Shown one piece after another: positions 1 through 64,000 of a DNA stretch of 64,000 nt. The stretch is from the NCBI RefSeq assembly GCF_018760365.1, contig NZ_JAHIAB010000011.1, forward strand, positions 124,001 through 188,000, read 5' to 3'. The notes under the pieces were generated by a model. The model ran no database searches. It was not told the DNA's origin and saw only the letters and a list, made by a program, of their open reading frames with translations. This DNA comes from Pseudooceanicola endophyticus. Its GTDB lineage: Bacteria; Pseudomonadota; Alphaproteobacteria; Rhodobacterales; Rhodobacteraceae. A program made the position numbers and the translations under genes. Every line of letters begins with the position of its first letter. Position 1 is the first letter of the stretch.

Positions 1-101
1 ACGAGGCCGCGACCCGGCTGGAGGATGTGCAGTTCCAGCTTGAGGCGCTCTATTCCGTGACGGTGAAGCTGTCGCGTCTGTCGCTGACCAATTACCTGTG
101 A
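1..101 (+). CDS. flgL: Flagellar hook-filament junction protein FlgL, 3' end only
   Basis: Only the last 32 codons are present, read from base 3 and ending with TGA at 99-101. The residues form an amphipathic helix ending in SRLSLTNYL, which resembles the C-terminal D0 helix of FlgL/HAP3. The gene runs straight into flgI: the stop shares its last base with the flgI ATG (TGATG), so the two are probably translationally coupled. Identification rests on a short tail plus the flgI neighbour, so another flagellin-like hook protein is possible. Confidence 0.7.
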   Translation, partial: EAATRLEDVQFQLEALYSVTVKLSRLSLTNYL

Positions 102-1210
102 TGGGTCTGCGGCTTCTCCTCGTGCTGTTGCTGGGCCTGTGCCTGGCGGGTGGCGGCGCCCAGGCCCAGCAGGTGCGCATCAAGGACCTGGTGGAATTCG
201 ACGGGGTGCGCGGCAACGACCTGGTGGGCTATGGTCTGGTCGTGGGGCTGAACGGCACCGGGGACGGGCTGCGCAACGCGCCCTTCACCGAAGAGATCAT
301 GTCCAACATCCTGGAACGCCTCGGGATCAACGTGACCGGAGAGCAGTTCCGCCCCAAGAATGTCGCCGCCGTCTTCGTCACCGCCGAGCTGCCGGCCTTT
401 GCCCGGGCCGGGGGAACGATCGACGTGACGGTCTCGGCCATCGGGGATGCGAGTTCCCTTTTGGGGGGCACGCTGATCATGACGCCGCTGAACGCGGCGG
501 ACGGACAGATCTACGCGGTGGCCCAGGGCACGGTGATCGCCGGTGGCGCCTCGGCCCAGGGGGCGGCGGCGCAGGTGGTCCAGGGGGTGCCGACGGCGGG
601 GGTGATCCCCTCGGGGGCCCGGGTCGAGCGCGAGGTGGCCTTCGAACTGGCGGGGATGAAGTCCATCCGGCTGGCGCTGCGGACCCCGGATTTCACCACC
701 GCGGAACGGATCGAGACGGCGATCAACGGCACTTTCGGTCGCGGCGTGGCCCGCATGATGGATGCGGGCACGGTCAGGCTGGACATAGCGGGAACGCAGA
801 TGCCCTCGGCGGCCCATGCGCTTGGACGGATCGAGAACATTCTGATCGAGCCCCAGCGCAAGGCCCGGGTGGTGGTGGATCAGCGCTCCGGAACCATCGT
901 GATGGGGGATGACGTGCGGATCAGCCGGGTGGCGGTCAGCCAGGGCAACCTGACGCTGCGGATCGAGGAGGCGCCGATCGTGGTGCAGCCCAACCCCTTC
1001 GCCGAGGGGCAGACCGTGGTGGTGCCGCGCTCCAAGGCCGATATCCAGGAAGAGCCGGGGATCGGCCTGGCCGAGGTGCCGACCGGAACCTCCCTGTCAG
1101 AGGTGGTGGCGGGGCTGAATGCGCTGGGGGTATCGCCGCGGGACATGATCGACATCCTGAAAAGCATAAAGGCCGCCGGGGCGCTGCATGCGGAGTTCAT
1201 CGTGCGCTGA
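101..1210 (+). CDS. flgI: Flagellar P-ring protein FlgI
   Basis: FlgI forms the periplasmic P ring around the flagellar rod in the peptidoglycan layer. The 369-residue product has the usual family length. It starts with a hydrophobic signal peptide of about 22 residues ending in an Ala-rich cleavage region, followed by QQVRIKDLVEFDGVRGNDL, the conserved FlgI N-terminus, and GYGLVVGLNGTGD. The end carries the typical SLSEVVAGLNALGVSPRD segment and AAGALHAEFIV. The ATG at 101 is preferred over the GTG at 98 because it overlaps the upstream flgL stop. The P ring needs the FlgA chaperone, which is encoded far away at 49191-49598. Confidence 0.95.
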   Translation: MGLRLLLVLLLGLCLAGGGAQAQQVRIKDLVEFDGVRGNDLVGYGLVVGLNGTGDGLRNAPFTEEIMSNILERLGINVTGEQFRPKNVAAVFVTAELPAFARAGGTIDVTVSAIGDASSLLGGTLIMTPLNAADGQIYAVAQGTVIAGGASAQGAAAQVVQGVPTAGVIPSGARVEREVAFELAGMKSIRLALRTPDFTTAERIETAINGTFGRGVARMMDAGTVRLDIAGTQMPSAAHALGRIENILIEPQRKARVVVDQRSGTIVMGDDVRISRVAVSQGNLTLRIEEAPIVVQPNPFAEGQTVVVPRSKADIQEEPGIGLAEVPTGTSLSEVVAGLNALGVSPRDMIDILKSIKAAGALHAEFIVR

Positions 1211-1583
1211 TCGGTTGGCTTGGACAGGCAGGCATCTGACCCCGGGATGCGGAAATACGGTCGGATCCTTGGCTGGGTGGGCGCCGGAGCCGGGGTCGCG
1301 ATGGATGCCGGGAGGCCCAGCGCCGGGACGCGGAAAGGCGGCCGGATCCCCGAGAGGGGGCAAGGGAGCCGGGCAACCCCTGTGACCGCGGCCTCGGTGG
1401 GAACGCAATGACCCACCGCAGGTCGGGGCAGGTCGAGCCCTCTGTCCATGGCATCGGGATCACGGATCTCCCGATTTGGGCTCGCCTGAGGGCAGAACGG
1501 TTCCCTCCGGAACGGGCAGGAGCTGTTGGTCCGGGCGAAAGCAAGATCGGGCTTGTCCCGGGGCGCGATCAAGGACCCTTTTC

Positions 1584-1618
1584 GAGAGCCGAGAGCCGAG
1601 AGCCGAGAGCCGAGAGGG
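1584..1618. repeat. Short tandem repeat, unit GAGAGCC
   Basis: Four perfect head-to-tail copies of GAGAGCC at 1584-1611 are followed by a degenerate fifth copy, GAGAGGG, at 1612-1618. The repeat lies in non-coding DNA just upstream of the terminator hairpin. A 7-base unit of this kind is prone to slippage, so copy number may vary between strains. Confidence 0.9.
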
Positions 1619-1628
1619 GGCACCAGAC

Positions 1629-1657
1629 AAAACGGGGCCGCGATGCTGCCCCGTTTC
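1629..1657. terminator. Bidirectional intrinsic terminator between flgI and the mutase gene
   Basis: A 9-base-pair stem (AAACGGGGC at 1630-1638, GCCCCGTTT at 1648-1656) has a 9-base loop. On the minus strand the stem is followed by TTTTGTCTGG, so it best serves the mutase gene ending at 1691. On the plus strand the run after the stem is pyrimidine-rich but weaker. Confidence 0.7.
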
Positions 1658-1690
1658 CTGTTCTTCCTGCCGGCGCTGGGCCGGATCCGT

Positions 1691-3187
1691 TCAGAAGGTC
1701 TGGTCGTAGGCGCCGACGCCGGGTTCCGTGCGGATGATGCCGTCAATCTCGTTGAAGATCGCGCGCATCTCTGCCTCGGACACGGCGCTTTCGCAGACCA
1801 CCACCAGGTTCGGCGTGTTCGAAGAGGCGCGTACCAGCCCCCAGGAGCCGTTTTCCAGGACCACGCGGGCACCGTTGACGGTGACGACCTCCCGGATCGG
1901 CTGTCCGGCGAAGGGCCTGCCCGCCTCGGCCAGGGCGAGGATCTTCGCCACGATGCGCTCGAGGATCTGGTACTTGTCCTCGTCCGCCGCATGGGGGGCC
2001 ATTGTGGGCGTGGAATAGGTCCTGGGCAGGGCCTTGCGCAGGTCCGACATCTTCTTTTCGGGGGTGCGGTCCATCAGCTTGCAGATCTCGAGCGCGATGC
2101 GCAGCCCGTCGTCGTAGCCCCTGCCGATCGGCGCCGCCAGGAAGTGGTGGCCGGATTTGTCGAAACCCGCCAGGGCGCCCAGCTCCTGCATGCGGCGCTT
2201 CATGTGGCTGTGGCCGGTCTTCCAGTAATCGACCCTGGCGCCGCCCGCGATCAGCACCGGATCGCTGGCGAAAAGACCGGTGGATTTCACATCCGCCACG
2301 AAGGTCGCTCCGGGATGGCGTCCGATCAGGTCGCGCGCCAGGATGACGCCCACCTTGTCGGCAAAGATCTCCTCTCCGGTGTCGTCGACCACGCCGCAGC
2401 GGTCGCCGTCACCGTCGAAGCCAAGCGCGAAATCCGCCCCCGATGCCCTGACCGAGGCCGACATGTCATGCAGCATTTCCATGGCCTCGGGGTTCGGGTT
2501 GTAGGCCGGGAAGGTGTAGTCGAGCGCGGTGTGCGAGGGCACGACCTCGACCCCGATCCGCTCCAGCAGGGCCGGGGCAAAGGCGCCTGCGGTGCCGTTG
2601 CCGGTGGCGCAGACCACCTTCAGCCTGCGGGTCATCCGGAAATCGCCGACCAGGTCGTCCATGTAGGCCTCCCACACGCCCTCGACGACTTCGAAAGAGC
2701 CGCCCGCGCGCGGCACGCCCCTGCCGTTCAGGACGATGTCCTTCAGCTCGGTCATCTCGTCCGGGCCATGGGTCAGCGGCATGGAGAACCCCATCTTCAC
2801 GCCGGTCCAGCCGTTCGGATTGTGCGAGGCGGTGATCATCGCGATGGCCGGCACGCCCAGGTGAAAGGCGCTGAAATAGGCCATCGGCGTGATGCAGGGG
2901 CCGATGTCCTTCACCGCCACGCCGGCCTGCATCAGGCCCAGGACCAGGGCATTCTTGATGGCCAGCGCATAGTCCCGGTAATCGTTGCCGACGGCGATCA
3001 CCGGGGCCACGCCGTGCCGGTGCATCTGGGTGCCAATGCCCAGGCCCAGGGCGGTCATGCCGGGCAGGTTGATCTCATCGGGGTATTTCCAGCGCACGTC
3101 GTATTCCCGGAACCCGGTGGGCTTGATCATCGGCTCGCGCAGGAACTCCCAGCTGTTGGGGGTGACGGTGGAAAGCGGTTTCTTCAT
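1691..3187 (-). CDS. Phosphomannomutase/phosphoglucomutase family protein
   Basis: This 498-residue enzyme of the alpha-D-phosphohexomutase superfamily would interconvert hexose 1- and 6-phosphates for surface polysaccharide precursors. The phosphoserine loop is TASHNPNG (Ser near 121), the metal-binding loop is DGDGDR near 258-263, and the phosphate-binding RASSNTPNLVV lies near 463. The sugar-specificity loop reads GFDKSGH near 341-347 rather than the common GEMSGH, so the preferred sugar is uncertain. It is divergent from glmM, a paralogous mutase, across 221 bases. ManB, AlgC-like and Pgm-like activities are all possible. Confidence 0.85.
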   Translation of the reverse strand: MKKPLSTVTPNSWEFLREPMIKPTGFREYDVRWKYPDEINLPGMTALGLGIGTQMHRHGVAPVIAVGNDYRDYALAIKNALVLGLMQAGVAVKDIGPCITPMAYFSAFHLGVPAIAMITASHNPNGWTGVKMGFSMPLTHGPDEMTELKDIVLNGRGVPRAGGSFEVVEGVWEAYMDDLVGDFRMTRRLKVVCATGNGTAGAFAPALLERIGVEVVPSHTALDYTFPAYNPNPEAMEMLHDMSASVRASGADFALGFDGDGDRCGVVDDTGEEIFADKVGVILARDLIGRHPGATFVADVKSTGLFASDPVLIAGGARVDYWKTGHSHMKRRMQELGALAGFDKSGHHFLAAPIGRGYDDGLRIALEICKLMDRTPEKKMSDLRKALPRTYSTPTMAPHAADEDKYQILERIVAKILALAEAGRPFAGQPIREVVTVNGARVVLENGSWGLVRASSNTPNLVVVCESAVSEAEMRAIFNEIDGIIRTEPGVGAYDQTF

Positions 3188-3408
3188 CAGGAGAGGTCCG
3201 GGCAGGGGATCAATGAACGGCAGTCCCTCCGAGTGGTAGCCACAGTGGGCAAACCGTTCAATGCTGCCGGCGGCACGGACTTGCCGGAAATCCCCCCCCC
3301 CGCCGGGTTCGGGGCTTCCTGCCGATGCGTCGTTCCGGCGCGCGGGCGAATGGACAGGGCAGGGTCGCCCCCCTATATGCCTAGGAAAAGAGCGAAGGGG
3401 ACAGGCGC

Positions 3409-4752
3409 ATGGCGGAGAAATTCTTCGGAACCGATGGGGTTCGGGGGCTGGCGAACAGCTGGCCGATGACTGCCGATGTGGCGCTGCGCCTTGCCGCTGC
3501 GGCCGGGCGCTATTTCCGCCGCGACGCCAGCCTGGAACACCGCGTGGTGATCGGCAAGGACACCCGCCTGTCGGGCTACATGCTGGAAAACGCGCTGACC
3601 GCGGGCTTCACTTCGACCGGTATGAATGTCTTCCTGCTGGGCCCGGTGCCGACGCCCGCCATCGGCTACCTGACGCATTCCCTGCGCGCCGATGTCGGCG
3701 TGATGATTTCCGCCAGCCACAACCCGGCCCATGACAACGGCATCAAGTTCTTCGGCCCCGACGGCTTCAAGCTCTCGGACGAGGCCGAGGCCGAGATCGA
3801 GCGCCTGCTGAACGAGGGCGTGCCTCCTGCCCAGCCGCAGAACATCGGCCGCGCCCGCCGGTACGAGGACGCGGGCGGTCGCTACGTCGAATATGCCAAG
3901 AACTCCCTGCCGCGGTCGACCCGTCTGGACGGGCTGAGGGTGGTGCTGGATTGCGCCAACGGCGCCGCCTACAAGGTCGCCCCCCAGGTCCTTTGGGAAC
4001 TGGGCGCCGAGGTGATCACCATCGGGGTGGAGCCCAACGGCTTCAACATCAACAAGGATTGCGGCTCGACCAGCCCCGGTGCGGCGGCCAAGCGCGTGCT
4101 GGAAACCCGGGCGGATCTGGGCATCTGCCTGGATGGCGATGCCGACCGGGTGATCCTGATCGACGAGACCGGACGCGTGGCCGACGGCGATCAGATCATG
4201 GGGCTGATCGCCAGCCGCTGGAAGGCCGAAGGCCGCCTGAAGGGCGATGCGCTGGTCGCCACGGTGATGTCGAACCTTGGGCTGGAACGCTGGCTGGAAG
4301 GGCAGGGCATCGGGCTGGAACGCACCGCCGTGGGTGATCGCTACGTGGTCGAGCGGATGCAGAAGAAGGGCTTCAACCTGGGCGGCGAACAGTCCGGCCA
4401 TATCGTGATGACCGACCATGCCACCACCGGCGACGGGCTGCTGGCGGCGCTGCAGTTCCTGTCGGCTATGGTCGAGACGAAGCGGCCGGCTTCGGAGCTG
4501 GCGCAGGTCTTCCAGCCGGTGCCGCAGAAGCTGGTGAACGTGCGCTTTGCCGCCGGGAAGACGCCGCTCGACAGTGACGCGGTGCAATCGGCCATCGCGG
4601 CCAGCGAGGGCGATCTGGGCACTGCCGGGCGGCTGCTGATCCGCAAGTCCGGGACCGAGCCGCTGATCCGTGTCATGGGCGAGGCCGAGGACGAGGGCCT
4701 GCTGGACGCGGCCATCGACCGCGTCGTCCAGGCCGTGAAGGCCGAGGCCTAA
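3409..4752 (+). CDS. glmM: Phosphoglucosamine mutase GlmM
   Basis: GlmM converts glucosamine-6-phosphate to glucosamine-1-phosphate, a step towards UDP-GlcNAc for peptidoglycan and lipopolysaccharide. The 447-residue length is standard. It opens with [10 protein letters not shown]. The phosphoserine loop is SASHNP (catalytic Ser near 103), the metal loop is DGDADR near 242-247, the sugar loop is GGEQSGH near 325-331, and the C-terminal phosphate loop is [21 protein letters not shown] lies just upstream of the ATG as a ribosome-binding site. Its stop overlaps the stop of the convergent trpD2-like gene by 3 bases. Confidence 0.97.
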
Positions 4753-5738
4753 TCGGAGACCTTCAGCCCCGCGCGCGCCTCCCAGAGGTGGCGCGCGGTG
4801 GTTTCGGGCGCGGCGACCCCCAGCGTGTCGAGCGCCAGCGCCGCCGTGCCGATGACGATGGCCTCGGCGAAGGGATCGGCCCAGTCGCCGGACCAGAGCT
4901 GCGACAGCAGCGCCGCATCGGTCCAGCCCTGGTTCAGCTTGCCTGTTTCCTCCAGGATCGCGGGGGCCGTGCCCTCGTGCCACTCGCCGTTGCGCAGCCC
5001 GTAAAGGGCGATGGATTTCATCGGGTTGCGCTCGAACTCCCCGCCGCCGCCCTTGATTACGCTCAGCGCGCTCTGGCCCAGCAGCTTGCCGGCGTCAGCC
5101 TGCAATTCGCGGTAGGGCGGGTGGAAGACCCCCTGCACGCTGGCCGGTGCCTTGGCGGGGTTCAGCACCCGCAGCACGGTGTTCACGCAGGAGCGCAGGT
5201 TGAATTTCTCGCGCAGGCGCAGCAGCTCCAGCAGGCCCGGCTGGAAGGCTTCCAGCGGCAGATAGGCGATGCCCTGGCGTTCCAGCAGCTCTCCGGCATG
5301 GGGGACCGAGGTCGCGGCGGTGATCCCGGCATGGGGCAGGGCATCGCGGACCGAAGCCGCCTCGGCCATGTGGGCGGCGGAATTCCAGCCGTGGATCAGC
5401 ACCGGGTGGCCAGCCCCGGCCACCAGCCGCGCGGCCAGCAGGAAGAAGGGCAGCCCGCGCGTCCGCCCGGCGGCATAGCTGGGCCAGTCGAGCGCGGGGG
5501 GCGCGATCTGCGGCAGGGTTTCGCGGGCGGCCTCGGCAAAGCCCGCGATCTCGTCCGGGACCTCGCCCTTCATGCGCAGCAGCATCAGGATCGCGCCGAC
5601 CGCTTCGGGGTCGGCGCGGCCCGACAGGATCACCTCCATCACCTCCCGCGCCTCGTCCCGGGTCAGGGACCGCGACCGCCCCGGGCCACGGGCCAGGGTG
5701 CGGACATGCGGGGCGAGGAGGTGCGGGGTCTCGGTCAT
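4749..5738 (-). CDS. Anthranilate phosphoribosyltransferase-like protein (TrpD2/YbiB type)
   Basis: The 329-residue protein resembles the glycosyltransferase family 3 fold of TrpD and pyrimidine phosphorylases. It has a helical N-terminus ([28 protein letters not shown] style) and a phosphate-binding-like region around [19 protein letters not shown]. The usual TrpD GTGGD motif is not visible, so tryptophan synthesis is unlikely; TrpD2/YbiB proteins are known as nucleic-acid binders. Its ATG overlaps the nasA stop (ATGA), placing it last in the nitrate assimilation operon. Its role there is unknown. Confidence 0.75.
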
Positions 5739-8368
5739 TCGGCGGCTTCTCTCCTTGGGATGCGGGCCAGAAGCTCGGCCAGTTCCGGCCGGCAGGACCC
5801 GCAATTGGTGCCTGCCCTCAAGGCTTGGCCGATCTGGTCCACCGAAACAAGGCCCTGTTCGGCGATGGCCGACAGGATCGTGTTCACGCCGACGCCGAAG
5901 CAGGCGCAGACCGTCGGGCCGGGATCGGGCATGTCGGCGCCGACGCGGCCCGACAGCGCATGGGGTGCCTCTTCGCCCGGCAGGCCCGCCAGATAGTCGC
6001 GCATCACCGCCACGGGTTCGGCGGCGGCAAAGAGCGCGGCCTTCAGCCGGCCCCCTTCGTGGAAGGCGATGCGGAAGCCGCCCCGGCGCGGGTCGGACAC
6101 CACCTGCACCTCGCCGCCCTCGATCCCGAAAAGCGCGCGCGCCCAGGCTTCCCAGTCTGCGGGCGCCTCGGTGCAGGCGATCTCGGCGCGCCAGCCCTGG
6201 GCGGTTTTCGCCTGCGCCCAGTAGCGGGTTCCGGGCGTGAACCGTTCGGTTGCCACGGCGAAGGCGTAGAAGGCGGCGCGGAACGGTTGCACGTCGCAGA
6301 CGGCGGCCTTGCTTTCCGGCTGACCCGAGACCGGATCGACCACGGGCGCGACCAGCGCGTCGATCCGGGCCGAAGGGGCGGTCTCTGCGGTCCAGTGCAT
6401 CGGCGCGAAGACCTCTCCGGGCTGGACGCGGTCGGTGATCAGCGCGCGCAGGATGCCACGGCCCTGCGGGCTTGCGACCTGCACCAGAGCGGCGGGCGCC
6501 AGTTTCAGCCGGGCGGCATCCTCGGGGTGGATCTCGAGGAAGGGTTCGGCCAGATGCGAGGACAGTTTCGCCGATTTCGCCGTGCGGGTCATCGTGTGCC
6601 ACTGGTCGCGGATCCGCCCGGTGTTCAGGCGGAACGGGTAGCGCGGCCCGGTCTGGGCAGCGGGTTCGCGGTGGTGCAGCGGCAGCATCCGCCCCTTGCC
6701 AGAAGGCGTGAAGAAGCGCCCGTCGGCAAAGAAGCGTCCGCCCTGGCGGCCATCGGTCACCGGCCAGCGGGTGGGTTTCATCTGGTCATAGGCGCTGTCG
6801 GTGATCCCCTTCAGGCCGGAGATGTCGAAATCCAGACCGAAGCCCCCGGCGATGCCCGACAGGGTGGCATATTCGCGGAAGATCTCTTCGGGGCCCTGGT
6901 AATCGAAGGCGTCGCGCCAGCCCATGCGGCGGGCGACCTCGGCCATGGCCCACCAGTCGGGGCGGGCCTCTCCGGGGGCGGGCAGCACCGCGCGCTGGCG
7001 CGAGATCGTCCGGTCCGAATTCGTCACGGTGCCCGATTTCTCGCCCCAGGCGGTGGCGGGCAGCAGCACGTCGGCCAGCCGCGCGGTATCCGTGCGGTCG
7101 GTCACATCCGAGACGACGACGAAATCGCAGCCCGCGATGGCGTCGCGCACCCGGTCCGCATCGGGCATGGACACGGCGGGGTTGGTGTGGATGATCCAGA
7201 GCGCCTTGATCCGCCCCTCGCCCACGGCGCGGAACATGTCGACGGCCTTCAGGCCGGGCTTTTCGGGCATGGCGGGGGCATCCCAGAACTGCCGGACCGC
7301 CTGGCGGTGATCAGGGTTCTCGATCTCCATGTGGCAGGCCAGCATGTTGGCCAGGCCGCCGACCTCGCGGCCACCCATGGCATTGGGCTGGCCGGTGACG
7401 CTGAACGGGCCGCAGCCCGGCTTGCCGATGCGCCCCGTCGCCAGGTGGCAGTTCAGGATCGCGTTGACCTTGTCGGCGCCGGAAGAGCTTTGGTTGACGC
7501 CCTGGCTGAACACGGTGACGACCTTCTCGGTGCCGACCCAGAGCTGGTAGAAGCGTTTCAGCAGCAGCGGATCCAGCCCGGTGACGGTCGGATCAGAGTC
7601 CGAGGCCGCGGCAATGGCCTCTTCGAAGCCGTCGATGTGGTCCAGGAACGGGCCGTCCACCGCGCCCATGTCGTAGATCGCCGACAGCAGGCCGTTGAAC
7701 AGCGCCACGTCTGATCCGGGCCGCAGCGGCAGGTGCAGATCGGCGATGTCGCAGGTCGCAGTGCGGCGCGGGTCGATGACGACGATCTTCATCTCGGGCC
7801 GGGCTTCCTTGGCGGCGCGGATGCGCTGGAACAGCACCGGGTGGCACCAGGCGGTGTTCGAGCCGGTCAGCACGACCAGATCGGCCAGCTCCAGATCCTC
7901 GTAGGTGCCGGGCACGGTGTCGGTGCCGAAGGCGCGCCTGTGTCCCGCCACGGTCGAGGCCATGCAAAGCCTTGAGTTCGTGTCGATATTCGCCGTGCCA
8001 AGGTAGCCCTTGGTCAGCTTGTTGGCGATGTAATAATCCTCGGTCAGCAGTTGCCCCGAGACATAGAGCGCCACCGAATCCGGCCCGTGACGGGCCACGG
8101 TGTCGCGGAATTTCTCCGCCACCAGGTCAAGCGCCGTGTCCCAGTCCGCGCGCGCGCCCTTGATGACGGGATGGAGGAGACGGTCATCCAGACCGACCGT
8201 CTCGCCGAGGTTGGTGCCCTTGGAGCAGAGCCGCCCGCGGTTCGCGGGATGCTCCGGATCGCCGCGGACCGCCAGCCCGCCTGCCCCATCGGGGCGCAGA
8301 AGAACGCCGCAGCCGACGCCGCAATAGGCGCAGGTGGATCGGGTTTCAGGCAGGCTGGAGCCGTCCAT
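5735..8368 (-). CDS. nasA: Assimilatory nitrate reductase, molybdopterin catalytic subunit
   Basis: It reduces nitrate to nitrite in the cytoplasm using a Mo-bis-MGD cofactor. The 877-residue protein has an N-terminal [4Fe-4S] site with Cys near 13, 16, 20 and 48 (CAYCGVGC, then RLCSKG). Molybdopterin oxidoreductase motifs follow, for example ARPDWWAMAEVARRMGW and NTGRIRDQWHTMTRT. The C-terminal ~60 residues form a BFD-like [2Fe-2S] domain (VCACFGVG, then GTNCGSC), as in Klebsiella-type NasA enzymes, likely an electron entry site. The stop overlaps the next gene and the start overlaps the nirD stop, so the genes are translationally coupled. Confidence 0.95.
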   Translation of the reverse strand: MDGSSLPETRSTCAYCGVGCGVLLRPDGAGGLAVRGDPEHPANRGRLCSKGTNLGETVGLDDRLLHPVIKGARADWDTALDLVAEKFRDTVARHGPDSVALYVSGQLLTEDYYIANKLTKGYLGTANIDTNSRLCMASTVAGHRRAFGTDTVPGTYEDLELADLVVLTGSNTAWCHPVLFQRIRAAKEARPEMKIVVIDPRRTATCDIADLHLPLRPGSDVALFNGLLSAIYDMGAVDGPFLDHIDGFEEAIAAASDSDPTVTGLDPLLLKRFYQLWVGTEKVVTVFSQGVNQSSSGADKVNAILNCHLATGRIGKPGCGPFSVTGQPNAMGGREVGGLANMLACHMEIENPDHRQAVRQFWDAPAMPEKPGLKAVDMFRAVGEGRIKALWIIHTNPAVSMPDADRVRDAIAGCDFVVVSDVTDRTDTARLADVLLPATAWGEKSGTVTNSDRTISRQRAVLPAPGEARPDWWAMAEVARRMGWRDAFDYQGPEEIFREYATLSGIAGGFGLDFDISGLKGITDSAYDQMKPTRWPVTDGRQGGRFFADGRFFTPSGKGRMLPLHHREPAAQTGPRYPFRLNTGRIRDQWHTMTRTAKSAKLSSHLAEPFLEIHPEDAARLKLAPAALVQVASPQGRGILRALITDRVQPGEVFAPMHWTAETAPSARIDALVAPVVDPVSGQPESKAAVCDVQPFRAAFYAFAVATERFTPGTRYWAQAKTAQGWRAEIACTEAPADWEAWARALFGIEGGEVQVVSDPRRGGFRIAFHEGGRLKAALFAAAEPVAVMRDYLAGLPGEEAPHALSGRVGADMPDPGPTVCACFGVGVNTILSAIAEQGLVSVDQIGQALRAGTNCGSCRPELAELLARIPRREAAE

Positions 8369-8694
8369 CAGGCCGCACTCCTCTTGCCGACAGAGGCGCC
8401 ATCCAGCAGCAGCCGGCCGCCCTCGATCTTCAGCGGGAAGGTCGGGATCTGGTGACCGTCGGTGCCCTCGCCGGTCTCAAGCGAGAAGACGGCGTTGTGC
8501 AGCGGGCAGGTGATCTTCTTGCCGTGCACGATGCCTTCCGACAGCGGGCCCTGCTTGTGCGGGCAGGTGTTGCCGATGGCATAGGCCTCGGTTTCGCTGC
8601 TGCGCACGATGGCGACGCAGCCCACGGGGGTCTTCACCACGCGCGAGCCCCGGACGGGGATGTCGTTCAGGTGTCCGATATCGATCCAGCTCAT
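8368..8694 (-). CDS. nirD: Nitrite reductase small subunit NirD
   Basis: NirD is the Rieske-type small subunit that partners NirB in NADH-dependent nitrite reduction to ammonia. The 108-residue protein has CPHKQGPLSEG and CPLHNAVFSLETGEG, giving the Cys-X-His and Cys-X2-His ligand pairs of a Rieske-like [2Fe-2S] fold; many NirD proteins lack these ligands, so this one is probably a true iron-sulfur version. The start at 8694 overlaps the nirB stop by 4 bases, and the stop overlaps the nasA start. Confidence 0.93.
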   Translation of the reverse strand: MSWIDIGHLNDIPVRGSRVVKTPVGCVAIVRSSETEAYAIGNTCPHKQGPLSEGIVHGKKITCPLHNAVFSLETGEGTDGHQIPTFPLKIEGGRLLLDGASVGKRSAA

Positions 8695-11126
8695 TCTGCG
8701 GCCTCCAGGGTGATGTCTGCCAGGGGTTGGTACTGCTCGGAGTGGTTCTTGACGTGATCCGCCCAGGGATCCTTGCGGTAGACGCTTTGCGAGATCTCGA
8801 AGCGTTCGTTCAGGGCAGCGCGTTCCTCGGCGTTCGACAGGGTGTCCTTGACCCAGTCGAGACCGACCTTGGCGACCCATTTGTAGGGCCGGTCGAGGTA
8901 CTTGGCGTTCTCGCGGTAAAGCTGCATGAAGGCGGCGATCCACTCGATCGCTTCCGCTTCGGTCTTCGCGTCGATCAGCCGTTCGGTTTCCTTCACATCC
9001 ATGCCGGCGGCGCCCGCGACCCCGATCTGGTAGCCGCTGTCGACGCAGACCACGCCGATGTCCTTGCAGGTGGCCTCGGCGCAGTTGCGCGGGCAGCCCG
9101 AGACGCCCAGCTTGACCTTGTGCGGCGTCCAGGAGCCCCAGAGCTTCTTCTCCAGCTGGATGCCGAGGCCCGAGCTGTCCTGCGTGCCGAAGCGGCAGAA
9201 CTCCTTGCCGACGCAGGTCTTCACCGTGCGCAGACCCTTGGAATAGGCGTGACCCGAGACCATGCCGGCCGCGTTCAGGTCATCCCAGATCGCCGTCAGG
9301 TCCTCTTTCTTGACGCCCAGAAGGTCGATGCGCTGACCGCCGGTGACATGCAGCTTGGCGCCGTATTTCTCGGAAGCATCTGCAATGGCGCGCAGCTCGT
9401 CGGGGGTGGTCATGCCGCCCCACATCCGCGGCACGACCGAATAGGTGCCGTCCTTCTGGATGTTGGCATGGCGACGCTCGTTGACGAAGCGCGATTGCAG
9501 GTTGTCCTGATATTCCAGCGGCCAGTCGGCCAGCAGGTAGTAGTTCACCGCCGGGCGGCAGACATGGCAGCCGTTCGCGGTTTTCCAGCCCAGTTCCTGC
9601 CAGACGGCGGCTTCGGATTTCAGCGCCTTGGCCTTGATCAGGCGGCGGATGTCTTCGTGGGTATGGTCCGAGCAGCCGCAGATCGACTGTGCCGCGGGGA
9701 TGACGAAATCATCGCCCAGCGTCACCGCCATGACCTGTTCCACCAGTCCCGTGCAGGTCCCGCAGGAGGCCGAGGCCTTGGTCGTGGCACGAACATCCGC
9801 AAGCGTATGGGCGCCGTTCTTCACCGCGTTGACGATGGTGCTCTTGCAAATGCCGTTGCAGCCGCAGATTTCCGCATCATCCGGCAAGGCTGCAACGGCT
9901 GCCAAAGGGTCCCCGGAGGCACCTCCCTGGAAGGCCGGGCCAAAGATCAGCGTGTCGCGGATGTCCGAGACATCGGTGCCGTCCTTCATCATGCCGAAGA
10001 ACCAGTTGCCGTCGGCGGTGTCGCCATACATCACGGCGCCAAGGATCTTGTTGTCCTTCAGCACGATGCGCTTGTAGACGCCGCGCGCGGGATCGCGGAA
10101 GACGATGTCCTCGCGGTCCTCGCCCTCGGCGAAATCCCCGGCGCTGAACAGGTCGCAGCCCGTGACCTTCAGCTTGGTCGACACGTCGCGGTGCACATAG
10201 CCCGCCGCTTCGCCCACCAGCGTCTTCGCGGCAACCTTGGCCTGGTCGTAGATCGGCGCGACGAGGCCGAACAGCATCCCGTCCAGTTCCACGCATTCGC
10301 CAAGCGCCAGAATGTCGGGATCCGAGGTCTGCATCGTCGCATCGACATGGATCGCGCGACCGGTGGCCAGGCCGGCCTCTTTCGCCAGCGCGACGTTCGG
10401 GCGGATGCCCACGGCCATCACCAGCAGGTCGCAGGGCAGCACGGTGCCGTTGTCCAGCTCAAGCCCCGTGACCTTGCCGTTTTCCCCGAGGATCTGCTTG
10501 GAGTTGGTCGCGCACAGCACCTTGATGCCACGGCCCACCAGCTCCTTGCGCAGCAGGTAGCCGGCGCTTTCGTCAAGCTGGCGCTCCATCAGGTGGCCCA
10601 TGATGTGCACGACGGTGGTGTCGACGCCCTGCGCGTGCAGGCCAGCGGCGGCTTCCAGACCCAGCAGGCCGCCCCCGATGACGACGGCGGAGGACCCTTC
10701 GGTCTTGCCCAGCTCCATCATGCGGTAGGTGTCTTCAAGGTCGCGATAGGCGATCACGCCCTCCAGGTCATGACCCGGCAGCGGGATGATGAACGGGTTC
10801 GACCCCGTCGCGATCACCAGCTTGTCGTAGGGCAGGACGTCGCCGTTCTCGGCGGTGACGGTCTTGGCCGCGCGGTCGATCGCCACGACCTTCTCGCCGA
10901 AGCGGGTGGTCACGCCCTGGTCGTCGTACCACTGGGCATTGTGGGTCTCGATCTGCTCGTAGGTCTTCTCGCCCGAGAGGACGGGAGAGAGCATGATGCG
11001 GTTGTAGGTCCCGCGCGGTTCTGCGTTGAAGAGCGTGACATCCCAGTCGCCGCCCTGCTCGAAAAGATGCTCCAGCATCCGCCCGGAGGCCATGCCGGCA
11101 CCGATCACAATCAGCTTCTGTGCCAT
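8691..11126 (-). CDS. nirB: Nitrite reductase (NADH) large subunit NirB
   Basis: NirB carries out six-electron reduction of nitrite to ammonium. The 811-residue protein has an N-terminal FAD/NADH pyridine nucleotide-disulfide oxidoreductase region (LIVIGAGMASGRMLE; second Rossmann motif VVIGGGLLGLEAA). Next come two BFD-like [2Fe-2S] segments (CGCNGIC...CGTC; CGCS...CHVC), then the sulfite/nitrite reductase ferredoxin-like region. The sirohaem/[4Fe-4S] cysteines are in TCVGKEFC and SGCPRNC. The start chosen gives the canonical MAQKLIVIGAGM beginning. A 67-base gap separates it from nrtCD. Confidence 0.97.
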   Translation of the reverse strand: MAQKLIVIGAGMASGRMLEHLFEQGGDWDVTLFNAEPRGTYNRIMLSPVLSGEKTYEQIETHNAQWYDDQGVTTRFGEKVVAIDRAAKTVTAENGDVLPYDKLVIATGSNPFIIPLPGHDLEGVIAYRDLEDTYRMMELGKTEGSSAVVIGGGLLGLEAAAGLHAQGVDTTVVHIMGHLMERQLDESAGYLLRKELVGRGIKVLCATNSKQILGENGKVTGLELDNGTVLPCDLLVMAVGIRPNVALAKEAGLATGRAIHVDATMQTSDPDILALGECVELDGMLFGLVAPIYDQAKVAAKTLVGEAAGYVHRDVSTKLKVTGCDLFSAGDFAEGEDREDIVFRDPARGVYKRIVLKDNKILGAVMYGDTADGNWFFGMMKDGTDVSDIRDTLIFGPAFQGGASGDPLAAVAALPDDAEICGCNGICKSTIVNAVKNGAHTLADVRATTKASASCGTCTGLVEQVMAVTLGDDFVIPAAQSICGCSDHTHEDIRRLIKAKALKSEAAVWQELGWKTANGCHVCRPAVNYYLLADWPLEYQDNLQSRFVNERRHANIQKDGTYSVVPRMWGGMTTPDELRAIADASEKYGAKLHVTGGQRIDLLGVKKEDLTAIWDDLNAAGMVSGHAYSKGLRTVKTCVGKEFCRFGTQDSSGLGIQLEKKLWGSWTPHKVKLGVSGCPRNCAEATCKDIGVVCVDSGYQIGVAGAAGMDVKETERLIDAKTEAEAIEWIAAFMQLYRENAKYLDRPYKWVAKVGLDWVKDTLSNAEERAALNERFEISQSVYRKDPWADHVKNHSEQYQPLADITLEAAE

Positions 11127-11193
11127 GGGTCTGATCCTTCGTAGGGTCTTGTTGCGGTAACGGCAGGAGAGCTGCCGGGAGGGGGAGGCGGCC

Positions 11194-12888
11194 TTACTCG
11201 GCCGCGATCTTCGTCGGAGCCGCGGCCTTCGCCTTGGGCTTCGCGCCATGTTCGTACTCTTCGAGGAAATCGAGCACTTCCTGGCGGTAGTGGTAGTAAT
11301 CGGGGTGGTCGAGCAGCGCCTTGCGGGTGCGCGGACGGGGCAGGTTCACATCGGTGATCTTGCCGATGGTGGCCTGCGGGCCGTTGGTCATCATCACCAC
11401 GCGGTCGGCCAGCAGGATCGCTTCGTCGACGTCATGGGTGACGCAGATCGCGGTGACCTTGGTGCGCGACCAGACCTCCATCAGCACTTCCTGAAGCTCC
11501 CAGCGGGTCAGGCTGTCGAGCATCCCGAAGGGCTCGTCCAGCAGCAGCAGCTTGGGGCTGAGGGCGAAGGCGCGGGCGATGCCGACGCGCTGCTTCATGC
11601 CGTTGGACATGGAATGCGCCGGACGGTCCATCGCATCGCCCAGACCGACGCGCTCCAGGTAGTATTCCACCACGTCCTGACGTTCGGCACGGCTGGCCTT
11701 GGGATAGACCCGGTCGACCCCGATGGCGACGTTCTCCTTGGCGGACAGCCAGGGGAAGAGGTTCGGCGCCTGGAAGACCACGGCGCGTTCCGGATCGGCG
11801 CCTTCGACGTCGTAGCCATCTAGCTTGATCACGCCCTTGGAGATCGCGTTCAGACCGGCGGTCATGGTCAGCACGGTGGACTTGCCGCAGCCTGAATGGC
11901 CGATCAGCGAGATGAATTCGCCGCGATCCATCTTCAGGTTGAAATCCTCGACCACGGTCAGCGGACCCTTGGGCGTGGGGTAGATCTTGTGCAGCTTCTC
12001 GAAGGACAGGAAACGGTTGTCCAGCATTCCCTTCTGCGCGTCGCTGACGGCTTTGGGCAGGTTGTCGTGGGTATGGATCGCCTCGACATTCGGTAGCGTA
12101 CGGTTGCCGTCGGACTTGGCCTCGATCCCCGCGTCCATCAGGTAATTGGTGACCTTTGCGCGCAGCGCCTTGAAAGTGTCGTCGGTGTTCATCGCCGAGC
12201 GGTCCCGGGGGCGGGGCATCTCGACGCGGAATTCCTCGCCCAGGGTGCCGTCGGGGTTCAGCGCAATGATGCGGTCGGCCAGCAGGATGGCCTCGTCCAC
12301 GTCGTTGGTGATCAGCACGCAGGTCTTCTTGTCGGCGTTCCAGATCGCCTCGATCTCGTCCCCGAGGTTGGCGCGGGTCAGCGCGTCGAGCGCCGAGAGC
12401 GGCTCGTCCAGCAGCAGCACCTCTGGGTTCATGGCCAGCGCCCGGGCGACGTTGACGCGCTGGCGCATCCCGCCCGAAAGCTCTGCCGGACGGCGCGAGG
12501 CGGCGTGGCTGAGGCCCACCATCTTGATGTATTTCGCGACGGTCTGCGCCTTCTCGACGCGGCCCATCTGCGGGAAGCAGCTATCGAGGGCGAGCTGCAC
12601 GTTGCCGGCCACGGTCAGCCAGGGCATCAGCGAGTAGTTCTGGAAGATCACGCCGCGCTCGGGGCCGGGGCCCTCGATGCGCTTGCCGCGAAAGCTGACC
12701 TGGCCCCTGGTCGGGAATTCGAGGCCCGCCATCAGGTTGATCAGGGTGGTCTTGCCGGTGCCGGAGAAGCCCAGGAGGACGAGGAATTCGCCCTCATGGA
12801 CCGTCAGGTTGATGTCCTTGAGGACATGGGTGGCCTCGGTGCCTTCGCCGAAGCTTTTCGAAACGTTCTGGAAGTCGATGACGGCCAT
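11194..12888 (-). CDS. Nitrate ABC transporter ATPase, two fused nucleotide-binding domains
   Basis: This 564-residue protein energises nitrate import and fuses two ABC ATPase domains in one chain, replacing separate NrtC and NrtD. Domain 1 has Walker A GFSGTGKTT near 40-48, signature LSGGM near 137-141, Walker B LLLDEP and Asn195 where the switch His is expected (LITNDVDEA). Domain 2 has Walker A GHSGCGKST near 330-338, signature-region MSNGM near 427-431, LLLDEP and the normal His485. The linker spans about 230-295; the NrtA-like regulatory domain of cyanobacterial NrtC is absent. ATG 12888 is preferred; a GTG at 12897 overlapping the nrtB stop is possible. The tail is rich in Lys and Ala. 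Confidence 0.92.
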   Translation of the reverse strand: MAVIDFQNVSKSFGEGTEATHVLKDINLTVHEGEFLVLLGFSGTGKTTLINLMAGLEFPTRGQVSFRGKRIEGPGPERGVIFQNYSLMPWLTVAGNVQLALDSCFPQMGRVEKAQTVAKYIKMVGLSHAASRRPAELSGGMRQRVNVARALAMNPEVLLLDEPLSALDALTRANLGDEIEAIWNADKKTCVLITNDVDEAILLADRIIALNPDGTLGEEFRVEMPRPRDRSAMNTDDTFKALRAKVTNYLMDAGIEAKSDGNRTLPNVEAIHTHDNLPKAVSDAQKGMLDNRFLSFEKLHKIYPTPKGPLTVVEDFNLKMDRGEFISLIGHSGCGKSTVLTMTAGLNAISKGVIKLDGYDVEGADPERAVVFQAPNLFPWLSAKENVAIGVDRVYPKASRAERQDVVEYYLERVGLGDAMDRPAHSMSNGMKQRVGIARAFALSPKLLLLDEPFGMLDSLTRWELQEVLMEVWSRTKVTAICVTHDVDEAILLADRVVMMTNGPQATIGKITDVNLPRPRTRKALLDHPDYYHYRQEVLDFLEEYEHGAKPKAKAAAPTKIAAE

Positions 12889-12893
12889 GGGGA

Positions 12894-13976
12894 TCACCGG
12901 TTGTTCGAGAAGGTGAAGAGGGATTGCAGGGCGAACATCACGCGATCGAGCAGGAAGCCGATGATGCCGATGGTGAAGACCGCGACCATGATCTTGGCGA
13001 GCGAGGAGGAAGAGCCGTTCTGGAATTCATCCCAGACGAATTTTCCGAGGCCGGGGTTCTGGGCCAGCATCTCGGCGGCGATCAGCACCATCCAGCCCAC
13101 ACCCAGCGACAGGCGCAGCCCGGTGAAGATCAGCGGCAGGGCCGAGGGAAGCACCAGCTTGGTGATCTTCTGCCAGGTGCCCATCTTGAGGACCCGGGAG
13201 ACCGAGATCAGGTCCTTGTCGATGGAGGCCACGCCAAGCGCGGTGTTGATCAGCGTCGGCCAGAGCGAGCAGAGCGTCACGGTGATGGCCGAGACCAGGA
13301 AGGATTTCGCGAACAGGCCGTCGTTGGTGGTGTAGACCGCCGAGACGACCATGGTGACGATGGGCAGCCAGGCCAGCGGCGAGACCGGTTTGAAGATCTG
13401 GATGATCGGGTTCAGCGCAGCGTTCGCGGTGACGGAAAGACCGGCGGCGATGCCAAGGGGGATGGCGACGACAGAGGCGACAAGGAAGCCGAAGAACACC
13501 GTCTTGATTGAGGTCCAGATCTGTTCGTAGTAGCTGGGCGCGCCGGTATAGGGGATGGTCTTCACCTGGTCGGCCTTGCCGGCGGCGATCAGGCGTTCGT
13601 TGCGGGCCTCGACGCGTTCCTCGAACTTCTGCTTGTCGGCGGCGGTGCGCAGGGCGCTTTCATGCAGGCTGACGGCCTCTTCCCAGACCTGGGCGGGGCC
13701 GGGCACGGCGCCGAGCGAGGTCTGGACCTTCGGCGCCAGGGTGCCCCAGAGCAGCAGGAAGCAGGCGATGGCCAGCAGCGGCACGCCGAGCAGACGCCAG
13801 ACGTCCTTCATCTGGGCCTTGGGGTTGTCGCCGGCCAGCGCCTTCAGGATCGGGGTGATCCAGGCCAGGCCGAGGACGCGGAACCACTTGTCCGCGGTGT
13901 TGATGGTGGTGAAGAGCTTTGCGCGGCGCGCTTCGCGGGCCTCTGCGCGTGCAAAATCGGGATCGACGGTGGTCAT
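12894..13976 (-). CDS. nrtB: Nitrate ABC transporter permease NrtB
   Basis: This is the inner-membrane permease of the nitrate importer. The 360-residue protein has an N-terminal extension, then a transmembrane helix near LLAIACFLLLWGTLAP. After a charged periplasmic loop, further helices contain the binding-protein-dependent transport EAA region (LPSALPLIFTGLRLSLGVGW). It is longer than cyanobacterial NrtB because of the N-terminal half before the first EAA-type block. The start at 13976 (ATG) is preferred to an in-frame TTG two codons earlier. It lies between nrtA and the fused ATPase gene, 5 bases from the latter. Confidence 0.93.
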   Translation of the reverse strand: MTTVDPDFARAEAREARRAKLFTTINTADKWFRVLGLAWITPILKALAGDNPKAQMKDVWRLLGVPLLAIACFLLLWGTLAPKVQTSLGAVPGPAQVWEEAVSLHESALRTAADKQKFEERVEARNERLIAAGKADQVKTIPYTGAPSYYEQIWTSIKTVFFGFLVASVVAIPLGIAAGLSVTANAALNPIIQIFKPVSPLAWLPIVTMVVSAVYTTNDGLFAKSFLVSAITVTLCSLWPTLINTALGVASIDKDLISVSRVLKMGTWQKITKLVLPSALPLIFTGLRLSLGVGWMVLIAAEMLAQNPGLGKFVWDEFQNGSSSSLAKIMVAVFTIGIIGFLLDRVMFALQSLFTFSNNR

Positions 13977-14147
13977 TGTCAACTCTCTGATCTGACGGGC
14001 GGAACCCGCATTATCCGTGAAAAGCCGGGACGACGGGGACGCTCGCGCCTTCGGCGCATCGCCCCACCCGCCGTCCCGTCAGGCTGGAAGAGGGAAACAG
14101 GCAGTCCTCTGGAGGGGGAACTGCGGTACTCGTTACGGGTGAGGGGG

Positions 14148-15515
14148 TCAGCCCTGGATGTCGGACCCCACGACCTTCTGATCGTCCTTCAGGCCGATCG
14201 GGAGGCTGTCGATGTAGGCATTGGGCTGCTTGCCGTCGAAGCCGATGCCGTCGATCACGTCGGAGGCCGGCGTCGGATCCTTGTAGCCATCGCTGGACCA
14301 GTCGAAATCGGCCTCATTGGCCAGGCCCTCGTCGACCAGGGCGCGGGCGGCCTTGAGGAAGATCTCGGGCTTGTAGACGGATTTCGCGACCTCGTCGTAC
14401 CAGCTGTCGGGGTGACCTTCGGCGATCTGGCCCCAGCGGCGCATCTGGGTCAGGTACCAGACCGCATCGGAGTAATAGGGGTAGTTCGCATTGTAGCGGA
14501 AGAAGACGTTGAAGTCGGGGACCTCGCGCTTGTCGCCCTTTTCGTATTCGAAGGTGCCGGTCATCGAGTTGGCGATCACCTCGGCATCGGCGCCGACGTA
14601 GTTCGGCTGGGCCAGGATCTTCACCGCCTCGGCGCGGTTGGCATTGTCGTTCTCATCCAGCCACTGGGCGGCGCGGATCAGCGCCTTGGTGACGGCGAGG
14701 GTGGTGTTGGGATATTTCTCGGCGAATTCGGCGGTGATGCCGAAGACCTTCTCGGGGTTGTTCTTCCAGATCTCGTAGTCGGTCACCACCGGCACGCCGA
14801 TGCCCTTGAAGACGGCCTGCTGGTTCCAGGGCTCGCCGACGCAGTAGCCGGAGATGGTGCCGGCCTCGAGCGTGGCGGGCATCTGGGGCGGCGGGGTCAC
14901 CGACAGCAGCGCCTGGGCGCCGATCTGGCCCGAGACATTCTCGGGCGAGTAGTAGCCGGGGTTGATGCCGCCGGCGGCCAGCCAGTAGCGCAGCTCGTAA
15001 TTATGGGTGGAGACCGGGAAGACCATGCCCATGTTGAAGGGCTTGCCCTCGGCGTTGAACTTTTCGATCACCGGCTTCAGGTAGGAGGCCGAGATCGGAT
15101 GCGCGACCTTGCCGTCCGCATCCAGCGGCAGGGCGGGCTTCATCATGTCCCAGACCTCGTTCGAGACGGTGATGCCGTTGCCGTTCAGGTCCATGGAGAA
15201 GGGGGTGATGATATGCGCCTGGGTGCCGTAGCCGATGGTGGCGGCGATCGGCTGGCCGGCCAGCATGTGCGCCCCGTCCAGCGTCCCCGAGATCACGCCA
15301 TCCAGCAGCACCTTCCAGTTGGCCTGGGCTTCGAGGGTCACGAAGAGGCCCTCGTCGTCGAAGAAGCCCTGTTCATAGGCCACGGCCAGCGGCGCCATGT
15401 CCGTCAGCTTGATGAAGCCGAAGGTCAGCACGTCCTTTTCCAGGTTCTCGGTCACGGCGAAGGCCGGCGTCACCAGAGCGGTCGAAAGACCCAGTGCCAG
15501 AAGCAGTTTGTTCAT
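14148..15515 (-). CDS. nrtA: Nitrate ABC transporter substrate-binding protein NrtA
   Basis: NrtA captures nitrate for the NrtB/NrtCD importer. The 455-residue protein begins with a signal peptide of about 20 residues ending in PAFA. The mature part contains [33 protein letters not shown] and a [16 protein letters not shown] region, all characteristic of NrtA/CmpA proteins. There is no lipobox, so it should be soluble in the periplasm. It is the first structural gene after the antitermination leader and is related in sequence to NasS, the cytoplasmic sensor encoded upstream. Confidence 0.95.
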
Positions 15516-15574
15516 TGATTCACCCCGTTAGTAGAAGCCCGGGGATCGTTCCTCGTCCAACCGGGCCAAACACG

Positions 15575-15685
15575 AAAAGCCGCTACGACATGCGCCGGAA
15601 ACCATGTGGTTTCAGCGAGTCGAGCGGCTCTGCTCAGTCAACCCAATCGGTGGGAAAATGCGTGAGGCGGGCGCCATTGCCTGCC
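15575..15685 (-). promoter_or_regulatory. NasT-type antitermination leader: two ANTAR hairpins and an intrinsic terminator
   Basis: Read on the minus strand in the nasS-nrtA spacer. Hairpin 1 (15685-15666) has arms GGCAGGC and GCCCGCC, with one A.C mismatch, closing hexaloop AAUGGC. Hairpin 2 (15635-15622) has arms GAGC and GCUC closing hexaloop AGAGCC. Both loops have A at position 1 and G at position 4, the known signature of ANTAR-protein RNA targets. Bases 15629-15623 also form the 5' arm (AGCCGCU) of a terminator whose 3' arm AGCGGCU is at 15584-15578. Four extra CGAC/GUCG pairs across a bulged U extend the stem, and UUUU follows. Hairpin 2 and the terminator are therefore mutually exclusive. 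Free NasT would let transcription enter nrtA. Confidence 0.85.
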
Positions 15686-15798
15686 TGTAGGGTCGTTAAA
15701 CCGGATTCGCTGACGTCGGGCAAACATTCTCTGGGCAGGAAGGGAATGTTTTGCGATAACGGCGCCGGAAGACCGGATGCGGATCAATTCTTGGGCGG

Positions 15799-16980
15799 TT
15801 ATTTCCCGCTTGGCTCAAAAACGCGGCCATCGAAGAACCGGTCCGGCAGCAGTGAAAGCCGTCCGGAGGCCGAGGCGATGGAGGTTTCCTGGGCAATCGC
15901 CCCCTCGATCTTCATCGAGGCGCCGGGCAGATCGGCTTCGGTTCCCGCCAGGGCATCGCGGTGCAGGTCAGACCGGAAGGCGGCACGCCCGGCGCGCAAC
16001 GCCTGATCGCGGTCCAGCCCGGTGCGCGCGGCCAGCTGCAGGGCGATCCATTCCGCCTGGCTGCGCCAGGGGAAGGTTGCGCAGCCGCGGTGGAAGCCGA
16101 CGAACTGCGCCACCTCGCGGACCTCGCCACGGGCATTGATCACCATCCGCCCCGAGAGCGCGCGGTCCAGGATCTCGGCCGGCAGGTCGAGGTATTCGGG
16201 ACGGGCCAGCAGCTCGGCGGTGAGGCTTTTGGATTCCGGAGCCGCGAGCCAGCGCCCGGCGCGCCAGGTGGCCCGAACCAGCCGGCCCAGCAGCTCGTCC
16301 TCGCGCTCGGCCCAGTCGGTGCGGGTGGCCAGCACCTTTTCCGGGGCGAAGGCCCAGATCGCGCGGCCCGGCAACAGCAGCTCTCCGGCGGCGTTCTCGA
16401 CGGTGATGGAGCCCCAGGGCTCTCCGACGCAGAAGGCGTCCAGCTCTCCGGCGGCCATGGCATCGGCCATCAGCGCGGGGGGCACGGTGCGGATCAGCAC
16501 GCTTTGCGGGGCGGGCAGGCCGACGGCGTTCAGCCAGTAGTACAGCAGCTCGGCATGCATGGAGAAGGGGAAGGGCACGCCGATGCGCAGCGGCCGGTCG
16601 GCGGGCTTGGCGGCCAGCAGCGCCTGGCCTGCGGCCAGCGCGTCGTTGAAGGCGAAATCATGGCCGACGGCGCGCAGGCGCTCGGCCAGCGCGTTCGAGA
16701 CGCCGATGACATTGCCGTTGACGTTCAGCACGGAGACCGCCGAAAGCGCCGCCCCGGTGCCGCCCAGCCCCAGGGCCGAGGCCACCGGCACCGGCGACAG
16801 CATATGCGCGGCCTCGACCCGGCCATAGACCAGCATGTCGCGCAGCGAGGACCAGGAGGGCGCCTTCAGCAGGTCAAGCGCGATGCCCTCCTCGGCGGCA
16901 AAGCCCATCTCCTGCGCCACAACGAGGGGCGCCGCATCGACAAGGCCGATGAACCCGACCGAGAGTGCCGTGGCCTTCAT
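15799..16980 (-). CDS. nasS: Nitrate/nitrite sensor NasS
   Basis: NasS is a cytoplasmic NrtA-like protein that in characterised systems binds nitrate or nitrite and releases the antiterminator NasT. The 393-residue product shares the NrtA pattern (LSVGFIGLVDAAPLVVAQEMG, EAAHMLSPVPVASALG, LDAFCVGEPWGS) but has no signal peptide, as expected for the sensor. It overlaps nasT by 4 bases (ATGA), consistent with equimolar production. The leader hairpins lie between it and nrtA. Confidence 0.92.
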   Translation of the reverse strand: MKATALSVGFIGLVDAAPLVVAQEMGFAAEEGIALDLLKAPSWSSLRDMLVYGRVEAAHMLSPVPVASALGLGGTGAALSAVSVLNVNGNVIGVSNALAERLRAVGHDFAFNDALAAGQALLAAKPADRPLRIGVPFPFSMHAELLYYWLNAVGLPAPQSVLIRTVPPALMADAMAAGELDAFCVGEPWGSITVENAAGELLLPGRAIWAFAPEKVLATRTDWAEREDELLGRLVRATWRAGRWLAAPESKSLTAELLARPEYLDLPAEILDRALSGRMVINARGEVREVAQFVGFHRGCATFPWRSQAEWIALQLAARTGLDRDQALRAGRAAFRSDLHRDALAGTEADLPGASMKIEGAIAQETSIASASGRLSLLPDRFFDGRVFEPSGK

Positions 16981-17561
16981 CCCAGCAGCCCCGCGGTCGA
17001 GACCAGCGCCTGCGCCACGTCGGCGACGCGCTTGCCCTGGTCCATGGCGGCCTTGCGCAGCAGGGCATAGGCCTCGTCCTCGCCGACGCCGCGGGCCTTC
17101 ATCAACATGCCCTTGGCACGGTCGATGACCTTGCGCTCTTCCAGGGCCTTCTTGGTGGCGGCCAGCTCGGTGCGCATGCGCTGGAACATGTGGAAGCGGG
17201 CAACGGCGGCATCCAGCACCGGCTTCACCCGGTCGGGCGCCATGCCGGCCACGACATAGGCGGAAACGCCGGCCTCGATCGCGGCGCGGGTCAGGCTGTC
17301 GTCGGTCTGGTCGACGAACATCGCGACGGGGCGTTCCAGCGGGCCGGAGGCCAGCGTCAGCTCTTCCATCATGTCGCGCGAGGGGTTGGCGATGTCGATC
17401 AGCACCATGTCGGGATTGTGGTTGCGGATCGAACGGGCCAGCCCGGTGGTTTCCGCGATGACATGGATGTCGAAATCTCCGGCGGCGCGCAGGCTGTCGA
17501 CGATCAGCAGCGCGCGGTCCCGGTCCGGTTCGACGACGATAATGGAAAGCTTGTCGGCCAT
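16977..17561 (-). CDS. nasT: Nitrate-responsive antiterminator NasT (receiver plus ANTAR)
   Basis: The 194-residue protein has a receiver-like domain (LSIIVVEPDRDRALLIVDSL, MVLIDIANPSRDMMEEL) followed by a coiled linker and a C-terminal ANTAR RNA-binding domain (ALEERKVIDRAKGMLMKARGVGEDEAYALLRKAAM). This is the expected NasT architecture. It should bind the paired hexaloop hairpins at 15622-15685 when not held by NasS. The start is the ATG at 17561; the frame stays open upstream but that part lacks family similarity. No strong ribosome-binding site was seen. Confidence 0.94.
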   Translation of the reverse strand: MADKLSIIVVEPDRDRALLIVDSLRAAGDFDIHVIAETTGLARSIRNHNPDMVLIDIANPSRDMMEELTLASGPLERPVAMFVDQTDDSLTRAAIEAGVSAYVVAGMAPDRVKPVLDAAVARFHMFQRMRTELAATKKALEERKVIDRAKGMLMKARGVGEDEAYALLRKAAMDQGKRVADVAQALVSTAGLLG

Positions 17562-17655
17562 GCTTCGGGAAATGCCCCTGTTTACGCGACGTTGTAAAGC
17601 CGCCTCCGCGAGGCGTGATGAAGAATCCGCCGGGGCGCCGAAAAAAGCGGCGGGG

Positions 17656-18789
17656 TCAGTCCAGGGTCCGGCGGAACCGCAGGAGCGCCGCGCCGGACAG
17701 CACCACCACGAAGAGCGCCAGCGCCCAGAGCGGCCCGGCGACATCGGCAGGCCCCGCCCCCTTCAGCATGACGCCCCGGATCAGCCGCAGGAAATGGGTC
17801 AGGGGAAAGACCTCTCCCAGGGCCTGCGCCCAGGCGGGCATTCCGCGGTAGGGGAACATGAAGCCCGACAGCAGCAGCGAGGGCAGGAAGAAGAAGAAGG
17901 TCAGCTGCATGGCCTGCATCTGGGTGCGCGACAGGGTCGAGATCAGGTAGCCCAGGATCACCAGCGCCAGCACGAAGACCAGCACCCCCAGCAGGATCAG
18001 CCAGAGCGCGCCGACGAAGGGCACGCCGAAGATCGCCTTGGCCGCCGCTAGCACCACCGCCACCTGCACCGCGCCGACGCAGAGATAGGGCAGCACCTTG
18101 CCCAGCATGATCTCCAGCGGGGTGGCGGGCATCGACAGCAGGTTCTCCATGGTGCCGCGCTCGGTCTCGCGGGTCAGCGCCATGGAGGTCATCATCACCA
18201 TGGTCAGTTGCAGGATCACCCCCAGCAGGCCGGGCACGATGTTGTACTGGGTGATGCCCTCGGGGTTGTAGCGCTTGTGCACGATGACCGAGAGTTGGGC
18301 GGCTTCCGCCTCGGGGGTGGGGGTGGTGCCGGTTTCCCGTTGCAGGGCCTGGGTCGCCACGGTCGACAGGGTCGAGACCGCGCCGGAGGCAACCGAGGGA
18401 TCGGTGGCATCGGCCTCGATCAGGATCTGGGGATGGTCGCCCCTTTCGACCCGGCGCCCGAAATCCGAGGGCACGGTGACCACGAAGGAGACGGCGCCGC
18501 GCGCGATCAGCGCCTCGGCCTCGGCGGTGCTCGCATTGGGATAGGTGAAGCGGTAGTAGCCCGTCAGCTCAAGCGCGCTGACCATGGCGCGGGTAAAGCG
18601 GTCTTCGGTCGGCGCGACAAGGGCCGCCGGCAGCGCCTTGGGATCGGTGTTGATGGCAAAGCCGAACAGCATGAGCTGCACCAGGGGCAGGCCCAGCATC
18701 ATCCCGAAGGTCAGCTTGTCGCGCCGCATCTGGATGGCTTCCTTGCGCAGCAGCGCGAAGAGCCGGATCAGGGACAGGAGGCGGATCAT
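17656..18789 (-). CDS. ABC-2 type exporter permease (YbhS/YbhR-like)
   Basis: The 377-residue membrane protein has an N-terminal transmembrane segment (MMLGLPLVQLMLFGFAIN), a large extracytoplasmic domain, then five hydrophobic segments. The conserved RETERGTMENLLSMPATPLEIMLGK block is typical of ABC-2 permeases of the drug/efflux type. It is the last gene of a tetR-adaptor-ATPase-permease operon and starts 10 bases after the ATPase stop. In E. coli the related ybhGFSR operon has two permeases, whereas only one is present here, so it may form a homodimer. The substrate is unknown. Confidence 0.9.
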   Translation of the reverse strand: MIRLLSLIRLFALLRKEAIQMRRDKLTFGMMLGLPLVQLMLFGFAINTDPKALPAALVAPTEDRFTRAMVSALELTGYYRFTYPNASTAEAEALIARGAVSFVVTVPSDFGRRVERGDHPQILIEADATDPSVASGAVSTLSTVATQALQRETGTTPTPEAEAAQLSVIVHKRYNPEGITQYNIVPGLLGVILQLTMVMMTSMALTRETERGTMENLLSMPATPLEIMLGKVLPYLCVGAVQVAVVLAAAKAIFGVPFVGALWLILLGVLVFVLALVILGYLISTLSRTQMQAMQLTFFFFLPSLLLSGFMFPYRGMPAWAQALGEVFPLTHFLRLIRGVMLKGAGPADVAGPLWALALFVVVLSGAALLRFRRTLD

Positions 18790-18799
18790 CGGGGCGCGC

Positions 18800-19723
18800 T
18801 CATGACATGTTGTCCTGCGACTGGCTCATCAACCGGATGAAGACATCCTCCAGGCTGGTTTCGGCAGGGCTGAGGGTGCAGCCGGTCTCCTGCGCGACGG
18901 CACTGGCCGAGCGCTGGAGGAGGGCGGCATCGCTGCCCACCACATGCAGCGTGTTGCCGAAGGGGGCGACCTGTTCGACCCCGGGCATCCCCGTCAGGCG
19001 TTTCGCGGCGGCGTGGACCGCCGCGCCCTGCATCATCAGCGTGGTCAGGCCCGCGTCGCGCACCACCTCGGTCACGCTGCCCCGGGCCACCAGCCGCCCG
19101 TAGGCGATGTAGTTGATGCGGTGGCAGCGCTCGGCCTCGTCCATGTAGTGGGTCGAAACGAGGACGGTCAGCCCGTCGCCCGCCCGGGCGTGAATCTCGT
19201 CCCAGAATTCGCGCCGCGCCTTCGGGTCGACCCCGGCGGTGGGTTCGTCCAGCAGCAGCAGTTTCGGCTTGTGCATGAGGCAGGCGGCCAGCGCCAGGCG
19301 CTGTTTCCAGCCGCCCGACAGCGACCCGGCCAGCTGATCCCGGCGCGAGGTCAGGCCCAGATCCGCCAGCGTGTCGCGCACCACGGCGCGGGCGGGACGC
19401 AGATCGTAGAGGCCGGCGACGAAGCGCAGGTTCTCCTCGATCGTCAGGTCCTCGTAGAAGGAAAACCGCTGGGTCATGTAGCCGACCTCGCGCTTGATGG
19501 CGCGGCCCTCGCGGCGGATGTCGTGGCCCAGCACGCGGCCCGCGCCGGCATCGGGGGTCAGCAGGCCGCACATCAGCCGGATCGTCGTCGTCTTGCCGGA
19601 CCCGTTGGGCCCGAGGAAACCGGCGATCTCTCCGCGCGCGACGTTCAGCGTCACGTCATCGACCACCCGCCGCCCGCCGAAGCTTTTCGTCAGGCCACGG
19701 ACCTCGATGGCGGGGGCGGTCAC
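18800..19723 (-). CDS. ABC exporter ATPase (YbhF-like, single domain)
   Basis: The 307-residue ATPase has Walker A GPNGSGKTT, signature LSGGW, Walker B LLLDEPTAGVD and switch His in VLVSTHYMDEAERC. This CcmA-type sequence belongs to ABC-2 exporters. A C-terminal ~70-residue extension carries the usual regulatory ferredoxin-like region. The start is GTG at 19723, chosen because it overlaps the stop of the adaptor gene (GTGA) and gives the right N-terminus (TAPAIEVRGLTKSFGG). E. coli YbhF has two ATPase domains; this protein has one. Confidence 0.92.
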   Translation of the reverse strand: MTAPAIEVRGLTKSFGGRRVVDDVTLNVARGEIAGFLGPNGSGKTTTIRLMCGLLTPDAGAGRVLGHDIRREGRAIKREVGYMTQRFSFYEDLTIEENLRFVAGLYDLRPARAVVRDTLADLGLTSRRDQLAGSLSGGWKQRLALAACLMHKPKLLLLDEPTAGVDPKARREFWDEIHARAGDGLTVLVSTHYMDEAERCHRINYIAYGRLVARGSVTEVVRDAGLTTLMMQGAAVHAAAKRLTGMPGVEQVAPFGNTLHVVGSDAALLQRSASAVAQETGCTLSPAETSLEDVFIRLMSQSQDNMS

Positions 19724-20664
19724 GATCCCGCCCCGGGCAGGGTGACGCTGACGATCTGGCCGGGCTTGAGGGCGCTGCCGTCGGTGGGCCGGGCCTCGAT
19801 CAGGTAGACCAGCTTCTGACGGTTCTGGAGCGAATAGATCACCGGCGGGGTGAATTCCGGCCCGTCCGAAACGTAGCTGACGCGGGCCTGAAGGCCGGGG
19901 GCGCAGGCATCGCATTCGACATCCAGCAGCGCGCCGGGGGCGATGCGGGCGACCTCGGCCTCGGGGACGTAGAGGCGCAGCTTCACCGCGCCGTCGGCCA
20001 GCATCGAGAGCACCGGGGCCGAAGGACCGGCGACCTCGCCTCCGGTGCGGATCACGTCGTCGATGGTGCCGGTGGCGGGGGCGCTCAGGCGGCGCTGGTC
20101 CAGCGACCACTGGGCCTTGTCGCGGGCGGCCCTGGCGCCCTCCACGGTGGCTTCGGCGGCGGCGATCTCCTGCGGGCGGGCGGGCAGGCGGGCGACGGCC
20201 AGCGTCGCCTCGGCCTCGGCCACGGCGGCATGGGCGACCTTGGCGGCGGTGGCGGCATCGTCGCGGTCGGCCTGGGTGGCGGCGCCGCGCTCGTTCAGCT
20301 TGGCCAGCCGGTCGGACTGGCGGTCGGCTTCCTCGGCCTGGGCACGGGCCGAGGCCAGGGTGGCCTCCAGCACGCGGATCTCCTCGGGGCGCTTGCCCTC
20401 GCGCAGGTCGGCCAGGGAAGAGCGCGCCTCGGCCAGGGCGGCTTCGGCCTGGGCCAGGGCGATGGTGGCGTCGCGGTCCTCCATCTGCACCAGCAGGGTG
20501 CCGGACGATACGCGGGCGCCGCGCGCGACCTCGACCGAGCGGATCTGCGCGGTCTCGATCGGGGCGATCAGGGTATAGTCGCCCTCCACATAGCCGGTGG
20601 CAAAGGGGGCGGGGGTACAGGCGGACAGCAGGCCCGCCAGCAGGGGGATCGTGCACAGGATCAT
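19720..20664 (-). CDS. HlyD/YbhG-family efflux adaptor lipoprotein
   Basis: The 314-residue periplasmic adaptor links the ABC exporter to the cell exterior. Its N-terminus has a short hydrophobic segment ending in a lipobox (LLSAC), so it is probably a lipoprotein. A barrel-type start (YTLIAPIETAQIRSVEVARG), a long Ala/Glu/Arg coiled-coil hairpin (residues ~60-190) and a C-terminal beta domain (LSAPATGTIDDVIRTGGEV) follow. The ATG at 20664 overlaps the tetR stop by 4 bases; in-frame sequence upstream of it is not protein-like. Confidence 0.9.
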   Translation of the reverse strand: MILCTIPLLAGLLSACTPAPFATGYVEGDYTLIAPIETAQIRSVEVARGARVSSGTLLVQMEDRDATIALAQAEAALAEARSSLADLREGKRPEEIRVLEATLASARAQAEEADRQSDRLAKLNERGAATQADRDDAATAAKVAHAAVAEAEATLAVARLPARPQEIAAAEATVEGARAARDKAQWSLDQRRLSAPATGTIDDVIRTGGEVAGPSAPVLSMLADGAVKLRLYVPEAEVARIAPGALLDVECDACAPGLQARVSYVSDGPEFTPPVIYSLQNRQKLVYLIEARPTDGSALKPGQIVSVTLPGAGS

Positions 20665-21311
20665 CGCGTGTCCTTCCCGGCCAGCGCCCGGTCGAGCATG
20701 GCATCGAGGTTGCAGGCCAGGGTGGCGGCGATGGCGGGTGCCTGGTCGGGGCCCGGGCTGTCCCAGCCCAGCCGTCGGCTGATCAGCCGTGCGCCGATGC
20801 GGAAATAGACGATCTGGCCGATCAGGGTGAAGCAGCTCAGGCAGACGGCCTCGCTTTCGGCGGGCTGCCCGGTGACGGTGGACCAGAGCTCGCACAGCTC
20901 CCGGTGGCGGCGTTCGAACAGGCGCTCGTACAGGCGGTCAGCGGCATCGCCGGGCTCCTGCATCTGGCGCAGGACGAAGCCCGCGATCTCGGGGGCGGCG
21001 GGGGCGGTGACCAGGAAGCGGGTGATCGCCTCGAGCATGGCGTGCAGCCGCTGCCGGGCGACCTCCGGGGGAAGAGGGCCTTCCAGCGCGGGACCTGCCG
21101 CGCCGTCGATCCGTTCCGTCACCGCCGAGAGGCAGGCGTCATGCAGGCCGGCCTTGCCGCCGAAGTGATAGGCGATGGCCGAGATGTTCGCCCCGGCCCG
21201 TTTCGCGATGGCCCGGGTGGAGGTTGCGGCATAGCCCTCCTGTCCGAACAGGACGAGGCCTGCGGCGATCAGCCGGGCGGGGGTGGCATCGGGGGCGGGC
21301 TGGTCGGTCAT
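20661..21311 (-). CDS. TetR-family regulator of the adjacent exporter (CecR/YbiH-like, DUF1956)
   Basis: The 216-residue regulator has an N-terminal TetR helix-turn-helix (LIAAGLVLFGQEGYAATSTRAIAKRAGANISAIAYHFGGK) and a C-terminal region like the CecR/DUF1956 group. It is the first gene of the exporter operon with 4-base overlap to the adaptor, the same arrangement as E. coli cecR-ybhGFSR. It probably represses its own operon and is relieved by a small-molecule ligand, possibly a toxic compound; the ligand is not deducible. Confidence 0.88.
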   Translation of the reverse strand: MTDQPAPDATPARLIAAGLVLFGQEGYAATSTRAIAKRAGANISAIAYHFGGKAGLHDACLSAVTERIDGAAGPALEGPLPPEVARQRLHAMLEAITRFLVTAPAAPEIAGFVLRQMQEPGDAADRLYERLFERRHRELCELWSTVTGQPAESEAVCLSCFTLIGQIVYFRIGARLISRRLGWDSPGPDQAPAIAATLACNLDAMLDRALAGKDTR

Positions 21312-21686
21312 GTCTGAAACCCTAGTTCAAACGATTGATTTAAAGTACCACGCATCTTGCCGCAGGGGAAGGCTCTGGCCGCTACGGCGCCGGAGCGGGA
21401 GGATGGCCGCACCGAATCATCGGCTCGGACTGGCCAGAATACATCCTGTGATTGCGTTTCGGGGCGGGAGGTCTGAATCCGGCGGATCGCGCCAAAGGAA
21501 CGCCGCAACGCAGCAAAACCCGTGAAAATCGCGGAAAAAGCACCGATCACGGGGCCAAACCTGCCCTTGCGTCATTCCGCTAGGGCGCTCAGATCAACCC
21601 TGCCTTGCAAGCTGCTCATGCCAGTGAAATATGGACGTGACAAATATCTGCCTGGTGCCAATCCTTCGCGCGAGGAGGTGCCGAAG
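21312..21686. other. Divergent spacer between tetR and the HD hydrolase gene
   Basis: About 375 bases without a supported gene. The end nearest tetR holds a candidate operator. Longer in-frame extensions of the downstream HD gene reach back to 21522 but the extra residues show no family similarity. A strong ribosome-binding site (GAGGAGGTG at 21672-21680) sits at the far end. Nothing else was recognised. Confidence 0.5.
21327..21338. promoter_or_regulatory. Candidate TetR-type operator
   Basis: TCAAACGATTGA is an inverted repeat (TCAA/TTGA arms, CG core; 10 of 12 positions symmetric) located 16 bases upstream of the tetR start. Position and symmetry suit an autorepressor site. It is short, and chance occurrence cannot be excluded. 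Confidence 0.4.
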
Positions 21687-22190
21687 ATGGACGATTCAGC
21701 GCGCACGGCGCGTGATTTTGCAATTGAACTGCATGACGGTCAGATCGACAAGTTCGGAAAAGACTATTCGGCCCATGTGATCCACGTGGGTCAGATGCTG
21801 GCAGACTACGGCTGGGAGTACGAGGCGGTAGGATATCTGCACGACGTGGTGGAGGACTGCGGCGTGTCGCTTCAGGAAATCGAGGACCGTTTCGGCGAGA
21901 CGGTGCGCAACGGGGTCGACGCGGTATCGCGGCGCCGGGGCGAGGATTACGAGCAGGACTACCTGCCAAGGGTTCTGCAGAACGAGTTGGCGCTGCTGGC
22001 CAAATACGCGGATTGCCGGGACAATTTCGGCAAGATCCACCTGCTGCACGATCCCGAGCAGGCGGCCCGCGACAAGAAGAAGTTCGGGACCATGCTGCGC
22101 AAGCTGGAAGGCCTGCGCCCGGAACTGACCCGCTGGGGGCCGCCGCCCCGACTGGTCTATGCCGATGGCCTCTGGGTCGAGGATGCCTGA
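21687..22190 (+). CDS. Small HD-domain hydrolase resembling the SpoT/Mesh1 alarmone hydrolase domain
   Basis: The 167-residue protein is a single HD domain. It shows metal-site residues in the RelA/SpoT hydrolase order: early His (SAHVIHVGQML), then LHDVVEDCGVSLQEIEDRFGETV, then LLAKYADCRDNFGKIH, matching the HDxxED and late Asp-Asn pattern of ppGpp hydrolases. There is no synthetase domain. Length is close to Mesh1-type small alarmone hydrolases. ATG 21687 is chosen because GAGGAGGTG lies about 7 bases upstream. A terminator follows 8 bases after the stop, so it is monocistronic. Another HD phosphohydrolase specificity is possible. Confidence 0.75.
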   Translation: MDDSARTARDFAIELHDGQIDKFGKDYSAHVIHVGQMLADYGWEYEAVGYLHDVVEDCGVSLQEIEDRFGETVRNGVDAVSRRRGEDYEQDYLPRVLQNELALLAKYADCRDNFGKIHLLHDPEQAARDKKKFGTMLRKLEGLRPELTRWGPPPRLVYADGLWVEDA

Positions 22191-22197
22191 ACGCAAA

Positions 22198-22222
22198 CGC
22201 CAGCCCGGGGGCTGGCGTTTTT
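22198..22222 (+). terminator. Intrinsic terminator of the HD hydrolase gene
   Basis: CGCCAGCCC and GGGCTGGCG pair into a 9-base-pair GC-rich stem followed by TTTTT. It starts 8 bases after the HD gene stop and lies between two convergent genes (HD gene and gyrB). Confidence 0.9.
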
Positions 22223-22246
22223 CGTTCGGGATCCTGCGAGAGGGCC

Positions 22247-24694
<2,448 letters not shown>

Positions 24695-24784
24695 TTATAG
24701 CCACTGGGCGCGGCAATGTCACGTCGCTGACACGTGTTTCGGGGCCCTTGGTAGCGCCTTGCCGGTGCGGTCGCGCACAGAGTT

Positions 24785-24835
24785 CGCCCCTGCCGGGCGA
24801 AGCCTCCGGCGGAGGTATTTTCCGACAAGAAAATG
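24785..24835 (-). repeat. Palindromic intergenic repeat, copy A
   Basis: Read on the minus strand it begins CATTTTCTTG, then reads AAAATACCTCCGCCGGAGG and GCTTCGCCC..GGGCG. Copies B and C share the same opening and the CCTCC-centred palindrome. It starts only a few bases after the lysE stop and may also act as a 3' hairpin for that transcript. Confidence 0.85.
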
Positions 24836-24838
24836 CGC

Positions 24839-25459
24839 TCAGGTGAAAGGGATGATCAGCCCGACGAGGATCATCAGCCCGCCCGCGAACAGCGTCGTGC
24901 GGCGCATCCAGACCGGCGAGGTCAGCCGGGCGCGCAGCCGGTGCACGAGGGCGGCGAAGGCCAGGTTGCCGAGGAAGGGCACGCAGACCGAGATCAGCAC
25001 GATGGCGGTGACATCTGTGGCGGTGACGCGGCTCAGGTCGAAGAAGCCGGGCAGGATGCCCATGTAGAAGAGGATCGCCTTCGGATTGCCGAGGATCACC
25101 GCGATGCCGGCCAGGAAGCCCGCCCACTGGCCGGGGCGCATCAGCCGGCTGTCGCTGGAAATGCCCTGTCCGGCATGGCGCAGGACCTGCACGCCCAGCA
25201 CGAGGAACAGAAGGGCGCCGACATAGCGCAGCACCGTCAGCAGGCCCGCGACATGGGCCGCCAGCAGGCTGATGCCCAGTGTCGCCAGCAGTGGCCAGAG
25301 CGCATCGCCCAGCGTCACGCCAAGCGCCAACGGCCAGGCTGCCGCGAAGCCGCCCGAGAGCGTGCGCGCGGTCAGTGCCAGCCAGACCGGGCCGGGGGTC
25401 ATGAACAGCACGAACATCGCCACGGCATAGAGCGCGAGGTCGGAGAGGGAGAGGGTCAT
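24839..25459 (-). CDS. LysE/RhtB-family amino acid exporter
   Basis: The 206-residue inner-membrane protein has about six hydrophobic segments and the LysE/RhtB N-terminal motif (FVLFMTPGPVWLALTARTLSGG). The conserved NPKAILFYMGILPGF lies mid-protein. It probably exports amino acids or related metabolites; the substrate cannot be named. The ATG at 25459 overlaps the upstream glyoxalase-fold gene stop (ATGA), so both are likely co-transcribed with recF. Confidence 0.92.
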   Translation of the reverse strand: MTLSLSDLALYAVAMFVLFMTPGPVWLALTARTLSGGFAAAWPLALGVTLGDALWPLLATLGISLLAAHVAGLLTVLRYVGALLFLVLGVQVLRHAGQGISSDSRLMRPGQWAGFLAGIAVILGNPKAILFYMGILPGFFDLSRVTATDVTAIVLISVCVPFLGNLAFAALVHRLRARLTSPVWMRRTTLFAGGLMILVGLIIPFT

Positions 25460-25788
25460 TCCGGCTCCGGCAGGGTCAGGCGGCCCGTGGCGCCGGCGGC
25501 CAGGGCGGCCTGCCAGGCGGCATCGACGCCGTCGCGGTCGGTAAAGTTCTGTGCGAGGGTCGCGGCGCCGGTGCCGAGCGGCGCATCGGGCCGGCCCTGA
25601 TCCTGGGCCAGGTCCTGCAACCCGAAGAGACCAAGCGCCATGCCGTCGAGCTGGTAGAAGACCACGCCCTCGGGCGCGGCGGCGGGCTGCCACCCGAGGG
25701 CAGCGTAGAAGGCGCGGGCGCGGTCCAGATCTGCGACGCCGAGGGTCACCAGGGTGATGCGCTGGACGGGCAGGCTCATGGCGCTCAT
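25456..25788 (-). CDS. Glyoxalase/VOC-fold protein, apparently C-terminally shortened
   Basis: The 110-residue protein begins like a glyoxalase/bleomycin-resistance fold member (RITLVTLGVADLDRARAFYAALGW, then VVFYQLDGMALGLF). Family members normally continue past the LPEPE region with a GYFxDPDGHxWE segment that supplies the last strand and a metal-ligand Glu. Here the frame stops directly after LPEPE, at the overlap with lysE. It may be non-catalytic or a remnant. The start at 25788 overlaps the recF stop; an ATG at 25776 is an alternative. Confidence 0.8.
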   Translation of the reverse strand: MSAMSLPVQRITLVTLGVADLDRARAFYAALGWQPAAAPEGVVFYQLDGMALGLFGLQDLAQDQGRPDAPLGTGAATLAQNFTDRDGVDAAWQAALAAGATGRLTLPEPE

Positions 25789-26897
25789 GGGGCGGTCCTT
25801 TCCTCGGCGCGGCTTTCGCCGGCCTCTTCGGTCACCTCGAGGTACTGCGCCCGCTCCCCGAGGCCGGTGAACAGCTCCGGGCCCGTGCCGGTCATCCAGG
25901 CCTGGGCGCCGAGGGCGCAGATCTCGTCATAGAGGGCGGCGCGCCGGCCCGCGTCAAGATGGGCGGCGACCTCGTCCAGCAGCAGAATGGGGGGCGCGCC
26001 GAAATCCCGCGCCAGCCCCCGGGCATTGGCCAGGATCAGGCTGACCAGCAGGGCCTTCTGCTCTCCGGTGGAGGCATCGCGGGCGGCAATTCCCTTGGCG
26101 GACCAGAAGGCCTCCAGGTCGACCCGGTGCGGGCCGGTCAGGGTGCGTCCGGCGGCCATGTCGCGCCGCCGCCCCTCCGCCAGCGCGGTGCGCAGGTCGG
26201 CCTCTCCGGCGGGCAGCTCTCCCTCCGCATGAGAGAGCGACAGCGCGGGGGCGGGAAAGGCGGTCTCGGCCTCCTCGGTGGCCTCGGCGATCAGCTGCAG
26301 CGCCTTCAGGCGGTTCGACTGGATCTCGGAGCCCGCCTCGGCCATCTGCCGCTCCAGCGCCAGGTACCAGTGCTGGTCGCGCTGCTCGTCGCGCAGCAGG
26401 CGGTTGCGTTCGCGCATGGCCTTCTCGTAGACCAAAGTCGCCTCGGCATGGCCGGGAACGATGCTCAGCACCATGCGGTCCAGGAAGCGCCGCCGCCCCT
26501 CGGCGGCCTCGGTCCACAGCCGGTCCATGGAGGGCACCAGCCAGAGCACCCGCGCCACGCGCCCAAGCGCCACCTGCGCCGCCGCCTTGTCGTCGATGCG
26601 CAGCGCCCGGCTCTGCCCCGGCTCGGCACGCATCTCGACTTCGTGCACCTGGTGAAGCGATCGCAGGATCCCCGACAGCCGCCAGCCATAGCCCTCGGGG
26701 CGGCGCGACAGCTCTTCGGCCAGGGCCCGGCGCAGTCCCCGCCCGGGCGAAAACATCGACACCGCTTCCAGCACGTTGGTCTTGCCGGCGCCATTCGGCC
26801 CCCACAGGGCGACGGGCCGGCCATCGGCCCGGATCGAGCCCTGCCGCCAGGAGCGGAAATGCGACAGGTCCAGCCGGGTCAGGCAAAGCTTCCCCAC
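25785..26897 (-). CDS. recF: DNA replication and repair protein RecF
   Basis: RecF is an SMC-like ATPase acting with RecO and RecR to load RecA at gapped DNA. The 370-residue protein has the N-terminal LDLSHFRSW and Walker A GPNGAGKTN, a central coiled region (IQSNRLKALQLIAEA), the signature-like STGEQKALLVSLILA and Walker B PILLLDEVAAHLD. The start is GTG at 26897, the only start codon that keeps the full LCLTRLDLSHFR N-terminus. It follows dnaN as in most bacteria, with copy B of the palindromic repeat in the 90-base gap. Confidence 0.96.
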   Translation of the reverse strand: MGKLCLTRLDLSHFRSWRQGSIRADGRPVALWGPNGAGKTNVLEAVSMFSPGRGLRRALAEELSRRPEGYGWRLSGILRSLHQVHEVEMRAEPGQSRALRIDDKAAAQVALGRVARVLWLVPSMDRLWTEAAEGRRRFLDRMVLSIVPGHAEATLVYEKAMRERNRLLRDEQRDQHWYLALERQMAEAGSEIQSNRLKALQLIAEATEEAETAFPAPALSLSHAEGELPAGEADLRTALAEGRRRDMAAGRTLTGPHRVDLEAFWSAKGIAARDASTGEQKALLVSLILANARGLARDFGAPPILLLDEVAAHLDAGRRAALYDEICALGAQAWMTGTGPELFTGLGERAQYLEVTEEAGESRAEERTAP

Positions 26898-26911
26898 GGG
26901 ACCCGCCCCCT

Positions 26912-26963
26912 CATTTTCTTGTTGATAAATACCTCCGCCGGAGGCTTCGCCCCGCTAGGGGCG
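26912..26963 (+). repeat. Palindromic intergenic repeat, copy B
   Basis: It begins CATTTTCTTGTT, then AAATACCTCCGCCGGAGG and a second hairpin GCCCCGCTAGGGGC. Orientation is opposite to copy A. It lies between dnaN and recF. Confidence 0.85.
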
Positions 26964-26987
26964 AAATCCCGAGCGGCATCAGCCGTT

Positions 26988-28106
26988 TCAGACGCGCATC
27001 GGCATCACGACATAGACCGCGCTCTGGTCATTGCCTTCGCGCATCAGCGTCGGGTCGCCGGAAGAGTTGAACAGGAACACCGCGTTCTCGCGATCGACCT
27101 GGCTGGCGATCTCCAGCAGGTATTTCGCGTTGAAACCGATCTCCAGCCGCTCGTCGCCATAGGCCACGGCCAGCTCTTCCTCGGCGGCGCCCGAATCCGG
27201 GGCGTTCACCGACAGGATCAGCCGGTCCTCGTCCAGGCTCAGTTTCACCGCGCGCGAGCGCTCGCTGCTCACCGTCGCGACCCGGTCCACCGCCTTGGCG
27301 AACTCGCTCGCGTCGACTTCCAGGCGGCGGGTGTTGTTCATCGGGATGACGCGGGAGTAATCCGGGAAGGTGCCGTCGATGACCTTGGAGGTCAGCGTGA
27401 TCTGCGGCGTCGCGAAGCGCACCTTGGTTTCGGAAACCGAAACCTGAACCTCCAGCTCGTCGTCATCCAGCAGCTTGCGCAGCTCGCCCACGGTCTTGCG
27501 GGGCACGATGACGCCGGGCATGTCCTCGGCTCCCTCGGGCAGGGGGGCGTCGATGCGCGCCAGGCGGTGGCCGTCGGTGGCCACGCAGCGCAGCACCCGG
27601 CCATCCTCGCCCTCGGCAACATGCATGTAGACGCCGTTCAGGTAGTAGCGGGTCTCTTCGGTCGAGATGGCGAATTTCGACTTGTCGAACAGGCGGCGCA
27701 GGACGGGGGCCGGCGCCGTGAACCCGGAGGCATATTCCGAAGAGGCCATCACGGGGAAATCATCCTGCGGTAGGGTCGCGAGGTTGAACATCGAACGGCC
27801 CGCCTGCACCACGAGGCGCCCGGCACCGGCTTCCTCGGACAGGGTCACCATGGCGCCGTCGGGCAGCTTGCGGACGATCTCGTGCAGGGTCACCGCCGAC
27901 ACGGTGGTGGCACCGGCGCGTTCGACCATGGCGGGAGCCTTGTCGACCACCTCGATGTCCAGGTCGGTGGCGCGGAACATCACGTCAGCGCCCTCGGCCT
28001 CGATCAGGACGTTGGCCAGGATCGGAATCGTGTTCCGCCGTTCAACCACGGATTGCGCCTGGGCAACCGCTTTCAGGAGAACCGCGCGCTCAATGCTGAA
28101 TTTCAT
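26988..28106 (-). CDS. dnaN: DNA polymerase III sliding clamp (beta subunit)
   Basis: This is the processivity clamp that encircles DNA and tethers DNA polymerase III. The 372-residue protein has the alphaproteobacterial N-terminus MKFSIERAVLLKAVAQAQSV, then RNTIPILANVLIEA. It ends in the conserved clamp C-terminus (QSAVYVVMPMRV). ATG 28106 is preferred over the ATG three codons earlier because AGGA precedes it at proper spacing and the family starts with MKFSI. It lies 145 bases downstream of phzF. Confidence 0.97.
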   Translation of the reverse strand: MKFSIERAVLLKAVAQAQSVVERRNTIPILANVLIEAEGADVMFRATDLDIEVVDKAPAMVERAGATTVSAVTLHEIVRKLPDGAMVTLSEEAGAGRLVVQAGRSMFNLATLPQDDFPVMASSEYASGFTAPAPVLRRLFDKSKFAISTEETRYYLNGVYMHVAEGEDGRVLRCVATDGHRLARIDAPLPEGAEDMPGVIVPRKTVGELRKLLDDDELEVQVSVSETKVRFATPQITLTSKVIDGTFPDYSRVIPMNNTRRLEVDASEFAKAVDRVATVSSERSRAVKLSLDEDRLILSVNAPDSGAAEEELAVAYGDERLEIGFNAKYLLEIASQVDRENAVFLFNSSGDPTLMREGNDQSAVYVVMPMRV

Positions 28107-28251
28107 CGTTTCCATCCTGTTCCCGCCCGGCCCCGTGCCGGGACCGGAAAGCTACCCGTTTTATGCGCCAGCACAACGGGTTTCTTGAAGTTCCGTCAGG
28201 AAAACGGGCATCTCCTTGCCGCCGGGCCACATCCGGCCCCTGCCTCCCGGG

Positions 28252-29052
28252 TCAGGTGGGCATGATCCGCAGCATGGCGTCCATGTAGGTGATTGCCTGG
28301 CCCTCCAGGTAGACGCGGTCTCCCTCCAGCCGGCAGGCGATCTGGCCGCCGCGCCGCGACAGCTGCGCCGCGCTCAGCCGGGTGCGGCCCAGGCGCTCGG
28401 CCCAGAGCGGCACCAGCGTCGCATGGGTGGAGCCGGTCACCGGATCCTCGTCGATGCCCGAACCGGGGACGAAGTAGCGCGACACGAAGTCGATCGAGGC
28501 ACCGGGCGCGGTGATCACCAGCCCCATCGGCGCCAGAAGCCTGAGCTTGGGCAGGTTCGGGCGGAAGGCCAGGATCGCGGCGGCATCGGGCAGCTCGGCA
28601 AAGAGGTTGCCGGGGCTTTGCCACAGCGGCGTCCCCTCGGGCAGATCCGAAAGCGCCTCGGCCCAGTGGGCGGGCAGGGGATCGGGCATCGGCTGGGGCG
28701 GGCGCACTGGCAGGTCCAGTTCGTAGCCCGCATCGGTGGCGGTGACGCGCAGGGTGCCGGCCAGGGTCTGGAAGGCCAGGGTGCCGCTGGCGCCGTATTC
28801 GGTGGTCAGCACATGGGCGGTGGCCAGGGTGGCATGGCCGCAGAAATCGACCTCGGTCTGGGGTGTGAACCAGCGCAGATCCCAGCCGGAGCCCTCTGCC
28901 GCGGGCCGCGCGAAGGCGGTTTCGGCCAGGTTGTTCTCCATGGCGATGGATTGCATCACCTTTTCGTCCAGCCAGTCATCGAGGATCAGGACCCCCGCCG
29001 GGTTGCCCGAGAACAGCTCGGCCGAGAAGGCATCGACCTGGAACATGCGCAT
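28252..29052 (-). CDS. PhzF-family isomerase/epimerase-like protein
   Basis: The 266-residue protein belongs to the PhzF/diaminopimelate epimerase-like fold. It has the N-terminal QVDAFSAELFSGNPAGV, the likely catalytic Glu in NNLAETAF and the phosphate-loop-like EDPVTGSTHATL. Most family members have unknown substrates, and there are no phenazine genes nearby, so no pathway is assigned. It separates dnaA from dnaN, which are normally adjacent. The start ATG at 29052 gives the family N-terminus. Confidence 0.9.
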   Translation of the reverse strand: MRMFQVDAFSAELFSGNPAGVLILDDWLDEKVMQSIAMENNLAETAFARPAAEGSGWDLRWFTPQTEVDFCGHATLATAHVLTTEYGASGTLAFQTLAGTLRVTATDAGYELDLPVRPPQPMPDPLPAHWAEALSDLPEGTPLWQSPGNLFAELPDAAAILAFRPNLPKLRLLAPMGLVITAPGASIDFVSRYFVPGSGIDEDPVTGSTHATLVPLWAERLGRTRLSAAQLSRRGGQIACRLEGDRVYLEGQAITYMDAMLRIMPT

Positions 29053-29133
29053 GCGTCTTCTTCCTTTCCGCGAGGGCTGAACCGGGGGTAGCGACCCTTG
29101 CCGCAGCCCGCAAGGCATAGCCCTTCAAATGAC

Positions 29134-29167
29134 GAAGACCCGGCACGCGGATCCGGGCCGGGTCTTC
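29134..29167 (-). terminator. Strong hairpin after dnaA
   Basis: An 11-base-pair perfect stem (GAAGACCCGGC at 29134-29144, GCCGGGTCTTC at 29157-29167) with a 12-base loop lies 40 bases after the dnaA stop. The T run after it is weak (CATTTG), so termination may be partial. It separates the dnaA and phzF transcripts. Confidence 0.7.
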
Positions 29168-29206
29168 GGAATTAAGCTTGCTAGGGGGAAAGTTAGCCCG
29201 AAAGGC

Positions 29207-30628
29207 TTATTCTTCCAGCGCGCGGCGCAGCATTTCCAGATCGTCCGCGATCTGGGCATCCTGCTGGCGCAGCTCCTCTATTTTCTTGACCCCGTGCATT
29301 ACCGTGGTGTGATCGCGCCCGCCGAAACGGCGCCCGATTTCGGGCAGCGAGCGGCGGGTCAGCTTCTTGCACAGGTACATTGCCACCTGGCGGGGGCGGG
29401 CAAAGCTGCGCAGCCGCTTCGGACCGATCATGTCGCTGAGGCGGATGTTGTAATGCTCGGCCACCTGTCGCTGGATTTCCTCGATCGTCAGCTTGCGCTC
29501 GGAGGAGCGCAGCACATCCGACAGGCAGTCCTGGGTCAGTTCCAGCGTGATCTCGCGGCCCACCAGAGAGGCGAAGGCGAAGAGGCGCGTCAGCGCACCT
29601 TCCAGCACCCGCACGTTGGTCGAGATGCGATGCGCCAGGAATTCCATCACGCCATCGGCGACGACGATTTCCGGGTGCTTCAGCTGGAAGGCATCGACCT
29701 TGGACTGAAGGATGCCCAGCCGCAGTTCGTAATCGGTCGGATGCAGGTCGACCACCAGGCCCGAGGACAGCCGCGACGACAGACGGGCGGGCAGCTGCTT
29801 GATCTCGTTCGGGGCGCAGTCGCCCGACAGGATGATCTGCTTGTTGTGTTCGACCAGTGCGTTGAACGTGTGGAAGAATTCCTCCTGGGTGGAATCCTTG
29901 CCGGCGATGAACTGCACGTCGTCGACCATCAGCACATCGACGTTCCGGAACAGCGCCTTAAAGTCCATCATCTTCTTTTCGCGCAGCGCCTGCACGAAAC
30001 GGTACATGAACTGCTCTGCCGACAGGTAGACGACGTTCAGGTTCGGATCCTGCGCCTTCATCTCCCAGGCGATGGCATGCATCAGGTGCGTCTTACCAAG
30101 GCCGACGCCGCCGTAGAGGAACAGCGGGTTGAATTCCACTTCGCCGCCAGAGGCGACGCGGCGCGCGGCGGCATGGGCCAGCTCGTTCGGCTTGCCGACG
30201 ACGAAGCTGTCGAAGGTGTAGCTGGGATCGAGCGGCGCCGGACGCAGCATGCGCTCCTGCATGGAGAGGTTCTCGGCGGAGACGCCGGTGGATTCGGCGG
30301 CAACGGGGGCGGCGGGTTCGTATTCCGTCGGGGCGGCGGCGGGCATGGCCTGGTTCGTGTTCACGGCCGGGGCGGGGCGAAGGCCCGGACGGATCACGTT
30401 GAACTCGATTCGACGCACGTTGTCCTCGACCTGGGAGAGCTCTCCCAGGATCAGATCGCCGAAGTTCCGCTGCACATAGGTGCCCATGTAGGCGGAGGGC
30501 GCCGCCAGGGTCGCCACGCCGTTCTGGACCGAGGCCAGCTCAAGCGGCGCGATCCAATGGGTGTAGTTGTGCTCGCCGACGGATTTCCGGAGATTCTTTT
30601 TAAGTTCGCCCCACATTTCGTTGGTCAT
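29207..30628 (-). CDS. dnaA: Chromosomal replication initiator DnaA
   Basis: DnaA is the AAA+ initiator that binds DnaA boxes and opens the origin. The 473-residue protein has a domain I start (MWGELKKNLRKSVGEHNYTHWI) and an Ala/Pro-rich domain II. The AAA+ domain III has YTFDSFVVGKPNELAHAAA, Walker A GGVGLGKTHL and Walker B VLMVDDVQFIAGK. The domain IV signature is GGRDHTTVMHGVKKI. AAAGAG precedes the ATG as a ribosome-binding site. A TTATCCCCA box 13 bases upstream of the start could serve autoregulation. Confidence 0.98.
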   Translation of the reverse strand: MTNEMWGELKKNLRKSVGEHNYTHWIAPLELASVQNGVATLAAPSAYMGTYVQRNFGDLILGELSQVEDNVRRIEFNVIRPGLRPAPAVNTNQAMPAAAPTEYEPAAPVAAESTGVSAENLSMQERMLRPAPLDPSYTFDSFVVGKPNELAHAAARRVASGGEVEFNPLFLYGGVGLGKTHLMHAIAWEMKAQDPNLNVVYLSAEQFMYRFVQALREKKMMDFKALFRNVDVLMVDDVQFIAGKDSTQEEFFHTFNALVEHNKQIILSGDCAPNEIKQLPARLSSRLSSGLVVDLHPTDYELRLGILQSKVDAFQLKHPEIVVADGVMEFLAHRISTNVRVLEGALTRLFAFASLVGREITLELTQDCLSDVLRSSERKLTIEEIQRQVAEHYNIRLSDMIGPKRLRSFARPRQVAMYLCKKLTRRSLPEIGRRFGGRDHTTVMHGVKKIEELRQQDAQIADDLEMLRRALEE

Positions 30629-31085
30629 CTCTTTAACTCTTTATCCCCAGTTCCGTTCGTCTTACCCCCGGCCCGCGCCTAAACGGACCCGCGCGTCACA
30701 TCCCCTTTCATCGGGAAACACTGATTCCCCCCGTGCCGCCCAGATGGACGAAACAGGGTTACCCCCGTCTCACGGACGGGTGGTCTTCAGGGGTCACGTA
30801 TCCCGTGGCGGTGCGCGGTTGCGCACAACCCCAGGATGCATGACCTTGCGTCAGTGCTTGGACATCGTGACCGTTAAGCATCCTGGAAATCCGAATGGTT
30901 TCCGGGCTTTGGCTGGTCGGCGGTACTGGATGTACCGCGATGTCCCCCCCAAGGCGAAGTGACTCGCAAGGCTGAAGTTATCAACTCCAGAGAGGCCCTT
31001 ACAACAGCACAACGCGCTTGACTCGGACTCTGTCGGAGGGAATCGGAGGGCTGTTGCCGATGGGTGGCAGGCGGCCACCGGGCAC
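30629..31085. other. Dyad-rich non-coding region between dnaA and rpsT
   Basis: No gene supported. TTATCCCCA at 30641-30649 differs by one base from the DnaA box TTATCCACA. Hairpins: CCCGTC/GACGGG (30764-30780), GTGCGC/GCGCAC (30811-30826), a 9-base inverted repeat CCAGGATGC/GCATCCTGG (30831-30839, 30878-30886) and GCGGTAC/GTACCGC (30920-30938). TCGGAGGG is repeated at 31033 and 31043. The region could hold the dnaA and rpsT promoters, a small RNA, or part of an origin. A cluster of good DnaA boxes is not seen, so it is not called oriC. Confidence 0.5.
30641..30649 (+). promoter_or_regulatory. Possible DnaA box upstream of dnaA
   Basis: TTATCCCCA matches the DnaA box consensus TTATCCACA at 8 of 9 positions, 13 bases upstream of the dnaA start codon. 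A single near-match of this length can occur by chance. Confidence 0.35.
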
Positions 31086-31115
31086 GAAAAAAGGCGCCGC
31101 CTCAGCAGCGCCTTT
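31086..31115 (-). terminator. Intrinsic terminator of rpsT
   Basis: On the minus strand AAAGGCGCTGC pairs with GCGGCGCCTTT around the loop TGAG, followed by further T residues. It starts about 25 bases after the rpsT stop. Confidence 0.9.
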
Positions 31116-31139
31116 GATCTCAATCGCTTGCCAGCGTGA

Positions 31140-31403
31140 TTAGGCGATAGCCTTCACACGCGAGGACAGACGCGACATTTTCCGCGAAGCGGTGTTCTTG
31201 TGCACGACGCCTTTGGTCACGCCGCGCATCAGCTCGGGTTGAGCGGAGCGCAGTGCAGTTTCGGCGGCGTTCTTGTCGCCCGATGCGATCGCCTCTTCCA
31301 CCTTGCGAAGGAAGGTGCGGATACGCGAGCGACGTGCCTTGTTGACGTCCGTGCGACGTTCAATCTGACGGGCACGTTTCTTCGACTGAGGCGAGTTGGC
31401 CAT
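31140..31403 (-). CDS. rpsT: 30S ribosomal protein S20
   Basis: S20 binds 16S rRNA in the small subunit. The 87-residue basic protein begins [17 protein letters not shown] and contains [15 protein letters not shown] and [16 protein letters not shown], the S20 signature. The length is standard. It lies upstream of dnaA in the same direction, as in many alphaproteobacteria, but has its own terminator. Confidence 0.98.
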
Positions 31404-31663
31404 ATTCGTATCGTCCCATGGTTTCGGGGTTGAGCAATCTGAAGCCGGGTCCTTAAGGCCGACTCGCCCCCAAGTCAACAGCGCAAAGCCATCGAAAGCG
31501 CGGATCGGTGGAAAACTCCGCCCTCGGGGGTGCGGAATCTCTTGCATGGGGGGCGGACGCACGCAAGATGATCCTGCAACGGGGTGTTTCCAGCGGTCGT
31601 TCGGGCGGCCGAAAGGGGGCGATTCCCGTTCTGGCACGAGGAGGTGCCGCAGGAGGCGCGTCG

Positions 31664-32770
31664 GTGAACAGTTTCGATGTGATCGTGATCGGAGGGGGAA
31701 TCGCCGCTCTGACGCTGGCCAGCCGCCTGGCGGGATGCGCCCGGGTGGCCGTTCTGGAACGTGGCGGCCAGCCGGTTGGCCAGGACGGCGAACCGACCAG
31801 CCCGGCGCTGACGCTCAGTTTCGGGCGCCCCGAGATACAGGCGCTGAGCCTGGCCTCCGAACCCTTCTTCACCGATCCGCGCCGACCGCTCAGCGTCAGC
31901 CGGGGGCTGATCTTCCTGGCCCGGGACGATCAGCGCGCCCAGCTGTGCGCCCGGGCGGACCGGCTGGCCCCGCTGGGGCGGCACCGCTGGCTTGATCCCG
32001 AGGAGCTGGGGCTGCGCCTGCCGCTGTTGCGGCCCGGCTACGCGGTCTCGGCCCTGATGGAGGACCGGGCCCGCGACATCGACCTGGCCGCGCTGCAGGC
32101 CGCCCTGCTGGAGCGGCTGCGCCGCCGCGGCGCCCGGCTGCTGAGCGGCAACGAGGTTGCCGCGCTCAGCTACGCCCACGGCTCCTGGACGCTCTCGGCC
32201 CAGGGCGGCAGCTACCGGGCGCCGGTGGTGGTCAATGCGGCGGGGGCCTGGGCCGGGCAGGTGGCGGCGCTGGCGGGCGCCCTGCCGCTGCGCCTGGCGG
32301 CGCTGCGGCGCACGGCGCTGCGGCTCGATCCGCCGCAGGATCTGGCGGCGGCCCAGCTGCCGATGGTGGTGGATGCGGAAGAGCGTTTCTACATGAAGCC
32401 CGACGCAGGCCACCTTCTGGCCTCGCCCGGAGAAGAGCACCCGGGGAGGCCCGATGTCCCGGTCGGGGCCGAAACGCTGGAGGTCAGCCTCTGCGCCGAT
32501 CGCCTGCGGGCGCTGTCCGCGATGCGGCTGGGCCCGGTGACGGCGGCCTGGACGGGGCTGCGGACCTATGCGCCCGACCGGCTTCCGGTCTGCGGCTTCG
32601 ATCCCGGGCGCAAGGGGTTCTTCTGGCTGGCCGGCCAGGGGGCGTCGGGGATCCAGACCGCGCCGGCGCTGGCGGGCCTGGCCACCGACCAGATCACCGG
32701 TGAACCGGGCGCCGATGCCCGGCGATGGGGCGCCGATCCGACCCGGCTCTCGCCGGCGCGTTTCGCGTGA
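31664..32770 (+). CDS. FAD-dependent amino acid oxidase/dehydrogenase-like protein (DAO family)
   Basis: The 368-residue protein has an N-terminal dinucleotide-binding motif [19 protein letters not shown] and a DAO-type C-terminal FAD contact ([25 protein letters not shown]). This is the pattern of D-amino acid or glycine oxidases and related amine dehydrogenases. The start is GTG at 31664, supported by AGGAGG at 31651-31656. It is convergent with, and 1 base from, the enoyl-CoA hydratase gene. Substrate unknown. Confidence 0.88.
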
Positions 32771-32771
32771 C

Positions 32772-33548
32772 TCAGCGGTCGCGGAACTGCGGTTCGCGTT
32801 TTTCCAGGAAGGCGGTCATGCCCTCCTTCTGGTCCTCGGTGGCGAACAGCGCGTAGAACATCCGCCGTTCGTAGAGGATGCCCTCGGACAGCGGCGTTTC
32901 GTAGGCGCGGTTCACCGCCTCCTTCGCCGCCATGACCGAGATGACGCTCTTTTCGGCGATCTTGCCGGCGGCGCCCATCGCCTCTTCCATCAGCTTCTTC
33001 ACCGGCACCACGCGGCTGACCAGCCCCGAGCGTTCGGCCTCGGCCGCATCCATGAAGCGCCCGGTCAGGTTCATGTCCATGGCCTTCGACTTGCCGACAA
33101 AGCGCGTCAGGCGCTGCGTGCCGCCCAGGCCCGCCATGACGCCCAGATTGATCTCCGGCTGGCCGAACTTGGCGGTCTCCGAGGCGATGATGAAGTCGCA
33201 CATCATCGCCAGCTCGCAGCCGCCCCCCAGGGCATAGCCCGACACGGCGGCGATGATCGGCTTGCGGATGCGCGCGATCGCCTCGGTTTCGGCGGTGAAC
33301 ATGTCGCCGGCGAAGGCATCGGTAAAGCTCTTCTCCGCCATCATCGCGATATCGGCCCCGGCGGCAAAGAACTTCTCCTGCCCGGTGATCACGATACAGC
33401 GTACCTTGTCGTTCTTCTGGGCCGCGGTCAGTGCCTCGGCCAGTTCGCCCAGCAGCACGTCGTTCAGCGCGTTCATCGCGTCCGGCCGGTTCAGCCGGAC
33501 CAGCGCGATATGGTCCTCGATGTCGACGATCAGCGTCTCATAGGCCAT
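32772..33548 (-). CDS. Enoyl-CoA hydratase
   Basis: The 258-residue crotonase-fold enzyme hydrates trans-2-enoyl-CoA, probably in fatty acid or branched-chain oxidation. Oxyanion-hole region KFFAAGADIAMM and AVSGYALGGGCELAMMCD are present. The two catalytic Glu residues expected in short-chain hydratases are in GGGCELAM and FGQPEINLG. Length is typical (PaaF/Ech-like). It appears to be monocistronic. Exact physiological substrate is not clear from context. Confidence 0.93.
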   Translation of the reverse strand: MAYETLIVDIEDHIALVRLNRPDAMNALNDVLLGELAEALTAAQKNDKVRCIVITGQEKFFAAGADIAMMAEKSFTDAFAGDMFTAETEAIARIRKPIIAAVSGYALGGGCELAMMCDFIIASETAKFGQPEINLGVMAGLGGTQRLTRFVGKSKAMDMNLTGRFMDAAEAERSGLVSRVVPVKKLMEEAMGAAGKIAEKSVISVMAAKEAVNRAYETPLSEGILYERRMFYALFATEDQKEGMTAFLEKREPQFRDR

Positions 33549-33614
33549 GGGTAAGGTGTCCCTTCGCTCGAGATTTAGGGACGATTCCCTAGCAGGCTGG
33601 CCCGGGTGATCAAG

Positions 33615-34460
33615 TTATCTTTGGCATTGCGGGCAGTAGAAGCTCGACCGGCCGGACTGAACGAGGCGTCGAATCGTGGTCCCGCAGGTCCGGCAGGGTG
33701 CCCCCTCGCGACCGTAAACATCGAAATTGTGCTGGAAATAGCCCAGTTCCCCATCGGCCTGCCGGTAATCGCGCAGACTTGATCCCCCTGCCGCGATCGC
33801 CTCCTCCAGGACCTCCCGTATGACGGGCGCCAGGGCCTCCAGACGCGCTGTGGCAATCCGGTCACAGCGCCGGGCCGGGGAAATGCCCGCCCGGAACAGC
33901 GCCTCGCAGATATAGATGTTGCCCAGCCCCGCCACGACCGACTGATCCAGCAGCCCGGCCTTGATCGGGCTCTTGCGCCCCTTCAGCGCCGTCACCAGCG
34001 TCTCGCCGGAAAACCCGTTGCCCAGCGGCTCGGGTCCCAGCCCCGCCAGCAGCTTGTGCTCCTCGGCCCGCGCCGTCTCCACCAGGTCCATGGAGCCGAA
34101 GCGGCGCGCGTCGTTGAAGGTGATCCGCGCCCCGTTCGACATGTCCAGCACCACGTGGTCATGTTTCTGCACCGCCGGATGGTCATGCACGAAACGCCCC
34201 AGCGGATCGCCCGACACCGTCATCCGCCCCGACATGCCCAGATGGATCAGCAGGCTCTCCCCCGAGGCCAGATCGGCCAGGATGTATTTCGACCGCCGCC
34301 GCAGCTGCAGCACCTTCTGCCCCGCCAGCCGTTCGGCCATGCGTTCGGGGAAGGGCCAGCGCAGATCGGGCCGGTTCACCGCCGCCCGCGCGATCACAGC
34401 ACCTTCCATGGCCGGCGCCAGCCCCGCCTTCACCGTCTCGACCTCGGGCAATTCGGGCAT
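33615..34460 (-). CDS. mutM: Formamidopyrimidine-DNA glycosylase MutM
   Basis: MutM removes 8-oxoguanine and formamidopyrimidines from DNA. The 281-residue protein starts with the essential [10 protein letters not shown] (Pro1 nucleophile and Glu2 after Met removal). It contains [22 protein letters not shown] and ends in a zinc finger (CRTCGTTI...FYCPQCQR) with four Cys. The start is fixed by the invariant N-terminus. Copy C of the palindromic repeat lies just upstream. Confidence 0.97.
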
Positions 34461-34470
34461 CGGCCCCTCC

Positions 34471-34533
34471 CATTTTCTTGTTCCAAATACCTCGGGGGGA
34501 GGCTCCGGCAGGAGCCGGGGGGCAGCGCCCCCC
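34471..34533 (+). repeat. Palindromic intergenic repeat, copy C
   Basis: It begins CATTTTCTTGTTCCAAATAC, followed by CTCGGGGGGAGG, the hairpin GGCTCC/GGAGCC (34501-34516) and a second hairpin GGGGGGC/GCCCCCC (34517-34533). Same orientation as copy B, with a more diverged second half. It lies between the divergent genes mutM and ubiE. Confidence 0.8.
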
Positions 34534-34657
34534 TGCGGCGCTCCGCCACCCGGGGCCACGCCCCGCATTGCAGCCGCCGGTCCGAACCCTATAAGGAAGG
34601 GCACCGCAGCAGGCAATTGCGGCCCCCGCAAGGCTCCAGACGAAGGCCAGACGATCC

Positions 34658-35401
34658 ATGGACGAACAGACCACCCATTTCGGCTTCACCGACATCCCCG
34701 AGAGCGAGAAGGCCGGCCGCGTCCAGGGCGTGTTCAATTCCGTCGCCTCGAAATACGACGTGATGAACGACGCCATGTCCCTCGGCATCCACCGGATCTG
34801 GAAGGACGCGATGATGGACTGGCTGGCGCCGCGCCCGGGGCAGAAGCTGCTCGACGTGGCCGGCGGCACCGGCGACATCTCCTTCAAGTTCCTGGCCCGC
34901 GCCGGTCATGGCCATGCCACCGTCCTCGACCTGACCGAGCCGATGCTGGTCGAAGGCCGCAAGCGCGCCGAGGCCGCCTCCATGGCCGACAGCCTCGACT
35001 GGGTGACCGGCGATGCGATGAAGCTGCCGTTCCGCGACAACACCTTCGACACCTACACGATCTCCTTCGGGATCCGGAACGTCACCCGCCCCCAGGAGGC
35101 CCTGAACGAGGCCTATCGCGTCCTGAAACCCGGCGGTCGCCTGATGGTGCTGGAGTTCTCGCAGATCCCGACGCCGGCGCTGCAATGGGCCTATGACCGC
35201 TACAGCTTCAACTGCATCCCGGTGATGGGCCAGATGATCGCCGGCGACCGCGACAGCTACCAGTACCTCGTCGAATCCATCCGCAAGTTCCCCGACCAGG
35301 AGACCTTCCTGGCGATGGTCCGCGCCGCGGGCTTCGAGAATGCCAAGTACCGCAACCTGACCCTCGGGATCGCGGCGCTGCATTCCGGCTGGAAGATCTG
35401 A
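34658..35401 (+). CDS. ubiE: Ubiquinone/menaquinone C-methyltransferase UbiE
   Basis: UbiE is the SAM-dependent C-methyltransferase of ubiquinone biosynthesis. The 247-residue protein has [25 protein letters not shown], the SAM motif [15 protein letters not shown] and the motif [13 protein letters not shown]. Length matches the family. It is followed after 3 bases by ubiB, also a ubiquinone gene. Confidence 0.97.
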
Positions 35402-35404
35402 TCC

Positions 35405-36937
35405 ATGCGCGGACCGCACAATATCTGGCGTCTGGTCCGGACCGGCGCCACCTTCGAACGCACCGGCGCCATGGGGGCGATCCTCGACGCCTATGATGCG
35501 CCGCCGCTGCTGCGGCTCGCGGCCCGCGTGATCGGCTGGCCCTTCCAGTTCCTCGGCTTCGACGGCGATCCCGAGATGCCGCCAGTGCCGCGTGCGCTCT
35601 CCGCGCTCGGCCCCGCCTACATCAAGTTCGGCCAGATCCTCTCGACCCGCCCCGACGTGGTGGGCCCCGACCTGGCCCAGCAGCTGCGCATCCTCCAGGA
35701 CAAGCTGCCGCCCTTCGGCCCCGAAGCCGCCCGCGCGGTGATCGAGGCCGATCTGGGCGACAAGCTGGAGACCCTCTATTCCGAGTTCTCCGAGCCGGTG
35801 GCTGCCGCCTCGATCGCCCAGGTGCACCGTGCCCGTCTGCGCGACACCGGCGAAGACGTCGCGGTCAAGATCCTGCGCCCGAACATCGAACGCGCCTTCC
35901 GCAAGGATATCGACGCCTTCTATCTGGCCGCCTCGCTGATCGAGTCGCTGTCGCCCGCCTCGCGCCGGCTGCGCCCCTCAGAGGTGATCCGGCATTTCGA
36001 CGGCGTGGTGAAATCCGAGCTCGACCTGCGTCTCGAAGCGGCCTCCGCCTCGGAATATGCTGCCAACACCTCCGGCGACGGCGGCTTCCGCCTGCCCAAG
36101 GTGCACTGGGGCCTGTCCTCCAAGCGGGTGATGACGATGGGCTGGGCCGATGGCCTGCCGCTGGGCGACAATGCCGCGCTCGATGCCGCCGGGATCAACC
36201 GGGCCGAGCTGGGCGAACGGGTGCTGACGCTGTTCCTGAAACACGCCCTGCGCGATGGTTTCTTCCATGGCGACATGCACCAGGGCAACCTCAAGGTCTC
36301 CGCCGAGGGCGAGCTGCTGGCCTATGATTTCGGCATCATGGGGCATATCGACGAATACACCCGCCGGGTCTACGCCGAGATCCTCTACGGCTTCATCCGC
36401 CGTGATTACCAGCGCGTCGCCGAGGTCCATTTCGAGGCCGGATACGTGCCCGCCGACCAGGATGTCGATGAATTCGCCCGTGCCCTGCGCGCTGTCGGAG
36501 AGCCGATCTTCGGCATGGATGCGACGCGGATCTCCATGGGGCGTCTGCTTAGCTATCTCTTTGAAGTGACGGATCGTTTCGGGATGCAGACCCGGACCGA
36601 GCTGATCCTGCTGCAACGCACCATGGTGGTGGTCGAGGGCGTCTCGCGCTCGCTGCATCCGCAGATCAACATCTGGGAAGTCGCCAAGCCGGTGGTGCAG
36701 GAATACATCGCGCAAAGCATCGGCCCCCGGGCGCTGGCCCGCGATCTGGCGCTGACCGCCAAGGTGATGGCGCGCTTCGGCCCCCGCCTGCCGGGCATGG
36801 TCGAGAAGGCGCTGATCCAGCAGATCGCCGAGCCGAAGGCCGAAACCCTGAATCGCTGGCCGATCCGGCTGGTCTGGGGCGTGGGCGGCGTGGTGCTGGG
36901 CGTGATCGCGGCTGCCGCCATCGCGGGCGGTCTCTAA
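35405..36937 (+). CDS. ubiB: Ubiquinone biosynthesis accessory protein UbiB
   Basis: UbiB is an atypical ADCK/ABC1 kinase-like ATPase needed for ubiquinone synthesis. The 510-residue protein has the family KxGQ motif (YIKFGQILSTRPDVVG), the Ala-rich loop AAASIAQVH in place of a kinase P-loop, and a catalytic-loop region FHGDMHQGNLKV followed by YDFGIMG. The C-terminus is a hydrophobic anchor (VWGVGGVVLGVIAAAAIAG). It probably forms an operon with ubiE. Its stop overlaps the stop of the convergent phosphotransferase gene. Confidence 0.95.
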   Translation: MRGPHNIWRLVRTGATFERTGAMGAILDAYDAPPLLRLAARVIGWPFQFLGFDGDPEMPPVPRALSALGPAYIKFGQILSTRPDVVGPDLAQQLRILQDKLPPFGPEAARAVIEADLGDKLETLYSEFSEPVAAASIAQVHRARLRDTGEDVAVKILRPNIERAFRKDIDAFYLAASLIESLSPASRRLRPSEVIRHFDGVVKSELDLRLEAASASEYAANTSGDGGFRLPKVHWGLSSKRVMTMGWADGLPLGDNAALDAAGINRAELGERVLTLFLKHALRDGFFHGDMHQGNLKVSAEGELLAYDFGIMGHIDEYTRRVYAEILYGFIRRDYQRVAEVHFEAGYVPADQDVDEFARALRAVGEPIFGMDATRISMGRLLSYLFEVTDRFGMQTRTELILLQRTMVVVEGVSRSLHPQINIWEVAKPVVQEYIAQSIGPRALARDLALTAKVMARFGPRLPGMVEKALIQQIAEPKAETLNRWPIRLVWGVGGVVLGVIAAAAIAGGL

Positions 36938-37833
36938 CGCCCTGTCGCGGCTTCCAGGGCCGCGATTTCCAGCGCTGCCGCCCGGGCGTCGGGCGCCGAT
37001 CCGCGACGGGCGCGCCACAGGCAGTAGGCGGCGATCCGGGCCTGCAGGAACGGGATCAGGCGCCGGTAGCGGGCCGCGCCGTCGGGATGGCCCGCCCAGT
37101 AGTCCGCGGCGATCCGCGCGGCGGTCCCGGGATCCAGGGCCTTGCCCCTGTACAGCCAGTGCATCGCCGGAGACAGCATCAGCGCCAGGTCCAGGCAGGG
37201 ATCGCCCACCGCCGGGCATTGCCAGTCGATCAGCCGCTCTCCTTGGGGGGTCAGGATGACATTGCCGGGCACCGGATCGCCATGCAGGAAGCAGACCGGG
37301 CCTTCGGCAATCCTGTCGTCGGGCAGGCGTGCCAGCAGGGCTTCGCTGTCGGGCCCGTGCCCCAGTTGCGCCCGGATCGCCTGGCGCAGCGTCTCGGACC
37401 CGTTGGGCGCGGCGCGCAGACCCGGCGGGCAGGGGCGGGCATGAAGGCGTCGCAGCAGCCCGGCGGCCTCCGGGGCGGGCAGGTCGGCTTCGGCCCAGCT
37501 GGGACCGGGCAGGTGGTGATAGAGGATGCAGGAGCCTTCGGACGTGTCCTGCGTGGCGGCCAGCCGGGGCGCCAGGCCGGTGTCCGCCAGCGCCCGCAGT
37601 GCCGCCGCCTCGGCCCGGGCATCGTTGGGAAACAGCGCCGAAGCCGCCGCCGGGCGGTAGAGCTTGACCACCAGGTCGCCTCCGGGCGTCGCGACCCGCC
37701 AGGCGCGGTTGCTGCGTCCGCCCGACAGCGGCTGCCAGCCGTCCTGCGGCAGGCCCAATCCGGGCAGGGCCGCGCGCAGGGTCTGCGCCAGTCTCTCGTG
37801 TCCCTGCTCCGTCTCCGCGCCGCTGCCGTCCAT
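36934..37833 (-). CDS. Phosphotransferase of the APH/choline kinase superfamily
   Basis: The 299-residue protein has a kinase-like fold. The catalytic loop is FLHGDPVPGNVI and the metal-binding motif is RLIDWQCPAVGDPCLDLALML. The P-loop region is LSGGRSNRAWRVATPGGDLVVKLYR. Thiamine kinase, choline kinase and aminoglycoside kinase relatives share these motifs, so the substrate is open. It is unrelated to the flanking flagellar genes and is separated from flgD by 63 bases. Confidence 0.85.
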   Translation of the reverse strand: MDGSGAETEQGHERLAQTLRAALPGLGLPQDGWQPLSGGRSNRAWRVATPGGDLVVKLYRPAAASALFPNDARAEAAALRALADTGLAPRLAATQDTSEGSCILYHHLPGPSWAEADLPAPEAAGLLRRLHARPCPPGLRAAPNGSETLRQAIRAQLGHGPDSEALLARLPDDRIAEGPVCFLHGDPVPGNVILTPQGERLIDWQCPAVGDPCLDLALMLSPAMHWLYRGKALDPGTAARIAADYWAGHPDGAARYRRLIPFLQARIAAYCLWRARRGSAPDARAAALEIAALEAATGR

Positions 37834-37896
37834 CTGCCCGCCTGACTAGACCTTCGGCCTTCCTAGGCAAGCGGCCCGGGGCAGGCAAGCGGCGCT

Positions 37897-38580
37897 TCAG
37901 CCAGGGGCGCGCAGCCCGTAGATCTCGGAGGCGGAAACCATGTCGCCGCCGCGGGTGATCAGCATGGTCTGGCCACCGACCAGCCGCGCCTCGGTGATCG
38001 GGGTGTAGCTTTCGGCCTCGGTGGTGGAAAGCAGCTCCTCTCCGGAATAGCTCTCCACCTCGAAGGTATAGCGCCCCTTCGAAAGCGTGGCGCCCCCGCT
38101 GCCGGTGCCCGCCCAGTCGATCGTGTCGCTGCCCACCGCGATCTCCTGCCGGGAGACCACGGTGCCGGCCGCATTGTGCACCACCAGCACGGCGGCATCC
38201 GCACCGGTGTCGATCTGGGGCGCCACGGTGACCGGGGTGTTGCCGTCGAAATAGGCCGGCGTGGTAGAGCGTGCCTCCATCCCGACCCAGTTCGCGAGGT
38301 CGGACATGCCGGCGGCGGCCATCTGGCTGACCAGAGATTCCAGAAGGTTGTTCGTCAGCACCTGCTGCTCGACCGAGGAGAAGGTCGCAAGCTGTACCGC
38401 GTAATCCGAGGAATCGACCGGGTTCAGCGGGTCCTGGTTCTTCAGCTGGGTCGAGAGCATCTTCAGGAAGGTCTCGAAATCCGAGCTGATGACCGGCTTG
38501 GCCGTGGTGTCGACGGAAGAGGCGGTGGAGCTGCTGGTGGCTGCCGCAGCAACGGCGCTGGTGGTCTGGATGTCGGCCAT
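37897..38580 (-). CDS. flgD: Flagellar hook capping protein FlgD
   Basis: FlgD is the scaffold cap that directs hook subunit polymerisation. The 227-residue protein has the family segment SSDFETFLKMLSTQLKNQDPLNPVDSSDYAVQLATFSSVEQQV. It continues with NNLLESLVSQM and a C-terminal beta-rich part (FlgD Ig/tudor-like). It lies 15 bases after fliK, with which it should be co-transcribed. Confidence 0.95.
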   Translation of the reverse strand: MADIQTTSAVAAAATSSSTASSVDTTAKPVISSDFETFLKMLSTQLKNQDPLNPVDSSDYAVQLATFSSVEQQVLTNNLLESLVSQMAAAGMSDLANWVGMEARSTTPAYFDGNTPVTVAPQIDTGADAAVLVVHNAAGTVVSRQEIAVGSDTIDWAGTGSGGATLSKGRYTFEVESYSGEELLSTTEAESYTPITEARLVGGQTMLITRGGDMVSASEIYGLRAPG

Positions 38581-38595
38581 GTCGGTTCTCCGGTG

Positions 38596-40905
38596 TCAGA
38601 GCCTGATGTCGATCTTGTCCGGCACGGTGGCCGGCGGCGGCGTGTCGCGATGTGGTTCGGCAGCCTCCCGGGGTTCGGGCGGGGCGGAGGGCTGACCGGA
38701 GTGTCCCGGGCTTTGTCCCTGACCTTGCCAAGCCCCCTGCCCCTGCCATCCCCCCTGTCCCTGGCCGGTCTGCTGGCCATTGACCGAGATTTCGACCCGG
38801 GCATAGCCGAGGTTGCGATAGCTTTGTTCCAGTTGGGAAATATGGCGTCGCATCAGGTCCGATGTCTCGGCCCGCTCGGCGGTCAGATGCAGCATCACGG
38901 CGCCGTCCTCCGTGCGCAGTCTCAGGGTGACGCGTCCAAGTTCCTCGGGTTCCAGGCGCAGTTCCGTTTGTCCATCGGGCATCTGGCGGGTGGCTGTCAG
39001 GATCTGACGCGCGATATGGGCCCCCTGGGAGGCTGGCTGGCCTGGCAGGGAAGCGGGCGTGGTCGGGCGCAGCAGTTCGGGCAGCGCCTCGCCTCGGGTC
39101 AGCCCTTCGGGGCTGCGGACCGGATCCGGACCCAGGACCTTCTCTTCTGGGAGGGACCGCCCCGGCGATTTGGGGGCGGGGGGGATTTCGGGAGGCCGCG
39201 CCATGGGGGCGATCATGGCCGGGGCGGGGCTTTGCTGGTTCGTGGGAGTGGAGGGCGTGGCCAGGGGGCCGGGAGCGGTGGCTTCACGGGGAGGCATGCC
39301 CGGAGGCTCTGAGAGGCGCCGGATCGGTGTGGCCTGTTTCGCAGAGGGCGTCGGGGGCAGGAGTGGAGGGGATGTCGTGGCCGGGCCCGTCCTGTCCGGG
39401 GCGCCGGCGGAGCGTGCCACGGTGTCTGGTCGCTGCGCCGGAAGGATCGAGGGCGGCAGATCCGGGTCCGGAAGGCCGGGCGCCGCAGGGATCTGGACCG
39501 GTAGTGTGGTCGTCACGGTTCCACTGTCCAACGGTCGTGCCTGGGCCGTGCGGTCGAAGGGCGCCACGGGCAGGGGGCGCGAGGCTGCCTCGGGCAGAAG
39601 CGACTCGGGCCTGCGCAAGGGCGTTTCGGGCGCGGGGGCTGCAGGGGAGGCCGGTGCCGTTGTTGGTTCGCCCATTGGGGGCGGGGCGGATAGCCGCGCG
39701 GCGACCGGGACCTGGGGTTCGGGCTTTGGTGCAGGCGGGGTGGGGGCTTCTGTCCCGCGCACCGGAACGGGGTCGCGTACAGGGGCGGAGAGGCTCTGCG
39801 GCGCCTGCGGGGCCGGGAGTCTGGCCTCGACGTCGGACGAGGCCTTGAGCGGTGTCGCGGAGGACTGGCCGGAAAGCGCCGGGGCGACCGGCTGCGGCGT
39901 TTCCGGACCTGCGGGCAGGACGCCGGCCAGCTTCCCGGAGGATTGGACCTGCTGGGTCGCCCTGGGCGAGGTCGTGTCGCTTCGGCGCGCCTGTGACAGG
40001 GGGATGCCCTGCTCGGGCTGCGGCATGGGAGCGTGGGAGGGGGAGAGCTGTCGCTTAGGCGCCATGTCGGGCTGGCTTGCAGCCACTGCACGCGGCGGCC
40101 GGGCAGGGGATTCCGCGGTGGCGGCGGGCCGGGGCGCTTTGGCCTCCAACGACGCCACGACGGACGGCAGCGGGCGGGGCCGCGCGATTTCGGGCACGGT
40201 TGCGGAGTGGGTGGCGAGGGGCGCCGGGGCCGAACTCTGCACCGGTGCCGTCGCCGCGGGGACCGGCGCAGCAGGGATTGGCGCCGCGGTGGGAGGGGGC
40301 ATCGAAACCGCCGCCGGAATGGGCGGGGCAATATTCTGGACCAGGCTTTCCTGCGGCACCGGTCGCGATGCCTTTCGGGGCAGCTGCAGTTGCGCGGCTG
40401 GCGGCAAAGCGATCTCCGTTGCAGCCTGCTGCGGCGTGGTTTGAGGCGGCACTGGCGCCGTCGAAGATGCCGCAGACATGACAGGCATGGGGGCCGGAGC
40501 CCGGGAGGCAGCGGGCGGCGGCGCCTGGGTGAAGCCCGGGAAGCCGACCGGCAGGACCGCCGCATGAAGCGAGCGACGGGACCGGGAGGGCAGCGTTTGC
40601 GCCGTTTCCGGGGCCGGCATGTCCGGTTCGTCCTCGCCCGTCTCGAAACGGAAATCTGCATCTTCGGGGCCATCTTCCGGCTGCGGGTCAGGCGGCTCGG
40701 AGGCTTCGGCCTCGCTCTCCGGCGGTCGTGGTGGCGGCGGGGGGGCGTCCGGCGCCGGTCGGGCGGTATCCGCTTCCAGGGCAAAGACCAGATCGAAGGA
40801 AATCCGATCCCCGGGGAGGGTCTGTCCTTCTTCGGTCCGGGCAGGGGGCAGCCCCCGGGCCGTGCCGGAGGAGGTCGTGAACAGGGGCATGTCCGGGAAT
40901 GTCAT
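38596..40905 (-). CDS. fliK: Flagellar hook-length control protein FliK
   Basis: FliK is the secreted ruler that sets hook length and switches export specificity. The 769-residue protein is mostly a low-complexity Pro/Ala-rich region (residues ~40-590), followed by the conserved FliK C-terminal domain (ELRLEPEELGRVTLRLRTEDG). The last ~70 residues are Gly/Gln-rich (GQGQGGWQGQGAWQGQGQ style) and then acidic. It is at the long end for FliK proteins, mainly because of the linker. The disordered region gives long antisense frames that are not genes. Confidence 0.9.
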   Translation of the reverse strand: MTFPDMPLFTTSSGTARGLPPARTEEGQTLPGDRISFDLVFALEADTARPAPDAPPPPPRPPESEAEASEPPDPQPEDGPEDADFRFETGEDEPDMPAPETAQTLPSRSRRSLHAAVLPVGFPGFTQAPPPAASRAPAPMPVMSAASSTAPVPPQTTPQQAATEIALPPAAQLQLPRKASRPVPQESLVQNIAPPIPAAVSMPPPTAAPIPAAPVPAATAPVQSSAPAPLATHSATVPEIARPRPLPSVVASLEAKAPRPAATAESPARPPRAVAASQPDMAPKRQLSPSHAPMPQPEQGIPLSQARRSDTTSPRATQQVQSSGKLAGVLPAGPETPQPVAPALSGQSSATPLKASSDVEARLPAPQAPQSLSAPVRDPVPVRGTEAPTPPAPKPEPQVPVAARLSAPPPMGEPTTAPASPAAPAPETPLRRPESLLPEAASRPLPVAPFDRTAQARPLDSGTVTTTLPVQIPAAPGLPDPDLPPSILPAQRPDTVARSAGAPDRTGPATTSPPLLPPTPSAKQATPIRRLSEPPGMPPREATAPGPLATPSTPTNQQSPAPAMIAPMARPPEIPPAPKSPGRSLPEEKVLGPDPVRSPEGLTRGEALPELLRPTTPASLPGQPASQGAHIARQILTATRQMPDGQTELRLEPEELGRVTLRLRTEDGAVMLHLTAERAETSDLMRRHISQLEQSYRNLGYARVEISVNGQQTGQGQGGWQGQGAWQGQGQSPGHSGQPSAPPEPREAAEPHRDTPPPATVPDKIDIRL

Positions 40906-40954
40906 CTTGGCCTCCGGGAGTTCTTCCGCGTCGTCTCAGATTGCCGTCACACGG

Positions 40955-40969
40955 TTACCGCTTCTTTAC
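40955..40969 (+). promoter_or_regulatory. Possible CtrA site in the fliK-flgJ divergent region
   Basis: TTAC, 7 bases, TTAC matches the spaced half-site layout of CtrA (TTAA-N7-TTAA) at 6 of 8 positions. It lies between the divergent fliK and flgJ operons. Weak, and listed because two better matches occur at other divergent flagellar promoters. Confidence 0.25.
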
Positions 40970-41018
40970 CGCTGCTCCGCCATCCTGCGGAAACTGGTTC
41001 AAATTGGAGCTGAGGCCG

Positions 41019-41288
41019 ATGCCCGATCCCGTACTCCCTCCCGTGCCGGGGTTGCCGGTGCGTGATCCGCGTAGCTGGGCCGCGGCGCAGGACCTGGAAG
41101 CCAGCTTCCTGTCCGAGATGCTGGCGTCGGCGGGTCTGGGCACGGTGCCCGAAGCCTTCGGTGGCGGCGCCGGGGAGGCGCAATTCGCCTCCTTCCTGCG
41201 GGAGCAGCAGGCCCGGGCCATCGTGGCGGCGGGGGGCATCGGCCTGGCAGAGCAGATCTATCAATCCCTTCTGGAGAAACCGAGATGA
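41019..41288 (+). CDS. flgJ: FlgJ-type rod-binding protein (rod domain only)
   Basis: The 89-residue protein corresponds to the FlgJ N-terminal rod-binding domain: AAQDLEASFLSEMLASAGLGTVPEAFGGGAGEAQFASFLREQQA and AGGIGLAEQIYQSL. The muramidase domain of enteric FlgJ is absent, as in other alphaproteobacteria where the peptidoglycan hydrolase is separate. It overlaps flgN by 4 bases. Confidence 0.85.
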   Translation: MPDPVLPPVPGLPVRDPRSWAAAQDLEASFLSEMLASAGLGTVPEAFGGGAGEAQFASFLREQQARAIVAAGGIGLAEQIYQSLLEKPR

Positions 41289-41644
41289 CAATCGACCCGC
41301 AACATGCGCTGATCGAGGCGCTGGACAGTCTGCTGGAACAGGAGCGAGAGGCCCTTGTGGACGGTCGGCTGAGCGCGCTGCCGGAAATTCTGGAGCGCAA
41401 GGAACAGCTGATCGACAGCCTGAACGAGATGACCGGCCTTGCATCGGTCGATCTGCAGCCCTTGCGTGGAAAAGTGATGCGCAATCAGGCTCTTCTGGAT
41501 GGGGCGCTGAAGGGGATCCGGTCTGTCGCGAACCGGTTCTCGACGCTGCGGCGGATGCGCCGGACGCTGGAAACCTATGATGACCAGGGGCGAAAATCCT
41601 CTCTGGTTCGGGCGCGCGACAACACGCTGGAGAAGCGGGCCTGA
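41285..41644 (+). CDS. flgN: Flagellar chaperone FlgN-like
   Basis: The 119-residue helical protein resembles FlgN, the export chaperone for hook-filament junction proteins FlgK and FlgL. It has LIEALDSLLEQEREALVDGRLSALPEILERKEQLIDSLN and a basic C-terminus (TYDDQGRKSSLVRARDNTLEKRA). It overlaps the flgJ stop (ATGA) and lies directly upstream of the flagellin gene. Confidence 0.75.
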   Translation: MTIDPQHALIEALDSLLEQEREALVDGRLSALPEILERKEQLIDSLNEMTGLASVDLQPLRGKVMRNQALLDGALKGIRSVANRFSTLRRMRRTLETYDDQGRKSSLVRARDNTLEKRA

Positions 41645-41661
41645 GTGCCGGGAATTTGACT

Positions 41662-41692
41662 TAAATGCCGGGAAGGCGCCCCCCGGCATTTA
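41662..41692 (+). terminator. Hairpin after flgN
   Basis: An 11-base-pair stem, TAAATGCCGGG at 41662-41672 with CCCGGCATTTA at 41682-41692, has a 9-base loop. The downstream T run is weak (GGATTCCGTTAG), so it may reduce rather than stop readthrough into flagellin. Confidence 0.6.
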
Positions 41693-41728
41693 GGATTCCG
41701 TTAGCAATTTGACGTCATTGTTCCCCTG

Positions 41729-41838
41729 CATCCGATCGGATGGCGCGAAGTCGGAAAAACGCCGAATCTTCGCACTGGTCAGAACGACATCTCCACCGTC
41801 CCGCAAGGACGGGATGCCAGCACGGGCGTAAAGCGCCC
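41729..41838 (+). promoter_or_regulatory. Palindrome-rich flagellin leader
   Basis: A 14-base perfect palindrome, CATCCGATCGGATG, lies at 41729-41742. Two stem-loops follow close to the flagellin start: CCGTCC/GGACGG at 41796-41812 and GGGCG/CGCCC at 41824-41838. In characterised alphaproteobacteria FlbT acts on the 5' leader of flagellin mRNA, so these may be its target. No good sigma-28 or sigma-54 promoter was identified. Confidence 0.45.
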
Positions 41839-41858
41839 ATTGACCAAAGGAACACTCA

Positions 41859-43070
41859 ATGTCCAGCATTCTCACGAACAACAGCGCCATGGTGGCTCTG
41901 CAGACCCTGAAGTCGGTCAACAAGTCCATGACCAGCATTCAGGGCGAAATTTCGACCGGCAAGAAAGTTGCCAGCGCGAAGGACAACTCGGCGACCTGGG
42001 CCATCTCGAAGGTGATGGAATCGGACGTAAAAGGCTTCAAGGCCATTTCCGAAAGCCTCGCTCTGGGCGAATCGACCGTCTCCGTCGCACGCTCCGCCTC
42101 CGAAACCGTGACCGATCTGCTGACCCAGATGAAGGGTAAGATCGTCGCGTCCCAGGAAGAGAACGTCGACCGCGACAAGATCCAGACCGACATCGACGCG
42201 CTGAAGGACCAGATCGCGGCCGTTGTCGGCGCGGCCCAGTTCAACGGCCTGAACCTGCTGTCCAACACCGACAGCACCGCCGATACCGGCACCGTCAATA
42301 TCCTGTCCTCCCTCGACCGCTCCGGCAGCGGCGTCGCGGTCAGCGAGATTGCCGTTTCCAAGCAGGACCTTGGCCAGGGAGCTGCCACCGCCGGTACCAC
42401 CGCCGGTACCGCCGTGACCGTGTCGGGCGCCTCGGCGGCTGCCAGCGGTGGCACGGTGGACTACGACCTGTCGCCCTCGGACAACGGCTACGGCACGTCG
42501 TTCGAATTCTCTCTCGCCATGGGCTCTTCGACCATCGAGGCCACCTATGTGCAGCGGGACGGCGAAACCGCCGAGAACGCGGCTGAGCAGCTGGCCATGC
42601 GCCTGAACTTCGCGCTTGCCGATGCCGGGGAGACGGACTTCAGCTTCACGGCGGATGGCACGACCCTGACGGTGACCAACAACTCGACCGCAGCCCTGGC
42701 GACGGCTGCGACCGACTTCACCGTGACCACGGACGGCACCGCCGGCGGTGGCCTGGAACTGCTCGACAGCATCGACGTGACCTCGGCCAATGGCGCCGCG
42801 GCCTCGCTTGCGGCGATCGAGGGGCTGACCCAGCTGTCCATCGATTCGGCAGCCTCCTTCGGTTCCGTTGAGGGACGGATCGGTACCCAGTCGGAATTCA
42901 TCAGCTCGCTGATGGACTCCCTGAAGTCGGGCATCGGCACTCTTGTCGATGCCAACATGGAAGAGGCTTCGGCGCGTCTTCAGGCGCTCCAGGTGCAGCA
43001 GCAGCTGGCCGTTCAGGCGATGTCGATCGCCAACCAGGCACCGCAGACGCTGCTCTCGCTCTTCCGATAA
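41859..43070 (+). CDS. fliC: Flagellin
   Basis: This is the filament subunit. The 403-residue protein has the conserved N-terminal D0/D1 helices (SILTNNSAMVALQTLKSVNKSM, GKKVASAKDNSATWAISKV, FNGLNLLS). The central region (~140-300) is rich in Ala, Ser, Thr and Gly. C-terminal D1/D0 helices contain NMEEASARLQALQVQQQLAVQA and end in LLSLFR. It is followed by the regulators flaF and flbT, the usual alphaproteobacterial order. Confidence 0.96.
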   Translation: MSSILTNNSAMVALQTLKSVNKSMTSIQGEISTGKKVASAKDNSATWAISKVMESDVKGFKAISESLALGESTVSVARSASETVTDLLTQMKGKIVASQEENVDRDKIQTDIDALKDQIAAVVGAAQFNGLNLLSNTDSTADTGTVNILSSLDRSGSGVAVSEIAVSKQDLGQGAATAGTTAGTAVTVSGASAAASGGTVDYDLSPSDNGYGTSFEFSLAMGSSTIEATYVQRDGETAENAAEQLAMRLNFALADAGETDFSFTADGTTLTVTNNSTAALATAATDFTVTTDGTAGGGLELLDSIDVTSANGAAASLAAIEGLTQLSIDSAASFGSVEGRIGTQSEFISSLMDSLKSGIGTLVDANMEEASARLQALQVQQQLAVQAMSIANQAPQTLLSLFR

Positions 43071-43152
43071 GGCGAGGCAACTGACCAGGGGCGCGCCTGA
43101 CGCGCCCCTGACGAGGTTCGTGAAATCTCACCTTTGACTGGAAGGATTCCAA

Positions 43153-43560
43153 GTGACTGCTCATGCTCAAGCACTGCGCGCTTACGGGCAGGCCTCGAAC
43201 CCGATCCGCACGCCGCGGGGAACGGAATACGAGGTATTCGCGCGAATCACGCACAGGCTCGTCGCTGCCGCCCGGAAGGGAGCTGCCCGAAACGGGGCCG
43301 ACAAGTCTTCGGCGGAAAATTTCAACGAGCTGGCCCGCGCCCTCTATGAAAATCGCCGCCTCTGGACGTTGCTTGCCGCAGATGTGGCCGACGCCGCCAA
43401 TACGCTTCCCGAAGCGCTGAGGGCGCAAATCTTCTACCTTGCCGAATTCACTCAGGTGCACAGCCGCAAGGTTCTGGCTGGCAAGGCAAGCCCCCGTGCA
43501 CTGATCGAGGTGAATACCGCTGTCATGCGGGGGCTTCGGGCGGAGGGGGCTGCCAAATGA
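43153..43560 (+). CDS. flaF: Flagellar biosynthesis regulator FlaF
   Basis: FlaF acts with FlbT to control flagellin production and secretion in alphaproteobacteria. The 135-residue protein has the family RGTEYEVFARITHRL and NFNELARALYENRRLWTLLAADVAD segments. The start is GTG at 43153, with AAGGA about 7 bases upstream. Its stop overlaps the flbT start (ATGA). Confidence 0.92.
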   Translation: MTAHAQALRAYGQASNPIRTPRGTEYEVFARITHRLVAAARKGAARNGADKSSAENFNELARALYENRRLWTLLAADVADAANTLPEALRAQIFYLAEFTQVHSRKVLAGKASPRALIEVNTAVMRGLRAEGAAK

Positions 43561-43961
43561 CCGGGTTGATCCTCAAACTGTCCCCGAAGGAGCGGGTTCT
43601 GATCAATGGTGCGGTGATCGAGAACGGGGATCGCCGGTCGCGGCTTTCTATCGTCACGCCGAACGTGAATATCCTGCGCTTGCGGGATGCCATTCATCCC
43701 GAGGAGGCCAATACGCCCGTCCGACGCGTCTGCTACGCGGCGCAATTGGTGCTGACCGGTGATGTGGATCCCGAGGAAGCCCGTCATCAGTTGCTGAGGC
43801 GGATCGAAGAGTTGAGCCAGATCCTGACGGATCCCGACAGTCGCAATCTGCTGTCCCAGGCCACCGAGGCGGTCCTGCAGGGCCAGTATTACCAATGCCT
43901 CAAGGCGCTGCGCGGCTTGCTGCCGCGCGAGGATCGCCTGCTGGCGGCGAGGCTGTCATGA
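43557..43961 (+). CDS. flbT: Flagellin translation regulator FlbT
   Basis: FlbT binds flagellin mRNA leaders in Caulobacter and blocks translation until the hook is finished. The 134-residue protein has LILKLSPKERVLINGAVIENG, NVNILRLRDAIHPEEANTPVRRVCYAAQL and YQCLKALRGLLPRE, all typical. It overlaps both flaF and the DUF1217 gene by 4 bases. It probably acts on the leader at 41729-41858. Confidence 0.94.
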   Translation: MTGLILKLSPKERVLINGAVIENGDRRSRLSIVTPNVNILRLRDAIHPEEANTPVRRVCYAAQLVLTGDVDPEEARHQLLRRIEELSQILTDPDSRNLLSQATEAVLQGQYYQCLKALRGLLPREDRLLAARLS

Positions 43962-44776
43962 GCTTCACTCCGGTTCTCCCCGCCACGGGCCTCGTCGGTT
44001 GGGTCTTTCTGGACCGGACCTACGAAAACCAGCGGGCGACTTTCGACAAGTCGCCCCTGATCACCCGCGATACCGCCTATTTCGAGGAAAATATCGGCAA
44101 GGTCAAAACTGCCGAGGATCTCGTGTCGGACCGGCGGCTGCTGCGTGTCGCCCTGGGGGCCTTCGGGCTGCAGGACGATATCAACAACACCTTCTTTATT
44201 CAGAAGATTCTGGAAGGCGGGACGTTGAAGGAAGACTCCCTGGCCAACAAGATGACGGATCAGAGGTACAAGGATCTTGCCCGCAAATTCGGTTTCGACC
44301 TGACGCCGCCAAGCACCGCCATCTCGACCTTCGGCAGCGAGATCGTTGAGAAGTATCGTCAGCAACAGTTCGAAGTGGCCGTGGGCGAACAGGACGACAC
44401 CATGCGATTGGCGCTGAATGCGGATCGTGCCTTGGCGGCGCTGTCATCCGATACCAGTTCGGTGAATGCCAAGTGGTTCAAGATCATGGGGACCTCGGCA
44501 CTGCGGCAGGTGTTCCAGACGGCCTTTGGCCTTCCCAGCAGCATCTCTCAGATGGACCTCGACAAGCAGCTCGAGCTTTTCAAGGATCGTGCCGAGTCCG
44601 TGCTGGGAAGCGAGGACCCATCGGTTCTGGCAGATGATGAGCAGCGCGAGGGCTTTATTCGCAAGTTCCTCCTGCGTAGCCAGCTTGATGAGTACCAGGC
44701 CAGCACGAGCGGCAGCATTGCACAGACCCTTCTCTCCAGCGCCGTGAGCTTTGCCTATTCTCTGCGAACCCCCTGA
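43958..44776 (+). CDS. DUF1217 flagellar cluster protein
   Basis: The 272-residue protein has sequence typical of DUF1217 proteins found in rhodobacterial and rhizobial flagellar loci (GWVFLDRTYENQRATFDKSPLITRDTAYFEENI style start; DKQLELFKDRAESV). No signal peptide or transmembrane segment was seen. It is coupled by overlap to flbT, so it is likely to act with flagellin secretion or control, but its role is not established. It ends at a terminator shared with fliI. Confidence 0.85.
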   Translation: MSFTPVLPATGLVGWVFLDRTYENQRATFDKSPLITRDTAYFEENIGKVKTAEDLVSDRRLLRVALGAFGLQDDINNTFFIQKILEGGTLKEDSLANKMTDQRYKDLARKFGFDLTPPSTAISTFGSEIVEKYRQQQFEVAVGEQDDTMRLALNADRALAALSSDTSSVNAKWFKIMGTSALRQVFQTAFGLPSSISQMDLDKQLELFKDRAESVLGSEDPSVLADDEQREGFIRKFLLRSQLDEYQASTSGSIAQTLLSSAVSFAYSLRTP

Positions 44777-44785
44777 AGTGATTTT

Positions 44786-44813
44786 GGGGCCGGGCCGTTC
44801 TAGCCCCGGCCCC
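44786..44813. terminator. Hairpin between DUF1217 gene and fliI, overlapping the fliI stop
   Basis: GGGGCCGGG (44786-44794) and CCCGGCCCC (44805-44813) form a 9-base-pair stem. The fliI stop codon is inside its 10-base loop. It can serve both convergent genes; the T runs on each side are short. Confidence 0.7.
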
Positions 44814-46200
44814 TTGGCTTCAGCAGTGCCTCCTTCGAAGCTGGGGGAGTCCTGTTTTGCGTGGCGCCCCGCGGCGTCGTGGTTGCGCGGCGCATGATCA
44901 GGCGCAGTCGCGCGAAAGAGGCTTCTGTGTCATTGGCTTCCTTTTCTCCTAGGAAGGCGTCCAGCTCGGGCCAGGCGCGGATGGCATGATCCAAGGTTGG
45001 ATCGCTGCCGTTCACGTACAGGCCGGCCTGGACCATCATCTCGGAACGGGCATAGGCACTCAGTAATTGGCGGGCCTCGGCAATGTCGCGGTTCTCCTGA
45101 TCGGAGGCCGCATCGGGGAGGCTGCGCGAGACCGAGCGCAGCAGGTCGATGGCCGGGTAGCGCCCGCGTTCGGCGATCTGACGGTCGAGGACGATATGGC
45201 CATCCAGCACGCCGCGCAGGATATCGGCCACCGGTTCTTCCATATCGGAGCCTGCCACGAGCACGCTGAAAATGGCGGTCATGGCTCCGGCGGCGCCGGC
45301 ACCGGGGCCGGCCCGTTCGCAAAGCTGCATGATCTGGGCCGCGGTTGAAGGTGGATAGCCCCGCAGGGCCGGCAATTCTCCGGCGGCGATGGCGACCTCA
45401 CGATGGGCCTCGGCGAAGCGGGTGATCGAATCGGCCATGAACAGCACGTGCTTGCCGGCATCGCGGAAATGCTCGGCCACGGTCATCGCTGCCCAGGCGC
45501 AACGCCGGCGCACCAGGGCAGACCGGTCCGAGGTCGCCGCGATCACGACGGCGCGTTTCATCCCCTCTTCGCCCAGGGTCCGGTCGACGAATTCCCGCAG
45601 TTCGCGGCCCCGCTCCCCGACCAGCGCGATCACCGCGACATCGGCCTGCATGGTGCGGGCCAGATGCGCCATCAGGCTGGACTTGCCGACGCCGGACCCG
45701 GCAAAAAGTCCGATCCGCTGCCCTTCGACAATAGGGAGAAGCGTGTTCAGAACGCTCATCCCGGTTTCCAGCCGGGCGCCCAGAGGGTGTCGTTCGGCCG
45801 GAGGAGGTGGATCGTTTCGCAAGCTTTTCCAGCGGCTTCCGGGTAAAATCGGACGCCCGTCCAGGGGCTGGCCGTGGGGATCAATGACGCGCCCGATCCA
45901 GCTCAGGTCGGGGGCGATGCGCATCGGCCCCTGCAACACCACGCGATCGCCCAGCGACACGCCCTCGGCGCTGGCATCAGGCAGCAGGGTTACCGCCTGC
46001 CGGTCGAGGCAGATCACCTCTCCGTGCAAGGCCGAGCCGTCGCCCCGTGTTATCCGCAGGATATCACCCAGCCGGGCGAAGCGCCCAAGGCCCGTGACCC
46101 TCAATACCTCGGCCTCGACCGCGTCGATGCGTCCGACATGGCGGACGGCATCCAGCGCCCCCAGTTCGGCCTTGACCCCTTGCAGCACGTTCTGTGACAC
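44800..46200 (-). CDS. fliI: Flagellum-specific export ATPase FliI
   Basis: FliI is the ATPase of the flagellar type III export system, related to F1-ATPase beta. The 466-residue protein has Walker A LFAGSGVGKSSLM, GERGRELREFV, Walker B-type HVLFMADSITRFAEAHREVA and the RGYPPSTAAQIMQLCERAG segment. The start is GTG at 46200, with AAGGAG 7 bases upstream. The gene is alone on the minus strand between two plus-strand flagellar operons, away from fliH (61933). Confidence 0.95.
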   Translation of the reverse strand: MSQNVLQGVKAELGALDAVRHVGRIDAVEAEVLRVTGLGRFARLGDILRITRGDGSALHGEVICLDRQAVTLLPDASAEGVSLGDRVVLQGPMRIAPDLSWIGRVIDPHGQPLDGRPILPGSRWKSLRNDPPPPAERHPLGARLETGMSVLNTLLPIVEGQRIGLFAGSGVGKSSLMAHLARTMQADVAVIALVGERGRELREFVDRTLGEEGMKRAVVIAATSDRSALVRRRCAWAAMTVAEHFRDAGKHVLFMADSITRFAEAHREVAIAAGELPALRGYPPSTAAQIMQLCERAGPGAGAAGAMTAIFSVLVAGSDMEEPVADILRGVLDGHIVLDRQIAERGRYPAIDLLRSVSRSLPDAASDQENRDIAEARQLLSAYARSEMMVQAGLYVNGSDPTLDHAIRAWPELDAFLGEKEANDTEASFARLRLIMRRATTTPRGATQNRTPPASKEALLKPRGRG

Positions 46201-46247
46201 CGGTCGGCTCCTTCATTCCCTGCCAACGGTTTCTAAAGGAATCGGAG

Positions 46248-46262
46248 TTAAGCCTTGATTGA
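46248..46262 (+). promoter_or_regulatory. Candidate CtrA site between fliI and flgB
   Basis: TTAA, 7 bases (GCCTTGA), TTGA matches the CtrA layout TTAA-N7-TTAA at 7 of 8 positions. It lies in the 85-base gap between the divergent fliI and flgB operons. Known roseobacter flagellar genes are often CtrA-dependent. Confidence 0.45.
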
Positions 46263-46285
46263 AACCAATCGAGGGAGAAGCCCCG

Positions 46286-46675
46286 GTGTTCGAAACTCTG
46301 CAGATCTTCCGGATGTCCGCTGCCATGGCCCGCCATGCCAGCTTCCGGGAAACGGTCATCGCCGAGAATGTCGCCAATGCCGATACGCCGGGCTTCAAGG
46401 CGCGCGACACCCTGTCCTTCACCGAGGCCCTGTCGGGCACCGGCCAGCAGGAGGGTCTGCGCGCGACGCGGGCGAAGCACCTCAATGGATTCGATCCCCG
46501 CGCCACGCTGGTCTCCGAGGAAAAGGACAATCCCTGGACGTCGCCAAACGGCAACTCCGTCTCGCTTGAGCAGCAGGCGCTGAAATCCATCCAGTCGAAA
46601 CAGCAGCATGACCGCGCGCTGGCGATCTATCGCAGCGCCATGACCCTCATGCGCAGCGCCATCGGGCGCAGGTAA
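46286..46675 (+). CDS. flgB: Flagellar proximal rod protein FlgB
   Basis: The 129-residue rod protein has the N-terminal rod/hook motif VIAENVANADTPGFKARD and a C-terminal helix (KSIQSKQQHDRALAIYRSAMTLMRSAIGRR). The start is GTG at 46286 with GGGAG 8 bases upstream; longer in-frame starts give unlike residues. It is the first gene of a rod operon flgB-flgC-fliE-fliQ-flgF-flgG-flgA-flgH-fliL-like. Confidence 0.93.
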   Translation: MFETLQIFRMSAAMARHASFRETVIAENVANADTPGFKARDTLSFTEALSGTGQQEGLRATRAKHLNGFDPRATLVSEEKDNPWTSPNGNSVSLEQQALKSIQSKQQHDRALAIYRSAMTLMRSAIGRR

Positions 46676-46687
46676 GGAGGCCACCAG

Positions 46688-47080
46688 ATGGGGGATCTCT
46701 CCGATTCTCTCGCGATTTCCTCGTCCGGCCTGCGGGCCCAGGCGCAGCGCCTGCGGCACACGGCCGAGAATATCGCCAATGCCGACACACCGGGATACCG
46801 GCGCAAGACCGTGGCCTTCGAAGAGGTTGCGGGCGCCGGGGAAACGGTTGGCGGGGTCCGGACCGGTCGGGTGCAGCTCGACCGGTCGGATTTGCCGCGG
46901 GTCTTCGATCCGCAGCACCCGCTGGCCGATGAAAGCGGCCACTACGATGGATCGAACGTCGATCTGGTGGTCGAAATCGCCGACTCGCGCGAAGCGCAAC
47001 GCAGTTACGAGGCGAACCTCAAGATCTTCGACCAGGCGCGCCAGATGTCGGCGGGTCTGCTTGAACTGTTGCGTCGTTAA
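46688..47080 (+). CDS. flgC: Flagellar rod protein FlgC
   Basis: The 130-residue rod protein has LAISSSGLRAQAQRLRHTAENIANADTPGYRRK (the rod motif) and C-terminal SNVDLVVEIADSREAQRSYEANLKIFDQARQM. It lies 12 bases after flgB; an AGGAGG ribosome-binding site lies in that gap. Confidence 0.94.
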   Translation: MGDLSDSLAISSSGLRAQAQRLRHTAENIANADTPGYRRKTVAFEEVAGAGETVGGVRTGRVQLDRSDLPRVFDPQHPLADESGHYDGSNVDLVVEIADSREAQRSYEANLKIFDQARQMSAGLLELLRR

Positions 47081-47104
47081 TCACGTCCGAAAAGGAGGTC
47101 CAGA

Positions 47105-47398
47105 ATGGACATTCGTGCTTTGAATGCCGCCCGGAACTATGCGGCCGCACGCCCCGCCACGGAACCCGTGCCGGGCAGCGGCCAGGGGATCGGCGACAGA
47201 CTCGGCGAGGTCACGAAGGACTTTGCCGAGACCTTCCGGGAAGGGGAACAGACCGCCCTGGCGGCGATGGTCGGAGAAGCCGACACCCAGTCCCTCGTTC
47301 AGGCCCTTGCGCAGACCGAACTGGCCGTCGAAGCGGCAGTGACGGTGCGCGACAAGGTTGTCGAAGCCTATCAGGAAATCCTGAGGATGCCGGTCTGA
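47105..47398 (+). CDS. fliE: Flagellar hook-basal body protein FliE
   Basis: FliE joins the MS ring to the rod. The 97-residue protein has DFAETFREGEQTALAAM and a C-terminal helix LAQTELAVEAAVTVRDKVVEAYQEILRMPV, the conserved FliE end. AAAGGAGG precedes the start. Confidence 0.92.
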   Translation: MDIRALNAARNYAAARPATEPVPGSGQGIGDRLGEVTKDFAETFREGEQTALAAMVGEADTQSLVQALAQTELAVEAAVTVRDKVVEAYQEILRMPV

Positions 47399-47416
47399 CC
47401 GGGGGTTCTGGCCAGG

Positions 47417-47683
47417 ATGGACGAGGCACTTCTCTTCGACACCCTGCGCCAGGGCCTCTGGGTCGCCGTGATCTCGGCTGCGCCGATCCTTGCGGTGGCC
47501 CTGGTGGTCGGCGTCATCGTGGGCCTGTTCCAGGCCCTGACCTCGATCCAGGAAATGACCCTGACCTTCGTCCCCAAGCTGGCGGCGATCGTCGTGATCT
47601 TCTGGCTTTCCATGAGCTTCATGACCCAGACCCTGGTCGCCTTCTTCCATGACCAGGTGATCCCGCTCATCATCGGAGGCTGA
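47417..47683 (+). CDS. fliQ: Flagellar export protein FliQ
   Basis: The 88-residue, two-helix inner-membrane export gate subunit has LWVAVISAAPILAVALVVGVIVGLFQALTSIQEMTLTFVPKL, the family core. Four FliQ copies assemble with FliP and FliR, encoded far away at 62815 and 52430. It sits inside the rod operon, an arrangement known in alphaproteobacteria. Confidence 0.95.
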   Translation: MDEALLFDTLRQGLWVAVISAAPILAVALVVGVIVGLFQALTSIQEMTLTFVPKLAAIVVIFWLSMSFMTQTLVAFFHDQVIPLIIGG

Positions 47684-47685
47684 GC

Positions 47686-48396
47686 ATGGAAAACGCGGGC
47701 TACACCACGCTGGCACGTCTCTCGGGGCTGATGCGAGAGATGACGGTGATCGCCAACAATATCGCCAATGCCAATACCACCGGGTTCCGGCAGGAAGACC
47801 TGATCTTCTCGGAATACATTGCCCCGGTGGATGACGGCCCCTCGCTGTCGATGGCCGAGGCCAATCTGCAATGGATCAACTACGCCCAGGGCACGCTGGA
47901 GCAGACCGGCGGGCCGCTCGATTTCGCCATCGAGGGCGACGGCTATTTCGTCATCCAGACCCCGAATGGCGACCGGCTGACCCGGGCCGGCAGTTTTGCC
48001 AGTTCCAATGCCGGGGACCTGGTGACCAATGACGGCTACCCGGTGCTCGACAGCGGCGGCGCCCCGGTCTTCGTGCCGCCCGATGTCGATGTCAGCGTCG
48101 GTGCCGATGGCACGCTGTCGGCCAATGGCCAGGCGATCGGTCAGATCGGCATCGTCCGTCCCCTCGATCCGCTGGCTCTGGTGCGCGAGGGCGGTGTGAT
48201 GTTCCGCGCCGATGCCGGCACCGAGCCGGTCGAGGATCCCCGCGTCCTGCAGGGCTTCCTCGAGGCCTCCAACGTCGATCCCATCGGGCAGGTTGCCCGC
48301 ATGGTCGAGGTGCAGCGCGCCTACGAGCTGGGCCAGTCCTTCCTCGACAAGGAGGACGAGCGCATCCGCACCTCCCTCCAGACCCTTCTCAAATAG
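47686..48396 (+). CDS. flgF: Flagellar rod protein FlgF
   Basis: The 236-residue proximal rod protein has the N-terminal LSGLMREMTVIANNIANANTTGFRQEDL and the central LDFAIEGDGYFVIQTPNGDRLTRAG. The C-terminus has NVDPIGQVARMVEVQRAYELGQSFLDKEDERI. It starts 2 bases after fliQ and is paralogous to flgG downstream. Confidence 0.94.
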   Translation: MENAGYTTLARLSGLMREMTVIANNIANANTTGFRQEDLIFSEYIAPVDDGPSLSMAEANLQWINYAQGTLEQTGGPLDFAIEGDGYFVIQTPNGDRLTRAGSFASSNAGDLVTNDGYPVLDSGGAPVFVPPDVDVSVGADGTLSANGQAIGQIGIVRPLDPLALVREGGVMFRADAGTEPVEDPRVLQGFLEASNVDPIGQVARMVEVQRAYELGQSFLDKEDERIRTSLQTLLK

Positions 48397-48405
48397 GAGC
48401 TTGCC

Positions 48406-49191
48406 ATGAGAGCCCTCAAGATCGCGGCCACCGGGATGGCCGCCCAGCAGATGCGGGTCGAGACGATCTCGAACAACCTCGCGAACATGTCGACCACCGG
48501 CTACAATGCCCGCCGGGCAGAGTTCGCCGATCTGCATTACCAGCAATATGCCCGCGCCGGCACGATCAACGCCACCGACGGCACCATGCTGCCCACCGGC
48601 ATCCAGCTGGGGCTGGGGGTGCGTCCGGCGGCGGTGACCATGCAGGTGCAGCAGGGCGCGCTGCTGCAGTCCGGCGGCGACCTGGACCTGGCAATCGAGG
48701 GGCGCGGCTACCTGGAGGTCACGCTGCCTTCGGGCCAGACCGCCTATACCCGGGACGGGGCGCTGAAGCGGACCGCCGACGGGTTGATCGTCACCTCCGA
48801 CGGGTATCCCGTCTCGCCCGAGATCACGATCCCGGATGATGCGCGCTCGATCTCGATCAACCCCGATGGTGAGGTCTATGCCTATTTCCTCGGGAACACG
48901 TCGGCGCAGCTGCTGGGCCAGTTCAACGTTGCGGGCTTCACCAACGTGAAGGGGCTGGAGGCCATCGGCTCCAACCTGTTCGTCGAGACCGAGGCCTCGG
49001 GTGCGGCGGTTCTGAGCACGCCGGGAGAGGACGGGCTGGGCACGCTGCGCCAGGGCTATCTGGAAGAAAGCTCCGTCGATCCGGTCCGCGAGATCACCGA
49101 GCTGATCGAGGCGCAGCGCGGATACGAGCTGAATTCCAAGGTGATCTCGGCCTCGGACCAGATGCTGGCCGCGACGGCACAGGTGCGCTGA
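48406..49191 (+). CDS. flgG: Flagellar distal rod protein FlgG
   Basis: The 261-residue distal rod protein has ALKIAATGMAAQQMRVETISNNLANMSTTGYNARRAEF, the FlgG N-terminus, and the C-terminus EESSVDPVREITELIEAQRGYELNSKVISASDQML. Length matches the family. The stop shares a base with the flgA start (TGATG). Confidence 0.96.
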   Translation: MRALKIAATGMAAQQMRVETISNNLANMSTTGYNARRAEFADLHYQQYARAGTINATDGTMLPTGIQLGLGVRPAAVTMQVQQGALLQSGGDLDLAIEGRGYLEVTLPSGQTAYTRDGALKRTADGLIVTSDGYPVSPEITIPDDARSISINPDGEVYAYFLGNTSAQLLGQFNVAGFTNVKGLEAIGSNLFVETEASGAAVLSTPGEDGLGTLRQGYLEESSVDPVREITELIEAQRGYELNSKVISASDQMLAATAQVR

Positions 49192-49598
49192 TGCTGCTGC
49201 TGCTTCTCCTGCTGGCGGCCGGGCCGGCGCAGGCCGACACGGTCATCGCGGCACGCAACCTGCGTCCGCAGAGCGTGGTGGGCCCGGGCGACCTGATCCT
49301 GCAGGAGGGCAGCCTGCCGGGCGCCTACGAAAGCCTGACCGGGCTGGTCGGGATGGAGGCGCGGGTGACGCTCTATGCCGGGCGCCCGGTGCGACCGGGT
49401 GATCTGGGCCCGCCCGCCCTGGTGGAACGCAACGGGCTGGTCAGCCTGGTCTACGACCGTGGCGGGCTCAGCATAACGGCAGAGGGGCGCGCGCTGGACC
49501 GGGCCGGCGTCGGAGAGATGGTGCGGGTCATGAATCTTGCATCCCGCCTGACGGTCAGCGGGGTGGTTCAGCCCGATGGATCGGTAAGGGTGAAATGA
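49191..49598 (+). CDS. flgA: P-ring assembly chaperone FlgA
   Basis: FlgA assists FlgI polymerisation in the periplasm. The 135-residue protein has a short Leu-rich signal peptide ending at about residue 16, a SAF-type region (VIAARNLRPQSVVGPGDL) and GLVGMEARVTLYAGRPVRPGDL. It is short for FlgA, having only the C-terminal part of the enteric protein, as is common in alphaproteobacteria. Its client flgI lies at 101-1210. Confidence 0.9.
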   Translation: MLLLLLLLAAGPAQADTVIAARNLRPQSVVGPGDLILQEGSLPGAYESLTGLVGMEARVTLYAGRPVRPGDLGPPALVERNGLVSLVYDRGGLSITAEGRALDRAGVGEMVRVMNLASRLTVSGVVQPDGSVRVK

Positions 49599-50314
49599 TC
49601 ATGCGTCTGACTCTCCCCCTGCTGATGCTGTTGGCGGGCTGCGCCCGGATGGAAGAGATCGGCCGGGCGCCGCCCTTCACCCCCGACACCACCTCGGCCG
49701 AACGCAGCGCGATGTTCACCCCCGGGCCGGTGGCCAGCCGTGGCCAGTTGCAGGAGGCCTCGCTCTGGCGTGGCGGCCAGGCCTCGCTGCTGGGCGATCG
49801 ACGGGCGATGAAGCGTGGCGACATCATGACCGTGGTGATCGAGATCGACGACAGCGCGCAGATTTCCAACTCCACCTCGCGCAGCCGCAGCGGCTCGGAA
49901 AGCCTCGGCATTCCGAACATGCTGGGCCTGCCGCAGCGGATCGACAACGAGCTTCTCTATGAGGGGGCCACGATGGGCTCGGCGGTGGGGCTCGATTCCT
50001 CTTCCAGCGCCACCGGCGACGGCTCCGTCAGCCGCAACGAGAAACTGACCCTGCGGGTCGCGGCCACCATCGTCGACGTGTTGCCCAATGGCGTGCTCTC
50101 GATCTCGGGCAACCAGGAGGTGCGGGTGAACTACGAGCTGCGCGAACTTCAGGTCTCGGGCTATGTCCGGCCCGAGGATATCTCGCGCCAGAACGAGATC
50201 ACCTACGACAAGATCGCCTCGGCGCGCATTTCCTACGGCGGGCGCGGGCAGATCAGCGAGGTGCAGCAGCCACGCTACGGCCAGCAGTTCCTTGAAAAGA
50301 TCCTTCCGTTCTGA
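49595..50314 (+). CDS. flgH: Flagellar L-ring lipoprotein FlgH
   Basis: FlgH forms the outer-membrane L ring. The 239-residue protein has a lipoprotein signal (LLMLLAGC) and the conserved LWRGGQASLLGDRRAMKRGDIMTVVIEI start. The C-terminus includes NGVLSISGNQEVRVNYELRELQVSGYVRPEDI and AQ/SYGGRGQISEVQQPRYGQQF. It overlaps the flgA stop by 4 bases. Confidence 0.96.
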   Translation: MIMRLTLPLLMLLAGCARMEEIGRAPPFTPDTTSAERSAMFTPGPVASRGQLQEASLWRGGQASLLGDRRAMKRGDIMTVVIEIDDSAQISNSTSRSRSGSESLGIPNMLGLPQRIDNELLYEGATMGSAVGLDSSSSATGDGSVSRNEKLTLRVAATIVDVLPNGVLSISGNQEVRVNYELRELQVSGYVRPEDISRQNEITYDKIASARISYGGRGQISEVQQPRYGQQFLEKILPF

Positions 50315-50323
50315 GGCCCGCCT

Positions 50324-50824
50324 ATGAAAAAGCTCCTGCCCATACTCCTGATCATCCTCGGCATCGGTGGCGGCGCCGGGGCCGGGCTGATGCTGCGCCC
50401 CAAGCCCGCGGAGATGGCTGCGATCGACCCCTGCGGCGATGGCACCGGCGCCGTCGCCCAGGAGGCCGAGCCGCCGCCGCCCGCCGACGAGGCGCCGAAG
50501 GACAAGGACTACGTCAAGATGAACAACCAGTTCATCATCCCCGTGGTCATCGACGACAAGGTCGGCGCGCTGGTGGTCATGTCGCTGAGCCTGGAAACCG
50601 ATCCCGGTTCCTCCGAAGCGGTCTATGCCAAGGAGCCGAAGCTGCGCGATGCCTTCCTGCAGGTGATGTTCGACCATGCCAATGTCGGCGGGTTCGACGG
50701 CGCCTTCACCAATTCCAACAACCTGGAACTGCTGCGGCGCAACCTGCTGAACGTGGCCCGCAAGATCCTGGGCGGCATCGTCAGCGATGTGCTGATCACC
50801 GACATTGCCCGCCAGGAAACCTGA
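50324..50824 (+). CDS. FliL-family protein (first of two in the window)
   Basis: The 166-residue protein has an N-terminal transmembrane anchor (LLPILLIILGIGGGAGAGLML), a Pro/Asp-rich linker and a periplasmic domain (VKMNNQFIIPVVIDDKVGALVVMSLSLETDPGS; LLNVARKILGGIVSDVLIT) like FliL. FliL proteins surround the stator. The canonical FliL is encoded at 59667-60170. This copy closes the rod operon and may be a divergent paralog. It is followed by a terminator. Confidence 0.75.
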   Translation: MKKLLPILLIILGIGGGAGAGLMLRPKPAEMAAIDPCGDGTGAVAQEAEPPPPADEAPKDKDYVKMNNQFIIPVVIDDKVGALVVMSLSLETDPGSSEAVYAKEPKLRDAFLQVMFDHANVGGFDGAFTNSNNLELLRRNLLNVARKILGGIVSDVLITDIARQET

Positions 50825-50851
50825 GGGCGCCTGAAGCGAAGGCCAGATCAC

Positions 50852-50880
50852 AAGGGCCGCCGGTCGGACCGGCGGCCCTT
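50852..50880. terminator. Bidirectional terminator between the fliL-like gene and the flhB operon
   Basis: A near-perfect 14-base-pair dyad (AAGGGCCGCCGGTC at 50852-50865 and its complement at 50867-50880) separates convergent operons. The central bases must open to form the loop. The T run is short on both sides (CTTG). Confidence 0.75.
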
Positions 50881-50897
50881 GCCCGTTCGGGCGGGGA

Positions 50898-51341
50898 TCA
50901 GGGGCGGGCGCGGCGCAGCACGGCCAGCGCCTGAAGGTCGTTCAGCTGCTTCTGCCGGGCCTCCGCGCGCTCCGTGGCGCAGGCGCTGTCGTACAGGCGG
51001 GCAGCGATGTCCTTGCGACCCAGGCTGCGGGTCAGTTTCAGCCGCTGCTCGGTCTTGTCGGCCAGCACCAGCGCCAGCTCGGACTGGATCTGGCCGCGGC
51101 GCAGCCCGGCCCAGTCACGCCAGGCCCGGTCCTGCAGGCTGGCCCGGCCCAGGTCCTGGCCGGGTTCGGCGATCCGTGTCAGGAAGCTGTCGCGCATCCG
51201 GGCATCCAGCTCTTCCAGGGCGGCACGCAGCCGGGCCTCGTGGGCGGTGATCCGGGTCAGCCGCATCAGGTCGGCCTCGTAGGCCATGGCGGTGGCGGCG
51301 GCCAGCGGCGCAAGCTGGCGGGGGGGGACCGGCACGCGCAT
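50898..51341 (-). CDS. Helical protein coupled to flhB, possible FliJ equivalent
   Basis: The 147-residue protein is strongly helical and charged (MRLTRITAHEARLRAALEELDARM; KTEQRLKLTRSLGRKDIAARLYDS), with no signal peptide or membrane segment. Its ATG shares a base with the flhB stop, so it is translationally coupled. No FliJ gene is seen elsewhere in the window; FliJ proteins are about this length and helical but poorly conserved. The assignment is inference from length, helix content and context. Confidence 0.6.
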   Translation of the reverse strand: MRVPVPPRQLAPLAAATAMAYEADLMRLTRITAHEARLRAALEELDARMRDSFLTRIAEPGQDLGRASLQDRAWRDWAGLRRGQIQSELALVLADKTEQRLKLTRSLGRKDIAARLYDSACATERAEARQKQLNDLQALAVLRRARP

Positions 51342-52423
51342 CAGATCCGCGCCTTCGCCTTGCGGCGCATCTGGTCGGCGAAGCGGATCGCGGCGGCCAC
51401 GGCGCGGTAGTCGGAGGGGGCGATCTCGGCGCCGATCTCGACCTCGGTGTGCAGGCGCCGCGCAGTGGGCGGATCGGAATGGATCGGCACCCCGTGTTCG
51501 GCGGCGATGCGGCGGATGACATGGGCCACCTCGTCCATCCCCTTGGCGACGCAGACCGGGGCGCTGCCGCGCCGGCGGTCCCATTTCAGCGCCACCGCGT
51601 AATGGGTCGGGTTGACGATCACCACATCGGCCTTCGGCACCTCGGCCATCATCTGTGACCGGGCGATCTGCTCGCCGCGCATCCGGCGCTGCTGCTTCAT
51701 GTGCGGATCGCCCTCGGCCTCCTTCATCTCGTCGCGGATCTCCTTGTCGGTCATGCGGTTCTTGCGCAGATGCTCGCTGCGCTGCCAGAGGAAGTCGATC
51801 CCGCCGATGGCCAGGGCAATGGTGAAGACGAGGAACAGGAAGGACAGGCAGAGCCGGCCCAGCAGCGCCGCGCCCTGGCCGGGGTCCAGCTCCAGCGTCA
51901 TCACCATGTCCTGGAAATTCGCGTCGATGAACCGATAGAGGACGAAGGAATAGATCAGCAGCTTGGCCAGGCTCTTGAGGAATTCGGACAGCCCGCCGCG
52001 GCCGAATTTCTGCTTGGCATTGGCCACCGGAGAGAGGCGCGACAGCTTCGGGCGGATCCGTTCGGCAGAGACCACGAAGGCCTGCTGGGCGAAGACGATC
52101 GCCAGAACCGCAGCGGCGGGCACCAGGAAAAGCGGCGCGATGCGCAGCGCGACCTCGGCCATCATCCCGCCGGCCAGGCTGGTGCCGCCCGACAGCATCA
52201 GCGGCCCCAGTTGCGCCGACTGGTCGACCATGCCCTGCATCTGGCTGCCCAGCCCGACCAGCGCGGGCCCGCCAAGGGCCAGCCCCGCAACGCAGAGCCC
52301 GCCATAGGCCGCCGCCGTCGAGAGGTCGCTGGAGCGCGGGACCTCGCCCTTCTGACGCGCCTTCTGCAGCTTGCGGTCGGTCGGTTCATGCGGTTTCTCG
52401 CCGCTGTCCTCGGTGTCGGCCAT
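51341..52423 (-). CDS. flhB: Flagellar export switch protein FlhB
   Basis: FlhB is the membrane export-gate protein whose autocleavage switches substrate class. The 360-residue protein has four hydrophobic segments, then the cytoplasmic domain with the autocleavage motif NPTHYAVALKWD. The N-terminus reads EKPHEPTDRKLQKARQKGEVPRSSDL, the family signature. It follows fliR after 6 bases. Confidence 0.97.
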   Translation of the reverse strand: MADTEDSGEKPHEPTDRKLQKARQKGEVPRSSDLSTAAAYGGLCVAGLALGGPALVGLGSQMQGMVDQSAQLGPLMLSGGTSLAGGMMAEVALRIAPLFLVPAAAVLAIVFAQQAFVVSAERIRPKLSRLSPVANAKQKFGRGGLSEFLKSLAKLLIYSFVLYRFIDANFQDMVMTLELDPGQGAALLGRLCLSFLFLVFTIALAIGGIDFLWQRSEHLRKNRMTDKEIRDEMKEAEGDPHMKQQRRMRGEQIARSQMMAEVPKADVVIVNPTHYAVALKWDRRRGSAPVCVAKGMDEVAHVIRRIAAEHGVPIHSDPPTARRLHTEVEIGAEIAPSDYRAVAAAIRFADQMRRKAKARI

Positions 52424-52429
52424 GGTGCC

Positions 52430-53197
52430 TCAGAACGGGTTGCGCAGGAAGCCGAAGACGGCCTCTGCCCAGAGGGTCAGGATCTGCGGCGCCAACACCC
52501 ACAGCAGTGCCAGCCCGCCGAAGGTGATCAGCGGCGCACCGACGAAGGCGACCATCAGCTGCGGCATGGCGCGGTTGATGACGCCCAGCGTCAGGTTGTA
52601 GATCAGCGAGACGATCAGGAAGGGGGCGGCCAGGGTATAGGCCATCCGGAAACTCTGGGCGATCAGCCGCAGCCCCCAGTCCGACAGGTCCGCCCCTGCG
52701 GGCCAGCTGCCGGCGGGCATCGCCTGGTAGGAGATCAGCAGGTAGAGCACCGCGTGCACATGCAGCCCCATCAGCATCGCCAGCGCCAGCGCGCCGATCA
52801 TCAGGATATGGCCGATGGCGGGCATCGGTTCGGTTCCGGCATTGCCGAGGATCTGGCTGAGCGAGGTCGACTGCGCCATCATCGAGGCGGCGGTCTGCAG
52901 CCCCATCATGAAGGTCCGCAGCCCGAGGCCGAGTCCAAGGCCGGCGACCGTTTCCGTGCCGAGGAAGCGCAGGAAGGTCGGCCAGTCGGGACCGGGCGGA
53001 ATGCGGATCTCGGGCGCGGCGCTGACTACCACGGCGCTGAGGCAGAGCGCGATCACCAGCTTCACCCGCACCGGGACCGCCTGTTCGCCGAAGCCCGGCA
53101 ACAGGGAGGTGAAGGCCGCGACCCGCAGGAAGATCAGCGCGCCCTGCCAGAGCTGGTCCTGGGCAAGGCTCATCAGCCGGGCGAGCGCCTCAGTCAT
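52430..53197 (-). CDS. fliR: Flagellar export gate protein FliR
   Basis: The 255-residue inner-membrane export gate subunit has about six hydrophobic segments. It includes LIFLRVAAFTSLLPGFGEQAVPVRVKL and the family region MGLHVHAVLYLLISYQAMPAG. The ATG at 53197 overlaps the flhA end by 8 bases, indicating coupling. Confidence 0.95.
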   Translation of the reverse strand: MTEALARLMSLAQDQLWQGALIFLRVAAFTSLLPGFGEQAVPVRVKLVIALCLSAVVVSAAPEIRIPPGPDWPTFLRFLGTETVAGLGLGLGLRTFMMGLQTAASMMAQSTSLSQILGNAGTEPMPAIGHILMIGALALAMLMGLHVHAVLYLLISYQAMPAGSWPAGADLSDWGLRLIAQSFRMAYTLAAPFLIVSLIYNLTLGVINRAMPQLMVAFVGAPLITFGGLALLWVLAPQILTLWAEAVFGFLRNPF

Positions 53198-55280
53198 CGG
53201 GCACCATGGCGACCAGGGAGGGGCGGGCGTCGATGCCGATTTCCTCGAACGACAGCACGGGGTTGGTAATGCCGCGGGCGCTGAGGGCCGTGCGCAGGAA
53301 GCGCCGCCGCTGGGTCGAGGTGACCAGCGCCGCGTAGATCCCGCGATCCGAGGCATCCGACAGCGCCTGGGCGGTATTGGTGACCAGGCGATTGAACATG
53401 TCGGGCGGCAGGGCGATGTCGACGGCGCCGCGGTCGCGCTCGATCTGGTAGGTCTGGAAGATGTCCTCCCAGCCGGGGGCAAGCTGGATCAGCGGCACGG
53501 TGCCATCCTCGCGGCGCAGCTCGGCGACCAGCTGGAAGCCCAGCCGGTGGCGGACATGTTCGCAGATCGCCTCGGGTTGCTGGAGCTGGCCGCGCAGTTC
53601 TGCCACGGCCTCGAGGATCAGCGGCATGTTGCGGATCGAGACCTGCTCTCCCACCAGCAGCCGCAGCACCTGGTGCAGCAGGTCGAGTGGCACCTTCTCC
53701 GGGATCAGCTCGTCCAGCAGTTTGCGGTTGGCCTGGGCGCGGCGCTCGTCCGAGAGGTTGGTCATTTCCTCAAGCACCCGGCGCAGGGATTTCAGCGTCA
53801 GCAGGCGGGCAAAATTGCGCTTGATGGTTTCCAGCAGGTGGGTCGCCAGGACTTCGGTTGGGGTGACGATGGTCAGCCCCGAAAGGGCCGCATGGTCCTG
53901 CGCCGCCTCGGCGATCCAGCGCGCCGGGGCACCGTAGACCGGCTCGCGCACGTTCTCGCCCTGGGGCAGTCCGGTTTCGCCGCCCTGGGTGAGCACCAGC
54001 ACCTTGTCGGGACGCAGCACGGCCCGGGCCTGTTCGACCCCCTGGATGCGGATCACATAGGCGCCCTTGGGCAGGCCGGGATCGTCGGTCAGCCGGATCT
54101 CGGGCAGGATCAGGCCGAAGCTCTCGGCGACATGCAGGCGCATGTTCTCGATCCGGGCATCCAGCCCGGTGCCGGGATCAAGCGCCATGTTCACCAGGTC
54201 CGGGGCGAATTCGACATGGATATCATCAAGATCGAGCGTGTCGCCAATGGATTTCTGCTTTGGCAGGGGGATGTCCCGGGCCGGTTCCGCCTTGGCGCTG
54301 GCGGCGCGGCGCTGGCGGTTGCGCACCACGTAGGCGGCGCTGCCCAGCACCGCGGCGCCCAGGGTGAAGGGGATCAGCGGCAGGCCGGGGACCAGTCCGA
54401 ACAGCAGCATCAGCACGGCCACGGTGGCCAGCGCGGCCGGATGGCGGCCCAGCTGGCCGACCAGGGCCAGGTCGGTCGCCCCGGTGGAGCCGCCCCGGGC
54501 CAGCAGCAGTGCCGAGGCGATGGAGATGATCACCGCCGGGATCTGAGTCACCAGCCCGTCGCCGACGGTCAGGATCGCGTAGGTCTCGAAGGCATCCTTC
54601 ATCGGCATGCCGTGGACGATCACCCCCATCATCAGCCCGACGACCAGGTTCAGCAGGGTGATCAGCAGCCCCGCCACCGCATCGCCCTTGACGAATTTCG
54701 ACGCACCGTCCAGCGAGCCGAAGAAGGTGGTCTCCAGCTGCTCGCGTTCGCGGCGTTCGCGGGCCTGATTGTGGTCGATCGCGCCGGCGGACATGTCGCT
54801 GTCGATGGCCAGCTGCTTGCCGGGCATTCCGTCCAGGGCAAAGCGCGCGCCCACCTCGGCCATCCGGGCGGCGCCCTTGGTGATGACCATGAAGTTGACG
54901 ATCAGCAGCACGCCGAAGACCACGAGGCCGAGGAAGACGGAGCCGCTCATCACGAAGTCGGCGAAGCCCTGGATGACATCCCCGGCGGCGGCGGTGCCGG
55001 TATGGCCATTGCCGATGATCAGCTTGGTCGAGGAGACGTTCAGGGACAGCCGCAGCATCAGCGAAGCCAGCAGGACCGTCGGAAAGGCCGAGAAATCCAG
55101 CGGCTTCTCGACGAAGAGGGTGACGGTGAAGATCAGGATCGCCAGGGCGAAGCTGGTGGCCAGGCCGATGTCGAGGATGAAGGCGGGCACTGGCAGGATC
55201 ATCATGACGATGATCGCCATCAGCGCGAGCGCCAGCAGGATCGTGGGCTGGAACAGGGGGCGGGCTTCTGCCTCGGTCAT
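53190..55280 (-). CDS. flhA: Flagellar export gate protein FlhA
   Basis: FlhA is the large export-gate subunit with a membrane channel and a cytoplasmic docking ring. The 696-residue protein has the N-terminal membrane region (MILPVPAFILDIGLATSFALAILIFTVTLF) with the FHIPEP segment TVLLASLMLRLSLNVSSTK. The cytoplasmic domain starts after ~320. It includes AIDSDMSAGAIDHNQARERREREQLETTFFGSLDGASKFVKGDA, the family loop. It is in one operon with fliR and flhB. Confidence 0.97.
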   Translation of the reverse strand: MTEAEARPLFQPTILLALALMAIIVMMILPVPAFILDIGLATSFALAILIFTVTLFVEKPLDFSAFPTVLLASLMLRLSLNVSSTKLIIGNGHTGTAAAGDVIQGFADFVMSGSVFLGLVVFGVLLIVNFMVITKGAARMAEVGARFALDGMPGKQLAIDSDMSAGAIDHNQARERREREQLETTFFGSLDGASKFVKGDAVAGLLITLLNLVVGLMMGVIVHGMPMKDAFETYAILTVGDGLVTQIPAVIISIASALLLARGGSTGATDLALVGQLGRHPAALATVAVLMLLFGLVPGLPLIPFTLGAAVLGSAAYVVRNRQRRAASAKAEPARDIPLPKQKSIGDTLDLDDIHVEFAPDLVNMALDPGTGLDARIENMRLHVAESFGLILPEIRLTDDPGLPKGAYVIRIQGVEQARAVLRPDKVLVLTQGGETGLPQGENVREPVYGAPARWIAEAAQDHAALSGLTIVTPTEVLATHLLETIKRNFARLLTLKSLRRVLEEMTNLSDERRAQANRKLLDELIPEKVPLDLLHQVLRLLVGEQVSIRNMPLILEAVAELRGQLQQPEAICEHVRHRLGFQLVAELRREDGTVPLIQLAPGWEDIFQTYQIERDRGAVDIALPPDMFNRLVTNTAQALSDASDRGIYAALVTSTQRRRFLRTALSARGITNPVLSFEEIGIDARPSLVAMVPDD

Positions 55281-55390
55281 CTGGGGTCCCGTTTTTGTTC
55301 AGGGCCGCCGCTTCGGGCCGGCCTCGGGGCATCCTTCGGGCAAATGGTTGAGAAGTGGCAAAGATTGCCCGCCTCGGGGCCCGGATCGGC

Positions 55391-57724
55391 TCACTGGTCC
55401 AGGGCGGTGTCCACCTGCAGCGTCGACAGCAGCTTCTGCAGGGCATTCCGGGTCTCGGCGCTCTGGCTCAGGGCATCGCGGCTGGCGGTCAGGCTGGGCG
55501 GGCCGAGGGCCGGCAGATCGACCGGGGCGGCCTCCTGGGTGGTGACGACATCGGCCAGGGTGGCGCCGGGGGCGGCCTGGCTGGATTGCAGCGTGCTCCA
55601 GTCCCGGGCCAGCAGCGCGGCACTGTCGGCGGCCTCGGTCTCTCCGATGGCGCGGAACAGTGTCTCCGCCCCCAGGAAATCATTGGTCTTCAGGCGCAGT
55701 TCGGCGCGCAGCCGGTCGGCATCCCGACCGGTCAGACCGGTCAGCTCGCCTTCGGCCTGGCGGGGCAGGTTCTGCGCCAGCGCCAGGCGCGCGCGCATCA
55801 GCCGGCGGCTGCGCCCGGCGTCGCCCTCGGCCCCGGGGGCAAGGTAGCCGGCGGCCTCGTCCAGGAAGCCAAGGCTCAGCAGGCGGTCGGCGACCAGGTT
55901 GGCGGTTTCCGGCGGGATGCCGTCGCGGATCAGCGGGGTGTGGCGGAAGTAGAGCCGCGCGAAGGCGGCATCCGATGCATTCATCGAAAGGTTCCGGGCC
56001 AGGCTGTCGGCCACCTTCGCGCGGTCCGGGCCCGTCATTTCGGCCTGCGCGGCCTCGAAAAGGTCATAGGCGGCGGTGAAATTCCCGGTCGAGGAATGCG
56101 CCGCGATTTCGGTCCGGGTCAGACCGGCTTCGATCGGCGTGTCGCGGTACTGTGCCCGGAAGCTTTCCAGCAGGCCGATCGTCTCGGGATCCACGGGCTT
56201 GCCGCCGGCCAGCGTGTCCTCGGTGTAATGCAGCAGCGCTTCGGCCGAGACATCATCGTTGTTGGCAATGATCTCGTGGTAGGCGGTGCGGTCGGGTTGG
56301 CCGCTGTCCTGGCTTTCGAGGCGGGCCGCCACCATCTCCTGCCGCGGGCTGGTGATCTCGGTCTCGCGTTCCAGTACCCGCATCAGATCGCGGGCGGTAT
56401 CGCCTTCGTCGATGCTGACGAACCGCTGGGCCAGAATCGGGCCCAGGTAGCGTTTCAGCGGGTCCGGCAGCGTCATCATCGCGCGCTTGACCGCGACGGT
56501 GTCGATGTCCTGGCCAGGCGGCAGGGGATCCAGCGCCAGAATGCCCCATAGCGCGGCTTCGGAATCGCAATCGGTGCGGCTGGCAAAGGGATTGTCCTGC
56601 GGATCATGCCCGTATTCGAGGATCCGTGCGACCGAGGCCATTTCCCGGGTTTCGCGCGTGTCCAGCGCCAGCGCGTCGAGGACGCTGCGGGCCTCTGCGC
56701 CGAACCCCTGGGAGATGTAGAACTGTGCCAGTTCCAGGTGCGCCCGCGGATCGGGCCGGTCGAATTCCCCGACAAGGGCAGAGCGGAGCCGGGCCAGCTG
56801 GTCTGAAAACGCCCCGGTCTCCTCGGTCGAGACGGTGGGTGGCATGGCGAGGGCACAATCGTCGCCTGACAGGACGAAGCGGTTGCTGGGGCCGGGCTGG
56901 GCATCTTCAAGGGTCGCGGTCAGGGCGGCGACCCCGGGATCGGCAGTGGCGGTGTCGTCCGAAGCAGGCAGGCTGCGTTCCTCGGCGCTGAGCGCGGCGG
57001 CCCCACGCGGATCGGTCTGCAGCAGCCCCTCCGTGGCGGCTCCGCCGATGGCGCGCAGCAGGCTGTCCTCAAGCTGGCGGGCCAGGCGCTCTTCGGTTTC
57101 CGAAAGCGGCGCGGGCAGGTCCGGCAGGGCGTTGACCCGAGCCTCGGCAAAGCTGCGCAGCGGAGCGGGGATTTCCGGAGGGGGCGGGGCAGAGGTGGGG
57201 TCGGTCGCCATCGCGCCCTCGGGCGGATCGGGCGGGGGCATGGCGGGCAGGGCCGGCATCTGTGGCGGCACGGGTTGCGCCAGGCTGAGGTTGGCGCGCG
57301 GATCGGCCAGCGGGCGGTCGGCCAGCGGCATGGAGATGTCGGGCCGCTGCGGCAGGGGCGGGCCGTCGCGCAGGTCGAGGATCAGCAGCTGGGTCCCGTA
57401 GGTCGAAGGCTCGATCCGGCACAGGCAGGCCAGTTCCAGGGTCAGCGTCTGTCCCGGTTCAACGGTGACCTCGCGCAGGCGGTCCCTCTGAATTCTTTCG
57501 AAGACCTGAGATATATCAATGGACTGGATCGTTCCTGATAGGCTGACGGTGGCCCGGCCCGGGGATTGTACCAGGTCCCAGGTGGTTCCCCGCGGCAGGG
57601 AGATCGTCAGCCGCGTGAAGGCGGCATGATCGCCGGCCCGCACGACCGAGACCTGTGCCAGGGCCAGACCCGGCAGCAGCATCAGCAACAGGGCCAGCAG
57701 GCCGGTGCCCAGACGCCCGCTCAT
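55391..57724 (-). CDS. Large periplasmic protein coupled to motA; function unknown
   Basis: The 777-residue protein starts with a signal peptide (LLALLLMLLPGLALAQ). Residues ~25-125 form a beta-rich block (LTISLPRGTTWDLVQSPGRATVSLSG ... YGTQLLILDLRDG) with an AMIN-like pattern, which in other proteins binds peptidoglycan. A Pro/Ala-rich linker follows (~130-190). Residues ~300-700 are helical repeats reminiscent of TPRs (LARLRSALVGEF, DEAAGYLAPGAEGD). No transmembrane helix after the signal. The start overlaps the motA stop (ATGA). A structural or chaperone role near the stator, as for rhizobial MotC, is inferred only from position. Confidence 0.7.
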   Translation of the reverse strand: MSGRLGTGLLALLLMLLPGLALAQVSVVRAGDHAAFTRLTISLPRGTTWDLVQSPGRATVSLSGTIQSIDISQVFERIQRDRLREVTVEPGQTLTLELACLCRIEPSTYGTQLLILDLRDGPPLPQRPDISMPLADRPLADPRANLSLAQPVPPQMPALPAMPPPDPPEGAMATDPTSAPPPPEIPAPLRSFAEARVNALPDLPAPLSETEERLARQLEDSLLRAIGGAATEGLLQTDPRGAAALSAEERSLPASDDTATADPGVAALTATLEDAQPGPSNRFVLSGDDCALAMPPTVSTEETGAFSDQLARLRSALVGEFDRPDPRAHLELAQFYISQGFGAEARSVLDALALDTRETREMASVARILEYGHDPQDNPFASRTDCDSEAALWGILALDPLPPGQDIDTVAVKRAMMTLPDPLKRYLGPILAQRFVSIDEGDTARDLMRVLERETEITSPRQEMVAARLESQDSGQPDRTAYHEIIANNDDVSAEALLHYTEDTLAGGKPVDPETIGLLESFRAQYRDTPIEAGLTRTEIAAHSSTGNFTAAYDLFEAAQAEMTGPDRAKVADSLARNLSMNASDAAFARLYFRHTPLIRDGIPPETANLVADRLLSLGFLDEAAGYLAPGAEGDAGRSRRLMRARLALAQNLPRQAEGELTGLTGRDADRLRAELRLKTNDFLGAETLFRAIGETEAADSAALLARDWSTLQSSQAAPGATLADVVTTQEAAPVDLPALGPPSLTASRDALSQSAETRNALQKLLSTLQVDTALDQ

Positions 57725-58593
57725 GCGGCGCCGCTGCTCTTGACCGCCTTCAGTGCCTCCTCGAGTTCCGAGAAGCTGGGGCGGTAGTGGGCCGGGGTGT
57801 TCTGGCGCCCGACCTCAATGCAGATATTGGTGGCGTGATTGTGCAGGTTGGCGACAAGCACCTCACGGATCAGCTGGTGGAAATGGCTGTCCTCCTCGGT
57901 CACGGTCTTCAGGCGGCCGGCGAAGGGTCCGACGATGCCATAGGCCAGGAAGACGCCCAGGAAGGTGCCGACGAGGGCACCACCGATCATGCCGCCCAGC
58001 ACCTCGGGCGGCTGATCGATGGAGGCCATGGTCTTGATCACCCCCAGCACCGCCGCGACGATGCCGAGCGCCGGAAGCGCATCCGCCATGGCCTGCAGGG
58101 CGTGGCTGGAATGCATGGCGTGATGCAGGTTCGCCTCCATCCGCTTTTCAAGCACCTCCTCGACCTGGTGCGGATCGTCGTAGTTCATCGAGGCGGAGCG
58201 CATGGTGTCGCAGATCAGCTCGATCGCTTCGCCATCGGCGAGGACCTTGGGGTACTTGGAGAAGATGGTGCTGTCGTTTGGCGCCTCGATATGTTCCTCG
58301 ATCGCGACCGGGTTCTGGCGGGCCAGGCGGATCAGTTCGAACAGCAGGCACAGCAGGTCGCGATAATCGTCGGGCTTCCATTTCGGACCCTTGAAGACCT
58401 TGCCGACATCCTTGGCCGTATGCTTCACGGCGGACATGTCGTTGGACAGCAGGAAGGCCCCGACGGCCGCACCGCCGATCATCATCAACTCGAACGGCAG
58501 GGATTTGAGGATGATCGACATCTTTCCGCCGGCCATGACGTAACCGCCGAAGACCATGACGAAAATCACACCGATACCGACGAAACCAATCAT
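57721..58593 (-). CDS. motA: Flagellar motor stator protein MotA
   Basis: MotA forms the proton-channel stator with MotB. The 290-residue protein has the N-terminal FVGIGVIFVMVFGGYVMAGG, the family VEEVLEKRMEANLHHAMHSSHALQAMADALPALGIVAAVLGVIKTM and the charged cytoplasmic loop. motB is not adjacent and not found in the window, which is unusual for enterics but known in rhodobacterial clusters. Confidence 0.95.
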   Translation of the reverse strand: MIGFVGIGVIFVMVFGGYVMAGGKMSIILKSLPFELMMIGGAAVGAFLLSNDMSAVKHTAKDVGKVFKGPKWKPDDYRDLLCLLFELIRLARQNPVAIEEHIEAPNDSTIFSKYPKVLADGEAIELICDTMRSASMNYDDPHQVEEVLEKRMEANLHHAMHSSHALQAMADALPALGIVAAVLGVIKTMASIDQPPEVLGGMIGGALVGTFLGVFLAYGIVGPFAGRLKTVTEEDSHFHQLIREVLVANLHNHATNICIEVGRQNTPAHYRPSFSELEEALKAVKSSGAA

Positions 58594-58636
58594 GCGTGCA
58601 GCCCCGAATCCACTGTCCCTGCCGGCAGGCTAGGGG

Positions 58637-59266
58637 TCATTCCTTTGGAACCGATGAATTTCGCCCGGCCAGGATCGCGCTGATCGAATAGGCCCGTTCC
58701 GAGGACAGGCCGGTCATGATCGCGGCGGCGGCGGGCGGCTGCATCCGGGCGATGAAGCCTGCGGCGAATTCCGGCGCCATCTGCTCGAAAAGCGCGGCGG
58801 CGTCCTTGGGTTTCATGGCCTCGTAGACCGAGGTCAGGCGGGTGATGTCCTTTTCCGCCGCGCCATCGGCCAGCGCCAGGGTGTCGCGCAGGCGCTCCTC
58901 GGCCTCCTCCAGCTGGACAAGCTTCTTCTGAATTTCCTCGTCGGCGATCGCCAGGGCATTCATGCGGTCGCGGATCTGCGCCTCGCGCTGGTCGAGCCGG
59001 GTCTCGCGTTCCTTGAAGGCGCCCAGCATCGCCTCGACATCCGGGCCCGGGGTGCAGCCGGCGGGTGCCCCCTCCGCGGGCGCGGCATGGTCGCCGGGCT
59101 CCAGCGCCATGACATCATCGGCGTGCATGGCGATGCGCAGCCCGGCCGAGGTCAGCAGCAGCAGGGCGATCATCGTCAGGGGGCTGCGGGCGCGGCGCTT
59201 TGGCCGGCGGGCAGGCTTGATCTTGCCGGCCCCCTTCGCGGCGGGCTTCGCCCGGGTCTTGGCCAT
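58637..59266 (-). CDS. motE: MotE-like flagellar motor chaperone
   Basis: The 209-residue protein has a basic N-terminus, one membrane segment (LTMIALLLLTSAGLRIAM), a coiled coil (~80-140) and a C-terminal MgtE-N-like helical domain (DITRLTSVYEAMKPKDAAALFEQMAPEFAAGFIARMQPPAAAAIMTGL). This matches MotE, a periplasmic chaperone for MotC in rhizobia. It lies between the stator gene motA and the fliL end of the operon. A magnesium transporter role is excluded by the absence of the channel domain. Confidence 0.85.
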   Translation of the reverse strand: MAKTRAKPAAKGAGKIKPARRPKRRARSPLTMIALLLLTSAGLRIAMHADDVMALEPGDHAAPAEGAPAGCTPGPDVEAMLGAFKERETRLDQREAQIRDRMNALAIADEEIQKKLVQLEEAEERLRDTLALADGAAEKDITRLTSVYEAMKPKDAAALFEQMAPEFAAGFIARMQPPAAAAIMTGLSSERAYSISAILAGRNSSVPKE

Positions 59267-59278
59267 TGCTCTGTCTCC

Positions 59279-59656
59279 TTACTGTCCGCCGGTCCGCCGG
59301 GCGAAGACCGGCTGGATCCGGGCCATTTCCTCTGGCGGTTCGGCGGCGGTCGGCGGCGGTCGACGCCCGGGTTCCGGCAGGTCGTGCATCGAAGCCACCA
59401 GCAGCTCGAGCCGCTTGGCCACGCCTTCTGCGCGATCGGTCAGCTGTTCGAGCGAGGCGCTGCTGTCACTGGCGGCGCCCTGGGCGGCCTTCAGCGTGCG
59501 GGTCAGGTCGTCGACCTGCGCCGAGAGAACCGCGACCGCCCCGCCAACCCCTGATTCGAGGTCGTTGAAGCGCGCCAGCCGGCGGGCCAGGATGAAGCAG
59601 TAGAACACCGCCCCGAGGGCGCCGGCGACAAGCAGGATGTCCGAGATCATTTCCAT
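59279..59656 (-). CDS. Small membrane coiled-coil protein in the fliL-motA operon
   Basis: The 125-residue protein has one N-terminal membrane segment (ISDILLVAGALGAVFYCFILARRL) and a predicted coiled coil (GGAVAVLSAQVDDLTRTLKAAQG ... LTDRAEGVAKRLELLV). Its C-terminus is Pro-rich. Similar small proteins follow fliL in alphaproteobacterial flagellar loci (DUF6468-like). Function is unknown; its place between fliL and motE suggests the motor. Confidence 0.7.
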   Translation of the reverse strand: MEMISDILLVAGALGAVFYCFILARRLARFNDLESGVGGAVAVLSAQVDDLTRTLKAAQGAASDSSASLEQLTDRAEGVAKRLELLVASMHDLPEPGRRPPPTAAEPPEEMARIQPVFARRTGGQ

Positions 59657-59666
59657 GGCAAGCTCC

Positions 59667-60170
59667 TCAGTTCAGTACGAATTCCGTGATCAGAAGGTCG
59701 CGGACCGCTTCCGGCCCGGTGATGGCCTGGATGCGTCGCAGCATCTGGGCGCGCAGGCGCACGAGGGCAGCCGGATCTTCCAGGTCGTCGATGCGCAGGG
59801 CCCGCATGTAGCTGTTCAGCACGTCGACGATGCGGGGCTGGATCTTCTCCACCTCCGGTAACTTGTCCGGCGGGATCTCCAGGCTGGCGGTGAATCGCAG
59901 GTGCCGGTTGTCGGCGATTCGTCCCATCGAAATCACCATCGGCTGAAGCGCCAGGTAGGCCATGTCGGGCGCCTTGAAGTCCTCTGCCGGCGCCGCCTCT
60001 CCATGGGCTTCCTCGCCCGCGACGGGCGCGTCGCCGCCCAGGATCATGCCGCTGTAGATGGCGAAGAACGCACCGCCGCCGCCGGCAAGTGCCACGACCA
60101 GCCCCAGGATCAGGGGCAGCTTGGAGGCCTTTTTCGGGGCCTCTTCCGGTTCTGCAGTGACGTCTGTCAT
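59667..60170 (-). CDS. fliL: Flagellar basal body-associated protein FliL
   Basis: FliL rings the stator and affects motor torque. The 167-residue protein has one membrane segment (LPLILGLVVALAGGGGAFFAIYSGM) and the FliL periplasmic domain (AYLALQPMVISMGRIADNRHLRFTASLEIPPDKL; VRDLLITEFVLN at the end). It leads the minus-strand operon fliL-59279 gene-motE-motA-55391 gene-flhA-fliR-flhB-50898 gene. Confidence 0.93.
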   Translation of the reverse strand: MTDVTAEPEEAPKKASKLPLILGLVVALAGGGGAFFAIYSGMILGGDAPVAGEEAHGEAAPAEDFKAPDMAYLALQPMVISMGRIADNRHLRFTASLEIPPDKLPEVEKIQPRIVDVLNSYMRALRIDDLEDPAALVRLRAQMLRRIQAITGPEAVRDLLITEFVLN

Positions 60171-60216
60171 GAGCCTTCCAGAATCTGTCCGCAGGGCCGT
60201 TATAGGGCGGGACCGA

Positions 60217-60231
60217 CTAACCGATTGTTAA
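60217..60231 (+). promoter_or_regulatory. Candidate CtrA site between fliL and fliF
   Basis: CTAA, 7 bases (CCGATTG), TTAA matches TTAA-N7-TTAA at 7 of 8 positions. It lies in the 119-base gap between the divergent fliL and fliF operons, about 46 bases upstream of fliL and 59 upstream of fliF. A further ATTAAGG lies at 60245. Confidence 0.5.
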
Positions 60232-60289
60232 GTGCGTTCGGCCCATTAAGGGGGGCACCGGCAGAAGGCCGGAGGAACGGAGACGCGGT

Positions 60290-61936
60290 TTGCAACAGAT
60301 CATATCCCTGTGGACCAACCTGGAGCCGAGGCGCAGGATCACCGTGATTCTGGCGACTGTCGCGATGTTCGCGGCGGTGCTGCTGCTGGCGCGGATGGCC
60401 GCCCAGCCATCGATGAGCCTGCTGTATTCGGGGCTGGAAAACGGCCAGGCCGGAGAGATCGTGCGGGCCCTCGACCAGCGTGGTGTCACCTACGAAGTGC
60501 GCGGGGGCTCGATCTATGTCGACGGGCGGGACCGCGACGCGCTGCGCATGACCCTGGCGAGTGAGGGGTTGCCGCGCAATTCCAGCCAGGGCTACGAGCT
60601 GCTCGATTCTCTCTCCGGTTTCGGCATGACCTCGCAGATGTTCGATGCCGCCTACTGGCGTGCGAAGGAGGGGGAGCTGGCCCGCACCATCGCCTCTTCG
60701 CCGCAGATCGAGGCCGCGCGGGTGCATATCGCCCATCAGGGTGCGACCCCGTTCCAGCGCGACGTGAAGCCCACGGCCTCCATCGCGCTGACCACGTCCG
60801 GCGATATTTCCGCGAGCCAGGCCAAGGCTTTACGATATCTGGTCGCCTCGGCGGTGGCGGGGCTCAATCCCGATGACGTCGCGGTGATCGATGACAAGGG
60901 AGAGCTGCTGAGCCTGGCGGACGACCCCTCGGCGGATACGGCGGCGACGGACCGGGCCCAGGCGCTGAAGGAGAAGGTGCAGCGCCTGCTCGAGGCGCGG
61001 GTCGGCGCCGGCAATGCCGTGGTGGAGGTGACGGTCGAAACCGTGACCGAAAGCGAATCGATCCATGAGCGCCGCTTCGATCCGGACGGGCGCGTGGCAA
61101 TCAGTACGGATACGGAGGAAAGTTCGAACTCGGCGCAGAACAGCGATGCGGGCAACGTGACCGTGGCCTCCAACCTGCCCAACGGGGCCGGAGGCGGCAA
61201 CAATTCCTCCAACTCCCAGGGCAACGAGACCCGCGAGCGGGTGAATTACGAGGTGTCCGAGGTCAACCGGGAAGTGCTGCGCGCGCCCGGGGCGGTGCGG
61301 CGCATGACGGTGGCCGTTCTGGTCAACGGCGTCGGTACCCAGGGCGCCGATGGCACCACCACCCTGGCGGTTCGTGGCGATGAGGAACTGGCCAGCCTGC
61401 GCGAGCTGGTCTCTTCCGCGGTCGGCTACGACGACTCCCGTGGTGACGTGATCACCATCAAGTCGATGGTCTTCGAACCGGTGACCCTGCTGGGCACGGC
61501 CAGCGACGGCGGCTTTGCCGCGGGTCTGAACCTCGACGTGATGTCGCTGATCCAGATGGCGGTCCTGGCGCTGGTCGCGCTGGTGCTGGGGCTGTTCGTC
61601 ATCAAGCCGGTGCTGAGCGGTGGCGTCGCCCGGGTGCCGCTGCTGGAAAGCGGCGGGGGCGGAGGCAGCGCGGGCGAAAGCCTGCCGGCGCTCGACGGCG
61701 AAATCGACGGGGACGAAGATTACGCCCTGCCGGACCTCTCCATGGGCTCGGGCTTCGGCGGCGGGAACGAGGGCGGAGGTTTCCCGATGATCGCCGATTT
61801 CGACGGCATGGGCGGCGGCAGCGCCATGGACAGCGATGATCCCGTGGCCCGCCTGCAATCGCTGATCGAGGAACGCAAGGACGAGACCATGGAGATCCTG
61901 CGCAGCTGGCTCGAGGAAAGCGGAGAGACGGCATGA
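60290..61936 (+). CDS. fliF: Flagellar MS-ring protein FliF
   Basis: FliF forms the MS ring, the assembly base of the basal body. The 548-residue protein has an N-terminal membrane helix (ITVILATVAMFAAVLLLARM), the ring-building motifs (GLPRNSSQGYELLDSLSGFGMTSQMF) and a second membrane helix (MAVLALVALVLGLFVIKPVL). It ends with the FliG-binding tail (ARLQSLIEERKDETMEILRSWLEE). The start is TTG at 60290 with GGAG 7 bases upstream. fliG, normally next, is absent. Confidence 0.94.
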   Translation: MQQIISLWTNLEPRRRITVILATVAMFAAVLLLARMAAQPSMSLLYSGLENGQAGEIVRALDQRGVTYEVRGGSIYVDGRDRDALRMTLASEGLPRNSSQGYELLDSLSGFGMTSQMFDAAYWRAKEGELARTIASSPQIEAARVHIAHQGATPFQRDVKPTASIALTTSGDISASQAKALRYLVASAVAGLNPDDVAVIDDKGELLSLADDPSADTAATDRAQALKEKVQRLLEARVGAGNAVVEVTVETVTESESIHERRFDPDGRVAISTDTEESSNSAQNSDAGNVTVASNLPNGAGGGNNSSNSQGNETRERVNYEVSEVNREVLRAPGAVRRMTVAVLVNGVGTQGADGTTTLAVRGDEELASLRELVSSAVGYDDSRGDVITIKSMVFEPVTLLGTASDGGFAAGLNLDVMSLIQMAVLALVALVLGLFVIKPVLSGGVARVPLLESGGGGGSAGESLPALDGEIDGDEDYALPDLSMGSGFGGGNEGGGFPMIADFDGMGGGSAMDSDDPVARLQSLIEERKDETMEILRSWLEESGETA

Positions 61937-62532
61937 GGACGATGGCACAGCTGCTGGAGGATTTCAGCGTCGCGCCCCGGGGCGACCATGCCCCCGGGCT
62001 CAGCGAGGAAGAGCTGGAGACGCTGCGCCTCGAGGCCTTCGAGAAGGGCTACAAGGCCGGCTGGGACGATGCTGCCCGCGCCACCCGCGAGGAACAGGCC
62101 CATATCGGTGCGGAATTCGCCCGCAACCTCCAGGATCTGGCCTTCACCTACACGGAAGCCCATTCCAACGTGCTGAACGCCGTGCGCCCGATGCTGGCGG
62201 AGGTCATCGACAAGGTCGTGCCGCTGATCGCGCACGAGACCCTGGGCCTGCGGATCCGGGAACTGCTGGACCACATGCTTGTCGACCGGGCCAGCCAGAA
62301 GGTGGAGCTGGTGGCCGCGTCGCAGAACGTGCCCCTGCTGGAGGGGCTCATGGCGCAGGATTTCGGCTTCCCGCTGGAGCTGGTCGCCGATGACACGCTC
62401 TCCGACGGCCAGGTCTTCCTGCGCTTCGCCGAGGAGGAGACAGAGATCGATCTCGACAGCGTGACCGAGGGCATCCGGGGGGCCGTCTCCGGCTTCTTCA
62501 CCGAACAGGAAAGGAGATATCAGCATGGGTGA
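61933..62532 (+). CDS. fliH: FliH-like flagellar export protein
   Basis: The 199-residue protein resembles FliH, the cytoplasmic regulator of FliI. It has ETLRLEAFEKGYKAGWDDAAR, the FliH N-terminal pattern, and a helical centre. The C-terminal part (VELVAASQNVPLLEGLMAQ, LRFAEEETEIDLDSVTEGIR) is FliH-like. It overlaps fliF by 4 bases. Its partner fliI is elsewhere (44800-46200). Confidence 0.85.
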   Translation: MRTMAQLLEDFSVAPRGDHAPGLSEEELETLRLEAFEKGYKAGWDDAARATREEQAHIGAEFARNLQDLAFTYTEAHSNVLNAVRPMLAEVIDKVVPLIAHETLGLRIRELLDHMLVDRASQKVELVAASQNVPLLEGLMAQDFGFPLELVADDTLSDGQVFLRFAEEETEIDLDSVTEGIRGAVSGFFTEQERRYQHG

Positions 62533-62813
62533 GCAGAATGGATGACCGGGGCCCCGAGGCGGGCAATCCCTTCACCGTCGTGCCGATCGAGATCACCATT
62601 TCGGTCGGCAAGGCGCGGCCGCTGATCCGGGACCTGCTGAAGCTGACCCGCGACAGCGTGCTGCCGCTGGACCGGCGGGTCGAGGATCCGGTGGAACTTT
62701 ACGTCGGCGACCGGCTGATCGCGCGCGGAGAGCTGGAGGAGCTGGATGGCGACCAGGCCGGCCAGCTGGCCGTGCGCCTGACCGAGGTCGTCGATTTCTC
62801 GGGCGAGCTCTGA
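62529..62813 (+). CDS. fliN: Flagellar motor switch protein FliN
   Basis: FliN is part of the C ring and docks the FliH/FliI complex. The 94-residue protein contains VPIEITISVGKARPLIRDLLKLTRDSVLPLDRRVEDPVELYVGDRLIARGELEEL, the SpoA/FliN core. The GTG at 62529 overlaps the fliH stop; ATG 62538 is an alternative. A 6-codon frame with a better ribosome-binding site starts at 62525 and ends at 62545. The usual N-terminal extension is short. Confidence 0.93.
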   Translation: MSRMDDRGPEAGNPFTVVPIEITISVGKARPLIRDLLKLTRDSVLPLDRRVEDPVELYVGDRLIARGELEELDGDQAGQLAVRLTEVVDFSGEL

Positions 62814-62814
62814 C

Positions 62815-63540
62815 ATGCGCCGCAGCGCGGTGCTGGCGCTGATCCTGCTGCTGATTCCGTCCCTTGCAGGGGCTCAGGGCATCGACATCGACCTGGGGCC
62901 GGGGGGCTCGCTGACCGCCCGCGGCATCCAGATGCTCCTGCTGATCACGGTGCTGAGCCTCGCCCCGGGGCTGCTGATCATGGTGACCTGTTTCCCCTTC
63001 CTGGTGACGGTGCTGTCGATCCTGCGCCAGGCGCTCGGGTTGCAGCAGGCGCCGCCCAACATGCTGATCGTGTCGCTGGCGCTGTTCCTGACCTGGTTCG
63101 TGATGGAGCCCACCTTCCAGCAGGCCTGGAGCGCCGGGATTCTGCCCCTCCTGGATGAGAAGATCACGCCGGAGCAGGCCTTTCCGCTGGTCGCCGGCCC
63201 GTTCCGGGGCTTCATGGCCCATCGCATGGATCCCCGGACCTTCGAGGCCCTGGCGGCCCTGCGTCCCGATGCGGCACAGATCCCGACCGGGCCCGAGGCG
63301 CCGCTCTCGGTCCTGGTCCCGTCCTTCATGCTGTCGGAGATCGCCCGGGCCTTCCAGGTGGGATTCCTGCTGTTCCTGCCCTTCCTGATCATCGACCTGG
63401 TCGTGGCGGCGGTGCTGATGTCGATGGGGATGATGATGGTCCCCCCCGCGATCGTCTCGCTTCCCTTCAAGCTCAGCTTCTTCGTCATCGCCGACGGCTG
63501 GAGCCTGCTCGCCAGTTCCCTCGTGCGCAGCTACTTCTGA
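62815..63540 (+). CDS. fliP: Flagellar export gate protein FliP
   Basis: The 241-residue inner-membrane export-gate subunit has an N-terminal signal peptide (cleaved in this family), LLLITVLSLAPGLLIMVTCFPFLVTVLSILRQALG and the C-terminal SFMLSEIARAFQVGFLLFLPFLIIDLVVAAVLMSMGMMM motif. Starts 1 base after the fliN stop. It ends the fliF-fliH-fliN-fliP operon. Confidence 0.97.
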   Translation: MRRSAVLALILLLIPSLAGAQGIDIDLGPGGSLTARGIQMLLLITVLSLAPGLLIMVTCFPFLVTVLSILRQALGLQQAPPNMLIVSLALFLTWFVMEPTFQQAWSAGILPLLDEKITPEQAFPLVAGPFRGFMAHRMDPRTFEALAALRPDAAQIPTGPEAPLSVLVPSFMLSEIARAFQVGFLLFLPFLIIDLVVAAVLMSMGMMMVPPAIVSLPFKLSFFVIADGWSLLASSLVRSYF

Positions 63541-63548
63541 GCGGTGCC

Positions 63549-63577
63549 CAAAAGCAAAAGGGCGCCGCTAGGCGCCC
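63549..63577 (-). terminator. Intrinsic terminator of trhO
   Basis: On the minus strand GGGCGCC-TAGC-GGCGCCC is followed by TTTTGCTTTT. A second hairpin (GCGCGCC/GGCGCGC near 63594-63611) lies between it and the trhO stop. Both sit in the short gap between convergent fliP and trhO. Confidence 0.85.
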
Positions 63578-63612
63578 CCGCCCGCCGCAGGCGGCGCGCC
63601 GTCAGGCGCGCT

Positions 63613-64000
63613 TCAGTCGTCAAAGCCCGGCAGGTGGTGTTCGCCACGGGCCCTTGCCAGAGCAATCTGCTTCTGGCGCTCGCGGAACCGGGCCTTGTCG
63701 GCCTCCGAGGTCTCTTCGATGCAGAAATGGCAGGACACGCCTTCCTCGTATTCCGGGCGGCTGCGGTCCTCGGGCAGGATCGGGCGGCGGCAGGCATGGC
63801 AGAGTTCATGCGGGCCTTCGACCAGGCCGTGGCCCACCGACACGCGGCGGTCGAAGACAAAGCATTCGCCCTGCCAGGTGCTGTCCGCGGCCGGAACCTC
63901 CTCAAGGTATTTCAGGATCCCACCCTTTAGGTGGTAGACCTCTTCAACACCCTGTCCCAGAAGGAAATTCGTCGATTTCTCGCAGCGGATGCCGCCGGTG
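63613..64000 (-). CDS. trhO: tRNA uridine-5-oxyacetic acid hydroxylase TrhO (rhodanese family), 5' end missing
   Basis: The gene runs off the window; 128 codons of the 3' part are present. The visible start carries [18 protein letters not shown] with the rhodanese-type active-site Cys, then [13 protein letters not shown]. Later it has [27 protein letters not shown], the family zinc-like Cys pairs. TrhO (YceA) hydroxylates U34 of some tRNAs. The stop is TGA at 63613-63615. Confidence 0.9.

Follow-up and report, generated by a model that had tools for sequence, protein, structure and literature searches.

A putative NasT-controlled leader with three tandem ANTAR-type hairpins upstream of the nitrate assimilation genes of Pseudooceanicola endophyticus

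Introduction

In the literature model of ANTAR regulation, as the available texts present it, one protein dimer reads two RNA hairpins held at a strict spacing. Among its targets are the EutV-dependent eut leaders (Ramesh 2012; Walshe 2022), where both hairpins carry hexaloops with A at position 1 and G at position 4 (A1/G4), the second hairpin overlaps an intrinsic terminator and the loop-closing pair is important; SELEX points to a C-G closing pair (PMC7496416). Linkers in the Enterococcus faecalis eut leaders span 5–12 nt, and linkers of 3 or 14 nt impair EutV activity (PMC3369931), while the addition of 20 nt abolishes it (PMC8934654). A more permissive linker of 2–25 nt was used in the ANTAR motif of PMC8164766. 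EutV is activated by phosphorylation, whereas NasT is thought to be freed from its partner NasS.

Three other known systems come close to the leader discussed here. The Klebsiella nasF leader is, like the leader discussed here, a nitrate-responsive ANTAR target at the head of a nas operon, but its regulator NasR is a one-component NIT-ANTAR sensor and the leader is described as having two hairpins (PMC3369936, PMC7496416). In Bradyrhizobium, antitermination by NasT has been shown for nosR, and hairpins are predicted for nirA and narK (PMC6759348). The third is that of Paracoccus denitrificans, where NasT shifts the nasA leader RNA in gels (PMC3795266). When three bases are changed in hairpin HI, which lies 137 bp ahead of nasA, expression is severely reduced, and with HI replaced the cells no longer grow on nitrate; altering HII, 91 bp ahead of nasA, makes little difference in the presence of nitrate, whereas with ammonium expression rises twofold (PMC5424462). 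The available text of PMC5424462 describes two hairpins and does not mention a middle one.

Here we describe a probable ANTAR leader, as such of a known kind; its three-hairpin, long-linker form is a variant for which we found no description. A literature search of mostly open-access texts, some available in part, likewise returned no account of three tandem hairpins for an ANTAR protein.

Results

A NasS-NasT gene pair precedes the nitrate assimilation genes

The window, meaning the whole 64,000-nt stretch analysed (Pseudooceanicola endophyticus, RefSeq assembly GCF_018760365.1, contig NZ_JAHIAB010000011.1, positions 124,001 to 188,000), encodes on its minus strand, in order, nasT, nasS, a 283-base gap, nrtA, nrtB, a double nrtCD-type ATPase, nirB and a nitrate-reductase-like catalytic subunit.

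16977..17561, minus: nasT, pseudo-receiver plus ANTAR domain (Pfam ANTAR E 1.2e-21; Response_reg E 1.2e-4, under its cut-off)
15799..16980, minus: nasS, nitrate-sensor-like protein of the NMT1_2/NrtA type (Pfam NMT1_2 E 2.8e-66)
14148..15515, minus: nrtA, the first gene proposed to be controlled (NMT1_2 E 2.3e-95)
12894..13982, minus: nrtB permease (TIGR01183 ntrB E 6.4e-46, under its cut-off)
11194..12897, minus: nrtCD-type double ABC ATPase (TIGR01184 ntrCD E 1.5e-175)
8691..11249, minus: nirB, nitrite reductase large subunit (TIGR02374 E 3.3e-256), in a frame with an N-terminal extension
5735..8368, minus: nitrate-reductase-like catalytic subunit (NCBIfam Fdh-alpha and NasC-type matches, every one under its cut-off)

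The window thus holds a regulator pair of the NasS-NasT type, with a REC-like plus ANTAR protein beside an NrtA-like NMT1_2 protein, and nasS overlaps the end of nasT. The start codon of nasT was chosen by us; the open frame extends to 17744. A genome-wide search returned NasT as the sole ANTAR match. Many plasmid nasS homologues adjoin genes annotated 'ANTAR domain-containing protein', and a nasT-nasS-type pair is also annotated in five named plasmid records.

Three hairpins and a terminator in the nasS-nrtA gap

The following elements lie between nasS and nrtA, listed in the direction of transcription.

15718..15723, minus: -35-like TTGCCC, separated by a 17-nt spacer from the next element
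15695..15700, minus: -10-like TTTAAC, a putative promoter element read from the sequence
15666..15685, minus: P0, GGC-A-GGC (AAUGGC) GCC-C-GCC, hexaloop A1 and G4 at 15678-15673
15642..15654, minus: Pm, the middle hairpin, CCCA(CCGAU)UGGG, or CCC(ACCGAUU)GGG with a 7-nt loop (A1, G4)
15622..15635, minus: P2, the putative antiterminator, GAGC (AGAGCC) GCUC, hexaloop A1 and G4 at 15631-15626
15575..15631, minus: intrinsic terminator, U run at 15578-15575, whose 5' arm overlaps the loop and 3' arm of P2

An earlier sequence-only reading had proposed a NasT/ANTAR antitermination leader built on P0 and P2. Its description of two minus-strand hexaloop hairpins, AAUGGC and AGAGCC, each with A1 and G4 and 30 nt apart, agrees with the sequence: the arm-to-arm gap occupies 15665-15636, and both loops are closed by a C-G pair. 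So does the overlap of the second hairpin with the 5' arm of a terminator ending in UUUU. This arm begins within the P2 loop, and the 11 pairs described are 7 plus 4 bp across one bulge, in a stem that can be extended by A-U and G-U pairs into the U run. Pm, which lies inside the P0-P2 linker, had escaped notice, as had the promoter-like hexamers.

From the promoter-like hexamers the RNA would start at about 15688, three bases ahead of P0. Folded from this putative start, the leader reaches -48.4 kcal/mol with P0, Pm and the terminator formed, compared with -38.7 kcal/mol when P2 is enforced, so P2 and the terminator are predicted to be mutually exclusive. Eight nested prefixes from 15688 were also folded; those ending at 15621, 15610 and 15590 hold P0, Pm and P2 together (with the P0 stem slightly changed in the prefix ending at 15610), and the prefix ending at 15600 folds differently, without Pm and P2. 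The 131-nt stretch 15700-15570 has a folding z of -3.06, with 2 of 200 shuffles equally good. An Rfam search of the window returned no family at or above its gathering score.

P0, P2 and the terminator are conserved in the family

NrtA matches occur in 88 of 198 family genomes. We retained the 70 leaders (window included) with a near-full-length NrtA match, omitting 18 genomes with fragments or distant matches, and applied an automatic rule requiring an A1/G4 hairpin, a second A1/G4 hairpin 25–75 nt downstream, a terminator arm starting from the second loop and a U run. The rule finds 58 of the 70 leaders, against a mean of 0.77 and a maximum of 3 in dinucleotide shuffles (30 sets). Eleven further leaders were placed by hand, some departing from the rule with G1 loops or imperfect terminators, and in one (L062) neither hairpins nor terminator were found. 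Relatives lacking the A1/G4 loops or the terminator overlap, which the sequence-only reading had named as evidence against itself, are therefore largely absent.

In the 69 leaders so placed, of which 11 by hand, the P0 loop has A1 in 68 and G4 in all, and the P2 loop A1 in 67 and G4 in all; the closing pair is C-G in 68 (P0) and 69 (P2). G1 loops occur in P0 of L040 and in P2 of L024, L056 and Haematobacter, and L022 has no clean U run. The structure covaries, with 82.4% of cells paired compared with 70.6% in shuffles and at most 46% when slid (90.7% for the P0 inner helix).

As a side observation, the P2 loop begins with G in L024, L056 and L158 (GAGGCC, GAAGCC), showing that naturally occurring leaders can depart from A1.

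These counts bear on whether the element is a plain attenuator unrelated to NasT whose A1/G4 loops are coincidental. NasT-RNA contact at the window leader is our inference, which leaves such a reading some room, but dual A1/G4 hairpins with the P2-terminator overlap in 58 of 70 leaders against about 0.8 in shuffles, the adjacency of nasT and nasS and the P. denitrificans experiments make it highly improbable.

Two covariance models, R1 and R2, were built, the latter from 56 leaders with the window and its congener excluded. Genome-wide, R2 recovers the window leader (E 1.3e-11), one other place (E 8.6e-9, discussed below) and a third match at E 0.02; with R1 and R2 we found no further NasT targets in this genome, the next matches having E 0.02 or worse. 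Beyond the family, class-wide model matches fall in 13 genomes and are mostly weak, although three coincide with independently found leaders (G304/L076, G363/L074, G458/L103). Six others that were fetched, L165-L170, were treated as chance, since tblastn finds no nas or nrt homologue nearby. The same search finds none near L164 (G181), a weak match within the family.

The sequence-only reading had suspected that the linker may exceed that of the best-studied targets; at 30 nt it is longer than the 5–12 nt of the E. faecalis eut leaders. We considered this a possible peculiarity of the window genome and rejected the idea, as long linkers are the norm among the leaders examined: the P0 and P2 loop starts lie 38–63 nt apart in 69 of 69, and the arms 20–47 nt apart in 68 of 68, more than EutV reportedly accepts.

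The linker contains a conserved third hairpin

A short linker is found in the window only if Pm is counted as a partner, with sub-linkers of 11 nt (P0-Pm) and 6 nt (Pm-P2). The corresponding medians are 10 and 6 nt; 50 of 68 P0-Pm and 59 of 68 Pm-P2 sub-linkers fall within 5–12 nt, and both fall within 3–14 nt in 57 of 68 leaders.

Pm was evaluated in 69 leaders, 68 of which have the helix by rule. The best linker helix scores 11.8 compared with a mean of 9.4 in shuffled linkers (maximum 10.5, 300 sets), and its position has a standard deviation of 2.7 compared with 6.9. The Pm loop carries R1 and G4 in 34 of 68 leaders, against 5.7 in shuffles (maximum 14), and in 44 of 68 once the 7-nt register is allowed (loops of 6–7 nt, a count without shuffle control). 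The arms covary as well: true linker halves score 10.9, compared with 8.1 when halves are swapped between leaders, and in none of the three splits tried does any of 2000 permutations attain the mean of the true halves. Restricted to leaders without CCC/GGG, the swap test gives 209/2000 (18 leaders), 4/2000 (17) and 0/2000 (15) by split, failing at one. From the helix, position and loop relative to shuffles, together with the arm-swap test, we reject an unstructured linker. The claim that two hairpins pair across a bare 30-nt linker is accordingly incomplete, as the linker holds a conserved third hairpin at the position usual for the partner of P2. The proposal of a NasT/ANTAR antitermination leader itself has strong support from the neighbouring genes, the A1/G4 loops, the overlap of P2 with the terminator and the conservation among relatives.

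Pm is nevertheless a weak hairpin (-3.9 kcal/mol), and single linkers seldom beat their shuffles, with 9 of 69 reaching rank 0.05 and 34 of 69 rank 0.2. The leaders compared are related and so are non-independent samples, though nearly every genome represents a different genus. Pair counts in a MAFFT alignment of 58 leaders, 11 odd-linker leaders having been dropped beforehand, reveal no clear Pm covariation, and RNAalifold, given an alignment made from sequence alone, recovers P0 and P2 and leaves Pm out. We ascribe these misses to differences in loop length, yet they are negative results. Hexaloops account for 32 of the 68 Pm loops. The window itself, where the Pm loop is 5 or 7 nt, has no hexaloop at the distance usual for a partner.

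In L043, of the window's family, the middle hairpin is strong and matches the ANTAR type perfectly, GGATGCC(AATGGC)GGCATCC, and Haematobacter massiliensis has a perfect hexaloop, AAAGAC, at the middle position.

An alternative is the two-hairpin switch of the sequence-only reading, in which NasT binds P0 and P2 alone and Pm passively shortens the path without touching the protein. Among the three loops, that of Pm shows the weakest conservation (5–8 nt, with G or A at position 1), P0 and P2 carry the nearly invariant A1/G4, and a strong middle stem replaces the small A1/G4 hairpin in L090 (by rule) and L085 (by eye). A spacer, however, needs no G4 in its loop, yet 50 of 58 aligned leaders have G in the position-4 column and R1 with G4 is far above shuffles; moreover, all three loops are A1/G4 in some leaders (see below). 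We regard a purely passive Pm as rather unlikely; it is nested within our preferred explanation, a NasT-controlled three-hairpin leader, which accommodates both a bound and an unbound Pm.

Pm occupies the partner position seen in other families

A class-wide search led us to fetch 40 nas loci; L072 belongs to the window's family and the remaining 39 to other families. From 21 of these loci we hand-picked 22 leaders, of which 21 represent other families. Upstream of P2 they contain 32 R1/G4 hexaloop hairpins, compared with 4.1 expected. A hairpin lies 17–26 nt from P2 in 16 of the 22, eight of which have this proximal hairpin alone, as in the textbook pair; nine have at least two hairpins upstream of P2 (L090 among them lacks a proximal one and has two that overlap), and five have a distal hairpin alone by rule. 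Three A1/G4 loops are found in L091, L098 and L102, and also in Rhodobacter sp. CZR27, where a 3-bp stem forms the third hairpin, identified by eye. Since Pm lies about 20 nt from P2, it stands at the place of the textbook partner, and P0 is an additional distal hairpin.

This arrangement could mean that Pm and P2 are the functional pair, with P0 an accessory 5'-end hairpin serving, for example, RNA stability. The Pm-P2 distance equals the usual partner distance of 17–26 nt in other Alphaproteobacteria, and the eight leaders with a proximal hairpin alone would fit. We nevertheless consider it improbable, as P0 is the better conserved hairpin and HI, whose mutation severely lowers P. denitrificans nasA expression, appears to map to P0 by distances and cloning site.

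The P. denitrificans mapping was made on strain HAMBI_2443, and the published experiments used another strain. HI appears to be the distal hairpin GGCGC(AACGGC)GCGCC, corresponding to P0, because its extended stem ends about 137 bp upstream and its 3' arm has an AscI site like the published cloning site. HII would be the hairpin with loop GACGAU, and between the two presumed counterparts lies a further hairpin, TCGC(AATGAT)GCGG. The window and the P. denitrificans nasS-nasA leader share a NasS-NasT pair, a site after nasS and hexaloop hairpins; in the latter, NasT binds the leader and expression requires HI (PMC3795266, PMC5424462). They differ in that the last of the three P. denitrificans hairpins has a G1 loop (GACGAU) and no clean U-run terminator is visible by eye. 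With respect to the controlled gene, we take P. denitrificans nasA, by its look, to encode an MFS-type transporter and not NrtA.

A second three-hairpin leader precedes cysG

The other strong model match in the window genome (G000:C2:116650-116710; L149:6151-6211, minus) is a second three-hairpin leader, with P0, Pm, P2 and a U run, located before the siroheme synthase gene cysG. Two model searches with overlapping genome sets gave matches in 94 of 244 and 71 of 198 genomes, and seven genomes have two matches each (G000, G088, G532, G092, G607, G071 and G161). In six of the seven, the second match stands ahead of cysG or of its methyltransferase part (the window genome and L150, L151, L152, L153 and L161); five of these six leaders have G4 in the Pm loop by eye, L153 being the exception. 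In the seventh, G161 (L162, G161:C4:540542-540607, minus), the gene that follows encodes a NirB-like protein of 662 residues, which aligns with the NirB model over its N-terminal part alone (1-467 of 794).

Siroheme serves NirB, so co-induction of the nrt-nir genes and cysG makes sense. In Sinorhizobium meliloti, cysG is co-transcribed with nirB (PMC6616083). Our literature search on NasT with cysG, in texts partly available, found no report of a NasT leader before cysG.

Promoter regions

A TTG-type -35 element at a window-like distance from P0 occurs in 35 of 69 leaders, compared with 8.9 in shuffles, for a pattern picked post hoc. More generally, leaders of the window's family are often preceded by a sigma-70-like promoter. 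A GCTGC-N-GCAGC-like palindrome, also picked post hoc, lies in the promoter region upstream of P0 in 16 of 69 leaders compared with 1.4 in shuffles; it is possibly a nitrogen-regulator site and is not obvious in the window. Several other-family leaders (L098, L095, L103, L096 and others) are preceded by a TTGGCAC-N-TTGC-like motif that, by eye, we presume to be a sigma-54 promoter.

Discussion

We conclude that the nasS-nrtA gap probably encodes a NasT-controlled transcription-attenuation leader composed of three tandem ANTAR-type mini-hairpins, and that cysG is probably under the same switch. This conclusion draws on sequence, predicted folding, conservation, arm covariation and gene context, from which we infer NasT binding, the response to nitrate, the role of Pm and the start site.

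Without nitrate, NasS would hold NasT, the nascent RNA would form the terminator and RNA polymerase would stop ahead of nrtA. Nitrate or nitrite would release NasT, which would bind the hairpins, stabilize P2 and block the terminator, so that the nrt-nir-nas genes are read. P0, which opens the transcript, would be the strong hairpin on which NasT lands, and Pm, as a NasT site or a compacting element, may be a weakened bridge from P0 to P2, bringing each step within the reach of an ANTAR dimer. The separate cysG gene of the window genome would be under parallel NasT control.

A more specific version, which we put forward tentatively as quite possible, is that NasT reads the three-hairpin array in place of the textbook pair, landing on the perfect distal A1/G4 hairpin and being handed over by the weak middle hairpin to the antiterminator.

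The two best hairpins of this leader class lie outside the spacing rule, and a degenerate third hairpin restores it. This may explain why search models that assume short linkers would overlook leaders of the class. The class also makes it testable how ANTAR proteins count and space hairpins. If NasT does read the array, the NasT leaders of Rhodobacteraceae and other Alphaproteobacteria would form a class of their own, with the RNA engaged by two successive NasT dimers or by a higher oligomer and with a sharper nitrate threshold. For P. endophyticus, the cysG leader suggests that nitrate induces siroheme, the cofactor of nitrite reductase, along with the enzyme.
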